Assembly: GCF_014202975.1 (NCBI RefSeq)
Contig: NZ_JACHHZ010000002.1
Coordinates: forward strand, 310,001 to 374,000
Source: Povalibacter uvarum
GTDB taxonomy: Bacteria > Pseudomonadota > Gammaproteobacteria > Steroidobacterales > Steroidobacteraceae
DNA length: 64,000 nucleotides
Direction of reading: 5' to 3'
Shown here: piece after piece, positions 1 through 64,000 of the stretch
Layout of the letters: each line of letters starts with the position of its first letter
Numbering within the stretch: the stretch's first letter is position 1
Position numbers and translations under genes: made by a program
The notes under the pieces: model-generated
Databases searched by the model: none
What the model saw: only the letters and a program-made list of their open reading frames with translations
Told to the model about the DNA's origin: nothing

Positions 1-95
1 CTCAGGCGCGCGACTCGTCCGGGCGGATCCGCGACCTCTTCGGCCGTGGCCACCCCCGCGAGGCAGAGCAGACTGATGAGCAACAGGCTACGCAT
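1..95 (-). CDS. N-terminus of a secreted DUF6600/FecR-like protein (partial)
   Basis: The ATG at 95-93 on the minus strand opens a frame that runs off the left edge. It begins MRSLLLISLLCLAGVATA, a clear Sec signal peptide, followed by EEVADPPGRVARL. A DPPGRVARL segment just after the signal peptide is typical of periplasmic proteins carrying DUF6600/FecR-like domains, from memory of the family. Only 31 codons are visible, so the family call is tentative, but the signal peptide and start are clear. It is transcribed divergently from the lipoprotein gene at 231. Confidence 0.6.
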   Translation of the reverse strand, partial: MRSLLLISLLCLAGVATAEEVADPPGRVARL

Positions 96-214
96 GATTC
101 ACCGTACGTTGAAACACCGTTCGATCAGTGACCAGTCAACGCCCTGCGGGCGTACCAAGTTCGAGGGCATCATCGATCCGCGCGGGTGAACTCAGAGTGA
201 ACGATTTCCGCTGC

Positions 215-220
215 TAAACT
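215..220 (+). promoter_or_regulatory. Candidate -10 element (TAAACT) very close to start codon
   Basis: TAAACT lies 10 nt before the ATG at 231. Transcription would begin only a few bases before the ATG, giving an almost leaderless mRNA. No convincing -35 is visible. Confidence 0.3.
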
Positions 221-230
221 GAACGGCGCC

Positions 231-1148
231 ATGAATACCAGACCCATTCTCCGCGAACTCGCCGGAGTCGTCCTGATTCTGATGTCAGTCGGCGGATGCG
301 GATCCCAACCTGAACGACCCAAGGAAGGCGCCCCCCAGCGTTCCACCAGTTCCGCGGTCCCGGACGCGCTGCTGGCTGACGCTATGCGGCGACATAATCA
401 GGATCCGGCCCAGTCGCTCGCTTTGGTCGCCGAGGCGGCTGCCAAAGCGCCGAGCCGGCCCGATATCTTGTGGCTGTATGTGCAGCTCTGCGCGCGGGCG
501 ACGGGCTGCGAGCCCGAGGAAGCCGAGGCACGCCTGCGCAAGCTCGACCCCGACAATGCAGCGGCATGGCTCGGTGCGTTCACACGCACGCATGCGCGTC
601 GCGATGTCGCGGCACAGAATGAAATTCTCGACGCGATGAGTCGTAAAGCGCGCTTTGATATCTACTGGAATTCGCTGGTATCGAAGATCACGCGCGCCGT
701 CGGCCCCGCGCCTGTCCCTGAAACGTCACTGACCGAGCCGCTGACGACGACCATGAACGCAGTCATCGGCTGGCTCTCGGGCATTGCGTTGCCGAGTTTC
801 GCACCCCTCGGCGACACATGCCTGAAGACGACGAATCCCGCGACGGCCGAGCGCTGCCGCGGCATCGCGAAAGCGCTGATGCAAGGCGACAGCATGATCG
901 CGGGCGGCATGGGAATCAGCATCATGGAAAAAGTTGCGCAGCCCGCGAGCGAAGAGGCGATGGCGATGGTCACGCATCGCACCCGGTCCGCCTACCAGCT
1001 CGAAACCGCGGGCGCGATCGTCTCGGCACAAGTCGAACAGGACAAGTTCACCCGCGAAATGCTCGAGCTGATGAGCACGCTGCGCCGCGAGCAGGATGTC
1101 TATATTGCGATCATCCGGTGGGCGGGGAAGCCGCTGGAGCCGCAATAA
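231..1148 (+). CDS. Uncharacterised lipoprotein
   Basis: The 305-residue product has a hydrophobic signal (LAGVVLILMSVGGC) with a lipobox ending at Cys23, so it should be lipidated and envelope-anchored. The mature part is helical and soluble-looking, with an Ala- and Glu-rich stretch around residues 60-110 that could be TPR-like. I recognise no catalytic motif. It stands alone between a divergent DUF6600-like gene and convergent rdgC, which ends 11 bp downstream. Codon use looks like the neighbours. The function is unknown. Confidence 0.8.
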   Translation: MNTRPILRELAGVVLILMSVGGCGSQPERPKEGAPQRSTSSAVPDALLADAMRRHNQDPAQSLALVAEAAAKAPSRPDILWLYVQLCARATGCEPEEAEARLRKLDPDNAAAWLGAFTRTHARRDVAAQNEILDAMSRKARFDIYWNSLVSKITRAVGPAPVPETSLTEPLTTTMNAVIGWLSGIALPSFAPLGDTCLKTTNPATAERCRGIAKALMQGDSMIAGGMGISIMEKVAQPASEEAMAMVTHRTRSAYQLETAGAIVSAQVEQDKFTREMLELMSTLRREQDVYIAIIRWAGKPLEPQ

Positions 1149-1159
1149 GCGCCAGTCCT

Positions 1160-2074
1160 CTAGGCTGCCTTCTTCTCCTGCTGCGGCTCGCCGCCCAGCG
1201 CTTCTCTCAGGTCGCTTAGCATCTGCGTCAGCTCGCCCGTCATCAGCAGGAAATCGATGTCGAACTGTTCTTCCGGCGACACGGTTTCGTCGTCGGACTT
1301 CTCCTTGACCATCTCCAGGAACTCGACGCGCTTCACCTGCAGCTTGTCGGTAAGAACGAACGCGATGCGATCGCTCCACGTCAGGCCGAGCCGCGTCGGG
1401 TATTTGCCCGACGAAAGATGCGCCTGGATTTCCTTGGTCTCGAGCGGGTGACGCACGTAGCGAACAGTAGCCTTGGTCTTGTCGGCGGTCTGCAGTTCGA
1501 GATCCTGGTCGATCACGAAACGCAGCGGCGCGTCGCCCAGCGAAAGCCACGCACCCATCGAGGCATGGGGAACGAGCTGAGTCTCGAGGAACTGCACGGG
1601 CAGGCTGCCGAGCGTGTCGCGCAACGTTTCGACGAGTTCGTCGGCGCGCGCGCCGCCTGCAGCATCGACCACGAACCAGCCATTGGCCGGATCGATCCAC
1701 GCGCGCGTGATGCGGCGACGCGATAGTGCGCGAGCACGCAGCTCTTCGGTCACTCGGTCCTTCAACTCGCGCATCTGCCGGCGCCCGACAGGGAATCCCT
1801 GCTGCTCCGCCAGCTCCGCGGCGCGCTCGTTCGTCACCTGCTTGATGATCGACGACGGCAGCAGCTTCTGCTCGACGCCGAGCGCGATCAGATGCTGACC
1901 GTTCGTCGTGTGCACGTAGCGCTGCGCCGGGCTCGAATGCACCCAGCCACGGCTGAACATCTCGAAACTGTTCGGCGCCTGCAGCGGACGATTGGAGAGG
2001 CGGCTCTCCAGTTCCACGGTGGGAATGGACCAGCCTTCAGGCAGGCGATAGATGATGAGATTCTTGAACCACAT
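1160..2074 (-). CDS. rdgC: Recombination-associated protein RdgC
   Basis: RdgC is a ring-forming double-strand DNA-binding protein that limits RecA activity. The 304-residue product starts MWFKNLIIYRLPEGW, matching the conserved N-terminus of the family (E. coli starts MLWFKNLMVYRL). It keeps the family landmarks LPSSIIKQ, ATVRYVRH-like strands and the near-C-terminal DFLLMTGEL, and its length is normal for RdgC (about 300). An in-frame start 38 codons upstream is possible, but that extension is not conserved and includes family C-like repeat sequence, so 2074 is chosen. It is monocistronic and convergent with the upstream lipoprotein gene. Confidence 0.93.
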   Translation of the reverse strand: MWFKNLIIYRLPEGWSIPTVELESRLSNRPLQAPNSFEMFSRGWVHSSPAQRYVHTTNGQHLIALGVEQKLLPSSIIKQVTNERAAELAEQQGFPVGRRQMRELKDRVTEELRARALSRRRITRAWIDPANGWFVVDAAGGARADELVETLRDTLGSLPVQFLETQLVPHASMGAWLSLGDAPLRFVIDQDLELQTADKTKATVRYVRHPLETKEIQAHLSSGKYPTRLGLTWSDRIAFVLTDKLQVKRVEFLEMVKEKSDDETVSPEEQFDIDFLLMTGELTQMLSDLREALGGEPQQEKKAA

Positions 2075-2116
2075 GGGGAGCTCGAGGCCGCGCAAAGCGC
2101 CGGAGTATACGGACTC

Positions 2117-2142
2117 GAAGCGGATAGCGGATAGCGGATGGT
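2117..2142. repeat. Degenerate GCGGATA heptamer repeat (family C-like)
   Basis: AGCGGATAGCGGATAGCGGA-type tandem heptamers sit upstream of rdgC. They resemble the GCGGTTG/GCGGTTA heptamers found at other gene boundaries in the window (20551, 35654, 52384, 53793, 61584). Confidence 0.5.
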
Positions 2143-2236
2143 GACTGGACGGAGCGATCGCGCGGATGCTCTCAGGCGAATCAGTCACATGCGCGCTGAC
2201 GAGAATGAAAAGCCTGAATTGACGCCGGAGTGGTTG

Positions 2237-3274
2237 CTATCCGGCTCTTTTTGCGAGCAGCACCGAATCCCCGAACTCGTGTGTCCGGAAATCCTCGCGA
2301 TTCAGCGCTTCGTCCATCCGCGTGAGCGTGTCCGGTCCGGCGAACGCATGCAGCAGTTCATGATGACTCGTCCGCGGCTCATGCGTGCCGCTGAGGATCG
2401 TGTCCACGACACGCAGGCGGGTCGCAGTTGCGATTCGTTGATCGGCCATCGCGAGGCCTGGACGAATGCTCTCGCGTCCGCCGATCGCATGCTCGAGCGC
2501 GCGGACTACCGTAGTACCCACCGCGATGATGCGGCGCTTTCGAGTGAGCGCGCGATTGATCGCCGTCGCCGCGGTGAACGAAATTTCGTACGGTTCGTCG
2601 AACGGCAGGCGCGCATCCAGTGATGCATCGCCTGTCGAAGAAATGCCGGCGGCATGAGTAATCGTCGTGAACTCGATGCCGCGATGGCGCATCGCTGCCA
2701 GCAACTGCCAATCCAGAACGAATCCCGCGGACGGCGGTTCGTACGCAACCGGCATGCCCGCGATGGGCGTCCAGACATCCCACAACTCGAGTGGCTGCGA
2801 AACATGTGCGTACTGAATCGGCCGACCGTGTGCTGCGAGACCTGCCCAAAGCGCCGCGGGCGATCCGAAACGAATCGCCAGCAGTCGCGGATGGTCGAGC
2901 ACTGCTTCGACATGGGCAGTCAGCGGCCCGAGCTCGAGCACATCGCCGACATCAAAGTGCGGCGGCGCTGCACGATGTTCGGTGCGCGTCCTGTAGTCGC
3001 CAGCCCCGAAGGCAACAGCGATGAATCGATGCAGGTCCTCACTCGCCAGCGAGCGCCGGCCGGCAAGCCGGAGCTCGATCGGCGATCGCGTCGGCGCATG
3101 CACTCCCTGCAGGCTTGCCGGCATCGTTGCTGCATCGTTGGCAACGACGAGATCACCCGCTTCGAGCAGGTCGATCAAGCCGGCCCTCGGCAGAACACGC
3201 ATTCGACCGAGCTCATCGACATGCAGGAGCTTCGCGCCGAGCGGCCGTTGAATCGGCGCAGTCGCTGCCAGCAT
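2237..3274 (-). CDS. Divergent QueA-like protein (SAM:tRNA ribosyltransferase-isomerase family)
   Basis: The 345-residue product has QueA-family features: an N-terminal block with DLLEAGDLVVANDAATMPASL (compare the GDLLVFNNTRV block of QueA), a C-terminal RRIIAVGTTVVRALE (compare NRVIAVGTTSVRSLE) and a final TSHHELLHAF segment. QueA transfers the ribosyl group of SAM to 7-deazaguanine in tRNA to make epoxyqueuosine. The normally strong AAPTAGLHF and LHVGAGTF motifs are here altered to PPSAGFVLD and ITHAAGIS, so this is a divergent paralogue and its substrate may differ. Its ATG overlaps the stop of the upstream SDR gene as TGATG at 3276-3272, so the two are translationally coupled. Confidence 0.75.
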   Translation of the reverse strand: MLAATAPIQRPLGAKLLHVDELGRMRVLPRAGLIDLLEAGDLVVANDAATMPASLQGVHAPTRSPIELRLAGRRSLASEDLHRFIAVAFGAGDYRTRTEHRAAPPHFDVGDVLELGPLTAHVEAVLDHPRLLAIRFGSPAALWAGLAAHGRPIQYAHVSQPLELWDVWTPIAGMPVAYEPPSAGFVLDWQLLAAMRHRGIEFTTITHAAGISSTGDASLDARLPFDEPYEISFTAATAINRALTRKRRIIAVGTTVVRALEHAIGGRESIRPGLAMADQRIATATRLRVVDTILSGTHEPRTSHHELLHAFAGPDTLTRMDEALNREDFRTHEFGDSVLLAKRAG

Positions 3275-4011
3275 CAGGCAACTCCAGCCAGCTGACGCTC
3301 GGAGCTCGGCAGCAAGTCGACGACCGCCGCGATCACTTCGCGCGCCGACTCGTGCGGCGACTTGAGTTCGGCGCGATTCGCTTCGGGCACTGCGAGTGCG
3401 TGCAGCGGCGTATCCATGTCGCCGGGATCGAGCGCGAGGAATCGAACTCCTTCCGCTGCCAGCTCCTCGTTCCAGATGCGCGTCATGTGCGCCAGTGCCG
3501 CCTTGCTCGCACCGTAAGCACCCCAACGCGCATAGGCATTCACAGCGGCATCGCTCGAGATGTTGATCACTATCGCACCGCGCCCCTGGCGTGCCGATGC
3601 AGCAAGCGCACCGAGCACTGCGCGCGTCAGCCGGAATGGTCCGAGCACGTTCGTATCGAGTGCGCGCACGAAATCTTCGCATTCGGTGTCAGCAAGCAAT
3701 GCGAGCGGCGTCGGCCCGAGGTCAGATGCATTGTTGATGAGGACGTCGAGCCCGCCGAGCGGCCCCAGCACCTGGAACGCGATGCGATGGATGTCCTGCT
3801 TCACGGAAACGTCGCCGACGATGCCGTGCGCACCGGGATGCAGACGCTCGACTTCGGCGACGCGCGTGCGAGTGCGAGCGACGAATGCAATCTGTGCTCC
3901 GCGCCGACTGAGCTCATCAACGAGCGCGGCGCCGAGCCCTGAAGTGCCGCCGGTGACGGCGACTCGCAGACCGCGGATCGGATCGTTGCCGGGTTGCTGC
4001 CCCTGAGTCAT
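3274..4011 (-). CDS. Short-chain dehydrogenase/reductase
   Basis: This is a classical SDR of 245 residues. The NAD(P)-binding TGGTSGLG is at residues 20-27, NNAS is near 93, and the catalytic Ser is around 152. The YxxxK pair is Y166/K170 in AYGASK. Substrate is unknown. The start at 4011 is chosen over an ATG 10 codons upstream because AGGAG lies 8 bases before it. The gene is coupled to the downstream QueA-like gene and is divergent from the XRE-cupin regulator, with about 58 bp between starts, so that regulator could control this pair. Confidence 0.9.
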   Translation of the reverse strand: MTQGQQPGNDPIRGLRVAVTGGTSGLGAALVDELSRRGAQIAFVARTRTRVAEVERLHPGAHGIVGDVSVKQDIHRIAFQVLGPLGGLDVLINNASDLGPTPLALLADTECEDFVRALDTNVLGPFRLTRAVLGALAASARQGRGAIVINISSDAAVNAYARWGAYGASKAALAHMTRIWNEELAAEGVRFLALDPGDMDTPLHALAVPEANRAELKSPHESAREVIAAVVDLLPSSERQLAGVA

Positions 4012-4069
4012 GTGTGGTCTCCTGTTCGATGAATCGATCATAGAGACCGTCGCCCGCCTGCCAACGGCG

Positions 4070-4684
4070 ATGTCCGACGCATTGACGGAAGGTCACGATA
4101 ATGGACACGCCCTGATGGACACCCCCGGCCAAGTCGTGTCGCACCTGTCGCGCAATCTGCTGGCGCTGCGACACGTACGCAATCTCACCCAGGAAGCGCT
4201 GGCGAAGACGGCCGGCGTACCGCGGTCGACCATTGCCAACCTCGAGTCCGGCAACGGCAATCCCTCGCTGACTGTGCTGCTCAAGGTGTCGAACGCACTC
4301 GAGGTGCCGCTCGATGAGCTCCTGGCCTCGCCGCGAGCGAAGGTTCGCAAATGGGAGAAGAGCGAGCTCGCATCGCAAAGCGCGGGCCGCGGCATCACGA
4401 TCCGTTCGCTGATCACTGAGCGGATGCCGGAGGAATTGCTCAACGTCATGGAGTTCGCGCCCGGCGGTTCGATGCGCGGGTCGCCGCACCTCCCCGGCAC
4501 ACGTGAGTACTTCACCTGTCTCGGCGGGGAAGTGACGATCTTCGTCGCAGGCGAGCGCTACGATCTCGCCGCCGGCGACGTGCTCGCATTCCCTGGCAAC
4601 CTGCCCCACTCGTACCGCAACCCCGACACACATCGTCCGGCTCACGGCGTGTCGGCGGTCATCCTGGCTCGGTCGGGAGTTTGA
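4070..4684 (+). CDS. XRE-family regulator with C-terminal cupin sensor
   Basis: The N-terminal half has an XRE/Cro-type helix-turn-helix (LTQEALAKTAGVPRSTIANL). The C-terminal half has a cupin fold (REYFTCLGGEVTIFVAGERY, then LAAGDVLAFPGNLPHSY). This architecture is common in small-molecule-responsive regulators such as PuuR-like proteins. It is divergently transcribed from the SDR/QueA-like pair, so autoregulation and control of that pair are likely inferences. The start is uncertain: ATGs at 4010, 4070 and 4115 are in frame and none has a strong ribosome-binding site. 4070 leaves a normal divergent spacer. Confidence 0.85.
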   Translation: MSDALTEGHDNGHALMDTPGQVVSHLSRNLLALRHVRNLTQEALAKTAGVPRSTIANLESGNGNPSLTVLLKVSNALEVPLDELLASPRAKVRKWEKSELASQSAGRGITIRSLITERMPEELLNVMEFAPGGSMRGSPHLPGTREYFTCLGGEVTIFVAGERYDLAAGDVLAFPGNLPHSYRNPDTHRPAHGVSAVILARSGV

Positions 4685-4694
4685 GGAGAAGAGC

Positions 4695-4823
4695 GGAGTT
4701 TCACACGGAGCTCACGGAGTTCACGGAGCCGAGATCTGAAGGCCAAGTCAGGCAGGCTCGGGCATCAGTCGATCGAATTTTTTTCCTTCCTCCGTGTACT
4801 CCGTGAACTCCGTGTGAAACTCC
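4695..4823. repeat. Intergenic inverted repeat, family B (CACGGAG/CTCCGTG)
   Basis: A 34-nt left arm (4695-4728) and a 34-nt right arm (4790-4823) are inverted copies differing at 2 positions, around a 61-nt spacer with a run of seven T (about 4778-4784). Each arm contains the unit CACGGAG several times. It fills the gap between the convergent XRE-cupin and oxidoreductase genes, so it could fold in the 3' end of either mRNA. A sibling is at 16951-17034 and GC-richer relatives are at 10389 and 19836. Confidence 0.85.
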
Positions 4824-4826
4824 CAA

Positions 4827-5828
4827 TCAAGAAACCTTGAGAACGAGCTTGCCGGTGTTCTCGCCCTTGAACAGCTTGAGCAGCGTTTCGGGGAAGGTCT
4901 CGATGCCGGTGACGACGTCTTCGCGGGATTTCAGTTGGCCGGCTTTCAGCCAGCCGCCCATTTCACGCATTGCTTCGGGATAGCGGTCCGCGTAGTCGAA
5001 CACGACCATGCCCTTCATGCTCGCGCGATTGACCAGCAGCGACATGTAGTTCGAAGGGCCTTTCACGCCGCTCGTGCTGTTGTATTGCGATATGGCGCCG
5101 CAGATGACGATGCGTGCGTTGCGGGCAAGCTGCGTGAGCACTGCATCGAGGATGTCGCCGCCGACGTTGTCGAAGTAGACGTCGACGCCTTTCGGGCAAT
5201 GCTGGCGGAGCGACTTCTTCACGTCTTCCGACTTGTAATCGACGGCACCATCGAAGCCGAGGTCGTTGACGAGGTAGTCGCACTTCTCTCGGCCGCCCGC
5301 AATGCCGACGACGCGACAGCCTTTGATCTTAGCGATCTGTCCGACGACCGTTCCGACAGCTCCGGCGGCTCCAGACACAACAACGGTCTCGCCCGGCTTT
5401 GGCTGGCCGATGTCGAGCAATCCGAAATAGGCAGTGAATCCCGGCATTCCGAGCGTGCCGAGATACGTGGGCAGCGGCGCGAGCGATGGGTCGACTTTCG
5501 TGAGCGCCTTGCCGTCGAGCGTCGCGTACTCCTGGATACCCAGCGTGCCGTAGACGTGATCACCCGTTTTGAAGCCTGCGTGCTTCGATGCGACGACCTC
5601 GCCGACGCCGCCGGCGCGCATCACTTCGCCGATCTGCACCGGCGGGATGTACGACTTGCCTTCGTTCATCCACCCGCGCATCGCGGGATCGAGGGAAAGA
5701 TAGAGCGTGCGTACGAGAACCTCGTTGTCGCCCGGCTGGCGGACGGGCTCCTCGACGTAATTCCAGTCGGTGCGCTTGGGGGTGCCGACGGGTCGGGCGG
5801 CGAGACGGAACTGATGATTGGTCGTCAT
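4827..5828 (-). CDS. NADP-dependent oxidoreductase of the PTGR/CurA-type MDR family
   Basis: This 333-residue zinc-independent medium-chain reductase carries the family hallmarks LYLSLDPAMRGWM near the N-terminus, VVVSGAAGAVGTVVGQIAK as the Rossmann nucleotide site, and VDVYFDNVGG. Relatives (CurA, prostaglandin reductases, leukotriene B4 dehydrogenases) reduce the double bond of alpha,beta-unsaturated carbonyls with NADPH. The start at 5828 is set by GGGAGC just upstream and by homology at TTNHQFRLAARPVG. The gene stands alone. The physiological substrate cannot be read from sequence. Confidence 0.92.
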   Translation of the reverse strand: MTTNHQFRLAARPVGTPKRTDWNYVEEPVRQPGDNEVLVRTLYLSLDPAMRGWMNEGKSYIPPVQIGEVMRAGGVGEVVASKHAGFKTGDHVYGTLGIQEYATLDGKALTKVDPSLAPLPTYLGTLGMPGFTAYFGLLDIGQPKPGETVVVSGAAGAVGTVVGQIAKIKGCRVVGIAGGREKCDYLVNDLGFDGAVDYKSEDVKKSLRQHCPKGVDVYFDNVGGDILDAVLTQLARNARIVICGAISQYNSTSGVKGPSNYMSLLVNRASMKGMVVFDYADRYPEAMREMGGWLKAGQLKSREDVVTGIETFPETLLKLFKGENTGKLVLKVS

Positions 5829-5925
5829 GGCGATGCTCCCCTGTTTTCCAGGGGAGCATATGCCATTTGTGGAACCCGGTCTGCGAGCACGGCGTGCGCC
5901 CGCAGGGCAGACATCGGTGTTCGAG

Positions 5926-6510
5926 CTATTCCTCTTCTTCCTCGTCGTCCGCCGGCTCTTCGTCCTGGTCCACGTCGCCTTCGTCCTCATCGCCGCAATC
6001 CGCGCTGACCCAGCGGCCGCTCAGCGTGCCCTTCATGGTGAAGGTTTCGGTGCCGTCGCTCATCTTGATGTCGAGCGTGCCATTCATCGTCTCGGGCGTC
6101 GGCGCCTGGATCTTCAGCACACCGGTGCCCTTGTAGTCGCCCTCACACACCAGCCGCGCTTCCTGCGAAGTGCGGGTCGTGTTCACGATCGTCTGTTTGC
6201 AGTCCTTCGTATTGGACGACGCGAACGGATTCTCCAGGTCCTTTGCCGTGATGCAGTCGCGGGACGTTTCGCGAATCGGACCCTTCGCCGCTTCAGCGGC
6301 CAGGTCGGCGCGCATCTTCGCGAGCTGCTCCGGTGTCAGTTTTTGTCTGAGCTCCTTCGGGACCGGCATGCCGCTGAACTGCAGGGACGACTTGGTCTCC
6401 CAAAGGCCGGTTTTCACGTTCAGCTTTTCGGCGCTGGACACCAGCGCCGGCGCCAGCACGCAGGCGAACGCGACGATCAGTAAGTTGCGAGTCATGAACG
6501 ATCGAGTCAT
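5926..6510 (-). CDS. Secreted DUF3617-family protein with acidic tail
   Basis: The 194-residue product starts MTRSFMTRNLLIVAFACVLAPALVSSA, a signal peptide. The mature part begins KLNVKTGLWET, the usual opening of DUF3617 proteins (periplasmic, unknown role). It keeps paired Cys residues (SRDCITAKD, DCKQTI, LVCEGD, SADCGDE). The last 20 residues are almost all Asp/Glu, ending EEEEE, which is unusual. The start at 6510 has GGAG nearby; an ATG five codons later is possible. It is divergent from ligD. Confidence 0.8.
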   Translation of the reverse strand: MTRSFMTRNLLIVAFACVLAPALVSSAEKLNVKTGLWETKSSLQFSGMPVPKELRQKLTPEQLAKMRADLAAEAAKGPIRETSRDCITAKDLENPFASSNTKDCKQTIVNTTRTSQEARLVCEGDYKGTGVLKIQAPTPETMNGTLDIKMSDGTETFTMKGTLSGRWVSADCGDEDEGDVDQDEEPADDEEEEE

Positions 6511-6697
6511 GGACGATCTCCGAGGGACAGTGAATGCATTCAACATTGTCGTCGAGGCTGCGCTGCCGTTCATGCGCCGATAGAGCCACGGGGAATACCC
6601 GATCGCGAAACTGCGCACCGGCGGCCAGGAACGCCCGATCCAAGACACGCGTTCCTCTTTCCATCTAGCGTAATCGGACCGCAAACCGGAGCAGGCC

Positions 6698-9397
6698 ATG
6701 GCCACCCGCAATCGCAAGCTGTCGACCTATCGCGCCAAACGCGACTTTTCGAGGACTGCGGAGCCTAGCGGGGAACGACCGGTAAAAAAATCGCGGCAAT
6801 TGCGATTTGTGATCCAGAAACATGCCGCCCGCCGGCTCCACTACGACCTGCGGCTCGAGCTCGGGGGCGTCTTCAAGTCCTGGGCGGTCACCCGCGGCCC
6901 GTCCGTCGACCCGAGGGACAAGCGACTGGCGGTGGAAGTCGAGGATCATCCGCTCGACTACGGCGATTTCGAAGGGAGGATTCCCGCCGGCCAGTACGGG
7001 GGCGGCATTGTGCAGATGTGGGATCGCGGCTACTGGACACCGCAAGGCGATCTCGATGCCCAAGCACAACTGAAGAAAGGCGACCTGAAGTTCTCGCTCG
7101 AAGGCGAACGTCTCCACGGGAGCTGGGTGCTCGTGCGGATGCGCAACGATCGCACCGGCGGCAAACGCACCAACTGGCTGCTCATCAAGCATCGCGATCA
7201 GTTCGCGCGCGAAGGCGCCGCAGCCGAGAAGCTGCTGGCGGAAGATCGTTCAGTAGCCTCCGGCCGCAGGATGGCCCAGATCGAGGCTGGCAAGGGCGCT
7301 GCGCCGAAGGCCTTCATGACCGGGAAAGGCAGAGCGAAGGCGGATGCGGTGTGGCGATCCAGCCGCGATGACACCGCGCCAGAACCAGCGAAGCGCAAAG
7401 CGGCCCGCAAGTCAGCGTCGCGATCGACGGCCCGAATGCCGCGGTTCATCGAGCCGCAGCTGTGCAAGCTCGTGGAGCGGCCACCGAACGATGCTAGCTG
7501 GGCGCACGAGGTCAAGTTCGACGGTTATCGATTGCAGCTGCGGATCCAGGATGGCGAAGCTGAACTGCGCACCCGCAAAGGTCTCGATTGGACCCACAAG
7601 TTTCCGCGGATCGCCGCGGCAGCTGCTTCGTTGCCGGACAGCATCATCGATGGAGAAGTCGCCGCGCTGGACGACAGCGGTTCGCCGGACTTTGCGGCGC
7701 TGCAGGCGGCACTATCCGACGGCGACACGGCCGACCTCATCTTCTTCGCTTTCGATCTGCTGTTCGCGGAGGGCGGGAACCTGCAGTGGCAACCGCTTCG
7801 CGATCGCAAGGCCCGACTGAAAACCCTGCTCGCCGACCAGAAGAAGGGCAGCCTGCTGCGCTACGTGGATCACTTTCAGACCGCGGGCGACGCGGTGCTC
7901 CAGTCCGCATGTCGAATGAACCTCGAGGGGATCATTTCGAAGCGACTCGATGCGCCCTATCGTTCGGGCCGTTCCGGCGACTGGACGAAATCGAAATGCC
8001 GCGCGGGTCATGAAGTCGTCATCGGCGGATGGACGCACGAAGCGGGACACTTGCGTTCGCTGCTCGTTGGCGTGCATCGCGGACGGCACCTCGTTCATGT
8101 CGGACGCGTCGGTACAGGTTTCGGCGGCAACAAGCTGCGGCAGTTGATGCCGCGTTTGAAAGCACTGAAAAGCAAAGTGAGTCCGTTCGGCGGCGACAAC
8201 GCCCCGCGCGATGCACACGACATTCAGTGGGTGAAGCCGGATCTCGTGGCCGAAATCGAGTTCGCGGGCTGGACCGGCTCCGGCAACGTGCGGCAGGCGG
8301 CATTCAAGGGATTGCGCGCCGACAAACCTGCCGCGGAAGTCGAAGCCGAGAAACCCGCACCGGCCGAATCGACAGCCGTGGCGAAGCCCGCGCGAACTCG
8401 CCGCGGTGGCGGCAAGCGATCTGCCAGTGCCCGGTCCACAGCGGCCGGCCCGCCCACGGTCATGGGCGTTTCGATCTCGAGCCCGGACAAGCCGCTCTGG
8501 CCCGATGCGGGCGACGGCAGTCCGGCGACCAAACTCGACCTTGCGCAATACTTCGAAGCGGTCGGCGAATCGATGCTGCCGCACATCGAGGGCCGACCTT
8601 GTTCGATCCTTCGCGCACCCGACGGCATCGGCGACCAGATCTTCTTTCAGCGCCACGCGATGCCCGGGACGTCGAACCTGCTGACGCTCACGAAGATCGA
8701 AGGCGACAGCAAACCGTATCTGCAGATCGATCGCGTCGAGGCATTGATCGCAGTCGCGCAGACGGCGGGTATCGAGCTGCATCCATGGAACTGCCGACGC
8801 GGCTCGCCCGAAGTGCCCGGTCGCCTCGTGTTCGACCTGGATCCGGGTCCCGACGTCGAGTTCAGCGCGGTCGTCATGGCCGCCCGCGAACTGCATGATC
8901 GCCTCGAAGCGCTCGGCCTCGTTGCCTTCTGCAAGACCACGGGCGGCAAGGGCCTGCACGTCGTGACGCCGCTCGACAGCGACGGCAAGAAGGCGGTGAC
9001 CTGGGCACAGGCGAAGGCATTCGCACAAGCTGTATGCGGACAGATGGCGGCGGACAGCCCTGATCGCTATCTCATCAACATGTCGAAGAAACTGCGCGGG
9101 GGAAAGATCTTCCTCGACTATCTGCGCAATGACCGAATGGCGACCGCCGTCGCACCGTTCTCGCCACGGGCGCGAGCAGGCGCAGCGGTATCGATGCCGA
9201 TCGCGTGGACGCAGGTCAAGAGCGGGCTCGATCCCATGCGATACACGATCCGCTCAGCACCCGCGCTCATCCGCAAGAGCACGGCATGGGATGGCTACGA
9301 CGAGGGCGCGAGACCGCTCATGCCCGCGATCAAGGAGATCATGGGGTCGGCGAAGACGCGGACGCGGGAAGCGAAGCACACTGGAGCACGCGTTTAG
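6698..9397 (+). CDS. ligD: Multidomain NHEJ DNA ligase LigD (PE-LIG-POL order)
   Basis: The 899-residue protein has three domains in the order known from Pseudomonas LigD. A 3'-phosphoesterase occupies about residues 30-180 ([15 protein letters not shown]). An ATP-dependent ligase covers about 245-560, with the nucleotidyl-Lys motif EVKFDGYRL near residue 272 and [11 protein letters not shown] primase-like polymerase runs from about 590 to 890 ([19 protein letters not shown] with metal-binding Asp residues, [10 protein letters not shown]). Such enzymes repair double-strand breaks with Ku. No ku gene is in this window. A basic Ala/Lys linker joins the domains. The gene stands alone, divergent from the DUF3617 gene. 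Confidence 0.96.
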
Positions 9398-9432
9398 GCG
9401 GGCTTCAGGGACAACGTGTAACTTACCTCCAT

Positions 9433-9498
9433 GTCATTGCCGCGCAAGCGGGAATCCATCCGGACAAAGACATGGATTCCCGCTTGCGCGGGAATGAC
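9433..9498. repeat. Intergenic palindromic repeat, family A copy 1
   Basis: Arms 9433-9459 and 9472-9498 are inverted copies with one mismatch, each carrying CGCGCAAGCGGGAATCCAT. Each arm also contains a smaller palindrome (CCCGC..GCGGG). Related copies lie at 11393, 14709 and 47921. The type is a common dispersed intergenic repeat in proteobacteria. Confidence 0.9.
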
Positions 9499-9527
9499 GG
9501 ATACCACGACTCACGACCGATGCCCTC

Positions 9528-10379
9528 ATGCCACTCTTCGCGACACGACACATTCGCCTTCGCACACTCGCCGCCCTCTCGCTGTTCCTGGCGACCGCGA
9601 GCGCGAACGCCGCGCTCGTCGACGACGTCAACGACATCCGCATCAAGGGTTGCCGCAGCCGAGCAACACTGGCCCCACTGACGTCGAGCCGCGATCTGGA
9701 CGCCGTCGCCAAGGAATGGGCCAAAGGGGGTCGGCTGAGCGACGCTCTGGAACGAACTGGCTACCGCGCGTTGAGTTCGGCATCGATGCGCATCGAAGGT
9801 GCGCCGAATCAACGCGCGATGCTCGCGGCGCTGGCCAAGAACTACTGCGACACATTGACGAATCCCGAATTCACGACAATTGGTGTTTCGCAGAAGTTTG
9901 CGGACGTCCACATCGTCATAGCTCTCCCCTTCAAAGCACCCACCACGCGCGACGCCGGAGCGATCGCCGCCGAGGTGCTCAGGTTGGTCAACGTCGCGCG
10001 CGGCCAGCCGCGACGATGCGGCAGCAAGAGCTTCGCTGCAGTGCCTCCGCTCACGGCATCGGCGATGCTTGATCGCACGGCATTGATCCACGCGCAGGAT
10101 ATGGCGGCGAAGAATTTCTTCGAACACCAGGGATCGGATGGACGCACCGTCGCCGCTCGTGCCACTCGCGTCGGCTACAACTGGCGCAGCATCGGAGAGA
10201 ACATCGCCGCCGGCCCAACGACCGCGGAGATCGTCGTGAATGGCTGGCTGAACAGTCCCGGGCATTGCGCGAACATCATGGGCCAGACATTCACCGAGAT
10301 GGGCATCGCGTTCGCCACCAGCTCGAAAAGTGATGCGGGTATTTACTGGGCCCAGGTGTTGGGCAGCCCGAGAATCTAG
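9528..10379 (+). CDS. Secreted CAP/SCP-domain protein
   Basis: The 283-residue product has a signal peptide (LAALSLFLATASANA). After a divergent N-terminal half, a CAP domain (PF00188-like) occupies about residues 145-280: EVLRLVNVARGQ, LIHAQDMAAKNFFEHQGSDG, the conserved GENIAAG, and GWLNSPGHCANIM with the His/Glu cavity residues. The bacterial CAP role is poorly defined; members are extracytoplasmic. Paired Cys residues fit oxidation. The N-terminal 120 residues resemble nothing I can name. It is a single gene between family A and B repeats. Confidence 0.9.
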   Translation: MPLFATRHIRLRTLAALSLFLATASANAALVDDVNDIRIKGCRSRATLAPLTSSRDLDAVAKEWAKGGRLSDALERTGYRALSSASMRIEGAPNQRAMLAALAKNYCDTLTNPEFTTIGVSQKFADVHIVIALPFKAPTTRDAGAIAAEVLRLVNVARGQPRRCGSKSFAAVPPLTASAMLDRTALIHAQDMAAKNFFEHQGSDGRTVAARATRVGYNWRSIGENIAAGPTTAEIVVNGWLNSPGHCANIMGQTFTEMGIAFATSSKSDAGIYWAQVLGSPRI

Positions 10380-10388
10380 GAAGAAGAT

Positions 10389-10478
10389 CTCCACGGGGGA
10401 CACGGGGATCACGGGGGGAGAAGGTATCGATACAGAGACATCTTCCGCCCCCGTGGAACCCCGTGTTCCCGTGGAAAT
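10389..10478. repeat. Intergenic inverted repeat, family B-like (CACGGGG)
   Basis: The left arm (about 10389-10419) and right arm (about 10447-10478) are near-complementary, built on CCACGGGGGACACGGGGATC and its inverse. It lies between the convergent CAP gene and the low-complexity secreted protein gene and may fold as a 3' hairpin. It differs from copies at 4695 and 16951 mainly by CACGGGG in place of CACGGAG. Confidence 0.75.
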
Positions 10479-10488
10479 TCCGGCCGCT

Positions 10489-11301
10489 CTAGCGCTGCGC
10501 CGACGCTGACGCGGCGCCGTTGGCATCTGCACCTGCCTGCAACGCGATGCCATCGCGCGAGGCCTTCGCATTGCCATTCGCGGAACCACTGCCCTCGCCG
10601 CTCAGCGCCGCGGTCGGCAACGCGGGAGTGGAGCTGCTTTCACTCGGCGCGCTTTCGCTCGAGTTGCTGCCGAGTGCACTGGTGAGCGAACTTGCCGGGG
10701 GCGTCGATTCGCCCGAAGCAGTCGATGGCGTCGTCGCCAGATTTCCCAACATCGAACCCGACGACTGCGCGTTGCCACCGAGGAGTGCCGGAGCCGGCTC
10801 CATCGGAGTCGTGTTGGGTGTCGTGCTGTTCGCGGTGGAACCGAGCAGCGACTGAGTTGTGCCGGCATTGCCCGACGCCGCCTGCGTTGCGTTCGCGCCG
10901 GTCGAAGAGAGGGAACCCGCGGCGTTGGCAGCCGCATCGAGCTGACCGGTCGCGTTGACCTGCTTGGCCTGATCCGCAGCACCGCGTGCGGCGCTCGTTG
11001 CACCCTGAGCTGCGGAGCGTGTGCGCGTTCCGGTTTCCTGCAGCGACGAACGCGTGCGATCACGCGTGTTGCGCAACGAGCCGCCGACTTCATCCGTCGT
11101 GCGACGCAATCCGCCGGCGCGCAACTCGCCACCGATCGAGCCCATGCCGTTGCCTTGCGTCATCATGCCCATGTCCCGCATTCCGCCGGACAACGTGCCA
11201 CCCAGGCCGCCCGTGAGATTGCCGCCCAGGCCCTGGGCATTCACCGACGCAGCCGCCATCACCGCCGCCATTGCCACACCGATACGGATCGAAGTTTTCA
11301 T
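10489..11301 (-). CDS. Low-complexity secreted protein under the local ECF-type promoter
   Basis: The 270-residue product has a signal peptide (MKTSIRIGVAMAAVMAAASVNA) followed by Gly/Met-rich repeats (GLGGNLTGGLGGTLSGG), an Arg/Thr-rich middle (RTTDEVGGSLRNTRDRTRSS) and a long Ser/Ala/Thr/Asn-rich C-terminal half. No known domain or Cys is visible, so it is probably disordered and may be extracytoplasmic or cell-surface. The start at 11301 is fixed by GAGGAGG immediately upstream. Its promoter matches those of the sigma factor and subtilase nearby, so it is likely part of that ECF regulon. Function is unknown. Confidence 0.8.
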   Translation of the reverse strand: MKTSIRIGVAMAAVMAAASVNAQGLGGNLTGGLGGTLSGGMRDMGMMTQGNGMGSIGGELRAGGLRRTTDEVGGSLRNTRDRTRSSLQETGTRTRSAAQGATSAARGAADQAKQVNATGQLDAAANAAGSLSSTGANATQAASGNAGTTQSLLGSTANSTTPNTTPMEPAPALLGGNAQSSGSMLGNLATTPSTASGESTPPASSLTSALGSNSSESAPSESSSTPALPTAALSGEGSGSANGNAKASRDGIALQAGADANGAASASAQR

Positions 11302-11345
11302 ATGTCCTCCTCTGACCGCAGCCAATCTGCAGCCTTTGTAGAGAG

Positions 11346-11371
11346 GACGACCGGGAATTGGGATTTCTTCC
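11346..11371 (-). promoter_or_regulatory. ECF-type promoter of the secreted-protein gene
   Basis: On the minus strand GGAAGAAATCCC (11371-11360) is followed after exactly 10 nt by CGTC (11349-11346). The same motif and spacing occurs before the sigma factor gene and the subtilase gene. GGAA...CGTC with this spacing is the usual shape of ECF sigma promoters. Confidence 0.7.
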
Positions 11372-11392
11372 CGGAGGATGAAGATTTTTCTC

Positions 11393-11459
11393 GTCACTCC
11401 CGCGAACGCGGAAGTCCACCTGGAGAAGCGGGATGGATTCCCGCTTTCGCGGGAATGCC
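11393..11459. repeat. Family A repeat copy 2, overlapping the subtilase 3' end
   Basis: Inverted arms at 11393-11418 and 11434-11459 carry the family A core (TGGATTCCCGCTTTCGCGGG in the right arm). The subtilase stop codon at 11396-11394 lies in the left arm, so the last 20 or so codons of that gene are repeat sequence. Confidence 0.85.
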
Positions 11460-12740
11460 AGATTTGGCGAGACTCGCCGGCATCCGCAACTGCGCCCCCA
11501 CCAGGCCCTTTCCATAAATCCGGTCCTGGCCTTTCGATCCGAGATCGAGCGCATGACTCGCCAGCAACGCGATTGCGCTCGATGCCTTCGACACATCCGG
11601 TTCGTTGATCCGGGTGGCCAACAGCCCGGCGACGATCGGCGCCGCGAATGACGTGCCTCTCACGACAACGTATGCCTGCGCGAGCGTTGCCGCCGACATC
11701 TCCGCGCCCGGCGCGGCAAAAGCGACATGAGTTCCGCGACAGGCTTCGACGAGCACGCGATTGCGCGCATCGACTCCCGTGACACCGATCACACCCGGAT
11801 AGGCGGCCGGATAGAGCGGTGGCGAACTCGGCCCATCATTCCCGACGGCCGCGACGATGACATGTCCGCGAGCAACGACGACGCGCACTACGCCTTCGAG
11901 AATCCGATTGGCGGGCCCGACCAGACTCACATTGATCACTGGAACGCGTTCGCGAGCCATCCAGGCGAATGCATCGACGACTGCATCGACCGCGCCGCCC
12001 GATGCCTGCCCGCAATAAACGTCGGCGCTGTAGAGCAACGCGTTCGGCGCGGCCCCATGAAAATCTCCCGCGGAGCCGACGAGCAGCGACGCGACCGCTG
12101 TTCCGTGCGCAGTGGGAATCGGCGCACTGCAACCATGTTGCTGAATGCTCGTTCCATTGAAGGCGGGATGCGCACCCTCCACGCCGCCATCGATGAGTCC
12201 GACCCGAATCCCGGCAGTGGGGGCCGTCGATGCAGCTTGAGCCGCAGTCGGCGCCGTTCCGGTGACTTCACCGCTCTCGAAATACAGATGATTGAAGTCG
12301 TAGGTGCCCTGCGGATCGATGCGCTGCAGATCACGGATTGCACGGCGAGTCGACACGCCCTCCGGCGCGCGCAGGATGACGACTTCGACATCGAGACCTT
12401 CGAGCACTCTTCGACGCGCGATCTCGAAACCTCGACCTTGCGCCTGCCGCAGAGCATCTTCCGTTGGCGACAACGCCGCAATCTCACTGCGGACTATCGG
12501 CGCACCCCGCGGATCGGCCTCGACGACGTCCCGGTTTCGCCGCAGCAGGTCACGCACTCGCAACTGGCGCAGTCGCTCAGGGTCGGCCAGCTCGAGCGTG
12601 CGATTCAGCGTGCCATCGACGTTGAGCGGCGTCTCTACGGGCAACTGCGGCAGCTGCACCTGAGGGAGGACCTGCGCGTGCACGAAACCCGGCAGCCCGG
12701 CCACGACGATCGCGGCCAGGACCCCTCTGCCCAACTTCAT
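11394..12740 (-). CDS. Secreted subtilisin-like serine protease (S8 family)
   Basis: The 448-residue product has a signal peptide (MKLGRGVLAAIVVAGLPGFVHA). About 150 residues follow that may act as a propeptide, then an S8 catalytic domain with Asp184 (GLIDGGV), His212 (AHGTAVASLL), oxyanion Asn301 (AAVGNDG) and Ser364 (GTSFAAP). All triad residues are present, so it should be active outside the cytoplasm. Its C-terminal tail (SGIPAKAGIHP) is translated from a family A repeat. The start at 12740 is preferred to 12761 because the ECF-type -10 at 12776-12773 would put transcription start within a few bases of the earlier ATG. It is divergent from the sigma factor gene. Confidence 0.9.
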   Translation of the reverse strand: MKLGRGVLAAIVVAGLPGFVHAQVLPQVQLPQLPVETPLNVDGTLNRTLELADPERLRQLRVRDLLRRNRDVVEADPRGAPIVRSEIAALSPTEDALRQAQGRGFEIARRRVLEGLDVEVVILRAPEGVSTRRAIRDLQRIDPQGTYDFNHLYFESGEVTGTAPTAAQAASTAPTAGIRVGLIDGGVEGAHPAFNGTSIQQHGCSAPIPTAHGTAVASLLVGSAGDFHGAAPNALLYSADVYCGQASGGAVDAVVDAFAWMARERVPVINVSLVGPANRILEGVVRVVVARGHVIVAAVGNDGPSSPPLYPAAYPGVIGVTGVDARNRVLVEACRGTHVAFAAPGAEMSAATLAQAYVVVRGTSFAAPIVAGLLATRINEPDVSKASSAIALLASHALDLGSKGQDRIYGKGLVGAQLRMPASLAKSGIPAKAGIHPASPGGLPRSRE

Positions 12741-12772
12741 GAGAGATGCTTTCCGGCGCATACGACTCACTA

Positions 12773-12798
12773 TACGCACGAGACCCGGGATTTCTTCC
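12773..12798 (-). promoter_or_regulatory. ECF-type promoter of the subtilase gene
   Basis: GGAAGAAATCCC (12798-12787 on the minus strand), 10 nt, then CGTA (12776-12773). It has the same upstream box and spacing as the promoters at 12859 and 11346, with A instead of C in the last base of the -10. Confidence 0.65.
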
Positions 12799-12858
12799 CG
12801 GGCCGCTTTCGATTTCGTGACGCTGTGCCGCCGGTCGGCGACAATTCCGCTTCGGGAC

Positions 12859-12884
12859 GGAAGAAATCCCCGCTCCCGGTCGTC
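12859..12884 (+). promoter_or_regulatory. ECF-type autoregulatory promoter of the sigma factor
   Basis: GGAAGAAATCCC (12859-12870), 10 nt, CGTC (12881-12884), 22 bp before the sigma factor ATG. The downstream bases CCCGGTCGTCCT are also shared with the secreted-protein promoter. A promoter shared by a sigma gene and neighbours is the classic sign of ECF autoregulation. Confidence 0.7.
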
Positions 12885-12906
12885 CTTCCAGTAACAGTGG
12901 TGACAG

Positions 12907-13392
12907 ATGCCCACATCGGTCGATCAGGTCCGCGAGCAGCTCGTGGGCGCCTTGCCGCGCCTGCGACGGTTCGCCCGTACGCTGACACGCAATGTCGCGG
13001 ACGCCGATGACCTGGTGCAGATCGCCGTGGAGCGAGCGCTGCTCAAGTTCGATCAATGGCGTCCGGAGTCGCGATTCGAGAGCTGGATGTTCGGGATCAT
13101 TCGCAATGCGTGGATCGACGAAGTGCGCTCGCGACGCCGCCAGGATCGCGTGTTCCTCCCCGAGGAGAGCGGCGAGAACGTGGGCGACGCGAGCAACGAG
13201 GCACAGACAACGCGGTTGTCGATGCAGCGCGCATTGATGGCGTTGCCCGAAGAGCAGCGCGAGGCGATCGCGCTGGTGCTGATCGAAGGCCTTTCCTACA
13301 AGGAAGCCTCCGATCTGCTCGGGATTCCGATGGGAACTTTGACGAGTCGCCTCGCGCGTGGCCGCGAGGCAATGCAAGCCAACCTGAGTTGA
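12907..13392 (+). CDS. ECF (extracytoplasmic function) RNA polymerase sigma factor
   Basis: The 161-residue product contains only sigma regions 2 and 4, as in ECF sigmas. Region 2 has DADDLVQIAVERAL and FESWMFGIIRNAWIDEVRSR. Region 4 has ALPEEQREAIALVLIEGLSY and the helix-turn-helix KEASDLLGIPMGTLTSRLAR. It is followed 5 nt later by a membrane anti-sigma factor gene and preceded by a motif found at two other local promoters. The likely role is sensing an envelope signal through the anti-sigma and inducing itself, the subtilase and the low-complexity secreted protein. Confidence 0.95.
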   Translation: MPTSVDQVREQLVGALPRLRRFARTLTRNVADADDLVQIAVERALLKFDQWRPESRFESWMFGIIRNAWIDEVRSRRRQDRVFLPEESGENVGDASNEAQTTRLSMQRALMALPEEQREAIALVLIEGLSYKEASDLLGIPMGTLTSRLARGREAMQANLS

Positions 13393-13397
13393 AGACG

Positions 13398-14132
13398 ATG
13401 AAGTTCAGCGATGAAATCCTGATGGCCTACGCAGACGGCGAGCTCGACGCCGCGACGCGCACCGCCATCGAGGAAGCGATGGCGAACGATCCGCGGATCG
13501 CACAGGCAATCGAGCGTCATCGCAGCCTGGGCCGCGATCTGCGCTCGGCGTTCGATCCGATGCTCGATGAGCCAATGCCAGAGAAGCTTGTGATTGCTGC
13601 GACCACGGCGCCGGCTACCAAGCCGGCGGATGTCGTATCGATCGACGGCGCTCGCCGGCCGATCAAGCGCAGCTGGTCATGGCCCGAGTGGGGCGCAATG
13701 GCAGCGAGCCTCCTGATAGGCATCGTCATCACCCGACTGGTCACGAGCACCGACGACAATGTTGTCGCCCGGGACGGCCACATGTTCGCCGCGGGCACAC
13801 TGGCGAACGCACTCGATCAGCAGGCAAGCGGTGCGTCAAGCGAGTCCGGCGTTCACGTCGCTATCACTTATCGCGCGAAGTCCGGCGACTACTGCCGCAC
13901 GTTCACGATGGCGGAGCCTGCTGAGGTTGCAGGCATCGCCTGTCGTCAGGGCGATCAATGGCGACTGGATACGCTGGCCGGCGGCGAAAGCACTGAAGCC
14001 AGCAGCAACTATCGAATGGCCGGGACTGCGATGCCGCCGGCGATTCTCCAGACGGTGCAGGACTCGATCGCCGGTGAGGCGCTCGATGCGGCGCAGGAAG
14101 CTGCCGCACGCGAACGGGGCTGGAAAGAATAG
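13398..14132 (+). CDS. Membrane-anchored anti-sigma factor
   Basis: The 244-residue product begins MKFSDEILMAYADGELD, a form of the short N-terminal sigma-binding segment common in transmembrane anti-sigma factors. A single membrane helix lies at about residues 97-115 (GAMAASLLIGIVITRLV), leaving a periplasmic C-terminal domain with two Cys (GDYCRTF, GIACRQG) that could sense redox or envelope stress. No HxxxCxxC zinc motif is visible. It starts 5 nt after the sigma stop, so the two are an operon. Open frame extends upstream in this frame through the sigma gene, but the ATG at 13398 is the sensible start. Confidence 0.85.
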   Translation: MKFSDEILMAYADGELDAATRTAIEEAMANDPRIAQAIERHRSLGRDLRSAFDPMLDEPMPEKLVIAATTAPATKPADVVSIDGARRPIKRSWSWPEWGAMAASLLIGIVITRLVTSTDDNVVARDGHMFAAGTLANALDQQASGASSESGVHVAITYRAKSGDYCRTFTMAEPAEVAGIACRQGDQWRLDTLAGGESTEASSNYRMAGTAMPPAILQTVQDSIAGEALDAAQEAAARERGWKE

Positions 14133-14136
14133 CGAG

Positions 14137-14157
14137 CCCTCCGGCGATGCCGGAGGG
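14137..14157. terminator. GC-rich hairpin after the anti-sigma gene
   Basis: CCCTCCGGC (14137-14145) and GCCGGAGGG (14149-14157) form a perfect 9-bp stem with a 3-nt loop, between the convergent anti-sigma and dps genes. No T-tract follows, so it may stabilise 3' ends more than terminate. Confidence 0.5.
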
Positions 14158-14182
14158 ACTGGCTCAGGGTCAAGACGCCCGA

Positions 14183-14653
14183 CTATTTCTCCAGCAAGCT
14201 GCGCAGCATCCACGCCGTCTTCTCATGCAGCTGGATGCGCTGCGTCAGCAGATCCGCCGTCGCCTCATCGCCGGCCTTCTCGGCCACCGGGAAAATCTTT
14301 CGGGCCGTGCGCACGACTGCTTCCTGGCCTTCGACCAGCTGGCGGATCATGTCCTCGGCCTTCGGCACGCCTTCCGCTTCCTTGATCGACGAGAGCTTGC
14401 CGAACTCGGCATAGCTGCCCGGCGCAAAGCTGCCGAGGGCGCGGATACGTTCGGCGATCAGGTCGACCGCGGTGGAAAGCTCGGTGTACTGGGTCTCGAA
14501 CATGAGATGCAGCGTCTGGAACATCGGTCCAGTGACGTTCCAGTGAAACTTGTGCGTCTTGAGATAGAGCGTGTAGCTGTCGGCCAGCAGGTGCGACAGG
14601 CCTTCGGCCACTTTCACGCGTTGTTTTTCGGGAATGCCGATATCGATCTTCAC
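14183..14653 (-). CDS. dps: Dps-family DNA-protecting ferritin-like protein
   Basis: Dps dodecamers oxidise and store iron and protect DNA in starvation and oxidative stress. The 156-residue product has the Dps core [19 protein letters not shown] and [10 protein letters not shown], holding the ferroxidase His and Asp/Glu ligands at the dimer interface. Its start is GTG at 14653: AGGAGA (14665-14660) sits 6 nt upstream, while an in-frame TTG at 14668 overlaps that Shine-Dalgarno. Length is normal for the family. It is monocistronic, next to a family A repeat. Confidence 0.9.
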
Positions 14654-14708
14654 GAGCCGTCTCCTCAATCAATGAAACATCAATGAAATATCCAAGCCTT
14701 CGATTCGT

Positions 14709-14775
14709 CGTTCCCGCGAAAGCGGGAATCCATCCGGATCGGACGGGATGGACTCCCGCCTGCGCGGGAGTGACG
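14709..14775. repeat. Family A palindromic repeat copy 3
   Basis: Inverted arms 14709-14735 and 14746-14775 with the CCCGCGAAAGCGGGAATCCA core on the left and GGATGGACTCCCGCCTGCGC on the right. It lies between dps and the VOC gene, upstream of dps. Confidence 0.85.
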
Positions 14776-14854
14776 AAGACACCGTAACCGTACGCCGCGC
14801 CACTTCGCCGGTGCAACAGCCGGCAACGATAGCGGGCAGCGACAGAATCGATCT

Positions 14855-15241
14855 CTACGCCGCGTCGTGGCACACCGCTTCGATGTTGTGGCCGTCCGGA
14901 TCGAGCACGAACGCGCCGTAGTAGTTCGCGTGATAGTGGGGACGCATGCCAGGCGGACCGTTGTCGCGCCCGCCCGCGGCGATCGCAGCCTCGTAGAACT
15001 TGTCGACCAGCCCGCGATTCGCGACCCGGAACGCGATGTGGATCGGCGGATCGTTCGGCTTGCCCTTGCCGATCCAGAAATCCGGCTTCGGCGGCACGCC
15101 GAACCCGGCCCCGGCGAAGCCGCCCGTATCTTCCGGCTTCAACTCCATCAACATCCGGTAGCCGATGGGCTCGAGCGCAGCGAGGTAGAACGCTTTGCTG
15201 CGGGCAAAGTCGCTGACCGAAAGTCCTGTGTGATCGATCAT
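14855..15241 (-). CDS. VOC-family (glyoxalase-like) protein
   Basis: The 128-residue protein is a single vicinal-oxygen-chelate domain. It opens IDHTGLSVSDFARSKAFY, the usual first beta-alpha unit, and has PPIHIAFRV and GAFVLDPDGHNIEAVCH near the end. Metal-ligand positions are plausible at His4, His70-region and Glu near the C-terminus. Members include glyoxalases, extradiol dioxygenases and resistance proteins; this subgroup is usually left unassigned. The substrate is unknown. Confidence 0.85.
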   Translation of the reverse strand: MIDHTGLSVSDFARSKAFYLAALEPIGYRMLMELKPEDTGGFAGAGFGVPPKPDFWIGKGKPNDPPIHIAFRVANRGLVDKFYEAAIAAGGRDNGPPGMRPHYHANYYGAFVLDPDGHNIEAVCHDAA

Positions 15242-15427
15242 GGTCGTCCTCCTGGCGAAGCACCGACTTTAGCCCATCTGCATGGCGCCCCGTTTGTCTC
15301 CGCGTGCTGTGATGCATCCGGTGACACAAACGTCATCGGGCCGGCAGGGTTCCATTCGTTGGGCTGCGAACCTGCGACGGGCCGCACAGTGCGGCAGGCT
15401 CCGGCGTGGATGCCTGGAAGACTCGGC

Positions 15428-15433
15428 TACAAT
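15428..15433 (+). promoter_or_regulatory. Candidate -10 (TACAAT) 9 nt before the PLD-like gene
   Basis: TACAAT ends 9 nt before the ATG at 15443. If it is used, the transcript is nearly leaderless. The gene shows no Shine-Dalgarno, which fits. Confidence 0.4.
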
Positions 15434-15442
15434 CCGCGCGAC

Positions 15443-16939
15443 ATGGACAACAACGAAGCGGACGCAACACCTCGCCGGCGGTTTCGCAAACGGTGGATCT
15501 TCTGGGGGTTCGTGGCGATCTGGGTGGCGGTCGGCCTCTGGCAGACCACCAAACCGATGCCAGCGGGCACCCAGCAGAAAACACCGCCCGTGGCAGTCGA
15601 TGTCGCGAACGTGAAGTTCCTGGCGGACCTGACGTACAACGACCCTCGCGGCCAGCTCTTGTACGAACAGCGCGTCTTCGACCAGATCCTGCGGATCATC
15701 GATGAAGCGCAGACGTTCATCGTCGCCGACTTCTTCCTGTTCAACGACCTGATGGGAGCAGCCGATGCGCCGTACCGGACGCTGAGCCGCGAACTTGGCG
15801 ATCGACTGATCGCGCGCAAGGCGGCGCAGCCGGGTTTGTCGGTCCTGCTCGTCACCGATCCGATCAACGACGTTTACGGCGGCGCCGAATCGCAGCTGCT
15901 GGAGCGGCTGCGCAATGCGGGCATCAACGTCGTCACGACCGACCTCGAAAAGCTGCGCGATTCGAACCCCGGCTATTCCTCGCTCTGGCGGATGTTCGGT
16001 CAGTGGTGGGGCAACTCGCCCGGCGGCGATGCGATGCCGAATCCTTTCGACACGGAGCCGGCGCGCGTGAGCTTTCGAAGCTGGCTGGCGCTCCTCAACT
16101 TCAAGGCGAATCATCGCAAGCTCATCGTCGCGGACCGTGCTGACAGTCAGGTCGTCGCGCTGGTGACCTCCGCCAATCCGCACGATGCGAGCAGCGCGCA
16201 TTCCAACGTCGCGGTGGAGTTCGTGGGCGGACCCGCGCTCGATGTCGTCGAAAGCGAACTCGGGATCGCACGCTTCTCCGGTTGGGACGGCCACATCCTC
16301 GCTTCGGCGCCGGCTGCGGAGCCCGTTGCGCCAGAACGCGCGGTGCAGTTGTCCTTCATCACCGAGGGATCGATTCGCGATCACCTCGTGAACGCAATCG
16401 ACCATGCGCGCAACGGTGATGCCGTTCGCATCGCCACGTTCTATCTGAGCGACCGCAAGGTCGTCGAATCGCTGCTGCAGGCCGCGAAGCGCAACGTATC
16501 GGTCCAGCTCATCCTCGATCCCAATCGCGACGCTTTCGGTCGCCAGAAGGATGGCGTCCCCAATCGACCCGTGGCCAACGAACTGGTCACGAAGAGCGAC
16601 GGCCAGATACAGGTGCGCTGGTACCGGACGCACGGCGAGCAATTCCATACGAAGGTCGCGATGGTCACCCAGGGCGATCGCCTGATCGCATCCGTGGGCT
16701 CCGCCAACCTCACGCGCCGCAACATCGGCAACTACAACCTCGAAGCCAACGTCGCACTGGAGATGGGCAAGGACTCACCGCTCGCGCTCGAGATGGTCGC
16801 GTACTTCGACCGGCTCTGGACCAACCAGGGCCCGCCCGGCACGGAGTTCACCTCCGCCTTCGGCGTCTACGAAGACAAGGACTCACGCAGGTACTGGCGG
16901 TATCGGTTCATGGAAGCCACCGGGCTCAGTACTTTCTGA
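15443..16939 (+). CDS. Membrane-anchored phospholipase D-like protein
   Basis: The 498-residue product has one N-terminal membrane helix (WIFWGFVAIWVAVGLW) and two PLD/cardiolipin synthase half-sites. The first has NHRKLIVAD with His224; the second has FHTKVAM with His402, followed by SVGSANLTRRNIGNYNLE. Both HxK motifs are retained, so phosphatidyl-transfer or phosphodiester hydrolysis is expected, probably on membrane lipids. It has the length of cardiolipin synthases but only one anchor and a longer insert (MFGQWWGNSPGG). It lies between the divergent VOC gene and ppc. Confidence 0.88.
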   Translation: MDNNEADATPRRRFRKRWIFWGFVAIWVAVGLWQTTKPMPAGTQQKTPPVAVDVANVKFLADLTYNDPRGQLLYEQRVFDQILRIIDEAQTFIVADFFLFNDLMGAADAPYRTLSRELGDRLIARKAAQPGLSVLLVTDPINDVYGGAESQLLERLRNAGINVVTTDLEKLRDSNPGYSSLWRMFGQWWGNSPGGDAMPNPFDTEPARVSFRSWLALLNFKANHRKLIVADRADSQVVALVTSANPHDASSAHSNVAVEFVGGPALDVVESELGIARFSGWDGHILASAPAAEPVAPERAVQLSFITEGSIRDHLVNAIDHARNGDAVRIATFYLSDRKVVESLLQAAKRNVSVQLILDPNRDAFGRQKDGVPNRPVANELVTKSDGQIQVRWYRTHGEQFHTKVAMVTQGDRLIASVGSANLTRRNIGNYNLEANVALEMGKDSPLALEMVAYFDRLWTNQGPPGTEFTSAFGVYEDKDSRRYWRYRFMEATGLSTF

Positions 16940-16950
16940 TCCGAGAGGAA

Positions 16951-17034
16951 GGAGATTTCACACGGAGATCACGGAGTACACGGAGTTCGTCAGAGCCCGA
17001 TCTTCTTGCCCTCCGTGAACTCCGTGTGAAATCC
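16951..17034. repeat. Intergenic inverted repeat, family B copy 2
   Basis: The left arm 16951-16985 and right arm 17011-17034 are inverted copies of the element at 4695-4823, with shared CACACGGAG and CTCCGTGTGAAATCC. Three tandem GACTCC units follow at 17035-17052. It lies between the PLD-like gene and ppc. Confidence 0.85.
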
Positions 17035-17123
17035 GACTCCGACTCCGACTCCGTATCCGCCTCTGATTCCCTCCCCGGTCGGCTTCTTGCATGGTGCACA
17101 ATGCGCGCCTCCCGGAGACTGCC

Positions 17124-19802
17124 ATGAACACCGTCGTCAAACCGATTACCCAGAACGCTGACATCCGCTACCTCGGCAAGCTGCTCGGGGATGTCATTCG
17201 CGCTTATGGCGGTAGCGAGCTGTTCCAGCGGATCGAGGGAATTCGCGCCAGCTCGGTCGATCGCTATCGCGGCATTGCGGATCCGACTGCGCTGGCGCGC
17301 GGTCTCGATGCGCTGAATCTCGACGACACGCTCGCCTTCGTGCGCAGCTTCATGCTGTTCTCGATGCTCGCGAACCTCGCTGAGGACCGGCAGGGACGGC
17401 TGAACGAATCGGGGCATGACGTCGCCTCCACGCTCAAGCATCTCGCTGAACAGGGAATCTCCGCGGAGCAGGCTGCGGTCCTGCTCGATCACTCGCTCAT
17501 CGTGCCCGTGCTGACCGCGCATCCGACGGAAGTCATGCGCAAGAGCATGATCGATCATCGCAACCACATCGCCGAGCTGATGCGGCATCGCGACCTCGGA
17601 CGACAGGAATCCCCCGAAGGCGATGACATCGAGCGGGCAATCCTGCGTCAGATCGCGCTGCTGTGGCAGACAAGACCGCTGCGGCGTGAACGCCTCTACG
17701 TTGCGGATGAAGTCGAGATCGCGCTGACGTATCTGCGGGACATCTTCCTGCCGGTGCTGCCAGCTCTGTATTCGCGATGGGAACGCGCGCTCGGTCATCG
17801 TCCGAAGAGCTTCCTGCGGCTCGGCAGCTGGATCGGCGGCGATCGCGACGGCAATCCGAACGTAGTCGCGGATTCGCTGCGCCTCGCACTCGGGCGCTCA
17901 TCGCAGTCCGTGCTCGAGAGTTATCTCGATCATCTTCATGCGCTCGGCCAGGAACTGTCGCTCTCGACCGAGCTCGCAACCGCAAGCGATGCGGTGATGG
18001 CACTCGCCGAACAGAGTGCGGATGCGAGTCCCGGGCGCGCCGACGAGCCGTATCGTCGCGCGGTCATCGCGATCTACAACAGACTCGCGGCGACCTATCA
18101 GAGGCTGCAGGGTCATGTGCCGCCGCGGCCGGCCTCAGCGGCCGGCGAACCTTATGCGACTGCCGATGCGCTGCGAGCCGATCTGGTCGCGCTCGCTCTT
18201 TCGCTGCGCGAAGGCGGCGCCGGTTTGCTGGCGACAGGAGGCGCGCTCGGTCGATTGATCCGCGCAGTCGAGACTTTCGGATTTCATCTGGCGACGCTCG
18301 ACCTGCGCCAGAACTCCGACGTGCACGCGCGGGTGGTTGCGGACCTGCTCAAGGTCGCGGGCGTCGCGAACGATTATCTGTCGCTCGATGAAGCAGGTCG
18401 TGTCGAGCTGCTGCGCCGAGAACTCGCGAGCGAGCGTCTGCTGGCCAGCCCGTTCGCTTCCTACGCGGATGAAACGAAGTCGGAGCTGTCCATCGTGCGC
18501 GCGGCTGCGCAGGCGCACGAGATGTACGGGCCCGCAGCGATCACGACGTACATCATCTCGAAGTGCGAGAGCGTGTCCGACATGCTCGAAGTGAACGTGC
18601 TGCTGAAGGAAGCCGGACTGTATCGCCCAGTCGATCCGGGTGCCGCGGCGATCATGGTCGTGCCGTTGTTCGAAACGATCGGCGATCTCGAGCGCTCCGC
18701 GAACATCATGCGCGCCTGGCTTGCGCTGCCCGAGATCCGTCAGGCCGCGGATCGGCGCGGATATCAGGAAGTGATGGTGGGCTACTCCGATTCGAACAAG
18801 GACGGTGGCTATCTCACGTCGGTGTGGAGCCTGAATCGCGCCACGCGCGAGCTCGCCGCTGCATTCGCGGAGACGCAGACGAAGATGCAGATCTTCCACG
18901 GTCGCGGCGGTGCCGTAGGTCGCGGCGGTGGCTCCTCGTTCGACGCGATCCGTGCGCAGCCGACGGGCACGGTTCAGGGCCGCATCCGCATCACTGAGCA
19001 AGGCGAAGTGATTGCAGCGAAGTACGGCACGAGAGAAGGAGCCGCACTGAATCTCGAGTCGATCGCGTCAGCAACGCTACTGTCGTCTGCTTCCACTGCA
19101 CCAGCACCTGCGCAAGGGCCGTCTCGCTATGCACAGGCAATGGACTCGATCTCGAAGGGCGCATTCCGCGCGTATCGCGAACTCGTCTACGAAACAGACG
19201 GTTTCAAGACGTTCTTTCGGCAGATGACGCCGCTGCTCGAGATCGCGGAGCTGAAGATCGGCTCACGGCCGGCGTCGCGCACCAAGTCCGATCGCATCGA
19301 GGATCTGCGCGCAATTCCGTGGGTATTCAGCTGGGCACAGGCGCGCGTCATGTTGCCGGGCTGGTATGGCGTCGGCCATGCGCTGCATTCGTTCCCCGAC
19401 CAGGCGTTGCTGCAAGAGATGGCGCAGGGCTGGCCGTTCTTCAAAGCAACGCTCGACAACCTGGAGATGGTGCTCGCGAAGTCCGACATGGCAATCGCGC
19501 AGCGCTACACGACGCTCGTGCAGGACGCCGCACTTGCCGAGCGCATCTTCGATCGCATTCGCAGCGGCTGGACCCAGACCCACGATTGCCTGCTCGGCAT
19601 CACGGGTCAGTCGCGGTTGCTGGAGAAGAACCCGGTGCTTGATGCGTCGATCCGGCTGCGGCTGCCGTACATCGAGCCGCTCAATCTGCTGCAGGTGGAA
19701 TTGCTCAAACGTCATCGGGCCGGCGAGACGGATGCCCGCGTGCGCGAAGGGATTCAGCTGTCGATCAACGCTGTCGCGACGGCGCTGCGCAACAGCGGTT
19801 GA
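17124..19802 (+). CDS. ppc: Phosphoenolpyruvate carboxylase
   Basis: This enzyme carboxylates PEP with bicarbonate to oxaloacetate, refilling the TCA cycle. The 892-residue protein shows the family motifs in order: VLTAHPTEVMRKSM (catalytic His), GGDRDGNPNV, GYSDSNKDGGYLTS, FHGRGGAVGRGGG and GTVQGRIRITEQGE, then a C-terminus LPYIEPLNLLQVELL ending ATALRNSG (NTG is usual; the final residues form the allosteric/PEP site). The start at 17124 has GGAG nearby; an ATG 11 codons upstream lacks one. It is transcribed alone, convergent with the mla operon. Confidence 0.97.
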   Translation: MNTVVKPITQNADIRYLGKLLGDVIRAYGGSELFQRIEGIRASSVDRYRGIADPTALARGLDALNLDDTLAFVRSFMLFSMLANLAEDRQGRLNESGHDVASTLKHLAEQGISAEQAAVLLDHSLIVPVLTAHPTEVMRKSMIDHRNHIAELMRHRDLGRQESPEGDDIERAILRQIALLWQTRPLRRERLYVADEVEIALTYLRDIFLPVLPALYSRWERALGHRPKSFLRLGSWIGGDRDGNPNVVADSLRLALGRSSQSVLESYLDHLHALGQELSLSTELATASDAVMALAEQSADASPGRADEPYRRAVIAIYNRLAATYQRLQGHVPPRPASAAGEPYATADALRADLVALALSLREGGAGLLATGGALGRLIRAVETFGFHLATLDLRQNSDVHARVVADLLKVAGVANDYLSLDEAGRVELLRRELASERLLASPFASYADETKSELSIVRAAAQAHEMYGPAAITTYIISKCESVSDMLEVNVLLKEAGLYRPVDPGAAAIMVVPLFETIGDLERSANIMRAWLALPEIRQAADRRGYQEVMVGYSDSNKDGGYLTSVWSLNRATRELAAAFAETQTKMQIFHGRGGAVGRGGGSSFDAIRAQPTGTVQGRIRITEQGEVIAAKYGTREGAALNLESIASATLLSSASTAPAPAQGPSRYAQAMDSISKGAFRAYRELVYETDGFKTFFRQMTPLLEIAELKIGSRPASRTKSDRIEDLRAIPWVFSWAQARVMLPGWYGVGHALHSFPDQALLQEMAQGWPFFKATLDNLEMVLAKSDMAIAQRYTTLVQDAALAERIFDRIRSGWTQTHDCLLGITGQSRLLEKNPVLDASIRLRLPYIEPLNLLQVELLKRHRAGETDARVREGIQLSINAVATALRNSG

Positions 19803-19835
19803 ACCTGGACCTGAAATCGGAGGCCCGGAACCGGA

Positions 19836-19879
19836 TTCTCCACGGGGGGCACGGGGAATCACTCATGAAGATCATGAGT
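19836..19879. repeat. Half family B element plus hairpin between convergent genes
   Basis: CCACGGGGGGCACGGGGAATC (from about 19840) is a single arm like that at 10389. It is followed by a perfect 8-bp inverted repeat ACTCATGA-AGA-TCATGAGT (19861-19879) between the 3' ends of ppc and the mla-operon lipoprotein. There is no T-tract. Confidence 0.5.
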
Positions 19880-19887
19880 GGCGAGAA

Positions 19888-20589
19888 CTAGACCCCGGCG
19901 CGTGTGTCAGGAGGGTTCGCTGCGCGATCGCGCGCAACTGCGTCCGCGGTTCGCTGGACCAGATCGAGTGAGAGCTGCTGCATCACTGATTCGAAGGCCG
20001 ATGCGACCGAGCCGAGACGATTCTCCGTGGCGGGGCGCGTACCCGCGGCGGAGATCGTATCCACGAGTTTTCGGTCGCGTATCCGGATCAGCCGACCCAC
20101 CAGGGTGACTCTCACCGTGGGAGCCGTGGCGGTACCGTACTCGGCCTGGAAATCGCGCACCTCCACGTCGAAGAGGTATTCGCCGGCAATGCGCGCCTGC
20201 TCGGCCGCGACACTGTGGAAGCGCTTCTGGTCGCCGAACGCCGCCACGAGGAACGACTGCACCGTCTCGACAACGCTGCCGCTCCACAGCGCGCCGCGGT
20301 AGTAGTCGAGCTCATGCCCCCGGATCGCTGCGATCTGATCGGTATCAAGACCCGGCGCAACGTCAGGCCTGCCGATCGACAAACTCACTTCCGAAGCCGC
20401 CGAGGAAACCGCTGCAGCCGCTGGCGCCGGCGGCGCAATCACGTAGCGCGTCGGCGCCGGCAGCTTGCTTTCGAACAGCGAGCCCCCGCAAGCGGACAGC
20501 AAAGTGAATAGCGCCACGACGACAGCACGCGAAGTCCGTTTCCGCCTCTTGCCAACCGCCAACCGCCAACCGCTAACCGCTTCTCTCAT
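19888..20589 (-). CDS. ABC-type transport auxiliary lipoprotein (PqiC-like)
   Basis: The 233-residue lipoprotein has a signal ending LLSAC and mature SLFESKLPAPTRYVIAPP, typical of the PqiC/ABC-auxiliary family (PF03886) that partners MCE complexes at the outer membrane. Its ATG overlaps the MlaD-like stop (ATGA at 20589-20586), so it is the last gene of the operon. Oddly, the signal n-region (REAVSGWRLAVGKRRKR) is translated from a family C repeat. A start within or after the repeat is also possible (e.g. TTG at codon 11). Confidence 0.85.
   Translation of the reverse strand: MREAVSGWRLAVGKRRKRTSRAVVVALFTLLSACGGSLFESKLPAPTRYVIAPPAPAAAAVSSAASEVSLSIGRPDVAPGLDTDQIAAIRGHELDYYRGALWSGSVVETVQSFLVAAFGDQKRFHSVAAEQARIAGEYLFDVEVRDFQAEYGTATAPTVRVTLVGRLIRIRDRKLVDTISAAGTRPATENRLGSVASAFESVMQQLSLDLVQRTADAVARDRAANPPDTRAGV
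20551..20585. repeat. Family C heptamer repeat inside the lipoprotein 5' end
   Basis: Four tandem heptamers of the type CCAACCG (GCGGTTG on the other strand) lie from 20551 to 20585, within codons 2-13 of the PqiC-like gene. The same sequence, intergenic elsewhere, flanks argH, the NRDE gene and the NYN gene. Confidence 0.8.
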
Positions 20590-21521
20590 TTCGCTATCTC
20601 GATGCCGCTCACCGGCGGTTCATACAGGATCTGCGACGGGTTCTCCTGCAGGCTGCGCGACAGATCGCGGAATTCGCGCGCCGCCGATCGCGTCTCGCGC
20701 ACGAGGCGTTCCAGTTCGAACAGTCCCGTGTTGGCGAAGTGTCCGAGCTGCACTTCGCTGTCGCGGCTGAGCCGATCGATTCGCGCGGACGCCTGCGCCA
20801 GATTGTCCGCGACGACACCGATCTTCTCGACCGCCTGCTTGATCTCCGGCCTGACGTCGGTCGTGATGCCGCGCAATCCTTCCGCCGCGGCGTGGATCTC
20901 CACGGCGGTCGCCTGCACTTCGGCGACCAGTGTCTCGATGTTGCGTGCGGTCGCTGGCAGTCCCTTGGAGGCTTCGCGGAGATTCGCCATCGTCTGCGAA
21001 AGGTTGTCGAGATTCTCGTCCGACAGGACCCGCCCCACCCGCTCGAGCAGGGAATTCGCTCGCGACATCAGCTCCGGAAGGCTCGCGATGAAAGTATCGA
21101 AATCGGAGGCGACGGATTCGATCACGGGATAGCGATGGCCCTGCTTGAGGTCCGCCGACTTGTTCACGTCGGGGACTTCCTTGAGATTCACGTACAGCAG
21201 TCCGGTGACGCCCTGCAGACCCAGGCTCGCGCGTGTAGCGGAGGAAATCGGCGCGGCGCGATCAATCTCCGCGACGACGACGACACGCCCCGGATTGTCG
21301 TGGTCGATATCGATGCGCCGGACGCGACCGACATCGACGCCGAGATAGCGCACGGGACCGCCACGCTCGAGGCCGCTCACGCTGCCGGCGAAATAGATCT
21401 CGTACAGCTCGTAGTCCTTGCGGTCGCGCGCATCCGTGTACCAGAGCACGAATCCCACGCCCATCGCGATGACGAGCAGGATGAAGGCACCGACGGCGAC
21501 GTAGTTGGCTTCGCGTTCCAT
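20586..21521 (-). CDS. MCE-domain lipid-transport substrate-binding protein (MlaD-like)
   Basis: The 311-residue product has an N-terminal membrane anchor (AVGAFILLVIAMGVGFVLWY) followed by the MCE beta-barrel (YEIYFAGSVSGLERGGPVRY, LGVDVGRV, ITGLLYVNL-like strands) and a long alpha-helical tail. MlaD-type rings hold phospholipid in transit between membranes. The C-terminal coiled segment with repeated Leu/Ala is longer than in E. coli MlaD and resembles PqiB/YebT-type or Mycobacterium-type helices. It is third of four genes (MlaE, MlaF, MlaD, PqiC-like), coupled to the lipoprotein. Confidence 0.9.
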   Translation of the reverse strand: MEREANYVAVGAFILLVIAMGVGFVLWYTDARDRKDYELYEIYFAGSVSGLERGGPVRYLGVDVGRVRRIDIDHDNPGRVVVVAEIDRAAPISSATRASLGLQGVTGLLYVNLKEVPDVNKSADLKQGHRYPVIESVASDFDTFIASLPELMSRANSLLERVGRVLSDENLDNLSQTMANLREASKGLPATARNIETLVAEVQATAVEIHAAAEGLRGITTDVRPEIKQAVEKIGVVADNLAQASARIDRLSRDSEVQLGHFANTGLFELERLVRETRSAAREFRDLSRSLQENPSQILYEPPVSGIEIAK

Positions 21522-21586
21522 GGGAGAAGAGGCCGCGAGCCGCTAGCTGCGAGCCGCCAGCCAGAAGGAAGAGGCAAGAGCAGAGA

Positions 21587-22420
21587 TCATTTTTCGTCCT
21601 TTGGGGCTTGCACCGCGCGGGCGCGCGGCCCATGAAAGTACTCTTGGATCCACGGATGGGGGTTGGCCATGATGCCTTCGAGCGTATCGGCCACGATTTT
21701 CTTGTCAATCAGCACGGCAACCCGGTCGCAGGTCGTGACCAGCGTATCCAGGTCGTGCGTGATCATGACGACCGTGAGATGCAGGCCGCGCTGCAGGTAC
21801 AGCACGAGCTGGTCGAACTCCGCCGCCGAGATGGGGTCAAGCCCCGCGGTCGGCTCATCCAGGAACAACAGGGTCGGATCGAGGGCCAGCGCTCGTGCGA
21901 GCGCGGCTCGCTTGACCATGCCGCCGGACAGTTGCGACGGCAGTTTCGTACAAGCGTCCGCCGAAAGCCCGACCATCGCGAGGCGCAGCTTCGCGAGCGC
22001 ATCGAGCGCTTCTTCCGATGCCTTGTAGTACTCATGAATCGGCAGCTGGATGTTCTGGGCAACCGTCAGCGAGCTGAAAAGCGCACCGTGCTGGAACGTG
22101 ACGCCGTAACGACGCTTCACCGCCAGCAGTTCCTCATTGGACATCTTCATGATGTCCTTGCCCTCGATCAGCACCTCGCCCGCATTCGGCCGATGCAGCC
22201 CGAGCATCGTCCGCAGCAGCACCGACTTCCCGCTGCCCGATCCGCCCACGATACCGAGCACTTCGCCGGGATAGACGTCGAGACTGACGCCGTCGTGAAC
22301 GACCTGGCGCCCGAAACGGTTGACGACGTTGCGCACCGAAATCACCGGGGCACCACGCGCAGCCGAATTGGCCGCTTCCTCCGGCCTCCTCACCCTCTGA
22401 TTCTGTTGTCTCTCCGCCAT
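21587..22420 (-). CDS. ABC transporter ATPase (MlaF-like)
   Basis: The 277-residue ATPase has Walker A GGSGSGKSVLL, the Q-loop FQHGALFSSLTV typical of MlaF, the signature LSGGMVKRAALARALA and Walker B LLFLDEPTAGLDP. It powers the MCE lipid-transport complex. The leading 25 residues are not conserved. It lies between MlaE-like and MlaD-like genes in the same direction, so the whole set is one operon. Downstream 21522-21586 contains family D-like degenerate repeat. Confidence 0.92.
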   Translation of the reverse strand: MAERQQNQRVRRPEEAANSAARGAPVISVRNVVNRFGRQVVHDGVSLDVYPGEVLGIVGGSGSGKSVLLRTMLGLHRPNAGEVLIEGKDIMKMSNEELLAVKRRYGVTFQHGALFSSLTVAQNIQLPIHEYYKASEEALDALAKLRLAMVGLSADACTKLPSQLSGGMVKRAALARALALDPTLLFLDEPTAGLDPISAAEFDQLVLYLQRGLHLTVVMITHDLDTLVTTCDRVAVLIDKKIVADTLEGIMANPHPWIQEYFHGPRARAVQAPKDEK

Positions 22421-22463
22421 CTGTCTCTGGCTCGCAGCTCGTCGCTACTTGCTCGCCGCCTCT

Positions 22464-23660
22464 TCAAAAATCCAGCTGCACATAAACCACCGCAAACACC
22501 GCATCCGCGAAGATCACCAGGAAGATCGATTGCACGACGGCAACGGTCGTCAACCGGCCGAGTTCCCTCGACGAGTCGCGCACCTGCATGCCGCGGTACG
22601 TGCCTACCATTGCGATGAGCAGCGCAAACACCGGCGCTTTGATCAGGCCGGCCCAGAACGTCGTCGGCGCCAGCGCCGCCTGCACGCGCGGGATGAACTG
22701 TGTGAGTGAGATATCGAGCAGCAAGGACGACAGCAGCGCACCCCCGGCCAATCCCATCGCATCGGCGATGATCGTGAGCAGCGGCAACGCGATGACCAAT
22801 CCGATCACCCTCGGTAGTACGAGCACTTCGAAATAGTCGACGCCCATCGATTGCAACGCGTCGACTTCCTCATTGAGCCGCATGACGCCGATCTCGGCGG
22901 CAAACGCGCTGCCGGAACGACCTGCGACGATGATGGCGGTCAACAGCACGCCCATCTCGCGCAGCACCGCGATCGCAACGAGATCGACGGTGTAGATCTC
23001 CGCGCCGAACTGCTGCAATTGCTGAGCGCCGAGATACGCCACGATGACGCTGATCAGGAATGCGATCAGCGACACGATCGGGATCGCCTGGATGCCGGTC
23101 TCGTAGACGTGTCGCGCGATCGACGGAATGCGCAGGCTCCGCAAGCTGCGCAGCGAACGGCCGAGTGTCAGCGAAACGTGTCCGAAGAAGCCAACGGCGT
23201 CGCGAGTCTGGATCCCTTGCTGGACGGCACGCCGTCCGATCCACGCAAGGCCATCGCGCAGCGGCGCCGCATCCTCATCGGAAGTCCTGACCGGCGCGCA
23301 TTCGCGTTCGGCCATCTCTTTGAGGAAATGGAACACTTCGGGCTGCTGGCCGGAAAACTCGACGTTCGCCCCGGCTGTGCGCAGCGCGTCGAGGCGCTGA
23401 TGCAGGAGCCAGGCACCGGACATGTCGAATTTCGAGACGCCGCTGCCATCGACATGCACAGTGCCCTTGCCGTCGGCCGGTATTTCGGCCACCGCAGCCT
23501 CGACCTCGCGGATATTCTCGATACACCAGTCACCGCTCAGCCGCAGTGTCAGGGAATCGCCGGATTGTTGTGATTCGAGTAGCACGTGGCAGTCGGGTCC
23601 CGATCGGACGGGTCGCGTGGATCGTAGCAGAGGGCGCGCGGCCGCAGGGGAAGCCGACAT
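22464..23660 (-). CDS. MlaE-type permease with N-terminal STAS domain
   Basis: The 398-residue protein joins a STAS-like domain (about residues 20-115; LTLRLSGDWCIENIREVEAA, ...VSKFDMSGAWLLHQR) to an MlaE permease (about 150-398) with VYETGIQAIPIVSLIAFLIS, LREMGVLLTAIIVAGRSGSA and QSMGVDYFEVLVLPRVIG. In E. coli the STAS subunit MlaB is separate; here it is fused. It is the first gene of the operon. The start is uncertain: GTG 23708, ATG 23690 and ATG 23660 are all in frame and none has a good ribosome-binding site at normal spacing. Confidence 0.9.
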   Translation of the reverse strand: MSASPAAARPLLRSTRPVRSGPDCHVLLESQQSGDSLTLRLSGDWCIENIREVEAAVAEIPADGKGTVHVDGSGVSKFDMSGAWLLHQRLDALRTAGANVEFSGQQPEVFHFLKEMAERECAPVRTSDEDAAPLRDGLAWIGRRAVQQGIQTRDAVGFFGHVSLTLGRSLRSLRSLRIPSIARHVYETGIQAIPIVSLIAFLISVIVAYLGAQQLQQFGAEIYTVDLVAIAVLREMGVLLTAIIVAGRSGSAFAAEIGVMRLNEEVDALQSMGVDYFEVLVLPRVIGLVIALPLLTIIADAMGLAGGALLSSLLLDISLTQFIPRVQAALAPTTFWAGLIKAPVFALLIAMVGTYRGMQVRDSSRELGRLTTVAVVQSIFLVIFADAVFAVVYVQLDF

Positions 23661-23792
23661 CGCCGGGAACAAAGGCCCCCTCGCAGGCATCCTCTCCGGA
23701 ATATCCACGGGGCAGCGCCGCGATTTGTATCGATGTGCTCAGCGTTTATCATCGCGACCCCTGCGCCGCCCTGACAATGCCCGGAGAGATGA

Positions 23793-24887
23793 ATGACCGA
23801 GGTCACCGAGCTCCTCGACCAGACCTATTTCGACAACACCGTGTGGCAGTGGACCCTCGCCGCGGGCCTGTTGGTGGGTGTCTTCCTCGTGACGATGCTG
23901 ATCCGGCGCATTGTTCGCGCACGCTATGAGCGACTGGCGGCGACGCCGCAGACCGAGCTGCTGGAACTGCCCTTCAAGGTGGCAAGCCACACGGGCGTGT
24001 TCTTCCTGATCATCCTTTCGCTCTACATCGCATCGACCGTTCTGACGCTGCCTCCGAAAGTCGCAAGGCTGCTGCTGACGCTGCTCACCATCAGCGCCTT
24101 CTGGCAGGTCGGCATCTGGATCAGCACGGCAGTCACGGCGTGGCTCATGCGCAAGCAGGCGGACGCCTTGCAGCACGATCGAGCGGCCGCGGGCTCCTTC
24201 GGCATCATCAGCTTCGTGGTGCGCGCGCTGATCTGGACGATCGTGCTGCTGCTCACTCTCGACAACCTCGGCGTCAATATCACAGCGCTCGTCACCGGCC
24301 TCGGCATCGGCGGCATAGCAGTCGCACTGGCCGTCCAGAACGTGCTGGGCGATCTGCTCGGGTCGCTGTCGATCACGCTCGATCGGCCGTTCGTCGTGGG
24401 CGACGCCATCGCGGTCGATGACATCAACGGCACGGTCGAACAGATCGGCATCAAGAGCGTGCGCCTGCGCAGCGTCAACGGTGAACAGATCGTCATGTCG
24501 AATGCGGATCTGCTGAAGAGCCGCCTGCGCAATTTCGGCAGAATGCGTGAGCGCCGCATTGCGTTCACCATCGGCGTCGCACTCGACTCGCCGCCCGACA
24601 GGCTCAAGAAGATTCCAGGCGCCCTGCGCGCAATCGTGGAATCGCACGAGAACACACGATTCGACCGCTCGCACTTCTCACGCATCGGTGCCGGTTCGCT
24701 CGATTTCGAAACGGTCTACTTCGTGACCACGCCCGCCTACGGGGTCTACATGGACATCCAGCAGGACATCAATCTGCGGATCATCGAGATGCTGGACAAG
24801 GAGGACCTCGAGCTCGCGGTTCCAGTGCAGCGTGTCTGGCAGCACGCTAACGCGGCCCTGGATGCCGGCCCCGAGGCCGATAAATAA
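23793..24887 (+). CDS. Mechanosensitive ion channel (MscS family)
   Basis: The 364-residue protein has about four N-terminal membrane helices and the pore helix/beta-domain junction LGIGGIAVALAVQNVLGDLLGS, the MscS signature with small residues lining the pore. It continues LSITLDRPFVVGDAIAV and a beta-domain with VEQIGIKSVRLRSVNGEQ. It opens under membrane tension to release solutes. The gene is divergent from the mla operon and convergent with otsA. OtsA makes trehalose-6-phosphate, so an osmotic theme here is plausible but inferred. Confidence 0.93.
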   Translation: MTEVTELLDQTYFDNTVWQWTLAAGLLVGVFLVTMLIRRIVRARYERLAATPQTELLELPFKVASHTGVFFLIILSLYIASTVLTLPPKVARLLLTLLTISAFWQVGIWISTAVTAWLMRKQADALQHDRAAAGSFGIISFVVRALIWTIVLLLTLDNLGVNITALVTGLGIGGIAVALAVQNVLGDLLGSLSITLDRPFVVGDAIAVDDINGTVEQIGIKSVRLRSVNGEQIVMSNADLLKSRLRNFGRMRERRIAFTIGVALDSPPDRLKKIPGALRAIVESHENTRFDRSHFSRIGAGSLDFETVYFVTTPAYGVYMDIQQDINLRIIEMLDKEDLELAVPVQRVWQHANAALDAGPEADK

Positions 24888-24903
24888 GGAAGCGCGAGCG
24901 GCC

Positions 24904-26316
24904 TCAGCTCCCGTTTCCAATCGCCCTCACGCGCGTATCCGTTCCATCTGCCTTCTCCAGCGCCTCCACGAAGCGGCGTGACCACGATGCAATGTCGTTG
25001 CGCTTCAACGTCTGCAACATCGCAGCGTGACGTTCGCGCCGTTCCGGCAGCGGCATCGACAAGGCGGCCTGGATCGCATGACCCACCGCGCGACTGTCAT
25101 AGGGATTCACGAGCAGCGCTGAATTGAGCTCTCGCGCGGCGCCGGCGAGCGTCGAGAGGACCAGGACACCGGGATCGTCCGCATTCTGGGCTGCGACGAA
25201 TTCCTTCGCGACGAGGTTCATGCCGTCGCGCAGCGGCGTGACGATGCCCACATGCGCGGAGCGGAGCAGCCCCATGAGCGTCGAGTGCGGGAAGTTGCGA
25301 TTCAGATACCGGATGGGTGTCCAGTCCGTATCGGCGAACCGGCCATTCGTTCGTCCGGCCGCCTGCTCGAGCGCCTGGCGAATCTCGACGTACGCTTTCA
25401 CGTCGCTGCGCGACAGCGGCGCGATCTGCAGATAAGTGATGCGGCCGGAGTTCTCGGGATAGGTCTCGAGAAAGTGCTGATATGCGGAGAAGCGCTCCGG
25501 GAGTCCCTTGCTGTAGTCCAGCCGGTCGACACCCACCATCAGGTGGCGGCCCATGAGACTGTCGTACATGCGGCGGACCACATCCGACGACATGGCTTCG
25601 ACCGCCTCGTTCTGCACGCTCGCGACGTCGACACCGATCGGGAACACGTCAGCCCGGAGCACCCTGTCGCCGACGCGAATGCGACCGTCGCTGCGGATCG
25701 CTTCCGCGCCGAACAGGTGCTCGATGCCCGAATAGAACGCCTTCAGGTCGTTCTGCGTCTGGAAGCCGACGACATCGTAGTGAGTGAGATCGCGCAGCAG
25801 CTCGGCATACGTCGGCAGCACGCGCAGCATTTCGATGTTGGGAAACGGAATGTGCAGGAAGAAGCCGAGCGGTCGACGCACTCCCGCTTCGCGCAGCTGC
25901 CGGCCGAGCGGGATCAGGTGATAGTCGTGCACCCAGATGAGATCGCGCTCCTGCAGCAGCGGCAGCAGCTTCTGCGCGAACAGACGATTCACCGACTCGT
26001 ACGCGTCGCGCTCTTCGACGCTGTAGCGCATGCCTCGCAGGAAGTAATGAAACAGCGGCCACAGCATCTGGTTCGAGTAGCCGTTGTAGTAGAGCTCGAA
26101 GTCGCGCGTCCTGAGATCGATCGTCGCGTAGGTCACGCCGTCGCGAATGAGCTGATCCGGATCACCAGGCTCGTGGCCGATGGTGTCGCCGCCCCAGCCG
26201 AACCAGAGTCCGCCGGTGCGCTTCAGCGCGCTCAGCACCCCCACCGCCAGACCGCCTGGTGCCGCGGATTTGCGCGGCAGACTGATTCGATTCGATACAC
26301 AGACCAGGCGGCTCAT
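24904..26316 (-). CDS. otsA: Alpha,alpha-trehalose-phosphate synthase (UDP-forming)
   Basis: The enzyme joins UDP-glucose and glucose-6-phosphate to trehalose-6-phosphate, an osmoprotectant precursor. The 470-residue protein has the GT20 landmarks RLVCVSNRI, GGLWFGWGG, DLIWVHDYHLIPL, FFLHIPFPN, DRLDYSKGLPERFSAY and, in the C-terminal half, PLRDGMNLVAKEFVAAQ. All substrate loops look intact. No otsB (phosphatase) is adjacent or elsewhere in the window. It is convergent with mscS and divergent from mdh across a 320-bp gap. Confidence 0.96.
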   Translation of the reverse strand: MSRLVCVSNRISLPRKSAAPGGLAVGVLSALKRTGGLWFGWGGDTIGHEPGDPDQLIRDGVTYATIDLRTRDFELYYNGYSNQMLWPLFHYFLRGMRYSVEERDAYESVNRLFAQKLLPLLQERDLIWVHDYHLIPLGRQLREAGVRRPLGFFLHIPFPNIEMLRVLPTYAELLRDLTHYDVVGFQTQNDLKAFYSGIEHLFGAEAIRSDGRIRVGDRVLRADVFPIGVDVASVQNEAVEAMSSDVVRRMYDSLMGRHLMVGVDRLDYSKGLPERFSAYQHFLETYPENSGRITYLQIAPLSRSDVKAYVEIRQALEQAAGRTNGRFADTDWTPIRYLNRNFPHSTLMGLLRSAHVGIVTPLRDGMNLVAKEFVAAQNADDPGVLVLSTLAGAARELNSALLVNPYDSRAVGHAIQAALSMPLPERRERHAAMLQTLKRNDIASWSRRFVEALEKADGTDTRVRAIGNGS

Positions 26317-26636
26317 GCCGGGGGACCTCCGCTAATTCTTGTCGGGCCGCCCGAATCGGCCCGTCAGCAGAACCAAAGGGCTCGCAGTCCGGAATTGTTC
26401 CGTTGCAGCGCGGGCTCGCCTGACCCGCTGCCAGGCGCCTTCCCCGGACCGGATTCTCTTTTTGTTTCAGTCTGTTGCCGGCTTTCTGGCAGACGACGGG
26501 CGGGCCGGCGACCCGTTCCTTTGGAAGGAATTGTGCGCGCGGCCCGTTTCCCCCGGGCCGCGGGGTATCGAGTTGGTTAGAATTCGCGCCCCGTTTTGCG
26601 CGGTAACCCCACGATCAGCTGGAGCTTAGGAATCCC
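26317..26636. promoter_or_regulatory. otsA-mdh intergenic region with hairpin and mdh promoter
   Basis: This 320-bp gap holds the divergent promoters of otsA and mdh. It contains a perfect 9-bp GC stem (26538-26546 with 26554-26562, loop 7 nt) and a TAGAAT -10-like hexamer at 26578-26583, 53 nt before the mdh ATG. No convincing -35 is seen. The stem overlaps the position expected for the -35 of that promoter, so it might act as an operator. No ORF or RNA gene is evident in the remainder. Confidence 0.4.
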
Positions 26637-27614
26637 ATGAAGAGTCCCGTCAATGTCGCGATCACCGGCGCCGCCGGCCAGATCGGCTATGCCCTCGCCT
26701 TCCGCGTTGCGTCAGGACAGATGCTGGGCCCCGATCAGCCCGTCAACCTGCACCTGCTCGAAATCACGCCGGCCCTGGGTTCGCTGCAGGGCGTGGTGAT
26801 GGAGCTCAACGATTGCGCGTTCCCGACGCTCAACAAGATCGTCGCGACGGATGACGCCAAGGTCGCGTTCAAGGATTGCAACGTCGCACTGCTGGTCGGC
26901 GCGCGGCCCCGCGGCCCGGGCATGGAACGCAAGGACCTGCTCCTGGCGAATGCGCAGATCTTCTCGGCGCAGGGCAAGGCCCTCGATGCCGTCGCTGATC
27001 GCAACGTGCGCGTGCTCGTCGTCGGCAACCCCGCGAACACGAACTCGCTGATCGCACAGCGCAATGCACCGAACCTCAATGCACGCAACTTCACCGCGAT
27101 GGTCCGCCTCGATCACAACCGCGCGCTGTCGCAGTTGTCCGAGAAGACCGGCGTGCACTTCAACAACATCCGCAAGGCGATCATCTGGGGCAATCACTCG
27201 GCGACGCAGTACCCCGATCTGCATCATGCGACCGTCGACGGCAAGCCCGCGCTCTCGCTCGTCGATCAGAAGTGGTACGCCGAGACGTTCATCCCCGTCG
27301 TGCAGCAGCGCGGCGCAGCGATCATCAAGGCGCGCGGCGCTTCTTCAGCAGCATCTGCTGCATCCGCTGCGATCGATCACGTTCGCGATTGGGTGAAGGG
27401 CACGGCCGATGGCGACTGGGTCAGCATGGGCGTGCCGTCGGATGGCAGCTATGGAATTCCTGCTGGCGTGATCTATGGTTTCCCGGTCACGTGCAAGAAC
27501 GGCGATTACCAGATCGTGCAGGGCCTCAGCGTGAACGACTTCAGCCGCCAGCGGATGGAAGCGACGCACAAGGAATTGCTGGAAGAGCGCGACGGAGTGA
27601 AAGAGCTGATCTAA
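26637..27614 (+). CDS. mdh: Malate dehydrogenase
   Basis: The enzyme oxidises malate to oxaloacetate with NAD+. The 325-residue protein has the Rossmann [10 protein letters not shown] (residues 11-20), [10 protein letters not shown], the catalytic [10 protein letters not shown] region and the His in [10 protein letters not shown]. This is the group-2 bacterial/cytosolic-type MDH common in beta/gammaproteobacteria. It stands alone and ends just before a strong terminator. A short low-complexity stretch ([11 protein letters not shown]) near residue 240 is unusual for the family but does not disturb the motifs. Confidence 0.96.
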
Positions 27615-27650
27615 GAGGCGACTGGCTTCTGGCGGCTGGCCAGAAAATAG

Positions 27651-27692
27651 AAACGGCGAGCGTGACGAGAGTCACCTCGCCGTTTTCTTTTT
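27651..27692 (+). terminator. Rho-independent terminator of mdh
   Basis: A strong hairpin forms from AACGGCGAG (27652-27660) with CTCGCCGTT (27676-27684), with an inner GTGAC/GTCAC stem across a GAGA loop. It is followed by TTCTTTTTGG. Strength and T-tract indicate factor-independent termination on the + strand. Confidence 0.85.
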
Positions 27693-27871
27693 GGCGCATC
27701 GATGCGCGATTTGTCACATCCACGCGTCGTAGCCGGATTGTCCGACAGTGATCGCGTTGCACTGCGCTTGCCGCTCGCGCAATCGCGAGCTAGTGTCACG
27801 ACTCGTTCTACTCCGCTCTGGTCAGCCTGCCAGCAGCCAGTCGCCAGCGGCCCAATCCGAGGTTTCCTCCC

Positions 27872-30346
27872 GTGAGCAGCGTCATCTGGTTTCTCGTCTT
27901 CTTCATCGGCGCACTCGTCCTCGCCTATCAGCGCGTCTCGCTGCTGACTGCGACATTTACGTATGCAGCCGGTCTACTCGCGTACACGTGGTTCGGCGCC
28001 GGCAGCTTCGCGTGGCTGATCGCGTTGTGGGGGGTGCTCGCACTGCTCGTGCTCCTGAACATCGACGCATTCCGCGTCCGCTTCATCAGCCGTCCGTTCC
28101 TGCGCACGTACCGGCGCATGCTGCCGTCGATGTCGCAGACGGAGAAGGACGCGCTCGAAGCAGGCACGGTGTGGTGGGATGGCGAGTTGTTCACCGGCGG
28201 GCCGAACTGGGAAAAACTCATGTCCGCCGCGCCGCCGCGATTGTCCGCGGAGGAGCAGGCGTTCCTCGACGGACCGTGCGAAGAGCTCTGCCGGATGGTC
28301 GACGACTGGGACATCACTCACAAACGCGCCGATCTGCCGCCGCACATCTGGGATTACCTGAAGAGCAAAGGCTTCTTCGCGATGATCATCCCGAAGAAGT
28401 ACGGCGGTCTCGAATTCTCCGCGTACGCTCACTCCTGCGTGCTCGTGAAGCTGTCGAGCCGCTCAGGCGTCGTTGCGTCGACCGTCGCGGTGCCGAACTC
28501 ACTCGGCCCCGGTGAGTTGCTGTTGCACTACGGGACGGACGAACAGCGCAACTACTATCTGCCGCGCCTCGCGCGAGGCGAAGAGATTCCCTGCTTCGCG
28601 CTCACAGGTCCGCGCGCAGGTTCAGATGCGGGCTCGATCCCGGATACGGGCGTCGTCTGCAAGGGAATATATGAAGGCCGCGAGATCGTGGGTGTGCGCC
28701 TCAACTTCTCGAAGCGCTACATCACGCTCGCCCCGGTCGCGACAGTCGTCGGTCTCGCCTTCAAGCTGTTCGATCCGGACAAGCTGATCGGCGAGCGCAC
28801 GGAGTACGGCATCACGTGCGCACTCATCCCGCGCAACACCGCAGGCGTAACGATCGGCCGTCGCCACTTCCCACTCAACAATCCGTTCCAGAACGGACCG
28901 ATTCTCGGCAAGGACGTGTTCGTGCCGCTCGACTTCCTCATCGGCGGCATGAAGATGGCGGGCCAGGGCTGGCGCATGCTCGTCGAGCAGTTGTCGGTCG
29001 GCCGTTGTATCTCGCTGCCCTCGAGTGCGACGGGCGCTGCCAAGGCGGCCGTGTTCGCAACCGGCGCGTATGCGCGCATCCGCCGGCAGTTCAATACCTC
29101 CGTCGGTAACTTCGAAGGCGTCGGCGAAGTGATCGCGCGCATGGCCGGCTACACGTACATCGTCGATGCAGCACGCTCCGTTACGACGGGCGCAATCGAC
29201 GGCGGCGAGAAGCCTTCCGTACCTGCCGCGATGCTGAAATTCCACGCAACCGAGTTCGCGCGTGTCATCGCCAACGATGCGATGGACGTGCACGGCGGCA
29301 AGGGCATCTGCCTCGGTCCGAAGAACTACCTGGGGCGAGGTTATGAAATGGTGCCGGTCGCCATCACAGTCGAAGGCGCGAACCTGCTCACGCGCAGTCT
29401 CATCATCTTCGGCCAGGGCGCGATCCGCTGCCATCCGTTCGTCCTGAAGGAAATGGAAGCGGCACGCGACAAGGACAAGCGGCGTGGTGTGAAGGAATTC
29501 GACAAGGCGCTCTTCGGACACATCGGCTTCACGATCAGCAACGCCGTTCGCTCGCTGGTGATGGCGCTGACGCTCGCCCGCTTCTCGAGCGTGCCGGAGG
29601 GCGGCGCGACGCAGCGCTACTTCCAGCACATCAACCGTTTCAGCGCCTCGTTCGCCTTCGCGACCGACGTGGCCATGCTGTCGCTCGGCGGTTACCTGAA
29701 GAAGAAGGAAAGCCTGTCGGCCCGCCTCGGCGACGTGCTCTCTTCGATGTATCTCGCCTCGATGGTGCTCAAGCACTATCACAACCAGGGCGCGAACGAA
29801 GAAGACCTGCCGCTCGTCGAATGGGCCTGCCGCAACCTGCTCTACCGCGCCCAGGAACAACTGCACAGCTTCCTGCGCAATTTCCCGATCCGCTTCCTCG
29901 CTGCGTTCATGCGCTTCTTCATTTTCCCGCGCGGCCAGACGTACCACGCGCCGAGCGATCCGCTCGGCCAGCGCATCGTCGATGCGGTCCTGCGTTCGAC
30001 ACCGGCTCGCGACCGGGCCACGCACGGCATCTACCGCACGGTCGAGCCGGGCAATCCGCTCGGCCTGTTGCACGAAGCGCTGGTGTTGGCAGACACTGCC
30101 GAGCCATTGGAGAAGCGCGTGAGAGTGGAAGGCGTGAAGACCGGTCGCATTACAGCACTCGACCTCCCCGGACAGATTCAGCAGGCGCTCGCCGCCGGCA
30201 TCCTGTCCGAGACGGAGGCTGCCGTGCTGCGTGATTACGACCGGCGCGTCATGGATCTGATCCATGTCGACGACTTCGACACGAGCGAACTGGCAGCCGG
30301 CGTCGCCAAGGAAGACGTCCGGTTCGCGCGCGTCGGTAACGCTTGA
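27872..30346 (+). CDS. fadE: Acyl-CoA dehydrogenase FadE
   Basis: This flavoenzyme starts beta-oxidation by desaturating fatty acyl-CoA. The 824-residue length and layout match FadE: an N-terminal hydrophobic region (VIWFLVFFIGALVLAYQR, then AWLIALWGVLALLVLL), an ACAD core (residues about 120-560; PKKYGGLEFS, CFALTGPRAGSDAGSIPD, LSVGRCISLPSSATG, DVHGGKGICLG), and a long C-terminal helical part typical of FadE. The start is GTG at 27872. It overlaps the TTG start of the next gene by 4 bp. Upstream 27693-27871 contains family D-like text but no ORF of interest. Confidence 0.95.
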   Translation: MSSVIWFLVFFIGALVLAYQRVSLLTATFTYAAGLLAYTWFGAGSFAWLIALWGVLALLVLLNIDAFRVRFISRPFLRTYRRMLPSMSQTEKDALEAGTVWWDGELFTGGPNWEKLMSAAPPRLSAEEQAFLDGPCEELCRMVDDWDITHKRADLPPHIWDYLKSKGFFAMIIPKKYGGLEFSAYAHSCVLVKLSSRSGVVASTVAVPNSLGPGELLLHYGTDEQRNYYLPRLARGEEIPCFALTGPRAGSDAGSIPDTGVVCKGIYEGREIVGVRLNFSKRYITLAPVATVVGLAFKLFDPDKLIGERTEYGITCALIPRNTAGVTIGRRHFPLNNPFQNGPILGKDVFVPLDFLIGGMKMAGQGWRMLVEQLSVGRCISLPSSATGAAKAAVFATGAYARIRRQFNTSVGNFEGVGEVIARMAGYTYIVDAARSVTTGAIDGGEKPSVPAAMLKFHATEFARVIANDAMDVHGGKGICLGPKNYLGRGYEMVPVAITVEGANLLTRSLIIFGQGAIRCHPFVLKEMEAARDKDKRRGVKEFDKALFGHIGFTISNAVRSLVMALTLARFSSVPEGGATQRYFQHINRFSASFAFATDVAMLSLGGYLKKKESLSARLGDVLSSMYLASMVLKHYHNQGANEEDLPLVEWACRNLLYRAQEQLHSFLRNFPIRFLAAFMRFFIFPRGQTYHAPSDPLGQRIVDAVLRSTPARDRATHGIYRTVEPGNPLGLLHEALVLADTAEPLEKRVRVEGVKTGRITALDLPGQIQQALAAGILSETEAAVLRDYDRRVMDLIHVDDFDTSELAAGVAKEDVRFARVGNA

Positions 30347-31401
30347 ACGGCCCGTCCCCGCCCGAGCCTCCCGTTTACGGCGGGGACCGCTGCCTCAATT
30401 GCGACGCAGTAGTCACCGGCGAATACTGCAGCCGCTGCGGCCAGCACGTGCAACACCACGTGCATTCAACGCCGAAGATGATCGGCGAATTCATCGAAGA
30501 CCTGTTTCACGCCGATCATCGCGTCTGGCGCACGCTCAAGCCGCTGCTCTTCAATCCGGGATTCCTGACGACGGAGTATCTGCGCGGAAAGCGGGTCACT
30601 TATACGCCGCCTTTCCGGCTCTACATCGTTCTGTCGCTGATCTTCTTTCTGTTCACATCGCTCTCGGGATCGGGGGTCGCGGTTCCGACCACGATCCAGA
30701 CCGACGCTGCCGCACCGGCCCCCGCCACCCCAGCTACTGATGCTCCGATCGATCCGGCAGCGCGACAACTGCTGGAGCAACTGATCTCCCGCGCACCCGA
30801 AGCGCAGCGGGAGCAAACGCGAAACCACGTGCTGAACGCACTGCGCGACGTCCCTGCGGCGCAGCAACGAGACGTCGTTACCAGCATCCTGACGCCGTGC
30901 AATTCGCAGGCGCTCGGCTGGATGCTTCCGGCCGAGGGAGCGAATCGCGAACGCGCGCTCGAAGCATGCCGCAACGTCTTTGCCGACAACGGCCAGCGAT
31001 TCGGGACGGCGTTCTGGCATCACGTGCCGCACATGATGTTCATCTTCCTGCCCGTGATCGCGCTCTGGGCCAAGCTGCTCTATCTCGGCTCGCGCCGCTT
31101 CTACGCCGAACATCTGCTGTTCTTCGTGCACTTCCACGCGTTCGTCTTCCTCGCCATCACGCTCGGCAACGGGCTCGACTGGATATTCGGCTGGTTCAAC
31201 GGCGAATGGCTCAGCAGCCTCGTCAATCTCGCCCTGACGGGCTACGTGCCCTGGTATCTGTATCGGGCGATGCGGCGCGTCTACGGCCAGAGCGGATTCG
31301 TGACTTTCCTCAAATTCGTGCTGCTCACTCTCTTCTATCTCGCGAGCCTGCTCCTGACGCTGGGCGGCCTCGTGATCTTCACCGCCCTGACGCTGCACTG
31401 A
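30343..31401 (+). CDS. DUF3667-family membrane protein with zinc ribbon
   Basis: The 352-residue protein opens with a zinc ribbon (CLNCDAVVTGEYCSRCGQ), then FIEDLFHADHRVWRTLKPLL and a helix at PPFRLYIVLSLIFFLF, the layout of DUF3667 proteins. Further membrane helices lie in the last third (MMFIFLPVIALWAKLLYL, FVFLAITLGNGL, LLTLFYLASLLLTLGGLVIF). Function is unknown. The start is TTG at 30343 overlapping the fadE stop (TTGA), implying coupling to fadE; no ATG gives the zinc ribbon. The middle region (residues 110-170) is Ala/Pro/Gln-rich and probably extracytoplasmic. Confidence 0.88.
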   Translation: MNGPSPPEPPVYGGDRCLNCDAVVTGEYCSRCGQHVQHHVHSTPKMIGEFIEDLFHADHRVWRTLKPLLFNPGFLTTEYLRGKRVTYTPPFRLYIVLSLIFFLFTSLSGSGVAVPTTIQTDAAAPAPATPATDAPIDPAARQLLEQLISRAPEAQREQTRNHVLNALRDVPAAQQRDVVTSILTPCNSQALGWMLPAEGANRERALEACRNVFADNGQRFGTAFWHHVPHMMFIFLPVIALWAKLLYLGSRRFYAEHLLFFVHFHAFVFLAITLGNGLDWIFGWFNGEWLSSLVNLALTGYVPWYLYRAMRRVYGQSGFVTFLKFVLLTLFYLASLLLTLGGLVIFTALTLH

Positions 31402-31461
31402 TTCACGCTAGAATCCTCCGGGTAAGTTTCATTCCGAAACTTCGACCGGAGAAATCCAACA

Positions 31462-31884
31462 ATGAAACGACTGTTCATTGCCGCAGCGCTCGCTGTCGGC
31501 GTCGCAGCCATCGCGGCTGCCCAGATCAAGCGGACCCCTTCGCCCGCGGGTGCGGAGCTCTATTTCATCGCGCCGGTCGATGGCGCGACGGTGACGAGCC
31601 CGATCACAGTGAAGTTCGGCCTGAAGGGCATGGGCGTCGTCCCTGCCGGCATCGCCTTCGACGGCGCGGGTCATCATCACCTGGTCGTGGACGCGGACCT
31701 GCCTCCGCTCGACAAGCCGATCCCCGCGGACGCCAATCACGTGCACTTCGGCAAGGGCCAGACGGAAACGACGCTCGAGCTGAAGCCTGGCAAGCACACG
31801 CTGCAGCTCTTGCTCGGTGACCAGATCCACGTGCCGCACGATCCAGCGGTGGTGTCGAAGAAGATCACGATCACGGTGAAGTGA
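31462..31884 (+). CDS. Secreted DUF4399-family protein
   Basis: The 140-residue product has a signal peptide (MKRLFIAAALAVGVAAIAAA) and a DUF4399 domain: YFIAPVDGATVTSPITVKFG, then the conserved HHHLVVDADLPPLDKPIPAD and HFGKGQTETTLEL. The His cluster could bind metal. Function is not established. It has its own -10-like TAGAAT at 31409-31414. It is 4 bp from dinB, so co-transcription is likely. Confidence 0.88.
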   Translation: MKRLFIAAALAVGVAAIAAAQIKRTPSPAGAELYFIAPVDGATVTSPITVKFGLKGMGVVPAGIAFDGAGHHHLVVDADLPPLDKPIPADANHVHFGKGQTETTLELKPGKHTLQLLLGDQIHVPHDPAVVSKKITITVK

Positions 31885-31888
31885 GGCA

Positions 31889-33076
31889 GTGCCTTCCATC
31901 CTCCACGTCGACATGGATGCCTTCTACGCATCCGTCGAGCAGCTCGACAATCCCGAGCTGCGGGGGAAGCCTGTGATCGTGGGTGGGAGCGGCAATCGCG
32001 GCGTCGTCGCCGCCGCGAGCTATGAAGTGCGCAAATACGGCGTGCGGTCCGCGATGCCGACGCGCGACGCGATGCGGCGTTGTCCACACGCGATCTGCGT
32101 CCCGCCGCGGTTCGATCGCTACAAGTCCGTGTCGGCAACCGTGTTCGCCGTATTTCGCGAGTTCACGCCGCTGGTCGAAGGCTTGTCGCTCGATGAGGCC
32201 TTTCTCGATGTCACCGCGAGTCAGACCGCGCTCGGCTCCGCGGAGACGATCGCTCGCCGGATCAAAGCGCTGATCGTCGAACGCACCGGCTTGACGGCAT
32301 CCGTCGGCGTGGCGCCGAACAAGCTCGTGGCCAAGATTGCGTCCGATCTGCGCAAGCCGGACGGTCTCGTTGTGGTGAGCCCGGAGTCGGTGACTGCCGT
32401 GCTCGATCCTTTGCCGATCCGGAAGCTCTTCGGCATCGGCGAAAAGACGGCCCCCCACCTGGAGCGGATCGGCATTCGTACGCTGGCGGATCTGCGCCAG
32501 GCGCCCGAAGCGGCGTTGCAACCCATCTTCGGACGCTACGCGTCGCGCATGAAGGCTCGTGCCGCGGGTATCGACGACCGGCCCGTGATCGCCGACTGGG
32601 ATGAGAAGCAGATCAGTGCCGAAGAAACGTTCGACACCGATCTCACGGACCGAAAGCAATTGCATGCTGAACTGGCGGCACTCGCCGATCGGATGGCGAC
32701 GCGGCTGCGCAGTCGCAACTGGCTCGCGGGCCAGGTGGTCGTCAAGATTCGCCGCAAGGACTTTCGCACGTACACGCGCCAGCAAGCCGTTCGCCCGCCG
32801 ACGCAGGAAACGAAACCGCTCGCTGCGGCCGCCGCTGAGCTTCTCGACGAGTGGCTCGAAGATCAGCCCCGCGCAGCAATCCGACTGCTGGGTGTCGGCG
32901 CGCGCGATCTGACTGAAGCGTCGCAGCTCGATCTGTTCGCGGTCCCCGAAGCGCAGCGCAACCGCGAACTCGACGCGACCATCGATACGATTCGCGCGCG
33001 CTTTGGCTCTGACGCGCTGTCGCGCGCGAGCTCGTTGCGGCCCGGCAAGGCCGATCGAGACCAGCGCAAGCCCTGA
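31889..33076 (+). CDS. dinB: DNA polymerase IV (Y-family)
   Basis: This error-prone translesion polymerase has 395 residues. It starts GTG at 31889 with GAGG 4-5 nt upstream. Motifs: HVDMDAFYASVEQLDNP (catalytic Asp), AASYEVRKYGVRSAMP, VEGLSLDEAFLDVT (catalytic Asp-Glu), ASVGVAPNKLVAKIASDLRKP (helix-hairpin-helix-adjacent), and a C-terminal little-finger. It probably shares a transcript with the DUF4399 gene. No LexA-type box is obvious upstream of it. Confidence 0.95.
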   Translation: MPSILHVDMDAFYASVEQLDNPELRGKPVIVGGSGNRGVVAAASYEVRKYGVRSAMPTRDAMRRCPHAICVPPRFDRYKSVSATVFAVFREFTPLVEGLSLDEAFLDVTASQTALGSAETIARRIKALIVERTGLTASVGVAPNKLVAKIASDLRKPDGLVVVSPESVTAVLDPLPIRKLFGIGEKTAPHLERIGIRTLADLRQAPEAALQPIFGRYASRMKARAAGIDDRPVIADWDEKQISAEETFDTDLTDRKQLHAELAALADRMATRLRSRNWLAGQVVVKIRRKDFRTYTRQQAVRPPTQETKPLAAAAAELLDEWLEDQPRAAIRLLGVGARDLTEASQLDLFAVPEAQRNRELDATIDTIRARFGSDALSRASSLRPGKADRDQRKP

Positions 33077-33084
33077 GCAGGCGC

Positions 33085-33771
33085 TCACGCGCGCGGCGCA
33101 TCCTGCCTTCGCCGCCGCAAGCTCAAGCGCGGCCGCGCGCCACGCACCAGTGATCCATCAAGTTCCGAGGCGATCAACTGATGCCCCAGAAGCTGGGCTG
33201 TCAGCAATCGCGGATCGGCTGAGGCAGCGAACCGCACCAGGTCCGGCCAGAACGCGGGGTTGTGCGGCCAGCGAGGCACGAGCAGGCCGGGATAGTCGAG
33301 CGCGATTCGCCGAAGGTGCCAGAGCGGCGCAGCCGCCAACTGCTCCTCGATGGCGCCCGGCATCGCAAACAACACGCGCGCCGCCAGCGGGTTCAGCTGC
33401 GAGATGTGCCACGCGAAGAACAGTGCGACTTCGCAGAACGCACTCTGCATCGAAGGGACGCCGTCGTCTCCATAGCGGTCGCCGGGATCGTCCGCGGATC
33501 CGCCACTGAGCGCTGCCCCCCAGAACCGGATGTCGTCGAAGCCGAGCGAGAAGAGCGTGTACGAACACCCGGCGAGCGCGCCGCGCGCCGCAGCGGAAAG
33601 CTGCGACAGTCCGTCGAGAACTTTGTCGCTCAACGATTCGGTCGATGGAGCCCGCTCCGCGAGCAGAAGCCGAACATAATCCAGATTGAGTTCCCGAGTG
33701 CGCAACAGCAGCGCGGGCCCGAGAACGGGCAGGCAGGTGCCGGGCACAACTTCCGTGTTGTGAGCAGACAT
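33085..33771 (-). CDS. Unrecognised protein divergent from the FlhC-like regulator
   Basis: The 228-residue protein has no signal peptide or membrane helix. It is Leu/Ala-rich and probably helical (NLDYVRLLLAERAP, FCEVALFFAWHISQLNP, LAARVLFAMPGAIEEQL). The last 20 residues are Arg-rich (RPRLSLRRRRQDAP). I recognise no domain. It is divergently transcribed from the FlhC-like gene with 155 bp between starts, so the two may be regulated together. Its 3' end faces dinB. Function is unknown. Confidence 0.7.
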   Translation of the reverse strand: MSAHNTEVVPGTCLPVLGPALLLRTRELNLDYVRLLLAERAPSTESLSDKVLDGLSQLSAAARGALAGCSYTLFSLGFDDIRFWGAALSGGSADDPGDRYGDDGVPSMQSAFCEVALFFAWHISQLNPLAARVLFAMPGAIEEQLAAAPLWHLRRIALDYPGLLVPRWPHNPAFWPDLVRFAASADPRLLTAQLLGHQLIASELDGSLVRGARPRLSLRRRRQDAPRA

Positions 33772-33926
33772 ACGAATCCTTGTACGAGTGTGGACGTCGG
33801 GGATTAGACAGGAGCCTTTACGGAGCGGTCAATCTCCTTGCAAACTAACCGTCGAAGCAGCGCATTCACGGATGAACCGCGGCTTCGCAACGAACTCATC
33901 GGCAAACCAACGGACAGGGAGAGTCC

Positions 33927-34541
33927 ATGCAAATCAGCAACGATCTTTATTTTCGCGACCGGCGCCGTCACGACCTGGCGCTGCGCATGATCCGCCACGA
34001 AGCACGCACGTGCACCATCCGCTCCTGCACCGGATTGACCGACGACCGGATCCGCAGGCTCTACAAGACGTTCTCGCAGCATCGGTCCGGCGTCGCGGTC
34101 CGGCGGCGACGCGGCAAATCACCGCGACAAGCGCAGTATTTCACCCGCAACGTCGAGATCCAGTTCGAAGCATCGTGCCTCGGCAGCGTGCTGACCGCGT
34201 TCGATCTCGTGCATCGCCAGCGGCAAACCGGCGAAGACCACTCGCTCGCCTATGGACAGCGGTTCTGCGATGCGTACGAAACGCATCGGCAGCTCATGCA
34301 CGACGCGCGCATCTCGTTCGAGCACGCATGGTTCCTGCTGCTTGCGCTCAGCCGGGGATCGACACTCAATGCCGCCCGATGCCGTCATTGCCAGAGCCGA
34401 TACCTGCGCGACCGGATGAGTACGCTTCGGCGCGGCTGTCCCTTCTGCGAACTGAAGGCGAATGAAGCACAGTGCTCGACGACATCGCGCATCCGACGTC
34501 CTGTACGTATACGACCGTCGCTGCACTCGCTGCGGACGTGA
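33927..34541 (+). CDS. FlhC-like transcriptional regulator
   Basis: The 204-residue protein resembles FlhC, half of the flagellar master regulator FlhD4C2. It shows a helical N-terminal half with CTGLTDDRIRRLYKTF (compare the SRGRLIKLYKE of FlhC) and a C-terminal zinc site CRHCQSRYL...CPFC, as in FlhC (CNCC...CSLC). No flhD or flagellar gene is nearby. Such FlhC-type proteins outside motility loci are of unknown role. The start ATG at 33927 has GGGAGAG upstream. Confidence 0.75.
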   Translation: MQISNDLYFRDRRRHDLALRMIRHEARTCTIRSCTGLTDDRIRRLYKTFSQHRSGVAVRRRRGKSPRQAQYFTRNVEIQFEASCLGSVLTAFDLVHRQRQTGEDHSLAYGQRFCDAYETHRQLMHDARISFEHAWFLLLALSRGSTLNAARCRHCQSRYLRDRMSTLRRGCPFCELKANEAQCSTTSRIRRPVRIRPSLHSLRT

Positions 34542-34576
34542 TCGAGGACTTCAACATGAACGCCATGTCGGTGGAG

Positions 34577-34582
34577 TAAAAT
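34577..34582 (+). promoter_or_regulatory. Candidate -10 (TAAAAT) 10 nt before nudC
   Basis: TAAAAT ends 10 nt before the nudC ATG at 34593, inside the window expected for a nearly leaderless transcript. No -35 at 17-bp spacing is recognisable. Compare the -10 elements at 215, 15428 and 54290. Confidence 0.35.
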
Positions 34583-34592
34583 CCTCACCGCC

Positions 34593-35567
34593 ATGGCGTC
34601 GCCCCGAACGGTTCCCAATTTTCTTGCCGGCCCCTATCTCGAACGGCTCTCGCAGCTGCGCAAAGATGAGATGCAACTGCGCGCGGCACTCGAGAACCCC
34701 GCGACGCTCTTCGTACCCGTATGGCGCACTCAGAGCTTCGTCGCGCATCTGGATCAGGGCTTCGCGGCTCAGTTCGTAACGGGACTGACACACTTCGGGA
34801 CAACCGAGACCCAGGAAGTCATTCTGCTCGGCGAGTTCCGCGGCCAGCTCTGCTTCGCGATCGAACTGCCGCCGGCGCAGACACCAGGGTTCGATCCGTC
34901 CGCCGAGTTCGTGGACCTGCGGGGCGTCGCGGGCGACCTCGTGCGGGACGAAGCCGGCGTGCTGGCATACGCGCGGGCCATGGTTCTCTGGCGCGAACGC
35001 CATCGCTTCTGCGGCCGCTGCGGTTCGCCGACCGTCTCGGCGGAAGGCGGTCACGTCCGTCGCTGCGGCAACGAGCAATGCGGCAATCAGCAGTTCCCGC
35101 GCATCGATCCCGCCGTCATCGTCCTCGTGACTGACGGCGAACGCGCACTGCTCGGGCGCCAAGCCGCCTGGCCCCCCGGCCGCTATTCGACGATCGCGGG
35201 CTTCGTCGAACCCGGTGAGAGTCTCGAAGACGCCGTCGCGCGCGAAGTCCGGGAAGAGACCGGCGTCGAGATCGACGCGGTCGACTATCACTCCTCCCAG
35301 CCCTGGCCCTTTCCCTCTTCGCTCATGCTCGGCTTCACTGCCCACGCATCGCGTACGGAGATTCGGCGAATGGACGACGAGCTGGAGGACGTTCGCTGGC
35401 TCACCCGGGCACAGATCGCCGCCGGCGAAGTGGCCCTGCCGACCACCCACTCCATCTCCTTCCGCCTCATCGAAGACTGGTACGACGCGGGCTCCGCGAC
35501 ACCCCTGCGGCAAGAGCCGCACGCCCGGCTCTGGACATCACCCGTCCGACCCACGCCGCCAAGGTAG
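34593..35567 (+). CDS. nudC: NADH pyrophosphatase NudC
   Basis: NudC hydrolyses NAD(H) and removes NAD caps from RNA. The 324-residue protein has the N-terminal NUDIX-like region, a zinc ribbon (CGRCGSPTVSAEGGHVRRCG), the conserved FPRIDPAVIVLV, and the Nudix box EPGESLEDAVAREVREETG. The NudC-specific QPWPFPSSLM follows. It is a single gene with close neighbours; the unusually short interval after the FlhC-like gene could mean co-transcription. Downstream lies a family C repeat. Confidence 0.96.
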   Translation: MASPRTVPNFLAGPYLERLSQLRKDEMQLRAALENPATLFVPVWRTQSFVAHLDQGFAAQFVTGLTHFGTTETQEVILLGEFRGQLCFAIELPPAQTPGFDPSAEFVDLRGVAGDLVRDEAGVLAYARAMVLWRERHRFCGRCGSPTVSAEGGHVRRCGNEQCGNQQFPRIDPAVIVLVTDGERALLGRQAAWPPGRYSTIAGFVEPGESLEDAVAREVREETGVEIDAVDYHSSQPWPFPSSLMLGFTAHASRTEIRRMDDELEDVRWLTRAQIAAGEVALPTTHSISFRLIEDWYDAGSATPLRQEPHARLWTSPVRPTPPR

Positions 35568-35653
35568 CCTCCTGCCGCAGATCGGATCGGTACCGTAGAA
35601 TCCGGCACCTGGACCCGTCGGGATTCAGCCCTGATTCGGCTTCCGTCTCTTAC

Positions 35654-35686
35654 CATCCGCCAACCGCCAACCGCTAACCGCTTCTC
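35654..35686. repeat. Family C heptamer repeat before the NRDE gene
   Basis: CCGCCAACCGCCAACCGCTA-type heptamers end one base before the NRDE-gene start at 35688. The element is therefore the immediate 5' leader of that mRNA. On the other strand it would read GAGAAGCGGTTAGCGGTTGG. Confidence 0.8.
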
Positions 35687-35687
35687 C

Positions 35688-36536
35688 ATGTGCCTACTCG
35701 TTCTTGCCTGGAAATCGCACCCCCGCTACCGCCTCGTGCTGGCGGGCAACCGCGATGAATTTCACGACCGCGCCGCCACGCCCTTGAACTGGTGGCAGGA
35801 CGACCCGCGCATCCTCGGCGGACGCGATCTGAAGGCCAGCGGCACCTGGCTGGGCGTTGCGCGCTCGGGGCGATTCGGCGTCGTGACGAACTACCGCGAC
35901 CTGCAGGCACCGGTCGAAGGCGCCCCGTCGCGCGGCAACCTGATTCCCCGCTTCCTCACCGGCGCGACCTCGCCGAAGGAATTCCTGGACGATCTGCGCG
36001 GCGCGGCGCTCCGCTACTCGGGCTTCAACCTGCTGGTCGGCGGCACACGGGCGCTCTACTACTTCTCGAACCGCGGCTCCAAAGCACCGACAGCACTCGC
36101 ACCGGGCATCTACGGCCTGAGCAATCACCTGTTGGACACGCCGTGGCCCAAGCTCGCGCGAACGCGCGAACGGTTCTCGAAGCTGCTGGCGGAACCTGAC
36201 CTCGCTGCCGACGATCTCTTTGCCATGCTCTCCGATCGCGAACAGGCGCCCGCCGACAACCTGCCCTCCACCGGCCTGCCGGCGGACTGGGAACGCGTCG
36301 TCTCGTCGCCCTTCATCGTCAACGAGCGCTATGGCACGCGTTGCTCGAGCCTGTTGCTGGTGGAACGCAATGGCCGCACCGTCCTTCACGAGCGGCGCTT
36401 CGATTCCGCCGGCGTGCAGACCGGCACGAGCCGGTTCGAGTTCACCAGCGCGGAAGTACCGGAAGTCTGGTTCGAAGCCGAAGATCCCAACGCCGTCACC
36501 GCTGCGGACACTTCGTTCGATTCATCGCCCGAATGA
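35688..36536 (+). CDS. NRDE-domain protein (TANGO2-like)
   Basis: The 282-residue protein is a whole NRDE/TANGO2 protein. It starts MCLLVLAWKSHPRYRLVLAGNRDEFHDRAA, the family's opening with the NRDE motif at residues 21-24, then GGRDLKASGTWLGV and RFGVVTNYRD. Cys2 is the presumptive N-terminal nucleophile. The family's role is not settled (haem and lipid homeostasis have been proposed in eukaryotes). Its stop overlaps the tamA start (ATGA at 36533), so it is coupled to tamA. No good Shine-Dalgarno is present. Confidence 0.93.
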   Translation: MCLLVLAWKSHPRYRLVLAGNRDEFHDRAATPLNWWQDDPRILGGRDLKASGTWLGVARSGRFGVVTNYRDLQAPVEGAPSRGNLIPRFLTGATSPKEFLDDLRGAALRYSGFNLLVGGTRALYYFSNRGSKAPTALAPGIYGLSNHLLDTPWPKLARTRERFSKLLAEPDLAADDLFAMLSDREQAPADNLPSTGLPADWERVVSSPFIVNERYGTRCSSLLLVERNGRTVLHERRFDSAGVQTGTSRFEFTSAEVPEVWFEAEDPNAVTAADTSFDSSPE

Positions 36537-38338
36537 TTCTATGCCGCATCCCGGGACCGCAGGGGTTCGCCGCGACGCGGAAGACTCGCCCTGCCATCCG
36601 GGTTGCGGCAAGCCTGCTGGCTGCGTTCGGCGCATGCGTTGCGCTGCCCGTTCACGCGAAGATCGCGATCGAGATCCCGGACACCACGCCGGCGATCGAA
36701 ACCAACGTCCGCGCCTTCCTCAGTCTCACTCGCTATGCCGATCGAACGGACGTGACACCCGAAGTGATGTCGCGCCTGCAGCGCCGCATCGTTTCGGAAA
36801 CACGCCGTGCGCTCGAACCGCTGGGCTACTACGAACCGGAAGTCACGCACGAAGTCGCTCGCAACGGCGAGGACTGGAAAGTCACGATTCACGTCACGCC
36901 CGGCCGTCCCGTCCGGCTGTCGGACGTGTCGGTGAACGTGACTGGACCGGGCAAGGATGAACGGGCGATTCACGAGATCCTGGAAGCGAAGGTCCTGAAG
37001 CCCGGACTGCGCCTCAACCATGGCACGTATGAGCTCGTCAAAGGTTCGCTGGTGCGCGCGGCGAAGAACGACGGCTACCTCGAAGCGAAGCTCACGAAGA
37101 ATGAGCTGCTGATCGATCGCGAAGCACGCCGCGCCACCATCGTCATCGAAGTCGATACCGGCCAGCGGTATCACTACGGCAAGATCACGACCGAGCAGAC
37201 CGTCATCACAGACGATGCGATGCGCCGGATGCTGCGCATGAAGGAAGGCGATCCGTACACGCTCGATTCGCTGCTGCGGACGCAGTACGTGCTCGACGAC
37301 AGCCAGTACTTCAAGGCCGTGGACATCGACAGTGGTGACGCCGATCAGCAGGCCCGGACCGTGCCGATCACCGTGCGCGCTCAGCCGAATCGCCGCCATC
37401 GTTACGGGGCGAGCCTCGGCTATGCGACCGATACGCGGGCTCGCGGCAAGTTCACGTGGGATGACCGGCGCGTCAATGAACACGGCCACCGGGCGAAGGT
37501 GGAGCTCACCGCATCGTCGGTGCTCAACGAGATCTCCGGTCGCTACGTCATTCCGGTGATGGATGTCGCGCTGGAGAAGCTCGAGTTCGGCGCCGCGCTC
37601 CGCGATGAAGAGCTCGGCGATACGGAGAGCAGGCGCGCCGAGGTCGGCGCAGGGCTCACGCAAGTGATCGGACGCTGGCAACGCGTCATGTTCGTCACGC
37701 TGTCGCAGGAAGAAACGATCTTTCCGCCCGACTCCCCGGAACCCGACACCAACCAGTTCCTGATCATCCCCGGAATCAGTTTCGCCACGCTGCCAAGCTA
37801 CGTGCTCGGCGGCAAGCGGCGACCTTACAGCGTCTATGCGGAACTTCGCGGATCTCCCGCGACGCTGGGTTCCGACGCGTCATTCCTGCAGTTCCGTTCG
37901 CAGGTCGAGCGCATCTATGCGATTTCGGAGCGCTGGAGCGCGCGCGGACGCCTGGAGTTCGGTACGAGCTGGGTCGAGGACTTCCAGGAGCTGCCGGCTT
38001 CGCAACGTTTCTTCGCGGGTGGCGATCGCAGCGTTCGCGGCTTTGGGTTGAACGAGCTTTCGCCGCTGGACTCCGCCGGCAACAGCATCGGCGGCCGGCA
38101 CCTCGTCACCGGGACCCTGGAGGTCGAGCGCGCGCTGCCCCGCAACTTCGGGCTCGCCGTGTTCTCCGACTTCGGCAACGCCTTCAACAGTTTCGATGCG
38201 CCGGACATTCAGTACTCAGCCGGCCTCGGCGTCCGATGGCACATCGCAGTGGCCAGCTTCGGCGTGGACGTCGCCCAACCCTTGTCGATATCGGGTCGCA
38301 ACCCTCGCGTGCACCTGTACATCTCGACCCTGTTCTAG
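36533..38338 (+). CDS. tamA: Translocation and assembly module protein TamA
   Basis: The 601-residue outer-membrane protein has an N-terminal signal (AASLLAAFGACVALPVHA), POTRA domains through about residue 270 (EPEVTHEVARNGEDWKVTIH, YLEAKLTKNELLID) and an Omp85 barrel (residues about 290-601), with RFFAGGDRSVRGFGLNEL and the ending LYISTLF. It helps insert beta-barrel proteins and works with TamB, the next gene. The start at 36533 overlaps the NRDE stop. Confidence 0.95.
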   Translation: MILCRIPGPQGFAATRKTRPAIRVAASLLAAFGACVALPVHAKIAIEIPDTTPAIETNVRAFLSLTRYADRTDVTPEVMSRLQRRIVSETRRALEPLGYYEPEVTHEVARNGEDWKVTIHVTPGRPVRLSDVSVNVTGPGKDERAIHEILEAKVLKPGLRLNHGTYELVKGSLVRAAKNDGYLEAKLTKNELLIDREARRATIVIEVDTGQRYHYGKITTEQTVITDDAMRRMLRMKEGDPYTLDSLLRTQYVLDDSQYFKAVDIDSGDADQQARTVPITVRAQPNRRHRYGASLGYATDTRARGKFTWDDRRVNEHGHRAKVELTASSVLNEISGRYVIPVMDVALEKLEFGAALRDEELGDTESRRAEVGAGLTQVIGRWQRVMFVTLSQEETIFPPDSPEPDTNQFLIIPGISFATLPSYVLGGKRRPYSVYAELRGSPATLGSDASFLQFRSQVERIYAISERWSARGRLEFGTSWVEDFQELPASQRFFAGGDRSVRGFGLNELSPLDSAGNSIGGRHLVTGTLEVERALPRNFGLAVFSDFGNAFNSFDAPDIQYSAGLGVRWHIAVASFGVDVAQPLSISGRNPRVHLYISTLF

Positions 38339-38370
38339 CGAGCACGGATAACTAGAGACAGCGCAACGTC

Positions 38371-41300
38371 GTGCGGAAGTGGATATTCATCATCATCCTG
38401 GCAGTGCTGGTCGTGGCGCCGGTCGCGCTCATCGGCACGCTGCTGTACACGCCCGCCGGGCTGTCGATGGTCAGCTCGCAGCTGCATCGCCTCGAGCGCC
38501 TCGGCGTGCGCATCGAAGGACTCTCGGGAACGCTCGCCGGGACGATCCATGTCGATCGGTTCGAGCTCGATCATCCCAACGTCCACGTCGTCGTTCATGA
38601 CATCACCTCGACGCTGCAGGTTCGCGAACTGATCCTGCAGACGATCCGGGTCTCCTCGCTCACCGCCCGCGACGCTCTGGTGGAAATCCGCGATGCGCCG
38701 CCATCGCCGCCGTCCACGAAGCCGATGCGCTTTCTGCCCAGCTTCCTGCGAATCGATGCACGCGGCTTGGACCTGGCAGGCGTCCGCTACGTGAATATCG
38801 ACGGCACGGTCGTCGATGCGACGCGCGTTCGCGGCCGCGTGCGGATCAGCCCAAGGAATCTGCGCGGGCGCGATCTCATCGTCGAAGCACCGCAATTCGG
38901 GCTGACAGGGAACGTGCGATTGCGTGCGGGCCGGCCGCTGGGACTGGAAGGAAGAATCGACGGGCAAGTGCGCATGGAACGCGGCACCGAAGTCGCCGGC
39001 AGCGCGCAAGTCAGCGGCACGATCGATCAGCTCGCAATCCAGGCCACGGTGCTGCGGCCGAACGTTCTCAATGCCGAAGCAACACTCACCCGTCCGGAGA
39101 ATCGCTGGCGCATTCAGGGCAACGTCGCATCGCCCGCGGTTTCGCTGGAACCGTGGATGGACGAGCCGCCGCTCTCGTTCCGCAACATCGCGCTGAACGT
39201 CGATGCGAGGCCGGAAGGAATTCGCGCAGCCGGCAACATAGGTGTGCCCGAGCTCTCCGGCCGCGATCTCACGATCGACGTGCAAGGGACGTACGCGCAG
39301 CGCGTGCTCGACATCGCGTCCGCGGATGTGGGCGTCAATGAAACCAGCGCGCGACTCCACGCAGCGGGCACGATCACTTTCGACGGCGACAAGCCGACGA
39401 TCGAAGCGAAAGGAAACTGGACCGATCTGCAGTGGCCGCTCGACAAGGCGCCAGTCGTGAGCAGCAAGCAGGGCGAGATGACGCTCGCCGGCGAGTTGCC
39501 CTATGACTACACCGTCAACGCGCGGGTCTCGTTGCCGCCCGACCTCATGAAGACGGAAACGCCCGTCGAAGGTGACGTGCGGGCCCGCGGCGTGATCGCC
39601 TCGGACAACATTGCGATCGCCGAGTACACGTTGAATGCACTGGCAGGCTCCATGACGGGCTCGGCCTCACTGCAGTTTCCGGAACCGCGGGCGTGGAAGC
39701 TGGCAGTCGCCGCTACCGATGTCGATCCCACGCAGATTCACAAGGATTTCGGCGGCAGGCTCAGCTTCAAGCTCGACGCGCAGGGTCAGGGGTTCGACAA
39801 GCAGGCGCGCTTCGACGCGACGCTCGCGAACCTGACCGGAACGTTGCGTGGGCAGCCGGTCCGCGGCGCCGGGCGCGTTCAACGCACCCGCAACAGTTGG
39901 TCTGCCCATAACGTGCAACTGCACATGGGCGATGCGCGCCTGGCCGCCAATGGAACACTCGGCGACAGAGTCGATGCACGCGTCACGCTGAATGCGGGCT
40001 CGCTGCAGACATTCCTTCCCGACGCCCGGGGAAGCGTGAATCTCACCGCGACCGCGACGGGCTCCGTGAAGGCCCCGCATGTCATCGCGCACATCCGGGG
40101 CGAAGGCCTCGGCTACAACGAGTGGCGTGTCGCATCGATCACCGCGGACGGCGATGTCGACCTGGGCGGCCAGAATCCTTCGAACATAACGGTGGTTGCG
40201 CAATCGATCGGTACGACCGAGAAGCTCATCGATACGCTTCGTATCACCGGGGAAGGTGTCGCCGCGAATCATCGTGTGAACATCGACGTTACCGGCGTGG
40301 CTGACCCCACGTATCCCGATCCGCACGTGAACATGCGCATCGACGGACGGTACGCGAATCAGTCCTGGTCCGGCACGATGCTGGCCACCGACATCGCGGA
40401 CGGTCGCAAGACGGGCGAGCCGCTCATCATGAAGGAGCCCGCGAACTTCCTCGTTGCCAAGGATCGCCTATCGCTCGAGCAGTTCTGTATCGCACTCGGC
40501 CACGGCCAGTTCTGCGCGGGAGGCCGCTGGCAACGCAACGGTCCGTGGGAAGGCGAAGTCTCGGGTTACGAGATTCCGATCGCCGCACTCCTTCCGCCGG
40601 CGGGCGCGGAGGCCGAGTATTCGGGACGCATCGAAGGCCGCGTGAAAGCATCGGGCGCGCCGAATCAGGCATGGCAAGCCGAGGCTGGCGCGCGAATCAT
40701 CGATGCCGCCATCATCTACAAGCCGCAGGGCGCGGAACCGGAAACGCTGAATCTCGGCAACGGGGGTCTGTCCGGCACGGCGACGAATGCCGAAGTGAAG
40801 TTCTCACTCGGCGTGCAGGCTTTCGAAGACACGTTCCTGTACGCCAACGCACGCATTCAGCGAAACGGCAGCAATGATCTGATGAACCTCCCGCTCGCCG
40901 GCGACGTGCGTGCCCGTGCGGCGGACGCGAACATCCTGCCGATCTTCTTCACCGAGATCGACAACGCAGCAGGCTTGCTGACAGCGAACGTCGACGTCAC
41001 CGGTTCCCTCGCGCGGCCGGAAATCACCGGCCGGATCGAGCTGGCGAACGGCGCGTTCGACTCGTATCGCGTGAACCTCGCGCTGCGCAAACTGAATCTG
41101 ATCGCCAACCTGTCGAACAATCGCCTGGACTTCAAGGGATCCGGCAACGCGGGCGAAGGCGTGTTGAACGTCGGCGGCGATTTCCTGTGGGACCGCGGCG
41201 AGCTGCACGGCAACCTGACGCTCAACGGCGAGAATCTGCTGGTCGCCGACCTGCCCGAATATCGCGTCGTCGCCTCGCCCGATCTCAAGTTCCGCATCGA

Positions 41301-42153
41301 TGCCAATGAGATCCATGTCGCGGGCGACGTCACCGTGCCGGAAGCGCGGATTCAACCCGTCAATCTCACTGGAGCCGTTCAGGTGTCGGACGATGCGCGC
41401 TACGTCGGCGAGACTCCCGCGGAGGAAGCCGGGCGTCTGCAAGTCCTGAGCGAAGTGCGGATCACAATGGGCAAAGACGTACGTGTCGATGCGTTCGGCC
41501 TGCAAGGCAGGATCGTTGGCGGCGTCGGCACCACCGTGCGCACGGGCGAGACCGCAGTCGGACGCGGCGAGCTCAGCGTGGCCGACGGGCGCTACGAAGC
41601 TTATGGACAGAAGCTCGACATCTCGCGCGGCCGATTGCTGTTCGATGCGTCGCCGCTCGATGATCCCGGTCTCGACATCGAAGCCCAGCGCAAGATCGAG
41701 GCGATCAAAGTCGGCATGAATGTGCGCGGCACGCTGCGTGATCCGCGACTGACCTTCTTCTCCGAGCCCTCGATGCCGCAGACCTCGATCATGTCGTACC
41801 TGCTCGTCGGCAAGGGCATCGACAGCATGCAGAGCGGTGATGCCGCGACGATCAGCTCCGCGAAAGACACGCTGGCCCTGCAAGGCGGCGGCCTGATCGC
41901 CTCGCAGATCGGGCGGCGCCTCGGCCTCGAGGAAGTCGGCGTCGAGAGCACCACGAATTCGGCCGGCCAGACCAACAGCGCACTCGTTCTCGGCAAATTC
42001 CTGTCGCCGCGACTCTTCATCAGCTATGGCATCTCGCTCACCGAATCGATCAACACCTTCAAGCTGCGCTACACCGTCAGTGACAAGTGGATCCTGAAGA
42101 TGGAGGCCGGGGAAAATCAGAGCGCGGACGCGGAGTACACGATCGAGAGATGA
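38371..42153 (+). CDS. tamB: Translocation and assembly module protein TamB
   Basis: This 1260-residue inner-membrane-anchored protein spans the periplasm as a beta-taco groove. An N-terminal anchor (IFIIILAVLVVAPVALIGTLLY) is followed by a very long repeat-rich beta region and the conserved C-terminal DUF490/TamB domain from about residue 930 to 1255 (GRLLFDASPLDDPGLDIEAQ, ISYGISLTESINTFKLRYTV). The start is GTG at 38371, 32 bp after tamA. TamB transports lipids or OMP precursors with TamA. Confidence 0.95.
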   Translation: MRKWIFIIILAVLVVAPVALIGTLLYTPAGLSMVSSQLHRLERLGVRIEGLSGTLAGTIHVDRFELDHPNVHVVVHDITSTLQVRELILQTIRVSSLTARDALVEIRDAPPSPPSTKPMRFLPSFLRIDARGLDLAGVRYVNIDGTVVDATRVRGRVRISPRNLRGRDLIVEAPQFGLTGNVRLRAGRPLGLEGRIDGQVRMERGTEVAGSAQVSGTIDQLAIQATVLRPNVLNAEATLTRPENRWRIQGNVASPAVSLEPWMDEPPLSFRNIALNVDARPEGIRAAGNIGVPELSGRDLTIDVQGTYAQRVLDIASADVGVNETSARLHAAGTITFDGDKPTIEAKGNWTDLQWPLDKAPVVSSKQGEMTLAGELPYDYTVNARVSLPPDLMKTETPVEGDVRARGVIASDNIAIAEYTLNALAGSMTGSASLQFPEPRAWKLAVAATDVDPTQIHKDFGGRLSFKLDAQGQGFDKQARFDATLANLTGTLRGQPVRGAGRVQRTRNSWSAHNVQLHMGDARLAANGTLGDRVDARVTLNAGSLQTFLPDARGSVNLTATATGSVKAPHVIAHIRGEGLGYNEWRVASITADGDVDLGGQNPSNITVVAQSIGTTEKLIDTLRITGEGVAANHRVNIDVTGVADPTYPDPHVNMRIDGRYANQSWSGTMLATDIADGRKTGEPLIMKEPANFLVAKDRLSLEQFCIALGHGQFCAGGRWQRNGPWEGEVSGYEIPIAALLPPAGAEAEYSGRIEGRVKASGAPNQAWQAEAGARIIDAAIIYKPQGAEPETLNLGNGGLSGTATNAEVKFSLGVQAFEDTFLYANARIQRNGSNDLMNLPLAGDVRARAADANILPIFFTEIDNAAGLLTANVDVTGSLARPEITGRIELANGAFDSYRVNLALRKLNLIANLSNNRLDFKGSGNAGEGVLNVGGDFLWDRGELHGNLTLNGENLLVADLPEYRVVASPDLKFRIDANEIHVAGDVTVPEARIQPVNLTGAVQVSDDARYVGETPAEEAGRLQVLSEVRITMGKDVRVDAFGLQGRIVGGVGTTVRTGETAVGRGELSVADGRYEAYGQKLDISRGRLLFDASPLDDPGLDIEAQRKIEAIKVGMNVRGTLRDPRLTFFSEPSMPQTSIMSYLLVGKGIDSMQSGDAATISSAKDTLALQGGGLIASQIGRRLGLEEVGVESTTNSAGQTNSALVLGKFLSPRLFISYGISLTESINTFKLRYTVSDKWILKMEAGENQSADAEYTIER

Positions 42154-42230
42154 GGCAGCGCGATGAAGGGATGACGCCGGGGGCGGAGCCTCTTATTCTT
42201 GTTCTCGCGTCGTCACCTCACCTTTCATAC

Positions 42231-42247
42231 GTCCCGCCCTGCGGGAC
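42231..42247 (+). promoter_or_regulatory. Hairpin just before the alpha/beta-hydrolase start
   Basis: GTCCCGC (42231-42237) and GCGGGAC (42241-42247) form a perfect 7-bp stem with loop CCT. It ends 6 nt before the ATG at 42254 and covers the place of the ribosome-binding site. It could be a translational control hairpin or chance. Confidence 0.35.
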
Positions 42248-42253
42248 ACGCCA

Positions 42254-43132
42254 ATGACCTCATCCATTCCTTCCTGGTTCGCCCACGCCATCGAGCAACC
42301 GGTGCAGTCCAACTTCGCCGACGTCGACGGCGCAAGGATTCACTATCTCACCTGGAATGCGCACGAAACGCACAAGCCGGGGATGCTGCTCGCGCACGGT
42401 TTCCGAGCTCACGCGCGGTGGTGGTCGCTCATCGCCCCGTTCTTCACCGAGCATTTTCGCGTCGCTGCGCTCGACTTCGCGGGCATGGGCGACAGTGATC
42501 ATCGCAAGGAATACAGCTCCGAGCGTTACGTGCACGATCTCGTCGGCGTCATCGAACACGCGGGGCTTTCACCGGTCACGCTGATCGGACACAGCTTCGG
42601 CGGCTCTCGGGTCGTGCGAGCTTGCGCTGATTTCCCGCACCTGATCGAACGCGCGGTCGTGATCGACAGCTTCATTCCCGTACCGGAACTCGTACGCCGT
42701 GGTCCGCCGCCGATGCAGCCGCGACCGAAGAATGTCTATCCGACATACGAAGCGGCGCGCGCCCGCTTCCGGCTCGTGCCGGAACACAACTGCACGGAGT
42801 CTTACATCCTCGACTACATCGCTCATCATTCGATGAAGCAGGTCGAAGGCGGCTGGGCCTGGAAGTTCGACGAACACTTCACGCCGCATCGCGACGATCC
42901 CGTCATCGAAGCCCAGCAGGCCGAAGAAGTGCTGAAACGCGTCAACGTCCCGATGACACTGATTTACGGCGAGAAGAGCATCGTGTCACCAGCACCGCTC
43001 GCACGAGCGATTGTAAAGAGGCTGTCCAAGGGCCGCGGTCCGATCGAGATTCCCGAGTCACATCATCATGTGTTGCTGGATCAGCCGTTGTCGCTGGTGT
43101 CGGCATTGAGGGCGGTGTTGAGTGGGCGGTGA
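42254..43132 (+). CDS. Alpha/beta-hydrolase fold protein
   Basis: The 292-residue hydrolase has the nucleophile elbow GHSFGGSR (Ser at GHS), an oxyanion motif AHGFRAHARWW and the catalytic His in PESHHHVLLDQPL near the C-terminus. A candidate acid is the Asp/Glu region around LIYGEKSIVS. It resembles epoxide hydrolase/haloalkane dehalogenase-like esterases, but the substrate is unknown. It is a lone gene after tamB, and the next gene converges on it. Confidence 0.9.
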   Translation: MTSSIPSWFAHAIEQPVQSNFADVDGARIHYLTWNAHETHKPGMLLAHGFRAHARWWSLIAPFFTEHFRVAALDFAGMGDSDHRKEYSSERYVHDLVGVIEHAGLSPVTLIGHSFGGSRVVRACADFPHLIERAVVIDSFIPVPELVRRGPPPMQPRPKNVYPTYEAARARFRLVPEHNCTESYILDYIAHHSMKQVEGGWAWKFDEHFTPHRDDPVIEAQQAEEVLKRVNVPMTLIYGEKSIVSPAPLARAIVKRLSKGRGPIEIPESHHHVLLDQPLSLVSALRAVLSGR

Positions 43133-43152
43133 GTTGTGAGCGACGAGCCCTC

Positions 43153-43767
43153 TCAATCAAACTCCGCCTCCCACGTCCGATTCAAATGATGCTCGTACAT
43201 CCTTGCGATCTGCTTCGCCGTCGACCGCCCGGTTGAAAGCTCGGGCAATTCGCTCAGCGAGAAGAATTCCACGCCATCGGTTTCGTGGCTCGTGCGGGCT
43301 TCGCCACCCGTGATCTCGCAGATGAAGAATGCCTTCCAGGCGTGGAAGAGATACGGCGGGTGCTCGTGAAGATTGCGGTCGTAGAGCGCGGCGAGCTTCA
43401 CGGCGCGGGCGGTGAAGCCGGTTTCCTGTTCGATTTCCTTCTCGACGGCGTGCGACGGACTGTCGTTCACGTCGGCCCAGCCGCCAGGCAGCGTCCATTT
43501 TCCGTCCGTCGTTTCCCGGACCAGCAGCACGCGATCGTCGCGAAAGATCGCGCCGCGCACGTCGATCTTCGGGGTGGCGTAGCCGTCCTCCACGAACCAC
43601 ACGCTGCGCAGTTTCTCCGCGGACTCGGGCGACTCAGCCGCGAGCAGCGTGGTCGCGATGTCGATGATCTCGCGATAACGCTCGCGATCGTATTCTTGCG
43701 GTGTGAAGTGCAGCCCGGATTGCGAGAGCGCGAGCAGGCGGCGGGCGAGGTCGAGATTCGTGGTCAT
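43153..43767 (-). CDS. Nudix hydrolase with N-terminal helical domain
   Basis: The 204-residue product has an N-terminal helical segment (LDLARRLLALSQSGLHFTPQ, NUDIX_N_2-like) and a Nudix domain with IDVRGAIFRDDRVLLVRET, then the box PGGWADVNDSPSHAVEKEIE...TGF. The box ends EKEIEQETGF, so the metal-binding Glu residues are present. Relatives act on nucleoside diphosphate sugars such as ADP-ribose. The ATG at 43767 is chosen; an in-frame GTG at 43794 lies 27 nt upstream. Confidence 0.88.
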   Translation of the reverse strand: MTTNLDLARRLLALSQSGLHFTPQEYDRERYREIIDIATTLLAAESPESAEKLRSVWFVEDGYATPKIDVRGAIFRDDRVLLVRETTDGKWTLPGGWADVNDSPSHAVEKEIEQETGFTARAVKLAALYDRNLHEHPPYLFHAWKAFFICEITGGEARTSHETDGVEFFSLSELPELSTGRSTAKQIARMYEHHLNRTWEAEFD

Positions 43768-43911
43768 GATGTAGACGTTCGAAGAAGTGGACACAGCTTC
43801 TACCGGCGTGAATCGACAGGCAACACTGTGTTGCCGCGACCCGATGCAACTGAACGCGCGGCGATGCTTCCGGTTGCACTATGATCACGCGCCGTCGCCC
43901 GATCCGATCCC

Positions 43912-44826
43912 ATGAACACCCGCGCCTCCGCGCTGCCAGCCCCACAAACCGATCCCCGCGGCCTCATCGCGGCGGCGACTGCGTTCTTCATCTGGGGATT
44001 GTTGCCGCTCTATCTCAAGCTCCTGCAGGCAGTCCCTGTCCTGCAGCTGACCGCGCATCGTCTCAGCTGGGGCTGTGTATTCGCGCTCGGCTGGCTCGCG
44101 ATCCGCGGCGAGATTGGGAACATCGGCCAGGCGCTGCGCGATCCCCGCGTCCGGCTCCGACTCTTCATCAGCGCTGCGCTGATCAGCGTCAACTGGATCA
44201 CGTACGTCTGGGGCATCGCCAACAACCGGGTCGTCGAGACCAGCCTCGGTTATTTCATCAATCCGCTGGTGAACGTTCTTCTTGGTGTCGTGCTCCTGTC
44301 GGAACGCCTGAATCCGGCTCAATGGACCGCTGTCGCGATCGCCGCCATCGGCGTGACTTACCTGACGTGGAGCGCGGGTCATCCGCCATGGATCGCGTTG
44401 ATCCTGGCGCTCTCGTTCGGTCTCTACGGCTTCGTTCGCAAAGTCGTGCAGGTCGACGCCCTCGCCGGCTTCGGCACTGAAACTCTGCTCCTGCTCCCGA
44501 TCGGCATCGGTTACCTGATCTGGTGCGAAATCGCCGGCACGGGCGTCATGGGCCACATCGGCGTCGGCACGAACCTCCTGCTCGCAGTGGGGGGCCCTCT
44601 GACCGCCATCCCGCTGGTGCTGTTCGCCTTCGGCGCCCGCCGAATCCCCTACTCGACCGTCGGCCTGCTCCAGTACATCGGCCCCAGCATCCAGCTCCTG
44701 CTGGCCGTTTTCGTCTTCCACGAACCCTTCTCGGGCCCGAGAGTCGTGGGCTTCGCAATGATCTGGACCGCACTGGCGATTTATGCGGCGGATGGGGTGT
44801 GGCGGGCGAGGAAAGTGGCGAGATAA
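43912..44826 (+). CDS. rarD: EamA-family transporter RarD
   Basis: RarD proteins are 10-TM drug/metabolite (EamA) permeases. The 304-residue product has the RarD-specific start GLIAAATAFFIWGLLPLYLK, LTAHRLSWG, ISVNWITYVWGIANNRVVET and SLGYFINPLVNVLLG. The C-terminal half carries the second EamA repeat (RRIPYSTVGLLQYIGPSIQL). Its substrate is unknown (chloramphenicol resistance was claimed for E. coli RarD). It is divergent from the Nudix gene and upstream of the arg cluster, separated by the repeat and ARG boxes. Confidence 0.93.
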   Translation: MNTRASALPAPQTDPRGLIAAATAFFIWGLLPLYLKLLQAVPVLQLTAHRLSWGCVFALGWLAIRGEIGNIGQALRDPRVRLRLFISAALISVNWITYVWGIANNRVVETSLGYFINPLVNVLLGVVLLSERLNPAQWTAVAIAAIGVTYLTWSAGHPPWIALILALSFGLYGFVRKVVQVDALAGFGTETLLLLPIGIGYLIWCEIAGTGVMGHIGVGTNLLLAVGGPLTAIPLVLFAFGARRIPYSTVGLLQYIGPSIQLLLAVFVFHEPFSGPRVVGFAMIWTALAIYAADGVWRARKVAR

Positions 44827-44829
44827 GAC

Positions 44830-44920
44830 CGAGCGGCGAGCTGCCAGCAACGAGCCACCGCCCCCTCCTGTCCCTTCTGGCTCATGGCTCGTAGCTCACA
44901 GCTCATGCCTCGCAGCCTCC
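44830..44920. repeat. Degenerate intergenic repeat, family D
   Basis: Degenerate text built on GCTCGTAGCTCACAGCTCAT (on either strand) lies between rarD and argR (44830-44920, again at 44980-45012). Similar sequence is at 21527-21590, 22425-22465, 27820-27850, 43131 and 51353-51430. It is less regular than family C and carries no gene. Confidence 0.6.
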
Positions 44921-44934
44921 TCCCCTTGACTCTC

Positions 44935-44952
44935 TCTGCATATTTATGCAGA
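44935..44952 (+). promoter_or_regulatory. ARG box 1 upstream of argR
   Basis: CTGCATATTTATGCAGA-like 18-mer with TGCAT-N4-ATGCA, matching the ArgR operator pattern (TGAAT-W4-ATTCA). The central TGCATATTTATGCA (44937-44950) is a perfect inverted repeat. It lies 65 bp before the argR ATG. Confidence 0.75.
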
Positions 44953-44955
44953 GTA

Positions 44956-44973
44956 CGCGCGTTTTTATGCACT
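44956..44973 (+). promoter_or_regulatory. ARG box 2, 3 bp after box 1
   Basis: An 18-mer whose right half is TTTTATGCA (44963-44971) and whose left half is degenerate. It starts exactly 3 bp after the end of box 1, the classical spacing of tandem ARG boxes bound by an ArgR hexamer. Together the boxes suggest ArgR autoregulation and control of the arg operon. Confidence 0.6.
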
Positions 44974-45017
44974 GCCCTCTGGCTCACCGCTCGTAGCTCA
45001 CCGCTCACCGCTAAAGA

Positions 45018-45470
45018 ATGGCCGCCGAACTCCGCCAGTCCGTCCCCCGTCGCGCCGCGATTCTCCGGATCATCCGGGAGTCGACCGTGCGCAATCAGGA
45101 CGAGCTGGTAAAGGCGCTGCATAAGCAGGGGTTCGAAGCCACGCAATCCAGCGTGAGCCGGGATCTGCGCGAGCTGGGCGTGGCCAAGGCGGGCGATCAC
45201 TACATTCCGCCGGCGGAAGAGCCGCTGCCGTCGAATCATTTCAGCGCCGTGACGAACTTCGTCGTCGAGGTGAAGACGGCAGGCGATGCGCTGACGGTCG
45301 TCAAGACCACGACAGGCACGGCGCAAAGCGTCGCCGTCGCCATCGACAGGTCCGACTGGCCGGAGGTCGTGGGGACGATTTCCGGCGATGACACCATTTT
45401 CGTCGCGACGGAAGACGCCCGCGCGCAGCGCAAGCTGCGTGAGCGCCTGCGCGAAATTTTCAGGATCTGA
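45018..45470 (+). CDS. argR: Arginine repressor ArgR
   Basis: ArgR is a hexameric arginine-sensing repressor. The 150-residue product has an N-terminal winged helix (QDELVKALHKQGFEATQSSV, then SRDLRELGVAK) and a C-terminal oligomerisation/arginine-binding domain ending GTISGDDTIFVATEDARAQR (the GT.AGDDT motif, here ISGDDT). It is the first gene of the arg cluster and sits behind two ARG boxes. The standard length for ArgR is about 150. Confidence 0.95.
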   Translation: MAAELRQSVPRRAAILRIIRESTVRNQDELVKALHKQGFEATQSSVSRDLRELGVAKAGDHYIPPAEEPLPSNHFSAVTNFVVEVKTAGDALTVVKTTTGTAQSVAVAIDRSDWPEVVGTISGDDTIFVATEDARAQRKLRERLREIFRI

Positions 45471-45485
45471 AATCGACGCCTCCTG

Positions 45486-45510
45486 CCCTCCCTCGCGGAG
45501 CGGGGGAGGG
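45486..45510. promoter_or_regulatory. GC-rich hairpin between argR and argG
   Basis: CCCTCCC (45486-45492) and GGGAGGG (45504-45510) with an inner CGC/GCG pair form a strong stem in the 70-bp argR-argG gap. There is no T-tract; it may be an mRNA processing or pausing element. It ends 30 nt before the argG start. Confidence 0.4.
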
Positions 45511-45540
45511 AAAGAACTTATTCATCGAGCAAACGAAACC

Positions 45541-46761
45541 ATGACTGACACGCTTCCTGCCGGCTCCGAACCCATTCTGCTCGCCTTCTCCGGTGGCCTC
45601 GACACGTCGTTCCTCGTGCCCTGGCTCGCGGAGAACTACGGTCGTCCGATCATCACGGTCACCGTCGATACGGGCGGCATCGATGCCGACGCCGCGAAAG
45701 TGCTCGATCAGCGCGCACGCGCGCTCGGTGCGAAGGATCACATCCTCGTCGAGGCAAAGAAGGGCTACTTCGAGCAGGTGCTCAAGTACCTGATCATCGG
45801 CAACGTCAAGCGCGGCCAGATGTATCCGCTGTGCGTCGGCGCCGAGCGCGTCATGCAGGCGCAGACCATTGCTGAATGGGCGCGCAAGCTCGGCACGAAG
45901 ATCGTGGCGCATGGCTGCACGGCTGCCGGCAACGACCAGGTGCGTTTCGAAGTCGCTCTGCGCACGCTCGCGCCGGAGCTCACGATCCTGGCACCCGTTC
46001 GCGACAAGGCTTTCAAGCGCCCCGAACAGCTCAAGTACCTCGAGGATCGTAAGCTCACGGTCCCGCCGTACGGTGCCGCGTATTCCGTGAATCGCGGCCT
46101 GTGGGGCGTGACGATCGGCGGCAAGGAAACGCTCACGTCCGAAGGCGGCATTCCCGATCATGCGTGGGTGTTGTCGAAGGATGCGTTCTCGAATCCGCAG
46201 GCGCCGGAATCGCACACGATCGGCTTCGAAAACGGCGTGCCGTCGAGCCTGGATGGCGTGACGCTCGAGCCGGTGTCGGTGATCGAGAAGCTCGAAGCCA
46301 TCGGTGCGAAATTCGGCATCGGCCGCGGCATTCACCTCGGTGACACGATCATCGGCACGAAGGGTCGTGTCGCATTCGAAGCGCCGGCGGCCGATGTGCT
46401 CATCAGCGCCCATCGCGAGCTCGAAAAGCTCGTAATGACCGGCCGGCAGCAGCGCATCAAGGAAATGGTGGCAGGTCCGTATGGCGATCTCGTGCACGAG
46501 GGCCAGCATCTCGATCCCGTGTGTCGCGATATCGAAGCGCTGTTCGTGAACTCGCAGGCCCGCGTGACCGGCGACGTCAAAGTGCTGTACCGGCCCGGTA
46601 GCGCATTCGTCGAGGGAGTGACATCTCCCTACTCGATCATGGCCGCATCGAAAGGCGTCTATGGCGAAGCCGCGGGTGAATGGACCGCCGCCGACGCGCT
46701 CGGATTCTCGAAGATGGTTGGCTTGCCGGGGATGTTCTGGACCCGGGCCGGGAAGCGGTGA
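45541..46761 (+). CDS. argG: Argininosuccinate synthase
   Basis: The enzyme ligates citrulline and aspartate using ATP. The 406-residue product starts MTDTLPAGSEPILLAFSGGL at 45541; the SGGLDTS PP-loop is at residues 17-23. Further motifs: VDTGGIDADAAKVLDQRA, AHGCTAAGNDQVRFE, and SPYSIMAASKGVYGE near the end. The sequence style resembles the ArgG found with AOTCase/SOTCase-type pathways rather than the short E. coli type. It follows argR after a hairpin and ends in a possible terminator. Confidence 0.95.
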   Translation: MTDTLPAGSEPILLAFSGGLDTSFLVPWLAENYGRPIITVTVDTGGIDADAAKVLDQRARALGAKDHILVEAKKGYFEQVLKYLIIGNVKRGQMYPLCVGAERVMQAQTIAEWARKLGTKIVAHGCTAAGNDQVRFEVALRTLAPELTILAPVRDKAFKRPEQLKYLEDRKLTVPPYGAAYSVNRGLWGVTIGGKETLTSEGGIPDHAWVLSKDAFSNPQAPESHTIGFENGVPSSLDGVTLEPVSVIEKLEAIGAKFGIGRGIHLGDTIIGTKGRVAFEAPAADVLISAHRELEKLVMTGRQQRIKEMVAGPYGDLVHEGQHLDPVCRDIEALFVNSQARVTGDVKVLYRPGSAFVEGVTSPYSIMAASKGVYGEAAGEWTAADALGFSKMVGLPGMFWTRAGKR

Positions 46762-46803
46762 CGGGCGGGAACGCCCTTACCCGTCACTCGTCACGTTGTT
46801 TTT
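46758..46803 (+). terminator. Hairpin overlapping the argG stop, with downstream T-run
   Basis: GTGACGGG (46758-46765) pairs with CCCGTCAC (46780-46787), with GGGCG/CGCCC as an inner alternative. A T-rich run TTGTTTTT follows at 46797-46803 after an 8-9-nt gap. The gap is longer than normal for a terminator, so it may be a weak terminator or attenuator between argG and the P-loop gene. Confidence 0.45.
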
Positions 46804-46826
46804 AACTGCATAGGTGCAATCCACAA

Positions 46827-47906
46827 ATGAAGACTGTCGTCGTCGACAAGATCGCTTCCATCACCCAGGCGCTGACGCTGGGTCATGAACTGCGCGTCGC
46901 CACCACCGATATTCCGTGCGAGGAAGGCGTGGTGCTGGTCGTTGAGATCCTGACCAACAAGTCGACCTACAACACGCTGGAACTGACCAGCGGCCGCATG
47001 GCGAAAGTCGCGAAGGGCGACGTCATCGTCGGTGCGCTCGGCCATCGGCAGGCGTTGTTCGGCTACTCGGGCCACCTGCCCGAAACCGTGAAGGAAGGCG
47101 ACATCATTCAGGTGCTGAATATCGGCGGCGTGCTCGGTATCTGCGATTCGGCGAATCCTGAGAAGGGTCGTCCGTTCGATGCGCGCGTCCTGGGCGTCGT
47201 GCTGCAGTTCCCGTATCTCGGCGAACGCATCGGCGTGCCCGCCCGAGTCGGGTATCGCCGCCTCGACTACAACGCGACCTGCGAGACTCGCAATGTCCCT
47301 GTCGTCGCGCTCGCGGGTACCTGCATGGAAGCCGGCAAGACCGCCGCTGCCTGCGCGATCGTCGCACGCATGCGCCATCGCGGCTTGAACGTGCATGCAT
47401 TCAAGGCCACTGGTGTATCGCTGCGTCGCGACATCCTCGCGATGGAAGACGCGGGCGCACGTCGCAGCATGATCTTCACTGACCTCGGTGTAGTGACGAC
47501 GACCGCCAAGACGGGTCCGGCAATCACGCGCGCGCTGCTGACTGAAATGTCGCAGGGCGAGCCGGACGTCATCGTGTTCGAGCTCGGCGACGGCATTCTC
47601 GGCGCCTACGGCGTCGAGGCGATTCTCTCTTCGCCTGACATTCGCAAGTGCCTGACGAGCGTCGTGCTGTCGGCGAACGATCCGGTCGCGGCGTGGGGCG
47701 GCGTGAAGCTGCTGCGCGAGCAGTTCGGAATCGAACCGGCAGTCGTCACGGGTCCGGCGACGGACAACGCCGTCGGCGTGAACATCATCCGCGACAAGTT
47801 CGGCGTGGCCGCGTTCAACGCGATCACCGACGGCGCAGCGCTGGGCGATCGTGTGATCGAGTCGCTGAACCTGACGCCGAAGAGGGCGGTCGTCGAAGCG
47901 GAGTGA
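46827..47906 (+). CDS. Uncharacterised P-loop protein inside the arg cluster
   Basis: The 359-residue protein has two parts. Residues 1-150 form a beta-rich domain (VLVVEILTNKSTYNTLELTS, GDVIVGALGHRQALFGYSGH, LGVVLQFPYLG). Residues 155-350 form a P-loop domain with Walker A-like VALAGTCMEAGKTAAA and downstream VIVFELGDGILGAYG and GPATDNAVGVNIIRDKFG. The P-loop resembles BioD/CobQ-type and DUF1611-type GxxxxxGK(T/S) folds, but the N-terminal domain is not DUF1611_N. I cannot assign a family. It lies between argG and argC in the same direction, in a cluster lacking N-acylglutamate synthase and deacylase, which suggests a role in arginine synthesis. Confidence 0.85.
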   Translation: MKTVVVDKIASITQALTLGHELRVATTDIPCEEGVVLVVEILTNKSTYNTLELTSGRMAKVAKGDVIVGALGHRQALFGYSGHLPETVKEGDIIQVLNIGGVLGICDSANPEKGRPFDARVLGVVLQFPYLGERIGVPARVGYRRLDYNATCETRNVPVVALAGTCMEAGKTAAACAIVARMRHRGLNVHAFKATGVSLRRDILAMEDAGARRSMIFTDLGVVTTTAKTGPAITRALLTEMSQGEPDVIVFELGDGILGAYGVEAILSSPDIRKCLTSVVLSANDPVAAWGGVKLLREQFGIEPAVVTGPATDNAVGVNIIRDKFGVAAFNAITDGAALGDRVIESLNLTPKRAVVEAE

Positions 47907-47920
47907 GAGGCGCTTTGGAT

Positions 47921-47988
47921 GTCATTCCCGCGCAAGCGGGAATCCATCCGTTCCGATCAAGATGGACTCCCGCGTGCGCGGGAGTGAC
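47921..47988. repeat. Family A palindromic repeat copy 4, between P-loop gene and argC
   Basis: Arms 47921-47948 and 47961-47988 are inverted copies of the family A unit (GTCATTCCCGCGCAAGCGGG). It fills the gap between the P-loop gene and argC within an otherwise single-direction cluster, so it lies inside a probable mRNA. Confidence 0.9.
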
Positions 47989-48027
47989 GGAGAGAGCCCA
48001 GGCGGGCGTGACGGAGAGAGTAGGGAG

Positions 48028-49089
48028 ATGACTGAAAAGATTCCCGCGATTGTCCTCGGCGGCACCGGCTACGTGTCCGGCGAACTGCTGCGTCTGATTG
48101 CCGCGCATCCGTTCATCGAGCTGCGCGCGATCCTTTCGGACAGCCAGCCGGGCGAGGCGGTAGCGAAGTCGTTCGCTCACCTGGCCCCCGTGTACCCGGA
48201 GCTGAAGTTCTCGAGCCTGGAGCAGATCAAGGAGCTGGTCGGATCGCTGCCTGAATGCGCAATTCTGTCAGCCGCGCCGCATGGCGTTGCCGCGCAGCTC
48301 ATCGACGACCTCCTCAAGGTCGCCGAAAGCAAGGGAACGAAGCCGCGCGTGATAGACATCTCCGCGGACTATCGCTACTCGACTGCGAGTGCGTACGAGG
48401 CGGTCTACAAGCACGCTCACGGTGCGCCATCGCGGATCGCGCAGTTCACTTGCGCGGTGCCTGAGCATCTCGACAAGCTCTCGACCCCGCATGTCGCGCA
48501 TCCCGGCTGTTTCGCGACGGCCGTTCTGCTCTCGAGCGTGCCGCTGCTCAAGCTGGATCTCGTCGAGCCGCGACTCTTCGTCAGCGGCATCACGGGCAGC
48601 ACCGGCTCGGGCCGCACGCCGGTCGCCGGCACCCATCATCCGCAGCGTCACAGCGATCTGTACGCGTACAACCCGCTTTCGCATCGGCACACGCCGGAGA
48701 TCACGGCACTTGCACAGGCGGCGAGCGACGTCGCGGCGGAATTCAACTTCGTTCCGCATTCGGGACCGTTTGCACGCGGCATTCACGTGACGCTGCAAGC
48801 TGTCGCGAAGCGACCGATCAAGACCGCCGAGCTGCAGGACGCGCTCAAAGGCTTCTATCGCGGCAGGCCGTTCGTCCGCGTCGGCGCCGACATGCCGCAC
48901 ATCAAGGACATCGCAAGCAGCAACTACGCGTTTCTCAGCGCAGCCGCCAACGGCAGCAGCGTCGTGGTGATGTGTGCCGTCGATAATCTGACCAAAGGCG
49001 CTGCCGGCGGGGCCATGCAGTGGCTCAATCGCGTGTTCGGCTTCGAAGAAACGGCGGGCCTCACGGCACCTGCGCCCGGCTGGACGTAA
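48028..49089 (+). CDS. argC: N-acyl-gamma-glutamyl-phosphate reductase
   Basis: ArgC reduces N-acyl-glutamyl-5-phosphate to the semialdehyde with NADPH. The 353-residue protein has the nucleotide site VLGGTGYVSGELLRLIAAHP near residue 8, and the catalytic Cys in VAHPGCFATAVLL. A second-shell His is expected in HSGPFARGIHVT. The ATG at 48028 is preceded by GGGAG. It overlaps no neighbour; a 20-bp gap separates it from argD. The acyl group is not fixed by ArgC. Confidence 0.95.
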   Translation: MTEKIPAIVLGGTGYVSGELLRLIAAHPFIELRAILSDSQPGEAVAKSFAHLAPVYPELKFSSLEQIKELVGSLPECAILSAAPHGVAAQLIDDLLKVAESKGTKPRVIDISADYRYSTASAYEAVYKHAHGAPSRIAQFTCAVPEHLDKLSTPHVAHPGCFATAVLLSSVPLLKLDLVEPRLFVSGITGSTGSGRTPVAGTHHPQRHSDLYAYNPLSHRHTPEITALAQAASDVAAEFNFVPHSGPFARGIHVTLQAVAKRPIKTAELQDALKGFYRGRPFVRVGADMPHIKDIASSNYAFLSAAANGSSVVVMCAVDNLTKGAAGGAMQWLNRVFGFEETAGLTAPAPGWT

Positions 49090-49109
49090 TCGTCACTCGG
49101 ATCACGATC

Positions 49110-50294
49110 ATGACAAACGTAGTCCCTCTTCGACCCTCCGCGACGCCTGCAGCGCCGCTGCAGGATCATCTCGCGCCCGTCTTCGCGCAGTTCCCGCTCG
49201 AAGTCGTCGATGCGCAGGGCGTCTCTCTGCACACGCCGGATGGCCGCAAAGTGCTCGATCTCTACGGCGGTCACGCCGTTGCCGCGCTGGGCTACAACCA
49301 TCCGCGCTGGGTCGAAGCGCTCACCCAGCAGGCGCGCCAGCTCTGCTTTCAGAGCAACGCCGTGCCGCTCGACGTTCGTCGTCGCGCTGCGGCGAAGCTC
49401 GCGAACTTCTGCGGCCTGGGCCTCGACACGATCTTCTTCGTCAACTCAGGCGCGGAAGCGAATGAGAATGCGCTGAAGCTCGCCTTCAAGATGACCAACG
49501 GCACGGAAGTAATCGCGGTCGAAGGCAGCTTCCATGGCCGCACGGCGGCAGCAGGCGCAGTCACGTGGGGCGCCGAGAAGAAGTGGTACGGCTTTCCGGG
49601 CAAGCCCTTCGAAGTGAAGTTCATCAAGCCGAGCGAAGCGCACAAGCTCGCGACGATGGTGAACGATCGTACGGCTGCCGTGATCGTCGAACCGGTGCAG
49701 GGTGTCGCTGGCGCCCTCGACCTGCCGAAGGAATTCCTCCAGGCGCTGCGCACACGCTGCAGCGAGAACGGCTCGATCCTGATCTTCGACGAAGTGCAGT
49801 GCGGTGTCGGCCGCACGGGCTATCCCTTCGCCGCGAACATGTACGGCATCACGCCGGACATCATCACGACGGCGAAGGCGCTCGGCGCCGGCTTCCCGGT
49901 CTCCGCCGTGCTCGTCGCCGATCACGTCGCCGAGTACATGAAGATCGACTCGCTCGGCACGACTTTCGGCGCCGGTCCCATGGCCTGCGCCGTCGTCGAA
50001 GCCGTCATCGACATCATCGAATCGGAGAACCTGCTCGAGAACGTCCGCGCACGCTCCGCCGAGATCCGCGAGAAATGCGTCGTCGGCCCCGTCGTAGGAA
50101 CCCAGGGCGCCGGCCTGTTGCTCGGCCTGCGCACGAGCCGTCCCGCCAAGGACGTCCAGGCAGAACTCCTGAAGCTCGACATCCTCACTGGCACCAGCGG
50201 CGATCCCAACGTCGTGCGCATCCTCGCGCCGTTCGTGCTGGGCAGTGAGCACGTGGAGCAATTGCGGGATGCGCTGAAGCGCATCGGCAAGTGA
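49110..50294 (+). CDS. argD: N-acylornithine aminotransferase
   Basis: This PLP enzyme converts N-acyl-glutamate semialdehyde to N-acylornithine. The 394-residue product has the class III layout: VFFVNSGAEANENALKLA-like (here FFVNSGAEANENALKL), EGSFHGRTAAAGAVTW, IFDEVQCGVGRTG, and PDIITTAKALGAGFPV with the PLP Lys in TAKALG. The start at 49110 lies 20 bp after argC. Motif order and length fit ArgD. Confidence 0.94.
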   Translation: MTNVVPLRPSATPAAPLQDHLAPVFAQFPLEVVDAQGVSLHTPDGRKVLDLYGGHAVAALGYNHPRWVEALTQQARQLCFQSNAVPLDVRRRAAAKLANFCGLGLDTIFFVNSGAEANENALKLAFKMTNGTEVIAVEGSFHGRTAAAGAVTWGAEKKWYGFPGKPFEVKFIKPSEAHKLATMVNDRTAAVIVEPVQGVAGALDLPKEFLQALRTRCSENGSILIFDEVQCGVGRTGYPFAANMYGITPDIITTAKALGAGFPVSAVLVADHVAEYMKIDSLGTTFGAGPMACAVVEAVIDIIESENLLENVRARSAEIREKCVVGPVVGTQGAGLLLGLRTSRPAKDVQAELLKLDILTGTSGDPNVVRILAPFVLGSEHVEQLRDALKRIGK

Positions 50295-50353
50295 TCGGAT
50301 GATCACGCAAACAAACTACGAAGCACACTACTGGCACCTCATCACATAACGAT

Positions 50354-51352
50354 ATGAACCGCTTCCTCGACCTGGCCGATTTCCCCCGCGAGCAAGTCAA
50401 AGACCTGCTCGGGCTCGCTGCGCGACTGCAGCAACATCCGCAGCCGCAGGCTCTGGCAGGCAAAGTGCTGGGCCTGCTGTTCCTGAATCCGTCGTTGCGC
50501 ACGCTCGCTTCCTTCCAGAGCGCGATCATGCGGCTTGGTGGAACGGCGGTGGTGATCACCCCGGGGCAAGGCACGTGGCAGATGGAAACGCGATCGGGCG
50601 CGATCATGAACGGCGCGGCGGCCGAGCACGTGCGCGAAGCGGTGCCAGTGCTCGCGTCCTACTGCGATGCGATCGGCATCCGCATGTTCGCCGAGGGTCG
50701 CAACCTCGCGGCGGATCTCGCCGAGACGGGCTTCAAGATGATGGCTGACCTTTGCGACAAGCCGCTCGTGAACATGGAATCAGCGGTCAGCCATCCCTGC
50801 CAGGCGCTCGCCGACTGGCACACGATGGACGAACTGCGCGTTCCGGAACGCGGCAAGTTCGTTCTGAGCTGGGCGAATCATCCGCGCGCCCTGCCGCTCG
50901 CGGTGCCGTCATCGACGGTCCACATGGCGGCGCAGCGAGGCATGGAGGTCGTCGTGCTTCGACCGGATGGATTTGCATTGCCGGACCAGATCATGGAAAA
51001 AGCGCGCCAGGCGGCGAAGGCTTCGGGCGGTTCGGTACGCGAGACCAACGATCGCTCCGAGGCGCTCGACGGCGCGCACGTGATCTACGCGAAGGAATGG
51101 GGCTCGCCGCAACACTACGGCGACAACGAAGCGGAGACGCGCCTGCGCGAGTACCTTAGCGACTGGTGCGTGAAGGACAACTGGTTCCGGACAACGGACC
51201 CCAACTGTCATTTCATGCATTGTCTGCCGGTTCGGCGTAACGTCGCGGTCGCCGACGAAGTGCTCGACGGTCCACGCAGCGTCGTGATCCGCGAGGCGTT
51301 CAATCGAATGGTGGTGCAGATGGCGGTGTTGTATCGCCTCTTGCGAGGATGA
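50354..51352 (+). CDS. argF': N-acylornithine carbamoyltransferase (acetyl or succinyl type)
   Basis: The enzyme carbamoylates N-acylornithine. It is the AOTCase/SOTCase type: LFLNPSLRTLASFQSAIMR, VNMESAVSHPCQALAD, and FMHCLPVRRNVAVADEVLDG (AOTCase of Xanthomonas has HCLPLRRNVKATD). The residue that in Xanthomonas AOTCase is Glu92 (and Pro90 in the Bacteroides SOTCase) aligns, in MNGAAAEHV, with Ala; mutation of that Glu is known to switch preference to succinylornithine. Substrate is therefore likely succinylornithine, an inference. 332 residues, start ATG 50354. Confidence 0.93.
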   Translation: MNRFLDLADFPREQVKDLLGLAARLQQHPQPQALAGKVLGLLFLNPSLRTLASFQSAIMRLGGTAVVITPGQGTWQMETRSGAIMNGAAAEHVREAVPVLASYCDAIGIRMFAEGRNLAADLAETGFKMMADLCDKPLVNMESAVSHPCQALADWHTMDELRVPERGKFVLSWANHPRALPLAVPSSTVHMAAQRGMEVVVLRPDGFALPDQIMEKARQAAKASGGSVRETNDRSEALDGAHVIYAKEWGSPQHYGDNEAETRLREYLSDWCVKDNWFRTTDPNCHFMHCLPVRRNVAVADEVLDGPRSVVIREAFNRMVVQMAVLYRLLRG

Positions 51353-51430
51353 GCTACGAGCGGTGAGCGACGAGCAAGTAGCCCGAGTGTTTCTGGCTCA
51401 TTGCTCTCAGCTCATTGCTCGCAGCCGGGT
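51353..51430. repeat. Degenerate intergenic repeat, family D, between argF' and argB
   Basis: The GAGCTACGAGCGGTGAGCGA and GCTCATTGCTCTCAGCTCAT text continues family D. It provides in-frame codons upstream of argB, so a start at TTG 51401 would translate repeat; the real argB start is downstream. Confidence 0.6.
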
Positions 51431-51466
51431 TTACTGTCGACAACTTTCTACAGAGGTGTTCCTTCC

Positions 51467-52384
51467 GTGCTCCGAACCGATCCTTCCGTTGCCATCCGCG
51501 CGCTGCGCAGCGCCGCGCCGTACATTCGCATGTACAAGGGCAAGGTGTTCGTCATCAAGGCCAGTGGCGGTGTGTTCGCCGACCTGGCTTCGACCCGGAC
51601 GCTGATCGAACAGGTCGCGATCCTGCACCAGGTGGGCATCCGTGTCGTGCTCGTGCACGGCGGTGGTCCGCAGCTGACACAGATCCAGGAATCGCTGGGC
51701 ATCAAGCCGCAGATCGTGGCGGGCCGGCGCGTGACCGATGAGAAATCCATCGAAGTCACGAGCATGGTGCTGAACGGTCTCGTGAACACGCAGATCCTCG
51801 GCATCTGTCGCGAGTTCGATATCGCGGCTGTCGGTGTGAGCGGCGTGGACGCGGGCCTCGTGCGCGCACACAAGCGTCCGCCGGTGAATGTCGAAGGCAC
51901 GACCGTGGATTACGGCTTCGTCGGCGACATCGATCTCATCGACGCGAAAGTGCTGCAGCAGCTCCTCGACGACGGCCTGATGCCCGTTGTCAGCCCGGTG
52001 TCCGCCGATGACTCCGGTCAGTTGCTCAACATCAATGCCGACACCGTCGCCGCCGCCATCGGCGGCGCACTGAAGGCCGAGAAGCTCATGCTCTGCACCG
52101 GCGCGCCCGGCATCATGGAAGCGCTCGACGATCCGCGTTCGATCATCTCGTACACCGATCTGCAGGGCCTCAAGCGCCTCAAGGACCAGGGCAGCCTGAA
52201 GGACGGGATGCTGCCGAAGGCCAAGGCAATCGAAGACGCGATCCGCGGCGGCGTTCGTCGCGTGCACGTGATGTCATACAAGTCGCCCGACAGCATCCTC
52301 GCCGAAGTCTTCACGAACGAAGGCACCGGTACGCTGGTGGTCGAGAACATCAGCGCGCTGAGCGCGGCCGAACAACACGAATGA
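51467..52384 (+). CDS. argB: N-acylglutamate kinase
   Basis: ArgB phosphorylates N-acylglutamate. The 305-residue amino-acid-kinase protein has YKGKVFVIKASGG (lysine-glycine-rich start), VRVVLVHGGGPQLTQIQ (nucleotide/substrate loop), RRVTDEKSIEVTSMVLNG and SLKDGMLPKAKAIEDAIRGG. Unlike Xanthomonas there is no fused GNAT (synthase) domain. GTG at 51467 is chosen: AGAGGTG lies 8 nt upstream; earlier in-frame codons are repeat sequence. The next gene, argH, is 142 bp on, with a family C repeat between. Confidence 0.93.
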   Translation: MLRTDPSVAIRALRSAAPYIRMYKGKVFVIKASGGVFADLASTRTLIEQVAILHQVGIRVVLVHGGGPQLTQIQESLGIKPQIVAGRRVTDEKSIEVTSMVLNGLVNTQILGICREFDIAAVGVSGVDAGLVRAHKRPPVNVEGTTVDYGFVGDIDLIDAKVLQQLLDDGLMPVVSPVSADDSGQLLNINADTVAAAIGGALKAEKLMLCTGAPGIMEALDDPRSIISYTDLQGLKRLKDQGSLKDGMLPKAKAIEDAIRGGVRRVHVMSYKSPDSILAEVFTNEGTGTLVVENISALSAAEQHE

Positions 52385-52518
52385 AGGAGAAGCGGTTGGC
52401 GGTTGGCGGTTGGCGGTTAGTTCAGAGGGGAGTCTCGCTCTTGCCTCTGTGCGCGCACCAATCGTTCGACGCTGCCTCTTCTCCGAACCAACCGCTAACC
52501 GCCAACCGCCAACCGCTA
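52384..52518. repeat. Full family C inverted repeat between argB and argH
   Basis: The left arm (about 52387-52420) carries GCGGTTGGCGGTTGGCGGTT and the right arm (52483-52518) its near-complement ACCGCTAACCGCCAACCGCC. The arms are close to fully complementary over about 28 nt, so the intervening 60 nt could be looped out in mRNA. It starts at the argB stop and ends 9 nt before the argH ATG. Confidence 0.85.
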
Positions 52519-52526
52519 CTTTCCTT

Positions 52527-53714
52527 ATGACTCGTCTTTGGGATAAAGGCGCACCGCTCGATGAGCGTGTGCTGCGCTACACGGCCGGCGACGATCACGC
52601 GCTGGACAACCGGCTCGTTGCGTACGATGTGCGCGCGTCGATCGCACATGCGGAGATGCTGAACGCGCGAGGCCTGCTGTCTGCTGACGATCTCGTTGCG
52701 ATTCGCGATGGACTCAACGCGATTGCGGCAGAGCATGCGCAAGGCCAGTGGCAGGTGCTGCTCGAGCATGAAGATGGTCAGACCGCGCTCGAAAGCCTGC
52801 TGACCGCGCGCATCGGCGAAGCCGGCAAGCGCGTTCACCTTGGTCGATCCCGGAACGACCAGGTGCTGACCGCTCTGCGGCTCTATTTGCGCGACGCGAT
52901 CGACGAGCTCGAAGCACGTACGACCGCAGCTGCCGAAGCACTCGACGATCTGGCCAAGCGTGAAGGTGACCTCGCACTGCCTGGCTACACGCACATGCAG
53001 CAGGCGATGCCGAGCAGCGTCGCGCTGTGGGCTGGCGGCTTCGCCACCGAGTTGCGCGATGATGCTGCAGGGCTCGCGCAAGTAAAGCGCCGCGTCCAGA
53101 AGAGCCCGCTGGGCTCCGCTGCCGGCTATGGCTCGCCCAATCTCCCGATCGACCGCGAAGAGACCCGCAAGCGACTGGAATTCGCAGTCATCCACGAACC
53201 AGTAACGGCGGTGCAGCTCTCGCGCGGCAAAGCCGAAGCACAACTGCTCTTCGAGATCGCACTGGTGATGCAGGACGTCGGACGCCTCGCCTCCGATCTC
53301 ATGCTGTTCTACACGCAGGAATTCTCGTTCGTCGAGCTGCCGGATGCTTTCACGACCGGCTCGTCGATCATGCCGCAGAAGCGCAACCCGGACGTGTTCG
53401 AACTGATCCGCGGCCGAACAGCAACCGCGCAGGCCTGCCTGCTCGAAGTGATGGGCATCGTCGCGAAACTCCCGTCCGGCTATCAACGCGATCTGCAGCT
53501 CATCAAGGTCCCGCTCTTCCGCGGCATCGACGTCTGCCTCGACACACTCGCGATCCTGCCTGCGGCACTCGCCGGCGTGCGCTTCCGCCGCGACCGCATC
53601 CACCTCGATCCTTCGATTCACGCCGCCGCGGAAGCCAACGAACTCGTCGTAAAGGAAGGCATTCCCTTCCGCGAGGCTTATCGCCGCGTAGGCGAGAAAC
53701 TAAAGAAGAAGTAG
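52527..53714 (+). CDS. argH: Argininosuccinate lyase, shortened at the C-terminus
   Basis: ArgH splits argininosuccinate to arginine and fumarate. The 395-residue product has the motifs HLGRSRNDQVLTALRL, GYTHMQQAMPSS (catalytic Thr-His), LGSAAGYGSPNLP and GSSIMPQKRNPDVFELIRG (mobile catalytic Ser loop). Family members are about 430-460 residues. This one stops at REAYRRVGEKLKKK, without the C-terminal ASL_C2 helical segment that continues in Bacteroides and E. coli proteins. The catalytic core is complete. The sequence style is the short Bacteroidetes-like form. Confidence 0.92.
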   Translation: MTRLWDKGAPLDERVLRYTAGDDHALDNRLVAYDVRASIAHAEMLNARGLLSADDLVAIRDGLNAIAAEHAQGQWQVLLEHEDGQTALESLLTARIGEAGKRVHLGRSRNDQVLTALRLYLRDAIDELEARTTAAAEALDDLAKREGDLALPGYTHMQQAMPSSVALWAGGFATELRDDAAGLAQVKRRVQKSPLGSAAGYGSPNLPIDREETRKRLEFAVIHEPVTAVQLSRGKAEAQLLFEIALVMQDVGRLASDLMLFYTQEFSFVELPDAFTTGSSIMPQKRNPDVFELIRGRTATAQACLLEVMGIVAKLPSGYQRDLQLIKVPLFRGIDVCLDTLAILPAALAGVRFRRDRIHLDPSIHAAAEANELVVKEGIPFREAYRRVGEKLKKK

Positions 53715-53792
53715 GTAGCAGATGGCGGATAGTCAAACTCCGAGCCGGAGAGACGAGACGTCATCCCGAAACGCCGCTGCTTCCGATTCCGA

Positions 53793-53827
53793 CCATCCGC
53801 TAACCGCCAACCGCTAACCGCTTCTCC
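53793..53827. repeat. Family C repeat before the thioesterase gene
   Basis: CCGCTAACCGCCAACCGCTA-type heptamers end 2 nt before the thioesterase ATG at 53830. A weaker half (TAGCAGATGGCGGATAGT, about 53717) lies after argH. On the opposite strand it reads AAGGAGAAGCGGTTAGCGGT. Confidence 0.75.
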
Positions 53828-53829
53828 TT

Positions 53830-54249
53830 ATGCCCATCTGGTCCACCCCCATCACTCTCGAGCAGGTCCGATTCTTCGGCAAGTCGCTGCCGACGCATCT
53901 CGGTATCGAATTCACCGAGCTCGGCGATGACTTCATCCGCGCACGCATGCCCGTGGATGACCGCACGCGGCAGCCGTTCGGCATCCTGCACGGCGGCGCG
54001 TCGGTCGCTCTCGCGGAGACGCTCGGCAGCACCGGCGCAGGCCTGGTGATCGATCGGAATCAGTACCGTTGCGTCGGTCAGGAAATCAACGCGAATCATG
54101 TGCGGGCGGTGAAGGAAGGATTCGTCATCGGCACGGCGCGTCCGCTGCACATCGGCCGACGCAGTCACGTGTGGGAAATCCGGATTACGGATGAGCAGGA
54201 TCGGCTGGTGTGCATCTCGCGCATCACGATGGCCGTCATCGACAAATAG
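53830..54249 (+). CDS. Hotdog-fold thioesterase (PaaI/YbdB-like)
   Basis: The 139-residue product is one hotdog domain: HLGIEFTELGDDFIRARMPV, the active-site region GILHGGASVALAETLGS (the conserved HGG with Glu/Asp next to it), and GTARPLHIGRRSHVWEIRI. Family members hydrolyse acyl-CoA thioesters, often aromatic or DHNA-CoA. It follows argH; whether it has anything to do with acyl arginine intermediates is unknown. Confidence 0.9.
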   Translation: MPIWSTPITLEQVRFFGKSLPTHLGIEFTELGDDFIRARMPVDDRTRQPFGILHGGASVALAETLGSTGAGLVIDRNQYRCVGQEINANHVRAVKEGFVIGTARPLHIGRRSHVWEIRITDEQDRLVCISRITMAVIDK

Positions 54250-54289
54250 CGCGTCGAATACGCCTACACGTCGATCCGTCGCCTGACGC

Positions 54290-54295
54290 TATACT
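54290..54295 (+). promoter_or_regulatory. Candidate -10 (TATACT) 7 nt before lptM
   Basis: TATACT ends 7 nt before the lptM ATG at 54303, which would give an essentially leaderless transcript. No clear -35. Confidence 0.4.
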
Positions 54296-54302
54296 CCGTC
54301 CG

Positions 54303-54590
54303 ATGCGACCTACTCTCCCATCGGCCCTGCTTCTGGCTGCTTTGCTGCTCGCGGCCTGTGGTCAGAAGGGACCTCTGTACCGGGCCGACGAGACGGCGCA
54401 GGAAGTATCGGCGCCGGGAACAGCGCCCGGCACCGAGAGCGGAAAAAAGAAGACGCCGATTTTTCCTCCGGCGCCGCAATCGCAGAAGAATCCTTCGCCG
54501 CCGGTGCAGACGCCCACGCCGACGGACCCCACGCCCGCTCCGCCGGCCGTCGATCCAGACCGTCCTGCGACTCCGCCCCCTGGCCGCTAG
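54303..54590 (+). CDS. lptM: LPS translocon maturation lipoprotein LptM (YifL)
   Basis: The 95-residue lipoprotein has signal MRPTLPSALLLAALLLAAC and the diagnostic mature start CGQKGPLY that defines LptM, a small partner that matures LptD/LptE disulfides. The remainder is Pro/Thr-rich and disordered. In many gammaproteobacteria it lies near lysA; here it is directly upstream of polA (21 bp) and may share its transcript. Confidence 0.9.
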   Translation: MRPTLPSALLLAALLLAACGQKGPLYRADETAQEVSAPGTAPGTESGKKKTPIFPPAPQSQKNPSPPVQTPTPTDPTPAPPAVDPDRPATPPPGR

Positions 54591-54611
54591 TTTTTCCGGA
54601 ACCCGGCACTC

Positions 54612-57353
54612 ATGACCCAAGGCCGCAAGCTCGTCCTCGTCGACGGCTCTTCGTATCTCTATCGCGCATTCCATGCGCTGCCGCCGCTGACGAATTCGAA
54701 GGGCGAACCGACGGGCGCGGTCCTTGGCGTGCTCAACATGCTGCAGAAGCTCCTCAAGGAGGAGTCGCCGCAACTGATCGCGGTCGTCGTCGACGCGCCG
54801 GGCAAGACGTTTCGCGACGAGCTGTTCGAGGAATACAAGGCGACACGGCAACCGATGCCGGATGAGCTGCGCGCGCAGGTCCAGCCGCTGCTCGACTCCG
54901 TCAAAGCGATGGGCTTGCCGCTGCTGCGCATCGAAGGCGTCGAGGCAGACGACGTGATCGGCACGCTCGCAAGGCAGGCGGCCGCGCAAGGGATCGATGT
55001 GCTGATCTCGACGGGCGACAAGGACATGGCGCAGCTCGTCAATGAGCGCATCGGTCTCGTGAACACGATGACTGCCTCGCGGCTCGATCGTGCTGGCGTG
55101 AAGACCAAGTTCGACGTGTTCCCCGAACAGATCGTCGACTACCTCGCGCTGGTCGGCGACACCTCTGACAACATTCCCGGCGTGCCGAAGGTCGGCCCGA
55201 AGACGGCGGCCAAATGGCTGAACGAGTACCAGACGCTCGACGCATTGATCAGCAGTGCGGACGCAATCGCCGGAAAGGTGGGCGAGAGCCTGCGGGCCAG
55301 CCTCGGGAATCTCGAACTGTCCCGAAAGCTCGCGACGCTCGACTGCGATCTGAAGCTCGACATGACGCCGGAGTCGTTGGTCCGGCAGGAACCGGATATC
55401 GAACGACTGCGTGCGTTGTTCACACGACTCGAGCTGCGCTCCCTGCTTCGCAGCATCGTGGGCGGTGGCGATGCCGATGTCACGGAGGAAGCCTCCGCAG
55501 CGGTGGAAAGCGCCCTCGCGGAAACACCTAGCGCACCGCGCCCTCCTCGCAGCTACGAAACCGTCACGACGCCAGAAGCACTGCAGCGCTGGACTGAATC
55601 GCTGAAGGCGGCGGACCTGATCTCGATCGATGTCGTCACGACCGCCGCCGACTACATGCAGGCGCAGATCCTGGGCGTCGCGATCGCGATCGAACCCGGC
55701 AAGGCGGCCTACGTGCCGACGGGGCACGACTATCCCGGCGCACCCGACCAGCTCACGCTGGATGCGGTCCTTCAGTCGCTCAAGCCGGTTTTCGAGGCAG
55801 GCATTCCCGGGAAACTCGGTTACCAGCTCAAGTTCTGCGGCCATGTCCTGAAACGGCACGGCATCGAACTCAGGGGCATGCGCTTCGACGCCATGCTCGA
55901 GTCGTACGTCTGGAACAGCACGGCGACGCGTCACGAGATCGACGCCACGGCGAGGAAGTATCTCGGCATCGAGTTGATCGCATTCGAGAGTCTCGTCGGC
56001 AAGGGCGCCAAGCAGATCGGTTTCAATCAGGTCGCGCTCGACAAGGCCACGGAGTACTGCGCCGAAACCGTCGACATCGCACTGCAGCTGCACCAGGTGC
56101 TGTGGCCGAAGATCGAAACGACAGGTGAGCTCAAGTCGCTCTACGAGACCATCGAACAGCCGCTGGTGAACGTGTTGCTGCGGATGGAGCACACGGGCGT
56201 GCTGATCGACGGTGGCCAGTTGCGTCAGCAGAGCAGCGAGCTCGCGACGAAAATGCGCGAGATCGAAGCTCAGGCCCATGCGGTCGCCGGTGCACCGTTC
56301 TCTCTCGAATCGCCGAAGCAGCTTCAGGACGTGCTGTTCAACAAGCTCGGGTTGCCCGTGCTTGGGAAGACGCCCACCGGGCAGCCCTCCACGGCGGAGT
56401 CTGTCCTCGAAGAGCTCGCGGAGAGCTACGAGCTGCCGCGACTCGTCATGGACTATCGCGGCTTCGCGAAGCTCAAGTCGACGTACACCGACAAGCTGCC
56501 GTTGCAGATCAACCGCAACACCGGCCGCGTGCACACGTCATACGCGCAGGCGGTGGCGGCAACAGGGCGACTCTCGTCGCAGGATCCGAATCTGCAGAAC
56601 ATCCCGATCCGTTCGCAGGAAGGACGCCGCATCCGCCAGACGTTCATCGCACCGACGGGTCACTGCATCGTCGCCGCCGACTATTCGCAGATCGAGCTGC
56701 GCATCATGGCGCATCTGTCGGGCGACGCCGGCTTGCTGGCCGCGTTCGCCGAGGATCGCGACATCCACCAGGCGACTGCGGCGGAGGTGTTCGGCACGCC
56801 CTTCGCGGAGGTCACTGCGAATCAGCGCCGCTCGGCAAAAGCAGTGAACTTCGGATTGATCTACGGCATGTCGGCGTTCGGGCTGGCGCGCCAGCTCGGC
56901 ATCGCGCGCGGCGAAGCGCAGAAGTACGTCGATCTGTATTTCGAGCGCTATCCCGGCGTGCGGCGCTACATGGATGAAACACGGCAACTTGCCCGTACAC
57001 GCGGCTACGTCGAGACAGTGTTCGGACGCCGCCTGTATCTCAACGACATCACCTCGCGCAACGCAGCGCTGCGCCAGGCAGCCGAACGCGCCGCCATCAA
57101 TGCGCCCATGCAGGGAACGGCGGCCGACATCATCAAGCGGGCGATGATCGACGTCGATCGCTGGCTCGTCGAATCGAAGATCGAAGCCAGGCTGATCATG
57201 CAGGTGCACGACGAGCTCGTGTTCGAGGTGCGCGACGATCTCAAGGACGATCTCATGCTGCGAGTCCGCACCATGATGGCAGCAGCCGCGAATCTCAGCG
57301 TGCCGCTCAAAGTGGACGCAGGAGCGGGCCGGAACTGGGACGAAGCCCACTGA
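54612..57353 (+). CDS. polA: DNA polymerase I with an apparently inactivated 3'-5' exonuclease site
   Basis: The 913-residue Pol I carries a 5' nuclease (residues 1-300; LVLVDGSSYLYRAFHALPPL, DDVIGTLARQAA, SDNIPGVPKVGPKTAAKWL), a 3'-5' exo-like domain (about 330-500) and a polymerase (about 520-913; DYSQIELRIMAHLSGD, RRSAKAVNFGLIYGMSAFGL, MQVHDELVFEV). The exo motifs look lost: where E. coli has DTET, here IDVVTT (Asp-x-Glu to Asp-x-Val); NLKYDRG is QLKFCGH (Asp to Cys); and AAEDADV is CAETVDI (Asp to Thr). Polymerase and 5' nuclease appear intact. Confidence 0.95.
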   Translation: MTQGRKLVLVDGSSYLYRAFHALPPLTNSKGEPTGAVLGVLNMLQKLLKEESPQLIAVVVDAPGKTFRDELFEEYKATRQPMPDELRAQVQPLLDSVKAMGLPLLRIEGVEADDVIGTLARQAAAQGIDVLISTGDKDMAQLVNERIGLVNTMTASRLDRAGVKTKFDVFPEQIVDYLALVGDTSDNIPGVPKVGPKTAAKWLNEYQTLDALISSADAIAGKVGESLRASLGNLELSRKLATLDCDLKLDMTPESLVRQEPDIERLRALFTRLELRSLLRSIVGGGDADVTEEASAAVESALAETPSAPRPPRSYETVTTPEALQRWTESLKAADLISIDVVTTAADYMQAQILGVAIAIEPGKAAYVPTGHDYPGAPDQLTLDAVLQSLKPVFEAGIPGKLGYQLKFCGHVLKRHGIELRGMRFDAMLESYVWNSTATRHEIDATARKYLGIELIAFESLVGKGAKQIGFNQVALDKATEYCAETVDIALQLHQVLWPKIETTGELKSLYETIEQPLVNVLLRMEHTGVLIDGGQLRQQSSELATKMREIEAQAHAVAGAPFSLESPKQLQDVLFNKLGLPVLGKTPTGQPSTAESVLEELAESYELPRLVMDYRGFAKLKSTYTDKLPLQINRNTGRVHTSYAQAVAATGRLSSQDPNLQNIPIRSQEGRRIRQTFIAPTGHCIVAADYSQIELRIMAHLSGDAGLLAAFAEDRDIHQATAAEVFGTPFAEVTANQRRSAKAVNFGLIYGMSAFGLARQLGIARGEAQKYVDLYFERYPGVRRYMDETRQLARTRGYVETVFGRRLYLNDITSRNAALRQAAERAAINAPMQGTAADIIKRAMIDVDRWLVESKIEARLIMQVHDELVFEVRDDLKDDLMLRVRTMMAAAANLSVPLKVDAGAGRNWDEAH

Positions 57354-57461
57354 ACGAAACGGGCGTACGCATCGCCCGTTATGCAACCGTTCATGCGGTC
57401 AGTGCATTCTGTACGCACGTCGAGGTTTCTGGCCCAAAGGTTGTCACGGAGGCAACACAAC

Positions 57462-57992
57462 ATGCGTAAGTTCTCAACCCTGTCCGCGCTCCTGCTCGGT
57501 TCGACCCTCATGGCGAGTGCCGTGTCGCAAGCAGCGGACAACGGCATCTACATCGGCGCGGGCATCGGGCAATCGAATGTCGATATCGACGCTGGTGTCA
57601 CTCAGATCGACGGCGACGACACCGGCTTCAAAGTGATCGCCGGGTTCCGCCCGCTCGACTGGTTCGGCGTCGAGGTCAACTACATCGATTTCGGCGAAGT
57701 GAGCGATTCCGGCGTGAATGTGGAATCGGATGCGTTGGCCGCTTACGCGGTCGGATTCCTGCCGCTGGGCCCGGTCGACCTGTTCGCCAAAGCCGGCGTC
57801 GCCAGTGCGGACACGAGCGTGGGAACGAGCCTGGGGCGGGTGTCGGACGACAGCACCGACTTCGCCTACGGAGCGGGCCTGCAGTTCCGGCTGCTCAGCC
57901 TCAGCGCCCGCATCGAATACGAGATCTTCGATCTCGAGGATGTGGACGACCTGAACATGATTTCGGTGGGGCTCACCTACACCTTCCTTTGA
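57462..57992 (+). CDS. Outer-membrane beta-barrel protein (OmpA-like/OmpW-like fold)
   Basis: The 176-residue product has a signal peptide (LSALLLGSTLMASAVSQAA) and a short barrel of the outer-membrane beta-barrel type: GIYIGAGIGQSNVDI, FKVIAGFRPLDWFGVEVNYI, DFAYGAGLQFRLLSLSARIE, ending YTFL with a terminal aromatic/hydrophobic residue. No OmpA peptidoglycan-binding domain is present. The start at 57462 gives the proper signal peptide. It stands alone, with polA upstream. Confidence 0.8.
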   Translation: MRKFSTLSALLLGSTLMASAVSQAADNGIYIGAGIGQSNVDIDAGVTQIDGDDTGFKVIAGFRPLDWFGVEVNYIDFGEVSDSGVNVESDALAAYAVGFLPLGPVDLFAKAGVASADTSVGTSLGRVSDDSTDFAYGAGLQFRLLSLSARIEYEIFDLEDVDDLNMISVGLTYTFL

Positions 57993-58137
57993 GCATCAGG
58001 GGTGCTTTTTCGTTGCTTTGCTGCAACAAATTGACGCCGACGCGGTGAAAACCGAGGCGTCTCCTGTGGTCACCACCTGACGCCTAAGAGGTTGAAAAAC
58101 TCACGATTTCTTAATCAAACGCGACGCAAAATCTCGC

Positions 58138-58166
58138 GGAACTTTCCCGGGGGCCGCACGTCTCAA
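58138..58166 (+). promoter_or_regulatory. Sigma-E/AlgU-type promoter for the small RNA
   Basis: GGAACTT (58138-58144), then a 16-nt spacer (58145-58160), then TCTCAA (58161-58166). This is close to the E. coli sigma-E consensus (GGAACTT, about 16 nt, gTCtaA) and the Pseudomonas AlgU one (GAACTT-N16-TCtgA). Transcription is predicted to start near 58172, at the first hairpin. Confidence 0.75.
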
Positions 58167-58171
58167 CTAAC

Positions 58172-58289
58172 GAGCGTCGGCCAGGACGCTCCCGTTCGCT
58201 GACCTCCCTGAGTGAACGGTAGCCCGGTCCATCCCCATGCCGGGTAACAACTGCCCCGATGGCCTTCGCGGCCATCGGGGTTCTTTTTT
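58172..58289 (+). ncRNA. Candidate sigma-E-driven small RNA at the polA-engB locus (Spot 42/ErsA/sX13 position)
   Basis: About 118 nt with four consecutive hairpins: GAGCGTC/GACGCTC (58172-58191, loop GGCCAG); CCGTTCGCT/AGTGAACGG (58192-58219, loop GACCUCCCUG); CCCGG/CCGGG (58223-58244, loop UCCAUCCCCAUG); and the terminator stem CCCCGATGGCC/GGCCATCGGGG (58254-58280). The C-rich loops could pair with Shine-Dalgarno sequences. In E. coli Spot 42 and in Pseudomonas ErsA (sigma-22 dependent) are encoded between polA and engB; this locus is the same. No ORF exists here. Confidence 0.8.
58254..58289 (+). terminator. Rho-independent terminator of the small RNA
   Basis: An 11-bp perfect stem (58254-58264 with 58270-58280, loop TTCGC) is followed by TTCTTTTTT (58281-58289). 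It is strong and + strand oriented, ending the candidate sRNA 14 bp before the end of convergent engB. Confidence 0.9.
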
Positions 58290-58302
58290 CCAGCCCCGTT
58301 TC

Positions 58303-58887
58303 TTAGCCGGACAGCTGTTTCAGGACCCATCCCCGGGCCTGGTCCAGGCCGGTCTTGGCGACCGCCGAGAACAACTGAACGGTCGCAATCGTCCCCGCCT
58401 CGGCTTCGACGGCCTTGAGGGTTCTGGCCGCCTCGCTGCGATTGAGCTTGTCGGCCTTGGTCAGCAGCAGATGCGCGGGCAGCGAGCGCTCACGGGCCAG
58501 GGCGAGCATCTGCCGATCGAAGTCCGTCACCCCACGGCGCGAATCCATCACGACGACCACGCCCGCCAGAGAACCGCGATTCTCCACGTAGCGGCTCAGC
58601 AGCTTGCGCCAGTGCTCCTGCATCTCGGGCGGTACTTTCGCGTAGCCGTAGCCGGGCAGGTCCGCCAGGCGATGACCGTTCGCCAGACCGAAGAAATTGA
58701 TCAGCTGCGTGCGGCCCGGCGTCTTGCTCGTCCGGGCGAGGTCCTTGCGTCCGGTGATGGCGTTGAGGGCACTCGACTTCCCCGCGTTCGAGCGGCCGAC
58801 GAAGGCGACTTCCTTGCCCTGGTCGGGCGGAAACTGGTGCGGTTGCCACGCGCTGATGAGGAACTGGGCTTCAGGGAATTGCGGCAT
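58303..58887 (-). CDS. engB: Ribosome biogenesis GTPase EngB (YsxC/YihA)
   Basis: The 194-residue small GTPase is needed for large-subunit assembly. Motifs: G1 FVGRSNAGKSSALNAITG, G2 SKTPGRTQLINFF, G3 DLPGYGYAK, G4 LLTKADKLN. The ATG at 58887 gives normal length. It is convergent with the candidate sRNA, with polA further upstream on the + strand, a pairing conserved with E. coli yihA-polA and Pseudomonas. Confidence 0.95.
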   Translation of the reverse strand: MPQFPEAQFLISAWQPHQFPPDQGKEVAFVGRSNAGKSSALNAITGRKDLARTSKTPGRTQLINFFGLANGHRLADLPGYGYAKVPPEMQEHWRKLLSRYVENRGSLAGVVVVMDSRRGVTDFDRQMLALARERSLPAHLLLTKADKLNRSEAARTLKAVEAEAGTIATVQLFSAVAKTGLDQARGWVLKQLSG

Positions 58888-58928
58888 CTGTATACGGGGC
58901 GAATGGTCGGCTGATGAGGAACGCCGCG

Positions 58929-58956
58929 TTGGCCGCGGCGGGCCGTAGTGTACAAT
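58929..58956 (+). promoter_or_regulatory. Candidate sigma-70 promoter of cytochrome c4
   Basis: TTGGCC (58929-58934), 16 nt, TACAAT (58951-58956), 80 bp before the ATG at 59037. The -35 deviates from TTGACA but the -10 is good. Confidence 0.5.
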
Positions 58957-59036
58957 TCCGCGCCTTTTGCGCCTTCCGGCTCGCGCATGGCTCGACCGGC
59001 GCGGCAGCCAAAATAATAGTTTGTGGAGTGTGACTG

Positions 59037-59648
59037 ATGAAGTTTCAGCCGATCGTCCTGCTGTCTGCATTGTGCAGCCTGTCCGCGAGCATTCCGGCCT
59101 TCGCCGAAGGCACTGCTGAAGCCGGCCAGGCCAAGTCGAGCACGTGTGTTGCCTGCCACGGCGTCGATGGCAACAGCGTGAATCCGGAATGGCCGACGAT
59201 CGCCGGCCAGCACGGCGAGTACATCGTGAAGCAGCTGAAGGCATTCAAGTCCGGCGCGCGCCAGAACGTGCTGATGAGCCCGATGGCAGCAGGCCTGTCG
59301 GATGCCGACATGGCCGATCTCGCAGCCTACTTCTCGTCGCAGACTGCCAATGGTCTCGAAGCGGATGCCGGCAAAGTGACTCTCGGCCAGCGCCTGTATC
59401 GCGCGGGCGATACCGAACGCGGCATTGCCGCCTGCACGTCCTGCCACGGCCCGAGCGGCCGCGGCAATCCGACGGCGCTCTATCCGTCGCTCCACGGCCA
59501 GCATGCGACGTATGTCGAAGCGCAGCTCAAGGCGTATCGCAGCGGAACCCGGCAGACCGATCAGAATCAGATGATGCGCGACGTGACGAAGCTGCTGACC
59601 GATGAGCAGATCGCAGCAGTCGCTGCCTACGTGCAGGGCCTGCGCTGA
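59037..59648 (+). CDS. Cytochrome c4 (di-haem)
   Basis: The 203-residue periplasmic cytochrome has a signal peptide (ALCSLSASIPAFA) and two CxxCH haem sites: CVACH at residues 37-41 and CTSCH at 133-137. The duplicated domain layout (KAFKSGARQ, LAAYFSSQTANG; then KAYRSGTRQ, VAAYVQGLR) matches cytochrome c4, which carries electrons to terminal oxidases. Axial Met candidates are in LMSPMAAG and the second half. It is divergent from engB and followed by dsbA, a common pairing in gammaproteobacteria. Confidence 0.92.
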   Translation: MKFQPIVLLSALCSLSASIPAFAEGTAEAGQAKSSTCVACHGVDGNSVNPEWPTIAGQHGEYIVKQLKAFKSGARQNVLMSPMAAGLSDADMADLAAYFSSQTANGLEADAGKVTLGQRLYRAGDTERGIAACTSCHGPSGRGNPTALYPSLHGQHATYVEAQLKAYRSGTRQTDQNQMMRDVTKLLTDEQIAAVAAYVQGLR

Positions 59649-59692
59649 TCCGCCCGGGTCTGCACGCCACATCCGATACGAGAGGACCGTCC

Positions 59693-60568
59693 GTGAACAG
59701 AATTGGCGCCGGTTTCGCTGCTTTGATGCTCATCGCGCTCGCCGCTTGCGGTAACAAGCAGGAGGCGCCGCCGGCGGAACAGACCGCACCAGCACAGACG
59801 GCGGCACCAGCTGCAAGCGAACCCGCCGCCGCGACACCGGGCGATGAAGCCGCCGCGCCTGCCGCGGAATCGCCGGCCACGCCGTCCGAAACGATCAGCG
59901 AAACCGACGACGGCGGTCAGGAAACGACGGCGGAAGCCGCGCCGTCGACCACTCAGCCTTCGTTGCGCCTCGGCGGCCCGTCGAATGCATCGCCGACCTC
60001 CGCTCAGTTCAAGGAAGGCGCGAACTACAGCAAGGTCGTCCCGAACCAGCCGACGAGCGTCGGTCCGGGCCGCGTCGAAGTCGTCGAAGTATTCTGGTAC
60101 GGCTGCGGCCATTGCTTCGCGCTCGATCCGTCGATCGAATCCTGGCGCAGCAAGAGCAAGCCTTCGTACGTCGAGTTCGTCCGCATCCCCGCGATGTGGA
60201 ATGAAACGACCCGCATGCATGCCCGCATGTTCTACACCGCCGAGCTGCTCGGCAAACTCGAAGAACTGCACGCCCCGATGTTTCGCGAGATCAACGTGAA
60301 GGGCAACCAGCTCAACACGGTCGACAAGATCACGGCGTTCTTCCGCCAGAACGGCGTGAACGCGGACGACTTCCAGAAGGCGTTCTCTTCGTTCGCCGTC
60401 GAGAGCAAGCTGCAGCGCGCCGATTTCCTCAACCGCCGCTATCGCATCGAGTCGGTGCCGACGGTCATCGTGAACGGCAAGTACCGCACGGATATCGGCA
60501 TGGCCGGCGGCGAAGAACAGCTGTTCGGCCTGATCGGCGAACTCTCCGCCTCGGAACACGGCGGCTGA
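59693..60568 (+). CDS. dsbA: DsbA-like thiol:disulfide oxidoreductase, lipoprotein form
   Basis: The 291-residue protein has a lipoprotein signal ending LIALAAC (Cys19), an 80-residue Ala/Pro/Glu/Thr-rich linker and a DsbA-type thioredoxin domain. Active site FWYGCGHCFALDP: CGHC replaces the usual CPHC of DsbA. The domain continues with KAFSSFAVE and VPTVIVNGKYRTDIG (cis-Pro loop). GTG at 59693 has GAGAGGA upstream. It probably makes disulfides in the periplasm. It follows cytochrome c4 by 44 bp. Confidence 0.9.
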   Translation: MNRIGAGFAALMLIALAACGNKQEAPPAEQTAPAQTAAPAASEPAAATPGDEAAAPAAESPATPSETISETDDGGQETTAEAAPSTTQPSLRLGGPSNASPTSAQFKEGANYSKVVPNQPTSVGPGRVEVVEVFWYGCGHCFALDPSIESWRSKSKPSYVEFVRIPAMWNETTRMHARMFYTAELLGKLEELHAPMFREINVKGNQLNTVDKITAFFRQNGVNADDFQKAFSSFAVESKLQRADFLNRRYRIESVPTVIVNGKYRTDIGMAGGEEQLFGLIGELSASEHGG

Positions 60569-60607
60569 GATTCGCGCGCGCAGCGTGACGAAGCGGCGCC
60601 AGCGCTC

Positions 60608-61582
60608 ATGCTGAAAGCCTTCGTCCAGCAGCCACAGGGACTCGCGAGCGTGGCGCTGGCCACGCCTGCCGAAGTTCCCGCGGATGTGGTCTGGATCGAT
60701 CTGCTGGAACCCACTCCCGACGAAGAGAAGGCGGTCGAACAGATCCTGCGCATCGACGTCCCGACGCGCGAGGAAATGAAAGAGATCGAGACGTCCAATC
60801 GCCTCTACGAGGACAACGACGCGCTCTACATGACCGCGACCGTTGCCGCGAAGCTCGACACGTCCCGGCCGGAGATCACCGCGGTCACGTTCATCCTCTC
60901 GAACGGCAGACTGGTTACGAACCGCTACGTCGACACGAAGCCGTTCCAGCAGTTCATCGCGTACGCCGAGAAGCATCCGAACTCCTGTCAATCCGCGGTG
61001 GCCATCCTCGCGGGACTCATCGAGTCGTTCATCGAACGCATCGCCGACATTCTCGAACGCGTCGGCGGCGATCTCGATCTCGTTTCCGGCAGCATCTTCA
61101 TGAGCCAGAACGGCACGCCGAAGAGCCGTGACCTGCGCGCGTTGATCGAGCGGATCGGCTTCAACGGCGAGCTCAATTCGAAGTCGCGCGAAAGTCTCGT
61201 GAGCCTGGGCCGGCTCGTGATGTTCGTTCAGCAGACCGGGCTGCTGCAGATGACCCAGGAGCAGCGCAGCCGGTTCAAGTCGATCAGCCGCGACGTCACG
61301 TCGCTCTCCGACCACGCGAGCTTTCTCGGCACCAAGGTCTCGTTCCTGCTCGAAGCCACCCTGGGCCTCATCAACCTCGAGCAGAACAACATCATCAAGA
61401 TCTTCTCGGTCGCCGCCGTCATGTTCATGCCGCCCACCCTGATCGCGAGCATCTACGGCATGAACTTCCACCTGCTGCCGAGCTTCCCGGGCACCTACAG
61501 CAATTTCTTCTTCTCCCTCGGCCTGATGCTGACCTCGATGGGCGTAACCTATGCGCTCTTCAAGCGCAAAGGATGGCTGTGA
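60608..61582 (+). CDS. corA: Magnesium/cobalt transporter CorA
   Basis: The 324-residue protein has the CorA fold: a large N-terminal cytoplasmic domain (EMKEIETSNRLYEDNDALYM; SFIERIADILERVG), a long stalk helix, two C-terminal membrane helices (IKIFSVAAVMFMPPTLIASI and SNFFFSLGLMLTSMGVTYAL) and the signature YGMNFHLLP loop between them. It forms a pentameric Mg2+ channel. It is spaced 39 bp after dsbA, so read-through is possible. A family C repeat begins at the stop. Confidence 0.94.
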   Translation: MLKAFVQQPQGLASVALATPAEVPADVVWIDLLEPTPDEEKAVEQILRIDVPTREEMKEIETSNRLYEDNDALYMTATVAAKLDTSRPEITAVTFILSNGRLVTNRYVDTKPFQQFIAYAEKHPNSCQSAVAILAGLIESFIERIADILERVGGDLDLVSGSIFMSQNGTPKSRDLRALIERIGFNGELNSKSRESLVSLGRLVMFVQQTGLLQMTQEQRSRFKSISRDVTSLSDHASFLGTKVSFLLEATLGLINLEQNNIIKIFSVAAVMFMPPTLIASIYGMNFHLLPSFPGTYSNFFFSLGLMLTSMGVTYALFKRKGWL

Positions 61583-61583
61583 A

Positions 61584-61719
61584 AGAGAAGCGGTTAGCGG
61601 TTGGCGGTTGGTTCAGAACCGGAAACTGCAGGACTGCACCGCGCGAACGTGGGATCTCGAGGTCATTCCTTCTGCTGTCCTATTCTTGCTAACCGCCAAC
61701 CGCTAACCGCCAACCGCTC
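61584..61719. repeat. Full family C inverted repeat between corA and the NYN gene
   Basis: The left arm (61585-61615) has GAAGCGGTTAGCGGTTGGCG and the right arm (61687-61719) has TAACCGCCAACCGCTAACCG. The arms are near-complementary over about 25 nt, with 70 nt between. It starts 2 nt after the corA stop and ends 5 nt before the NYN ATG at 61725. Confidence 0.85.
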
Positions 61720-61724
61720 CTCCT

Positions 61725-62552
61725 ATGTCTCACCCAATAACCAGCATGGCCCTGTTCTGCGATTTCGAGAACATCGCCCTCGGTGTGCGCGATGCGCAGT
61801 ACGCCAAATTCGACATCGACCGCGTCCTGGAACGGCTGCTGCTCAAGGGCAGCATCGTCGTGAAGAAGGCGTACTGCGACTGGGATCGCTACAAGGAATT
61901 CAAGGCGCCGATGCACGAAGCGTCGTTCGAGCTCATCGAGATTCCGCACGTGCGCATGTCGGGCAAGAACTCGGCCGACATCCGCCTGGTCGTCGATGCG
62001 CTGGACCTGTGCTACACGAAGGCTCACGTCGACACGTTCGTCATCATCAGCGGCGACTCCGACTTCTCACCGCTCGTGAGCAAGCTGCGCGAGAACAACA
62101 AGACCGTGATCGGCGTCGGCGTGAAGAGCTCGACGTCGGATCTGCTGATCGCGAACTGCGACGAGTTCATTTTCTACGACGATCTCGTGCGCCAGAACGA
62201 GAAGAAGCAGCGCACGCGCCGCAAGACGGCGCCGAAGCAGCAGGCCGGCGCGCCGAAAGAACAGCCGAAAGCAGAGAAGACGGACGAAGACCGGCGCCAG
62301 GAAGCCTTCGATCTGGTGATGGACACCATCGAAGCGCTCGCGAGCGAACGCGATCAGGACGAGAAGATCTGGGGATCGATGGTCAAGCAGGCGCTCAAGC
62401 GCCGCAATCCCGGCTTCAACGAAACCTACTACGGCTTTCGCACCTTCAGCGATCTTCTCGAAGAAGCGAAAAAGCGGCGGCTGCTCGATCTCGAAGCCGA
62501 CCAGAAATCCGGCGGCTTCGTCATCAAGCGCGTCAAGAGCAGCGGCGAGTAG
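61725..62552 (+). CDS. NYN-domain RNase with C-terminal OST-HTH/LOTUS-like domain
   Basis: The 275-residue product has an NYN (PIN-like) RNase domain at residues 1-160: MALFCDFENIALG, SGKNSADIRLVVDALDL and IISGDSDFSPLVSKLREN supply the acidic cluster. A basic, disordered linker follows (KKQRTRRKTAPKQQAG). The final ~90 residues (EIWGSMVKQALKRR-like, YYGFRTFSDLLEEAKKRRLL, GFVIKRVKS) match the OST-HTH/LOTUS winged-helix fold. It probably cuts RNA, guided by the LOTUS domain. No toxin partner is adjacent. Confidence 0.88.
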   Translation: MSHPITSMALFCDFENIALGVRDAQYAKFDIDRVLERLLLKGSIVVKKAYCDWDRYKEFKAPMHEASFELIEIPHVRMSGKNSADIRLVVDALDLCYTKAHVDTFVIISGDSDFSPLVSKLRENNKTVIGVGVKSSTSDLLIANCDEFIFYDDLVRQNEKKQRTRRKTAPKQQAGAPKEQPKAEKTDEDRRQEAFDLVMDTIEALASERDQDEKIWGSMVKQALKRRNPGFNETYYGFRTFSDLLEEAKKRRLLDLEADQKSGGFVIKRVKSSGE

Positions 62553-62558
62553 CGCCGC

Positions 62559-63539
62559 TCACTCGGTCTTCCGTCGCAGCTGCAGATCGGTCACGGTGGG
62601 AAAGTGGTCCGACCCCAGTGCCGGGCCGCGACTCACGTGGAGCACCTCCCAGTGGTCGCTCGCGAGGCACTGATCGATGCGGATGGCGAGCGGCGCGAAG
62701 TGAGACGGCCACGTATTCACCAGACCGAGCCCGCGTGCGCAGTCGTGCAGCGGTGACTCGTCGAACGTGCGACGAAAGTTCTGCGACCACGAAGACACAT
62801 TGAAGTCGCCGCCGATGAGCAGCGGCTCCGGCGTCTGCTCAGCCACCTTCACCAGTTGCTTCATCTCCGCATTGCGCAATCGCACGTTGTTGGGACCGAT
62901 GGGCCAGTGCAGGTGAACGCCGACGACGGCAACCGGCTTGCCCTCCCAATCGATCACTGCTTTGGCGGCCAGCGCTCCGTACGGCGCGAGCTCGATGGTC
63001 TCCACTCGCTGGATCGGCCAGCGGCTGAAAATCACGGCGCCGTACGGATACCAGGACTTCGCATGCATGTGCGGATACGAGGGCAGTTGCGCAGCGAGCT
63101 GCTCGGCAGCGGCAAGCGTCGGCAACTCCTGGACGGCAATCACATCGGCGCGAAGGCTCTCGAGATAGCGACCGATGCCCGCGGCGTCCTGGTTGGTGTA
63201 GTACTGATTGAACGTGACGAAGCGGAATTCGCCGGACGTTGCGCGAGCGGACTGCAGCGGCGGCCAGCCTGTGTACGACACCACGCTGGCGCCGACGAGC
63301 AACGCGGTCGCAAGCACGAGCGCTCCACTGCGTGGGCGGCGTACCGAGAACAACACACCGGCGCTAACCAGCAGCGCGATCGCGTATTGCAGCCTGAAGT
63401 GCGAGAAGAGATCGAGCACCCACCACCAGTGACCGGCGAAGCCGATCAGAAAGCCGAACGAAGCGCTGAGCGCGGTCAGAAGGGCGAGGCGGGCAGTAAT
63501 GCGAAGCGCCGCGCTGGCGCGCGGTGAAGGAGTCGTCAC
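62559..63539 (-). CDS. Endonuclease/exonuclease/phosphatase-family membrane protein
   Basis: The 326-residue product has three N-terminal hydrophobic segments (LALLTALSASFGFLIGF, WWWVLDLFSHFRLQYAIALL, LVLATALLVGASVV) and then an EEP domain: FRFVTFNQYY, VIAVQELPTLAAAEQL, VGVHLHWPI, LLIGGDFNVSSWSQNF and SDHFPTVTDL with the catalytic His. Likely a membrane-anchored phosphatase or nuclease facing the periplasm. The NYN gene stops 7 bp away. Substrate is unknown. Confidence 0.88.
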   Translation of the reverse strand: MTTPSPRASAALRITARLALLTALSASFGFLIGFAGHWWWVLDLFSHFRLQYAIALLVSAGVLFSVRRPRSGALVLATALLVGASVVSYTGWPPLQSARATSGEFRFVTFNQYYTNQDAAGIGRYLESLRADVIAVQELPTLAAAEQLAAQLPSYPHMHAKSWYPYGAVIFSRWPIQRVETIELAPYGALAAKAVIDWEGKPVAVVGVHLHWPIGPNNVRLRNAEMKQLVKVAEQTPEPLLIGGDFNVSSWSQNFRRTFDESPLHDCARGLGLVNTWPSHFAPLAIRIDQCLASDHWEVLHVSRGPALGSDHFPTVTDLQLRRKTE

Positions 63540-63618
63540 GGAGGAAAATCGGGGCTGCTTTGGAAGGGCGCCGTTATAGCGCCGTCCGGGCCGATGCGCT
63601 ACCGACCGCTTCCGGACT

Positions 63619-64000
63619 TCAGGCGAGTTCTTTGCTTTCGCTGCGCCAACGGCTCGCGGGCATCCGGCCCCGTGCGTAGTACAACTCGAGCCGACGCACG
63701 CCCTTCATACGACGCGTCGAGCGTCGGACTTCGCGCAGGAGGCGAAGCAGCAACTGCTCATCGGATCGGGGACCCCCTGCCGCGTACTCTGCCGAAATGC
63801 TCAGGTGCAGCACGGCAATGTGCTCGAGATCGGGACGGGTGTAGATAGCGACGCCGACGGGACGTCCGGTCGCTGCTTCGACGGCGAACAGCGCCTGGGC
63901 TTCTTCCTGCATGCCGTCGATTCGTACACGAAGCCTATCGGCACCTTCCGGCACGATCTCGGGCGCGCCGAATGTCTCGACGGCATCCGCGATGCACGAT
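63619..64000 (-). CDS. 3' portion of an unknown protein (partial, open at the window edge)
   Basis: On the minus strand an open frame enters from 64000 and stops at 63619. The visible 126 residues include GRPVGVAIYTRPDLEHIAVLH and LLLRLLREVRRSTRRMKGVRRLELYY. This has the strand-helix pattern of an acetyltransferase-like (GNAT) C-terminus, but I do not see a conserved acetyl-CoA motif, so the family is not assigned. A GTG at 63954 is in frame but the frame continues beyond it. Confidence 0.6.
   Translation of the reverse strand, partial: SCIADAVETFGAPEIVPEGADRLRVRIDGMQEEAQALFAVEAATGRPVGVAIYTRPDLEHIAVLHLSISAEYAAGGPRSDEQLLLRLLREVRRSTRRMKGVRRLELYYARGRMPASRWRSESKELA

Follow-up and report, generated by a model that had tools for sequence, protein, structure and literature searches.

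The region at 58138-58289 of the window, the 64,000-nucleotide stretch of Povalibacter uvarum DNA that was analysed here, is probably an independent small RNA (sRNA) gene read by the RpoE (sigma-E) form of RNA polymerase. It would be a member of an old and widespread gamma- and betaproteobacterial family of the polA-engB locus that includes sX13 and anti-hemB RNA, and it would repress mRNAs in trans by anti-Shine-Dalgarno loops. We hold this reading as a whole with good confidence. The earlier note had claimed an independent sRNA gene at the polA-engB locus, and the comparative data upheld both the gene and its place. The features of the locus are as follows, where R2 denotes the second of two covariance models described below.

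54612..57353, + strand: polA (Pfam PF00476 and exonuclease domains), the upstream flank of the locus
57462..57992, + strand: omp, gene of a small beta-barrel outer membrane protein (Pfam PF13505, PF01389)
58138..58144, + strand: -35 element GGAACTT of a sigma-E-type promoter (sequence; conserved in relatives)
58161..58166, + strand: -10 element TCTCAA, with a 16-nt spacer to the -35 element
58172..58289, + strand: predicted sRNA of about 118 nt (fold z -5.58, covariation, R2 match of 106.4 bits)
58172..58191, + strand: SL1, a 7-bp hairpin whose loop varies outside the genus (fold, covariation)
58192..58219, + strand: SL2, a 9-bp hairpin with the loop GACCUCCCUG at 58201-58210 (fold, covariation)
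58222..58245, + strand: SL3, a 7-bp hairpin with the loop CCAUCCCCAU at 58229-58238 (fold, covariation)
58253..58289, + strand: intrinsic terminator with a 12-bp stem and U tract (fold and terminator scan)
58303..58887, - strand: engB (yihA/ysxC), a GTPase gene (Pfam PF01926), convergent with the sRNA
59037..59648, + strand: cytochrome c gene, after engB
59693..60568, + strand: DsbA-like gene, after the cytochrome c gene

Structure, conservation and promoter of the sRNA gene

The predicted transcript starts with GAGCG at 58172 and ends with T6 at 58289. Its 5' end was inferred from the promoter spacing and from the GAGCG start that is kept in relatives, and the predicted length agrees with the about 118 nt proposed previously. 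The fold of 58172-58295 reached -63.8 kcal/mol against -43.2 ± 3.7 kcal/mol for shuffled sequences (z -5.58), and none of 200 shuffles equalled it. Four perfect hairpins and a strong terminator had been described at first sight; the strong terminator stood, but it is identical with the supposed fourth hairpin, which leaves three, and two of these (SL2 and SL3) are not perfect, as they include G-U pairs. A terminator scan, a second method beside the fold, placed the same terminator at 58253-58281. SL2 carries the most conserved loop of the family.

The order polA-omp-sRNA-engB, which had also been proposed, was confirmed in 12 of 13 genus loci as well as in L014, L019 and L103, and a comparable omp between polA and the sRNA was not detected at the other loci examined. 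EngB of the window is 61-83% identical to EngB of the 12 other genus loci and 68-71% identical to that of named Steroidobacter/Peristeroidobacter. In a DNA search of 60 genomes, our own and relatives, the sRNA was matched in 21; among same-genus genomes it was present in 12 of 13 others, and the single miss was a 75%-complete genome. Steroidobacter agaridevorans and S. gossypii are among the bacteria with the gene (L024 and L027). The genus alignment, denoted as A2, was made by MAFFT without structure and holds 13 rows, 12 of them distinct. In A2, 99.0% of stem cells pair, compared with 31.7-43.6% in slid controls, and two-sided changes occur in 7 of 33 stem pairs, a count reached by none of 500 shuffles. 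SL2 alone has such changes in 5 of its 9 pairs. On one of the five measures, further pair types, the alignment (16) was not above the shuffles (17.0). The earlier note had tied its claim to conservation of the hairpins in relatives, and promoter, covarying stems and C-rich loops were indeed found in 12 of the 13 other genus genomes. A partial second copy (L022:1495-1595, genome G005) has no PolA or EngB nearby and no visible promoter or terminator, and is probably a relic.

The promoter GGAACTT-N16-TCTCAA at 58138-58166 had been reported with the right letters and coordinates, and its sigma-E type is upheld by conservation. The strict pattern GGAACTT-N14-16-GTCNNA matched the 6.3-Mb genome only once, at this site, but the backward-pattern control matched 10 times; such a count from a single genome therefore proves nothing alone, and the reality of the sRNA rests on conservation. 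All 13 genus copies (our own and 12 others) have the strict promoter at an identical distance from the RNA. For the counts outside the genus and for those of neighbours, L022, L223, twelve loci regarded as chance matches (L166-L177) and repeats of one place were left out. The strict promoter was found in 47 of 80 copies outside the genus against 5 of 4635 background windows (0.1%), at least GAAC(T/C) in 68 of the 80 against 6.7% of background windows, and the strict form in 10 of 19 copies of a mid-rank sample. Considering that 33 of 80 and 9 of 19 copies fail the strict pattern, RpoE control is not universal. A sigma-E-like promoter is absent from the betaproteobacterial copies L157-L159 and from L108 and L121, and some lineages have thus switched to a different control.

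In the case of the window RNA itself, control by RpoE is likely, since the genome's own rpoE (TIGR02939, 311.9 bits, over the cut-off) is preceded by CGAACTTTCCGGGGACACGCCGGTCTAT, which is very similar to GGAACTTTCCCGGGGGCCGCACGTCTCAA ahead of the sRNA. The same genome has 29 matches to TIGR02939 at E<=0.001, one of them over the cut-off, and thus encodes many ECF-type sigma factors; another of these with a similar promoter preference might drive the sRNA instead of RpoE, and several relatives lack the GAACTT promoter. Against this, the close resemblance of GGAACTTTCCCGGGGGCCGCACGTCTCAA to the promoter of the genome's own rpoE argues for RpoE, and we regard another ECF factor as unlikely. The genome also encodes hfq.

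Relatives of the sRNA and their genomic neighbours

Two covariance models were used to follow the RNA beyond the genus. R1, built on the 13 genus copies with the window sequence among them, matched 73 of 369 genomes of the class (Gammaproteobacteria) at E<=0.01. R2 was built on 54 R1 matches in 48 loci; near-duplicates were left out, as were L001 and L010, because these two gave second, antisense matches of 30.4 and 22.0 bits. R2, whose training sequences come partly from the same genomes, matched 198 of 369 gammaproteobacterial genomes, 169 of 314 good-quality genomes and 146 of 271 genera. By count from the listing, 18 of the 198 genome matches lie above E 1e-5, and the best of 26 R2 matches outside the class, which set the noise, has E 5.7e-5; as such, about 180 genomes are beyond noise. 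Without synteny, only matches at E<=1e-5 were trusted. The window RNA reaches 106.4 bits against R2, with the CUCCCU loop in SL2 and the polA/engB neighbourhood also in place, but since the window was in the training of R1 and five genus sequences were in that of R2, the distant relatives are the real test of R2.

In the alignment of the 54 training rows (A4), which is fitted to the model, all 33 pairs have two-sided changes, and 95.7% of cells pair, compared with 73.0% when shuffled and at most 49.8% in slid controls. CUCCCU in SL2 occurs in 53 of the 54 rows, where selection by the model favours such rows, and CCCCA in SL3 occurs in 45. A phylum draw of 299 genomes gave the 26 'same phylum' matches outside the class, at E 5.7e-5 to 0.0086. 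At 8 loci of those 26 genomes no PolA, EngB or CytC match was found, and the elements looked C-rich and terminator-like by eye; a CUCCC hairpin is present at one outside-class match (L170). We treated the outside-class matches as chance. Three matches within the class (L169, L171 and L177, E 2e-4 to 1e-3) are without PolA and EngB and look like chance as well.

The neighbours were examined in three sets. The first comprised 80 loci chosen by EngB similarity only, some on contigs that end early; 27 of them held 29 R2 matches at E<=0.01, all downstream of engB and on the opposite strand, where 11 of the 27 loci, and as duplicates 2 others, had contributed to R2 training. The second comprised 19 mid-rank matches of the class, picked from the listed range of E 8.4e-13 to 4.0e-9; 17 adjoin PolA and/or EngB, and the remaining 2 have only a cytochrome gene as neighbour. 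The third comprised 91 loci with R2 matches, a set biased to good ones from which L166-L177 were excluded. EngB was found in 67 of these and is convergent in 65, and PolA was found in 56, in 53 of them upstream on the same strand. PolA stands without EngB in 16 and EngB without PolA in 27, contig ends being a possible cause; 2 loci have the cytochrome gene only, and 6 have none of the three. That the RNA is kept where the neighbour on either side is missing fits a trans-acting gene.

Convergence in 65 of the 67 EngB-bearing loci, together with the like arrangement of Spot 42 and ErsA, would also suit an sRNA that acts mainly in cis on engB, through convergent transcription or overlap of the 3' ends, and such an action would explain why different sRNAs keep the polA-engB place. 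However, the predicted RNA ends 13 nt short of the engB stop codon and does not overlap its coding sequence, and PolA occurs without EngB in the 16 loci above and neither in 8 more, some of which may be contig ends; cis action on engB as the main role is therefore improbable in our judgement. Slightly less probable still is that the element has no regulatory role and merely terminates transcription, or shapes the 3' end, of omp, polA or engB. Its strong terminator and its position just before the engB stop codon would suit that role, but a conserved promoter precedes it, omp is followed by separate terminator-like sites (57986-58007, terminator scan), conservation of the CUCCCU loop equals or exceeds that of the covarying stems, and by eye the stem lacks a long U run after it when read on the minus strand. 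Moreover, the RNA occurs where PolA or EngB is missing from the flanks, and at L131 and L155 its orientation to the usual polA/engB neighbours is reversed. A dual-function or peptide-coding RNA, like the SpfP annotation of Spot 42 (spfP in E. coli spf), is the least credible reading: a GTG frame V(N/D)G(S/N)PVHPHAG is found in some genus members, but only 6 of 13 copies (L001, L003, L005-L008) have these 11 codons, the frame being disrupted or lacking in the others, an ATG frame in SL3 reaches the end of the RNA before any stop codon in 12 of 13, and no peptide frame is conserved among the 13 genus copies.

Several genomes hold more than one copy. L115 has four sRNA copies beside engB (1081-1194, 1298-1407, 1501-1624 and 1715-1833), and L113, L126, L130, L133, L047 and L055 have two matches each beside engB, all at E<=0.01; many copies at these loci have their own promoter-like sequence. 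In a Xanthomonadaceae-type genome, a second R2 match (L223:1501-1606) lies apart from polA and engB; it includes a terminator and a loop of the GGCUCCCCUCCCUCC type. The copies at L157, L158 and L159 are of anti-hemB type and exceed the Rfam cut-off; engB was not matched in the 1.5 kb around them, and genome G636 of this group has five R2 matches.

Proposed action and candidate targets

Homology and the loop sequences lead us to propose that the RNA is induced by RpoE and represses its targets by masking Shine-Dalgarno regions. Under envelope stress, an anti-sigma factor would release RpoE and the level of the sRNA would rise. The sRNA would expose two C-rich loops, CCUCCCUG and AUCCCC, which are like the anti-Shine-Dalgarno end of 16S rRNA, and by base pairing to the G-rich ribosome-binding sites of certain mRNAs they would prevent translation in trans. 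Transcription, stress induction, base pairing and target repression are thus predictions from sequence and analogy, and the mRNAs hit are probably those of envelope proteins and transporters. As to the analogues, sX13 is described in PMC3771888 as repressing through C-rich loops on G-rich motifs near start codons, and ErsA is reported to depend strictly on sigma-22 (PMC7565897) and to repress the porin OprD (PMC8383071).

The adjacent omp gained no support as a target, since its pairing with the sRNA is ordinary: duplex z ranged from -1.07 to +1.98 over 14 loci (12 genus loci, L014 and L103) with 30 mononucleotide shuffles each, where internal structure was ignored and the start codon was extrapolated in six loci in which the match starts inside the protein. 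Sites exactly complementary to the SL2 loop and placed ahead of an ATG numbered 7 in the genome, compared with 2 for the backward control. Over 14 genus genomes there was no clear excess, with 47 matches against 63 for a permuted motif that keeps the same Shine-Dalgarno core, while backward controls gave 7 and 20. Of the 47 loci, 30 were read; 10 of these have an ORF of at least 60 aa, and no gene recurred among them, while for the permuted motif one gene recurred in three loci. A search for long exact seeds may be unsuited to the question, because shorter contacts may suffice. The hfq gene, considered by analogy with sX13, was rejected; its leader, which shows AAGGAGATAATG, has no long G-rich match by eye.

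Comparison with catalogued sRNAs

The closest Rfam relative of the window RNA is anti-hemB (RF02837; 29.3 bits, E 4.1e-5, below the 49.5-bit gathering cut-off), which was absent from the earlier note. The note had proposed a check with the Spot 42, ErsA and sX13 models, and of these only sX13 responded (RF02232; 27.7 bits, E 0.0015, below its 50-bit cut-off); ErsA (RF01719) and Spot 42 (RF00021) gave no match to the window up to E 10. All four families are without a clan in Rfam.

Anti-hemB, or Burkholderia RNA 7, shares with the window RNA the CUCCCUGAG hairpin and a site just downstream of and convergent with engB. It differs in that the Rfam model has 81 positions and no SL1, and in that the window has polA/omp on the far side. 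In Burkholderia the far side is presumably occupied by hemB, going by the family name. In a first scan of 20 loci, 4 had anti-hemB over the cut-off right behind engB, three betaproteobacterial (L050, L085, L089) and one in Steroidobacteraceae (L103, 56.8 bits); L014 (52.0 bits) and L112 also passed. A second 20 loci (17 from the phylum draw with L106, L108 and L112) held sX13 in 4 and anti-hemB in 10. At 20 chosen gammaproteobacterial loci, the RNA matched RF02837 in all 20 at E<=0.0012, with only L014 above the cut-off, and thus relatives often lie below Rfam cut-offs (19 of 20 loci). The ncS04 RNA of B. cenocepacia (PMC5688073) is anti-hemB/Burkholderia RNA 7, and S17 of Bordetella (PMC11722255) may be related.

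The likeness to sX13, which had been claimed for the C-rich loops, extends further: PMC3771888 places sX13 just downstream of polA, and both RNAs have three stems with C-rich loops, although omp intervenes in the genus of the window. The loop sequences differ, and the sX13 copies seen here have GAACC, not GAACTT. According to the same paper, sX13 acts without Hfq. R2, with no sX13 and only some anti-hemB in its training, recovers sX13 in Xanthomonadaceae and anti-hemB in Betaproteobacteria, and in 4 of 4 genomes with a recognised sX13, this RNA was its best genome match among the matches listed; some Xanthomonadaceae genomes may still lack a match. We conclude that the window RNA, anti-hemB and sX13 are homologous.

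In the case of ErsA (Pseudomon-1), the locus was as the earlier note had it, with ErsA (127-134 bits) between polA and engB in 4 of 5 Pseudomonas-type genomes, which were recognised by RsmY. ErsA shares with the window RNA the polA-sRNA-engB layout, C-rich stretches and a GAACT(T/A) promoter-like sequence, so that a sigma-E/sigma-22-type promoter stands at the polA-engB locus in both, but it has no CUCCCU hairpin. R2 matched these loci weakly, with 23-29 bits in 4 of 5 and no match there in the fifth (L185), through SL1, SL3 and the terminator and not the SL2 loop. Therefore ErsA was rejected as a clear homolog, and it may be homologous to the family. Some relatives score against RF01719 below its cut-off of 50 (L127, 32.9 bits), and the four-copy locus L115 scored below the cut-offs of three families, sX13 (48.3 bits), anti-hemB (35.9-41.8 bits) and ErsA (37.1 bits). 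One of its copies (L115:1084-1186) matched alphaproteobacterial ar14 (RF02344) with 38.0 bits against a cut-off of 58.8, a hint of wider kinship or of convergence among C-rich sRNAs.

In E. coli K-12, Spot 42 occupies the same site, also as the note had stated, and lies in the same orientation (polA-spf-engB(yihA)); it is controlled by CRP. R2 gave no match at the E. coli Spot 42 locus up to E 10, as with the reverse comparison above; homology was rejected, and on this evidence Spot 42 shares only the place.

A paper that links sX13, anti-hemB, ErsA and this RNA, or one that treats sX13 and ErsA together, was not found in the open-licence literature searched. The sX13 authors stated in PMC3771888 that the gene is confined to Xanthomonadaceae, and did not settle what the polA locus holds in other bacteria. 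Here, about one in two of the sampled gammaproteobacterial genomes had a related RNA, which among the matches checked usually lay at polA-engB, and the point of interest is a common engB-linked family that joins sRNAs catalogued as separate families. Should control by RpoE prove true, the RNA would be a candidate for an ancestral branch of the envelope-stress response that works through a small RNA, and a target established in one lineage could then be sought in others. Whether the polA-engB interval already held a single RpoE-driven, anti-Shine-Dalgarno-like sRNA before the beta- and gammaproteobacteria split, with sX13, anti-hemB, ErsA and the window-type copies as its descendants, we judge to be an even call; only Spot 42 may then be a later replacement. 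If this common descent is true, separate lines of research have studied one ancestral envelope-stress riboregulator under different names.
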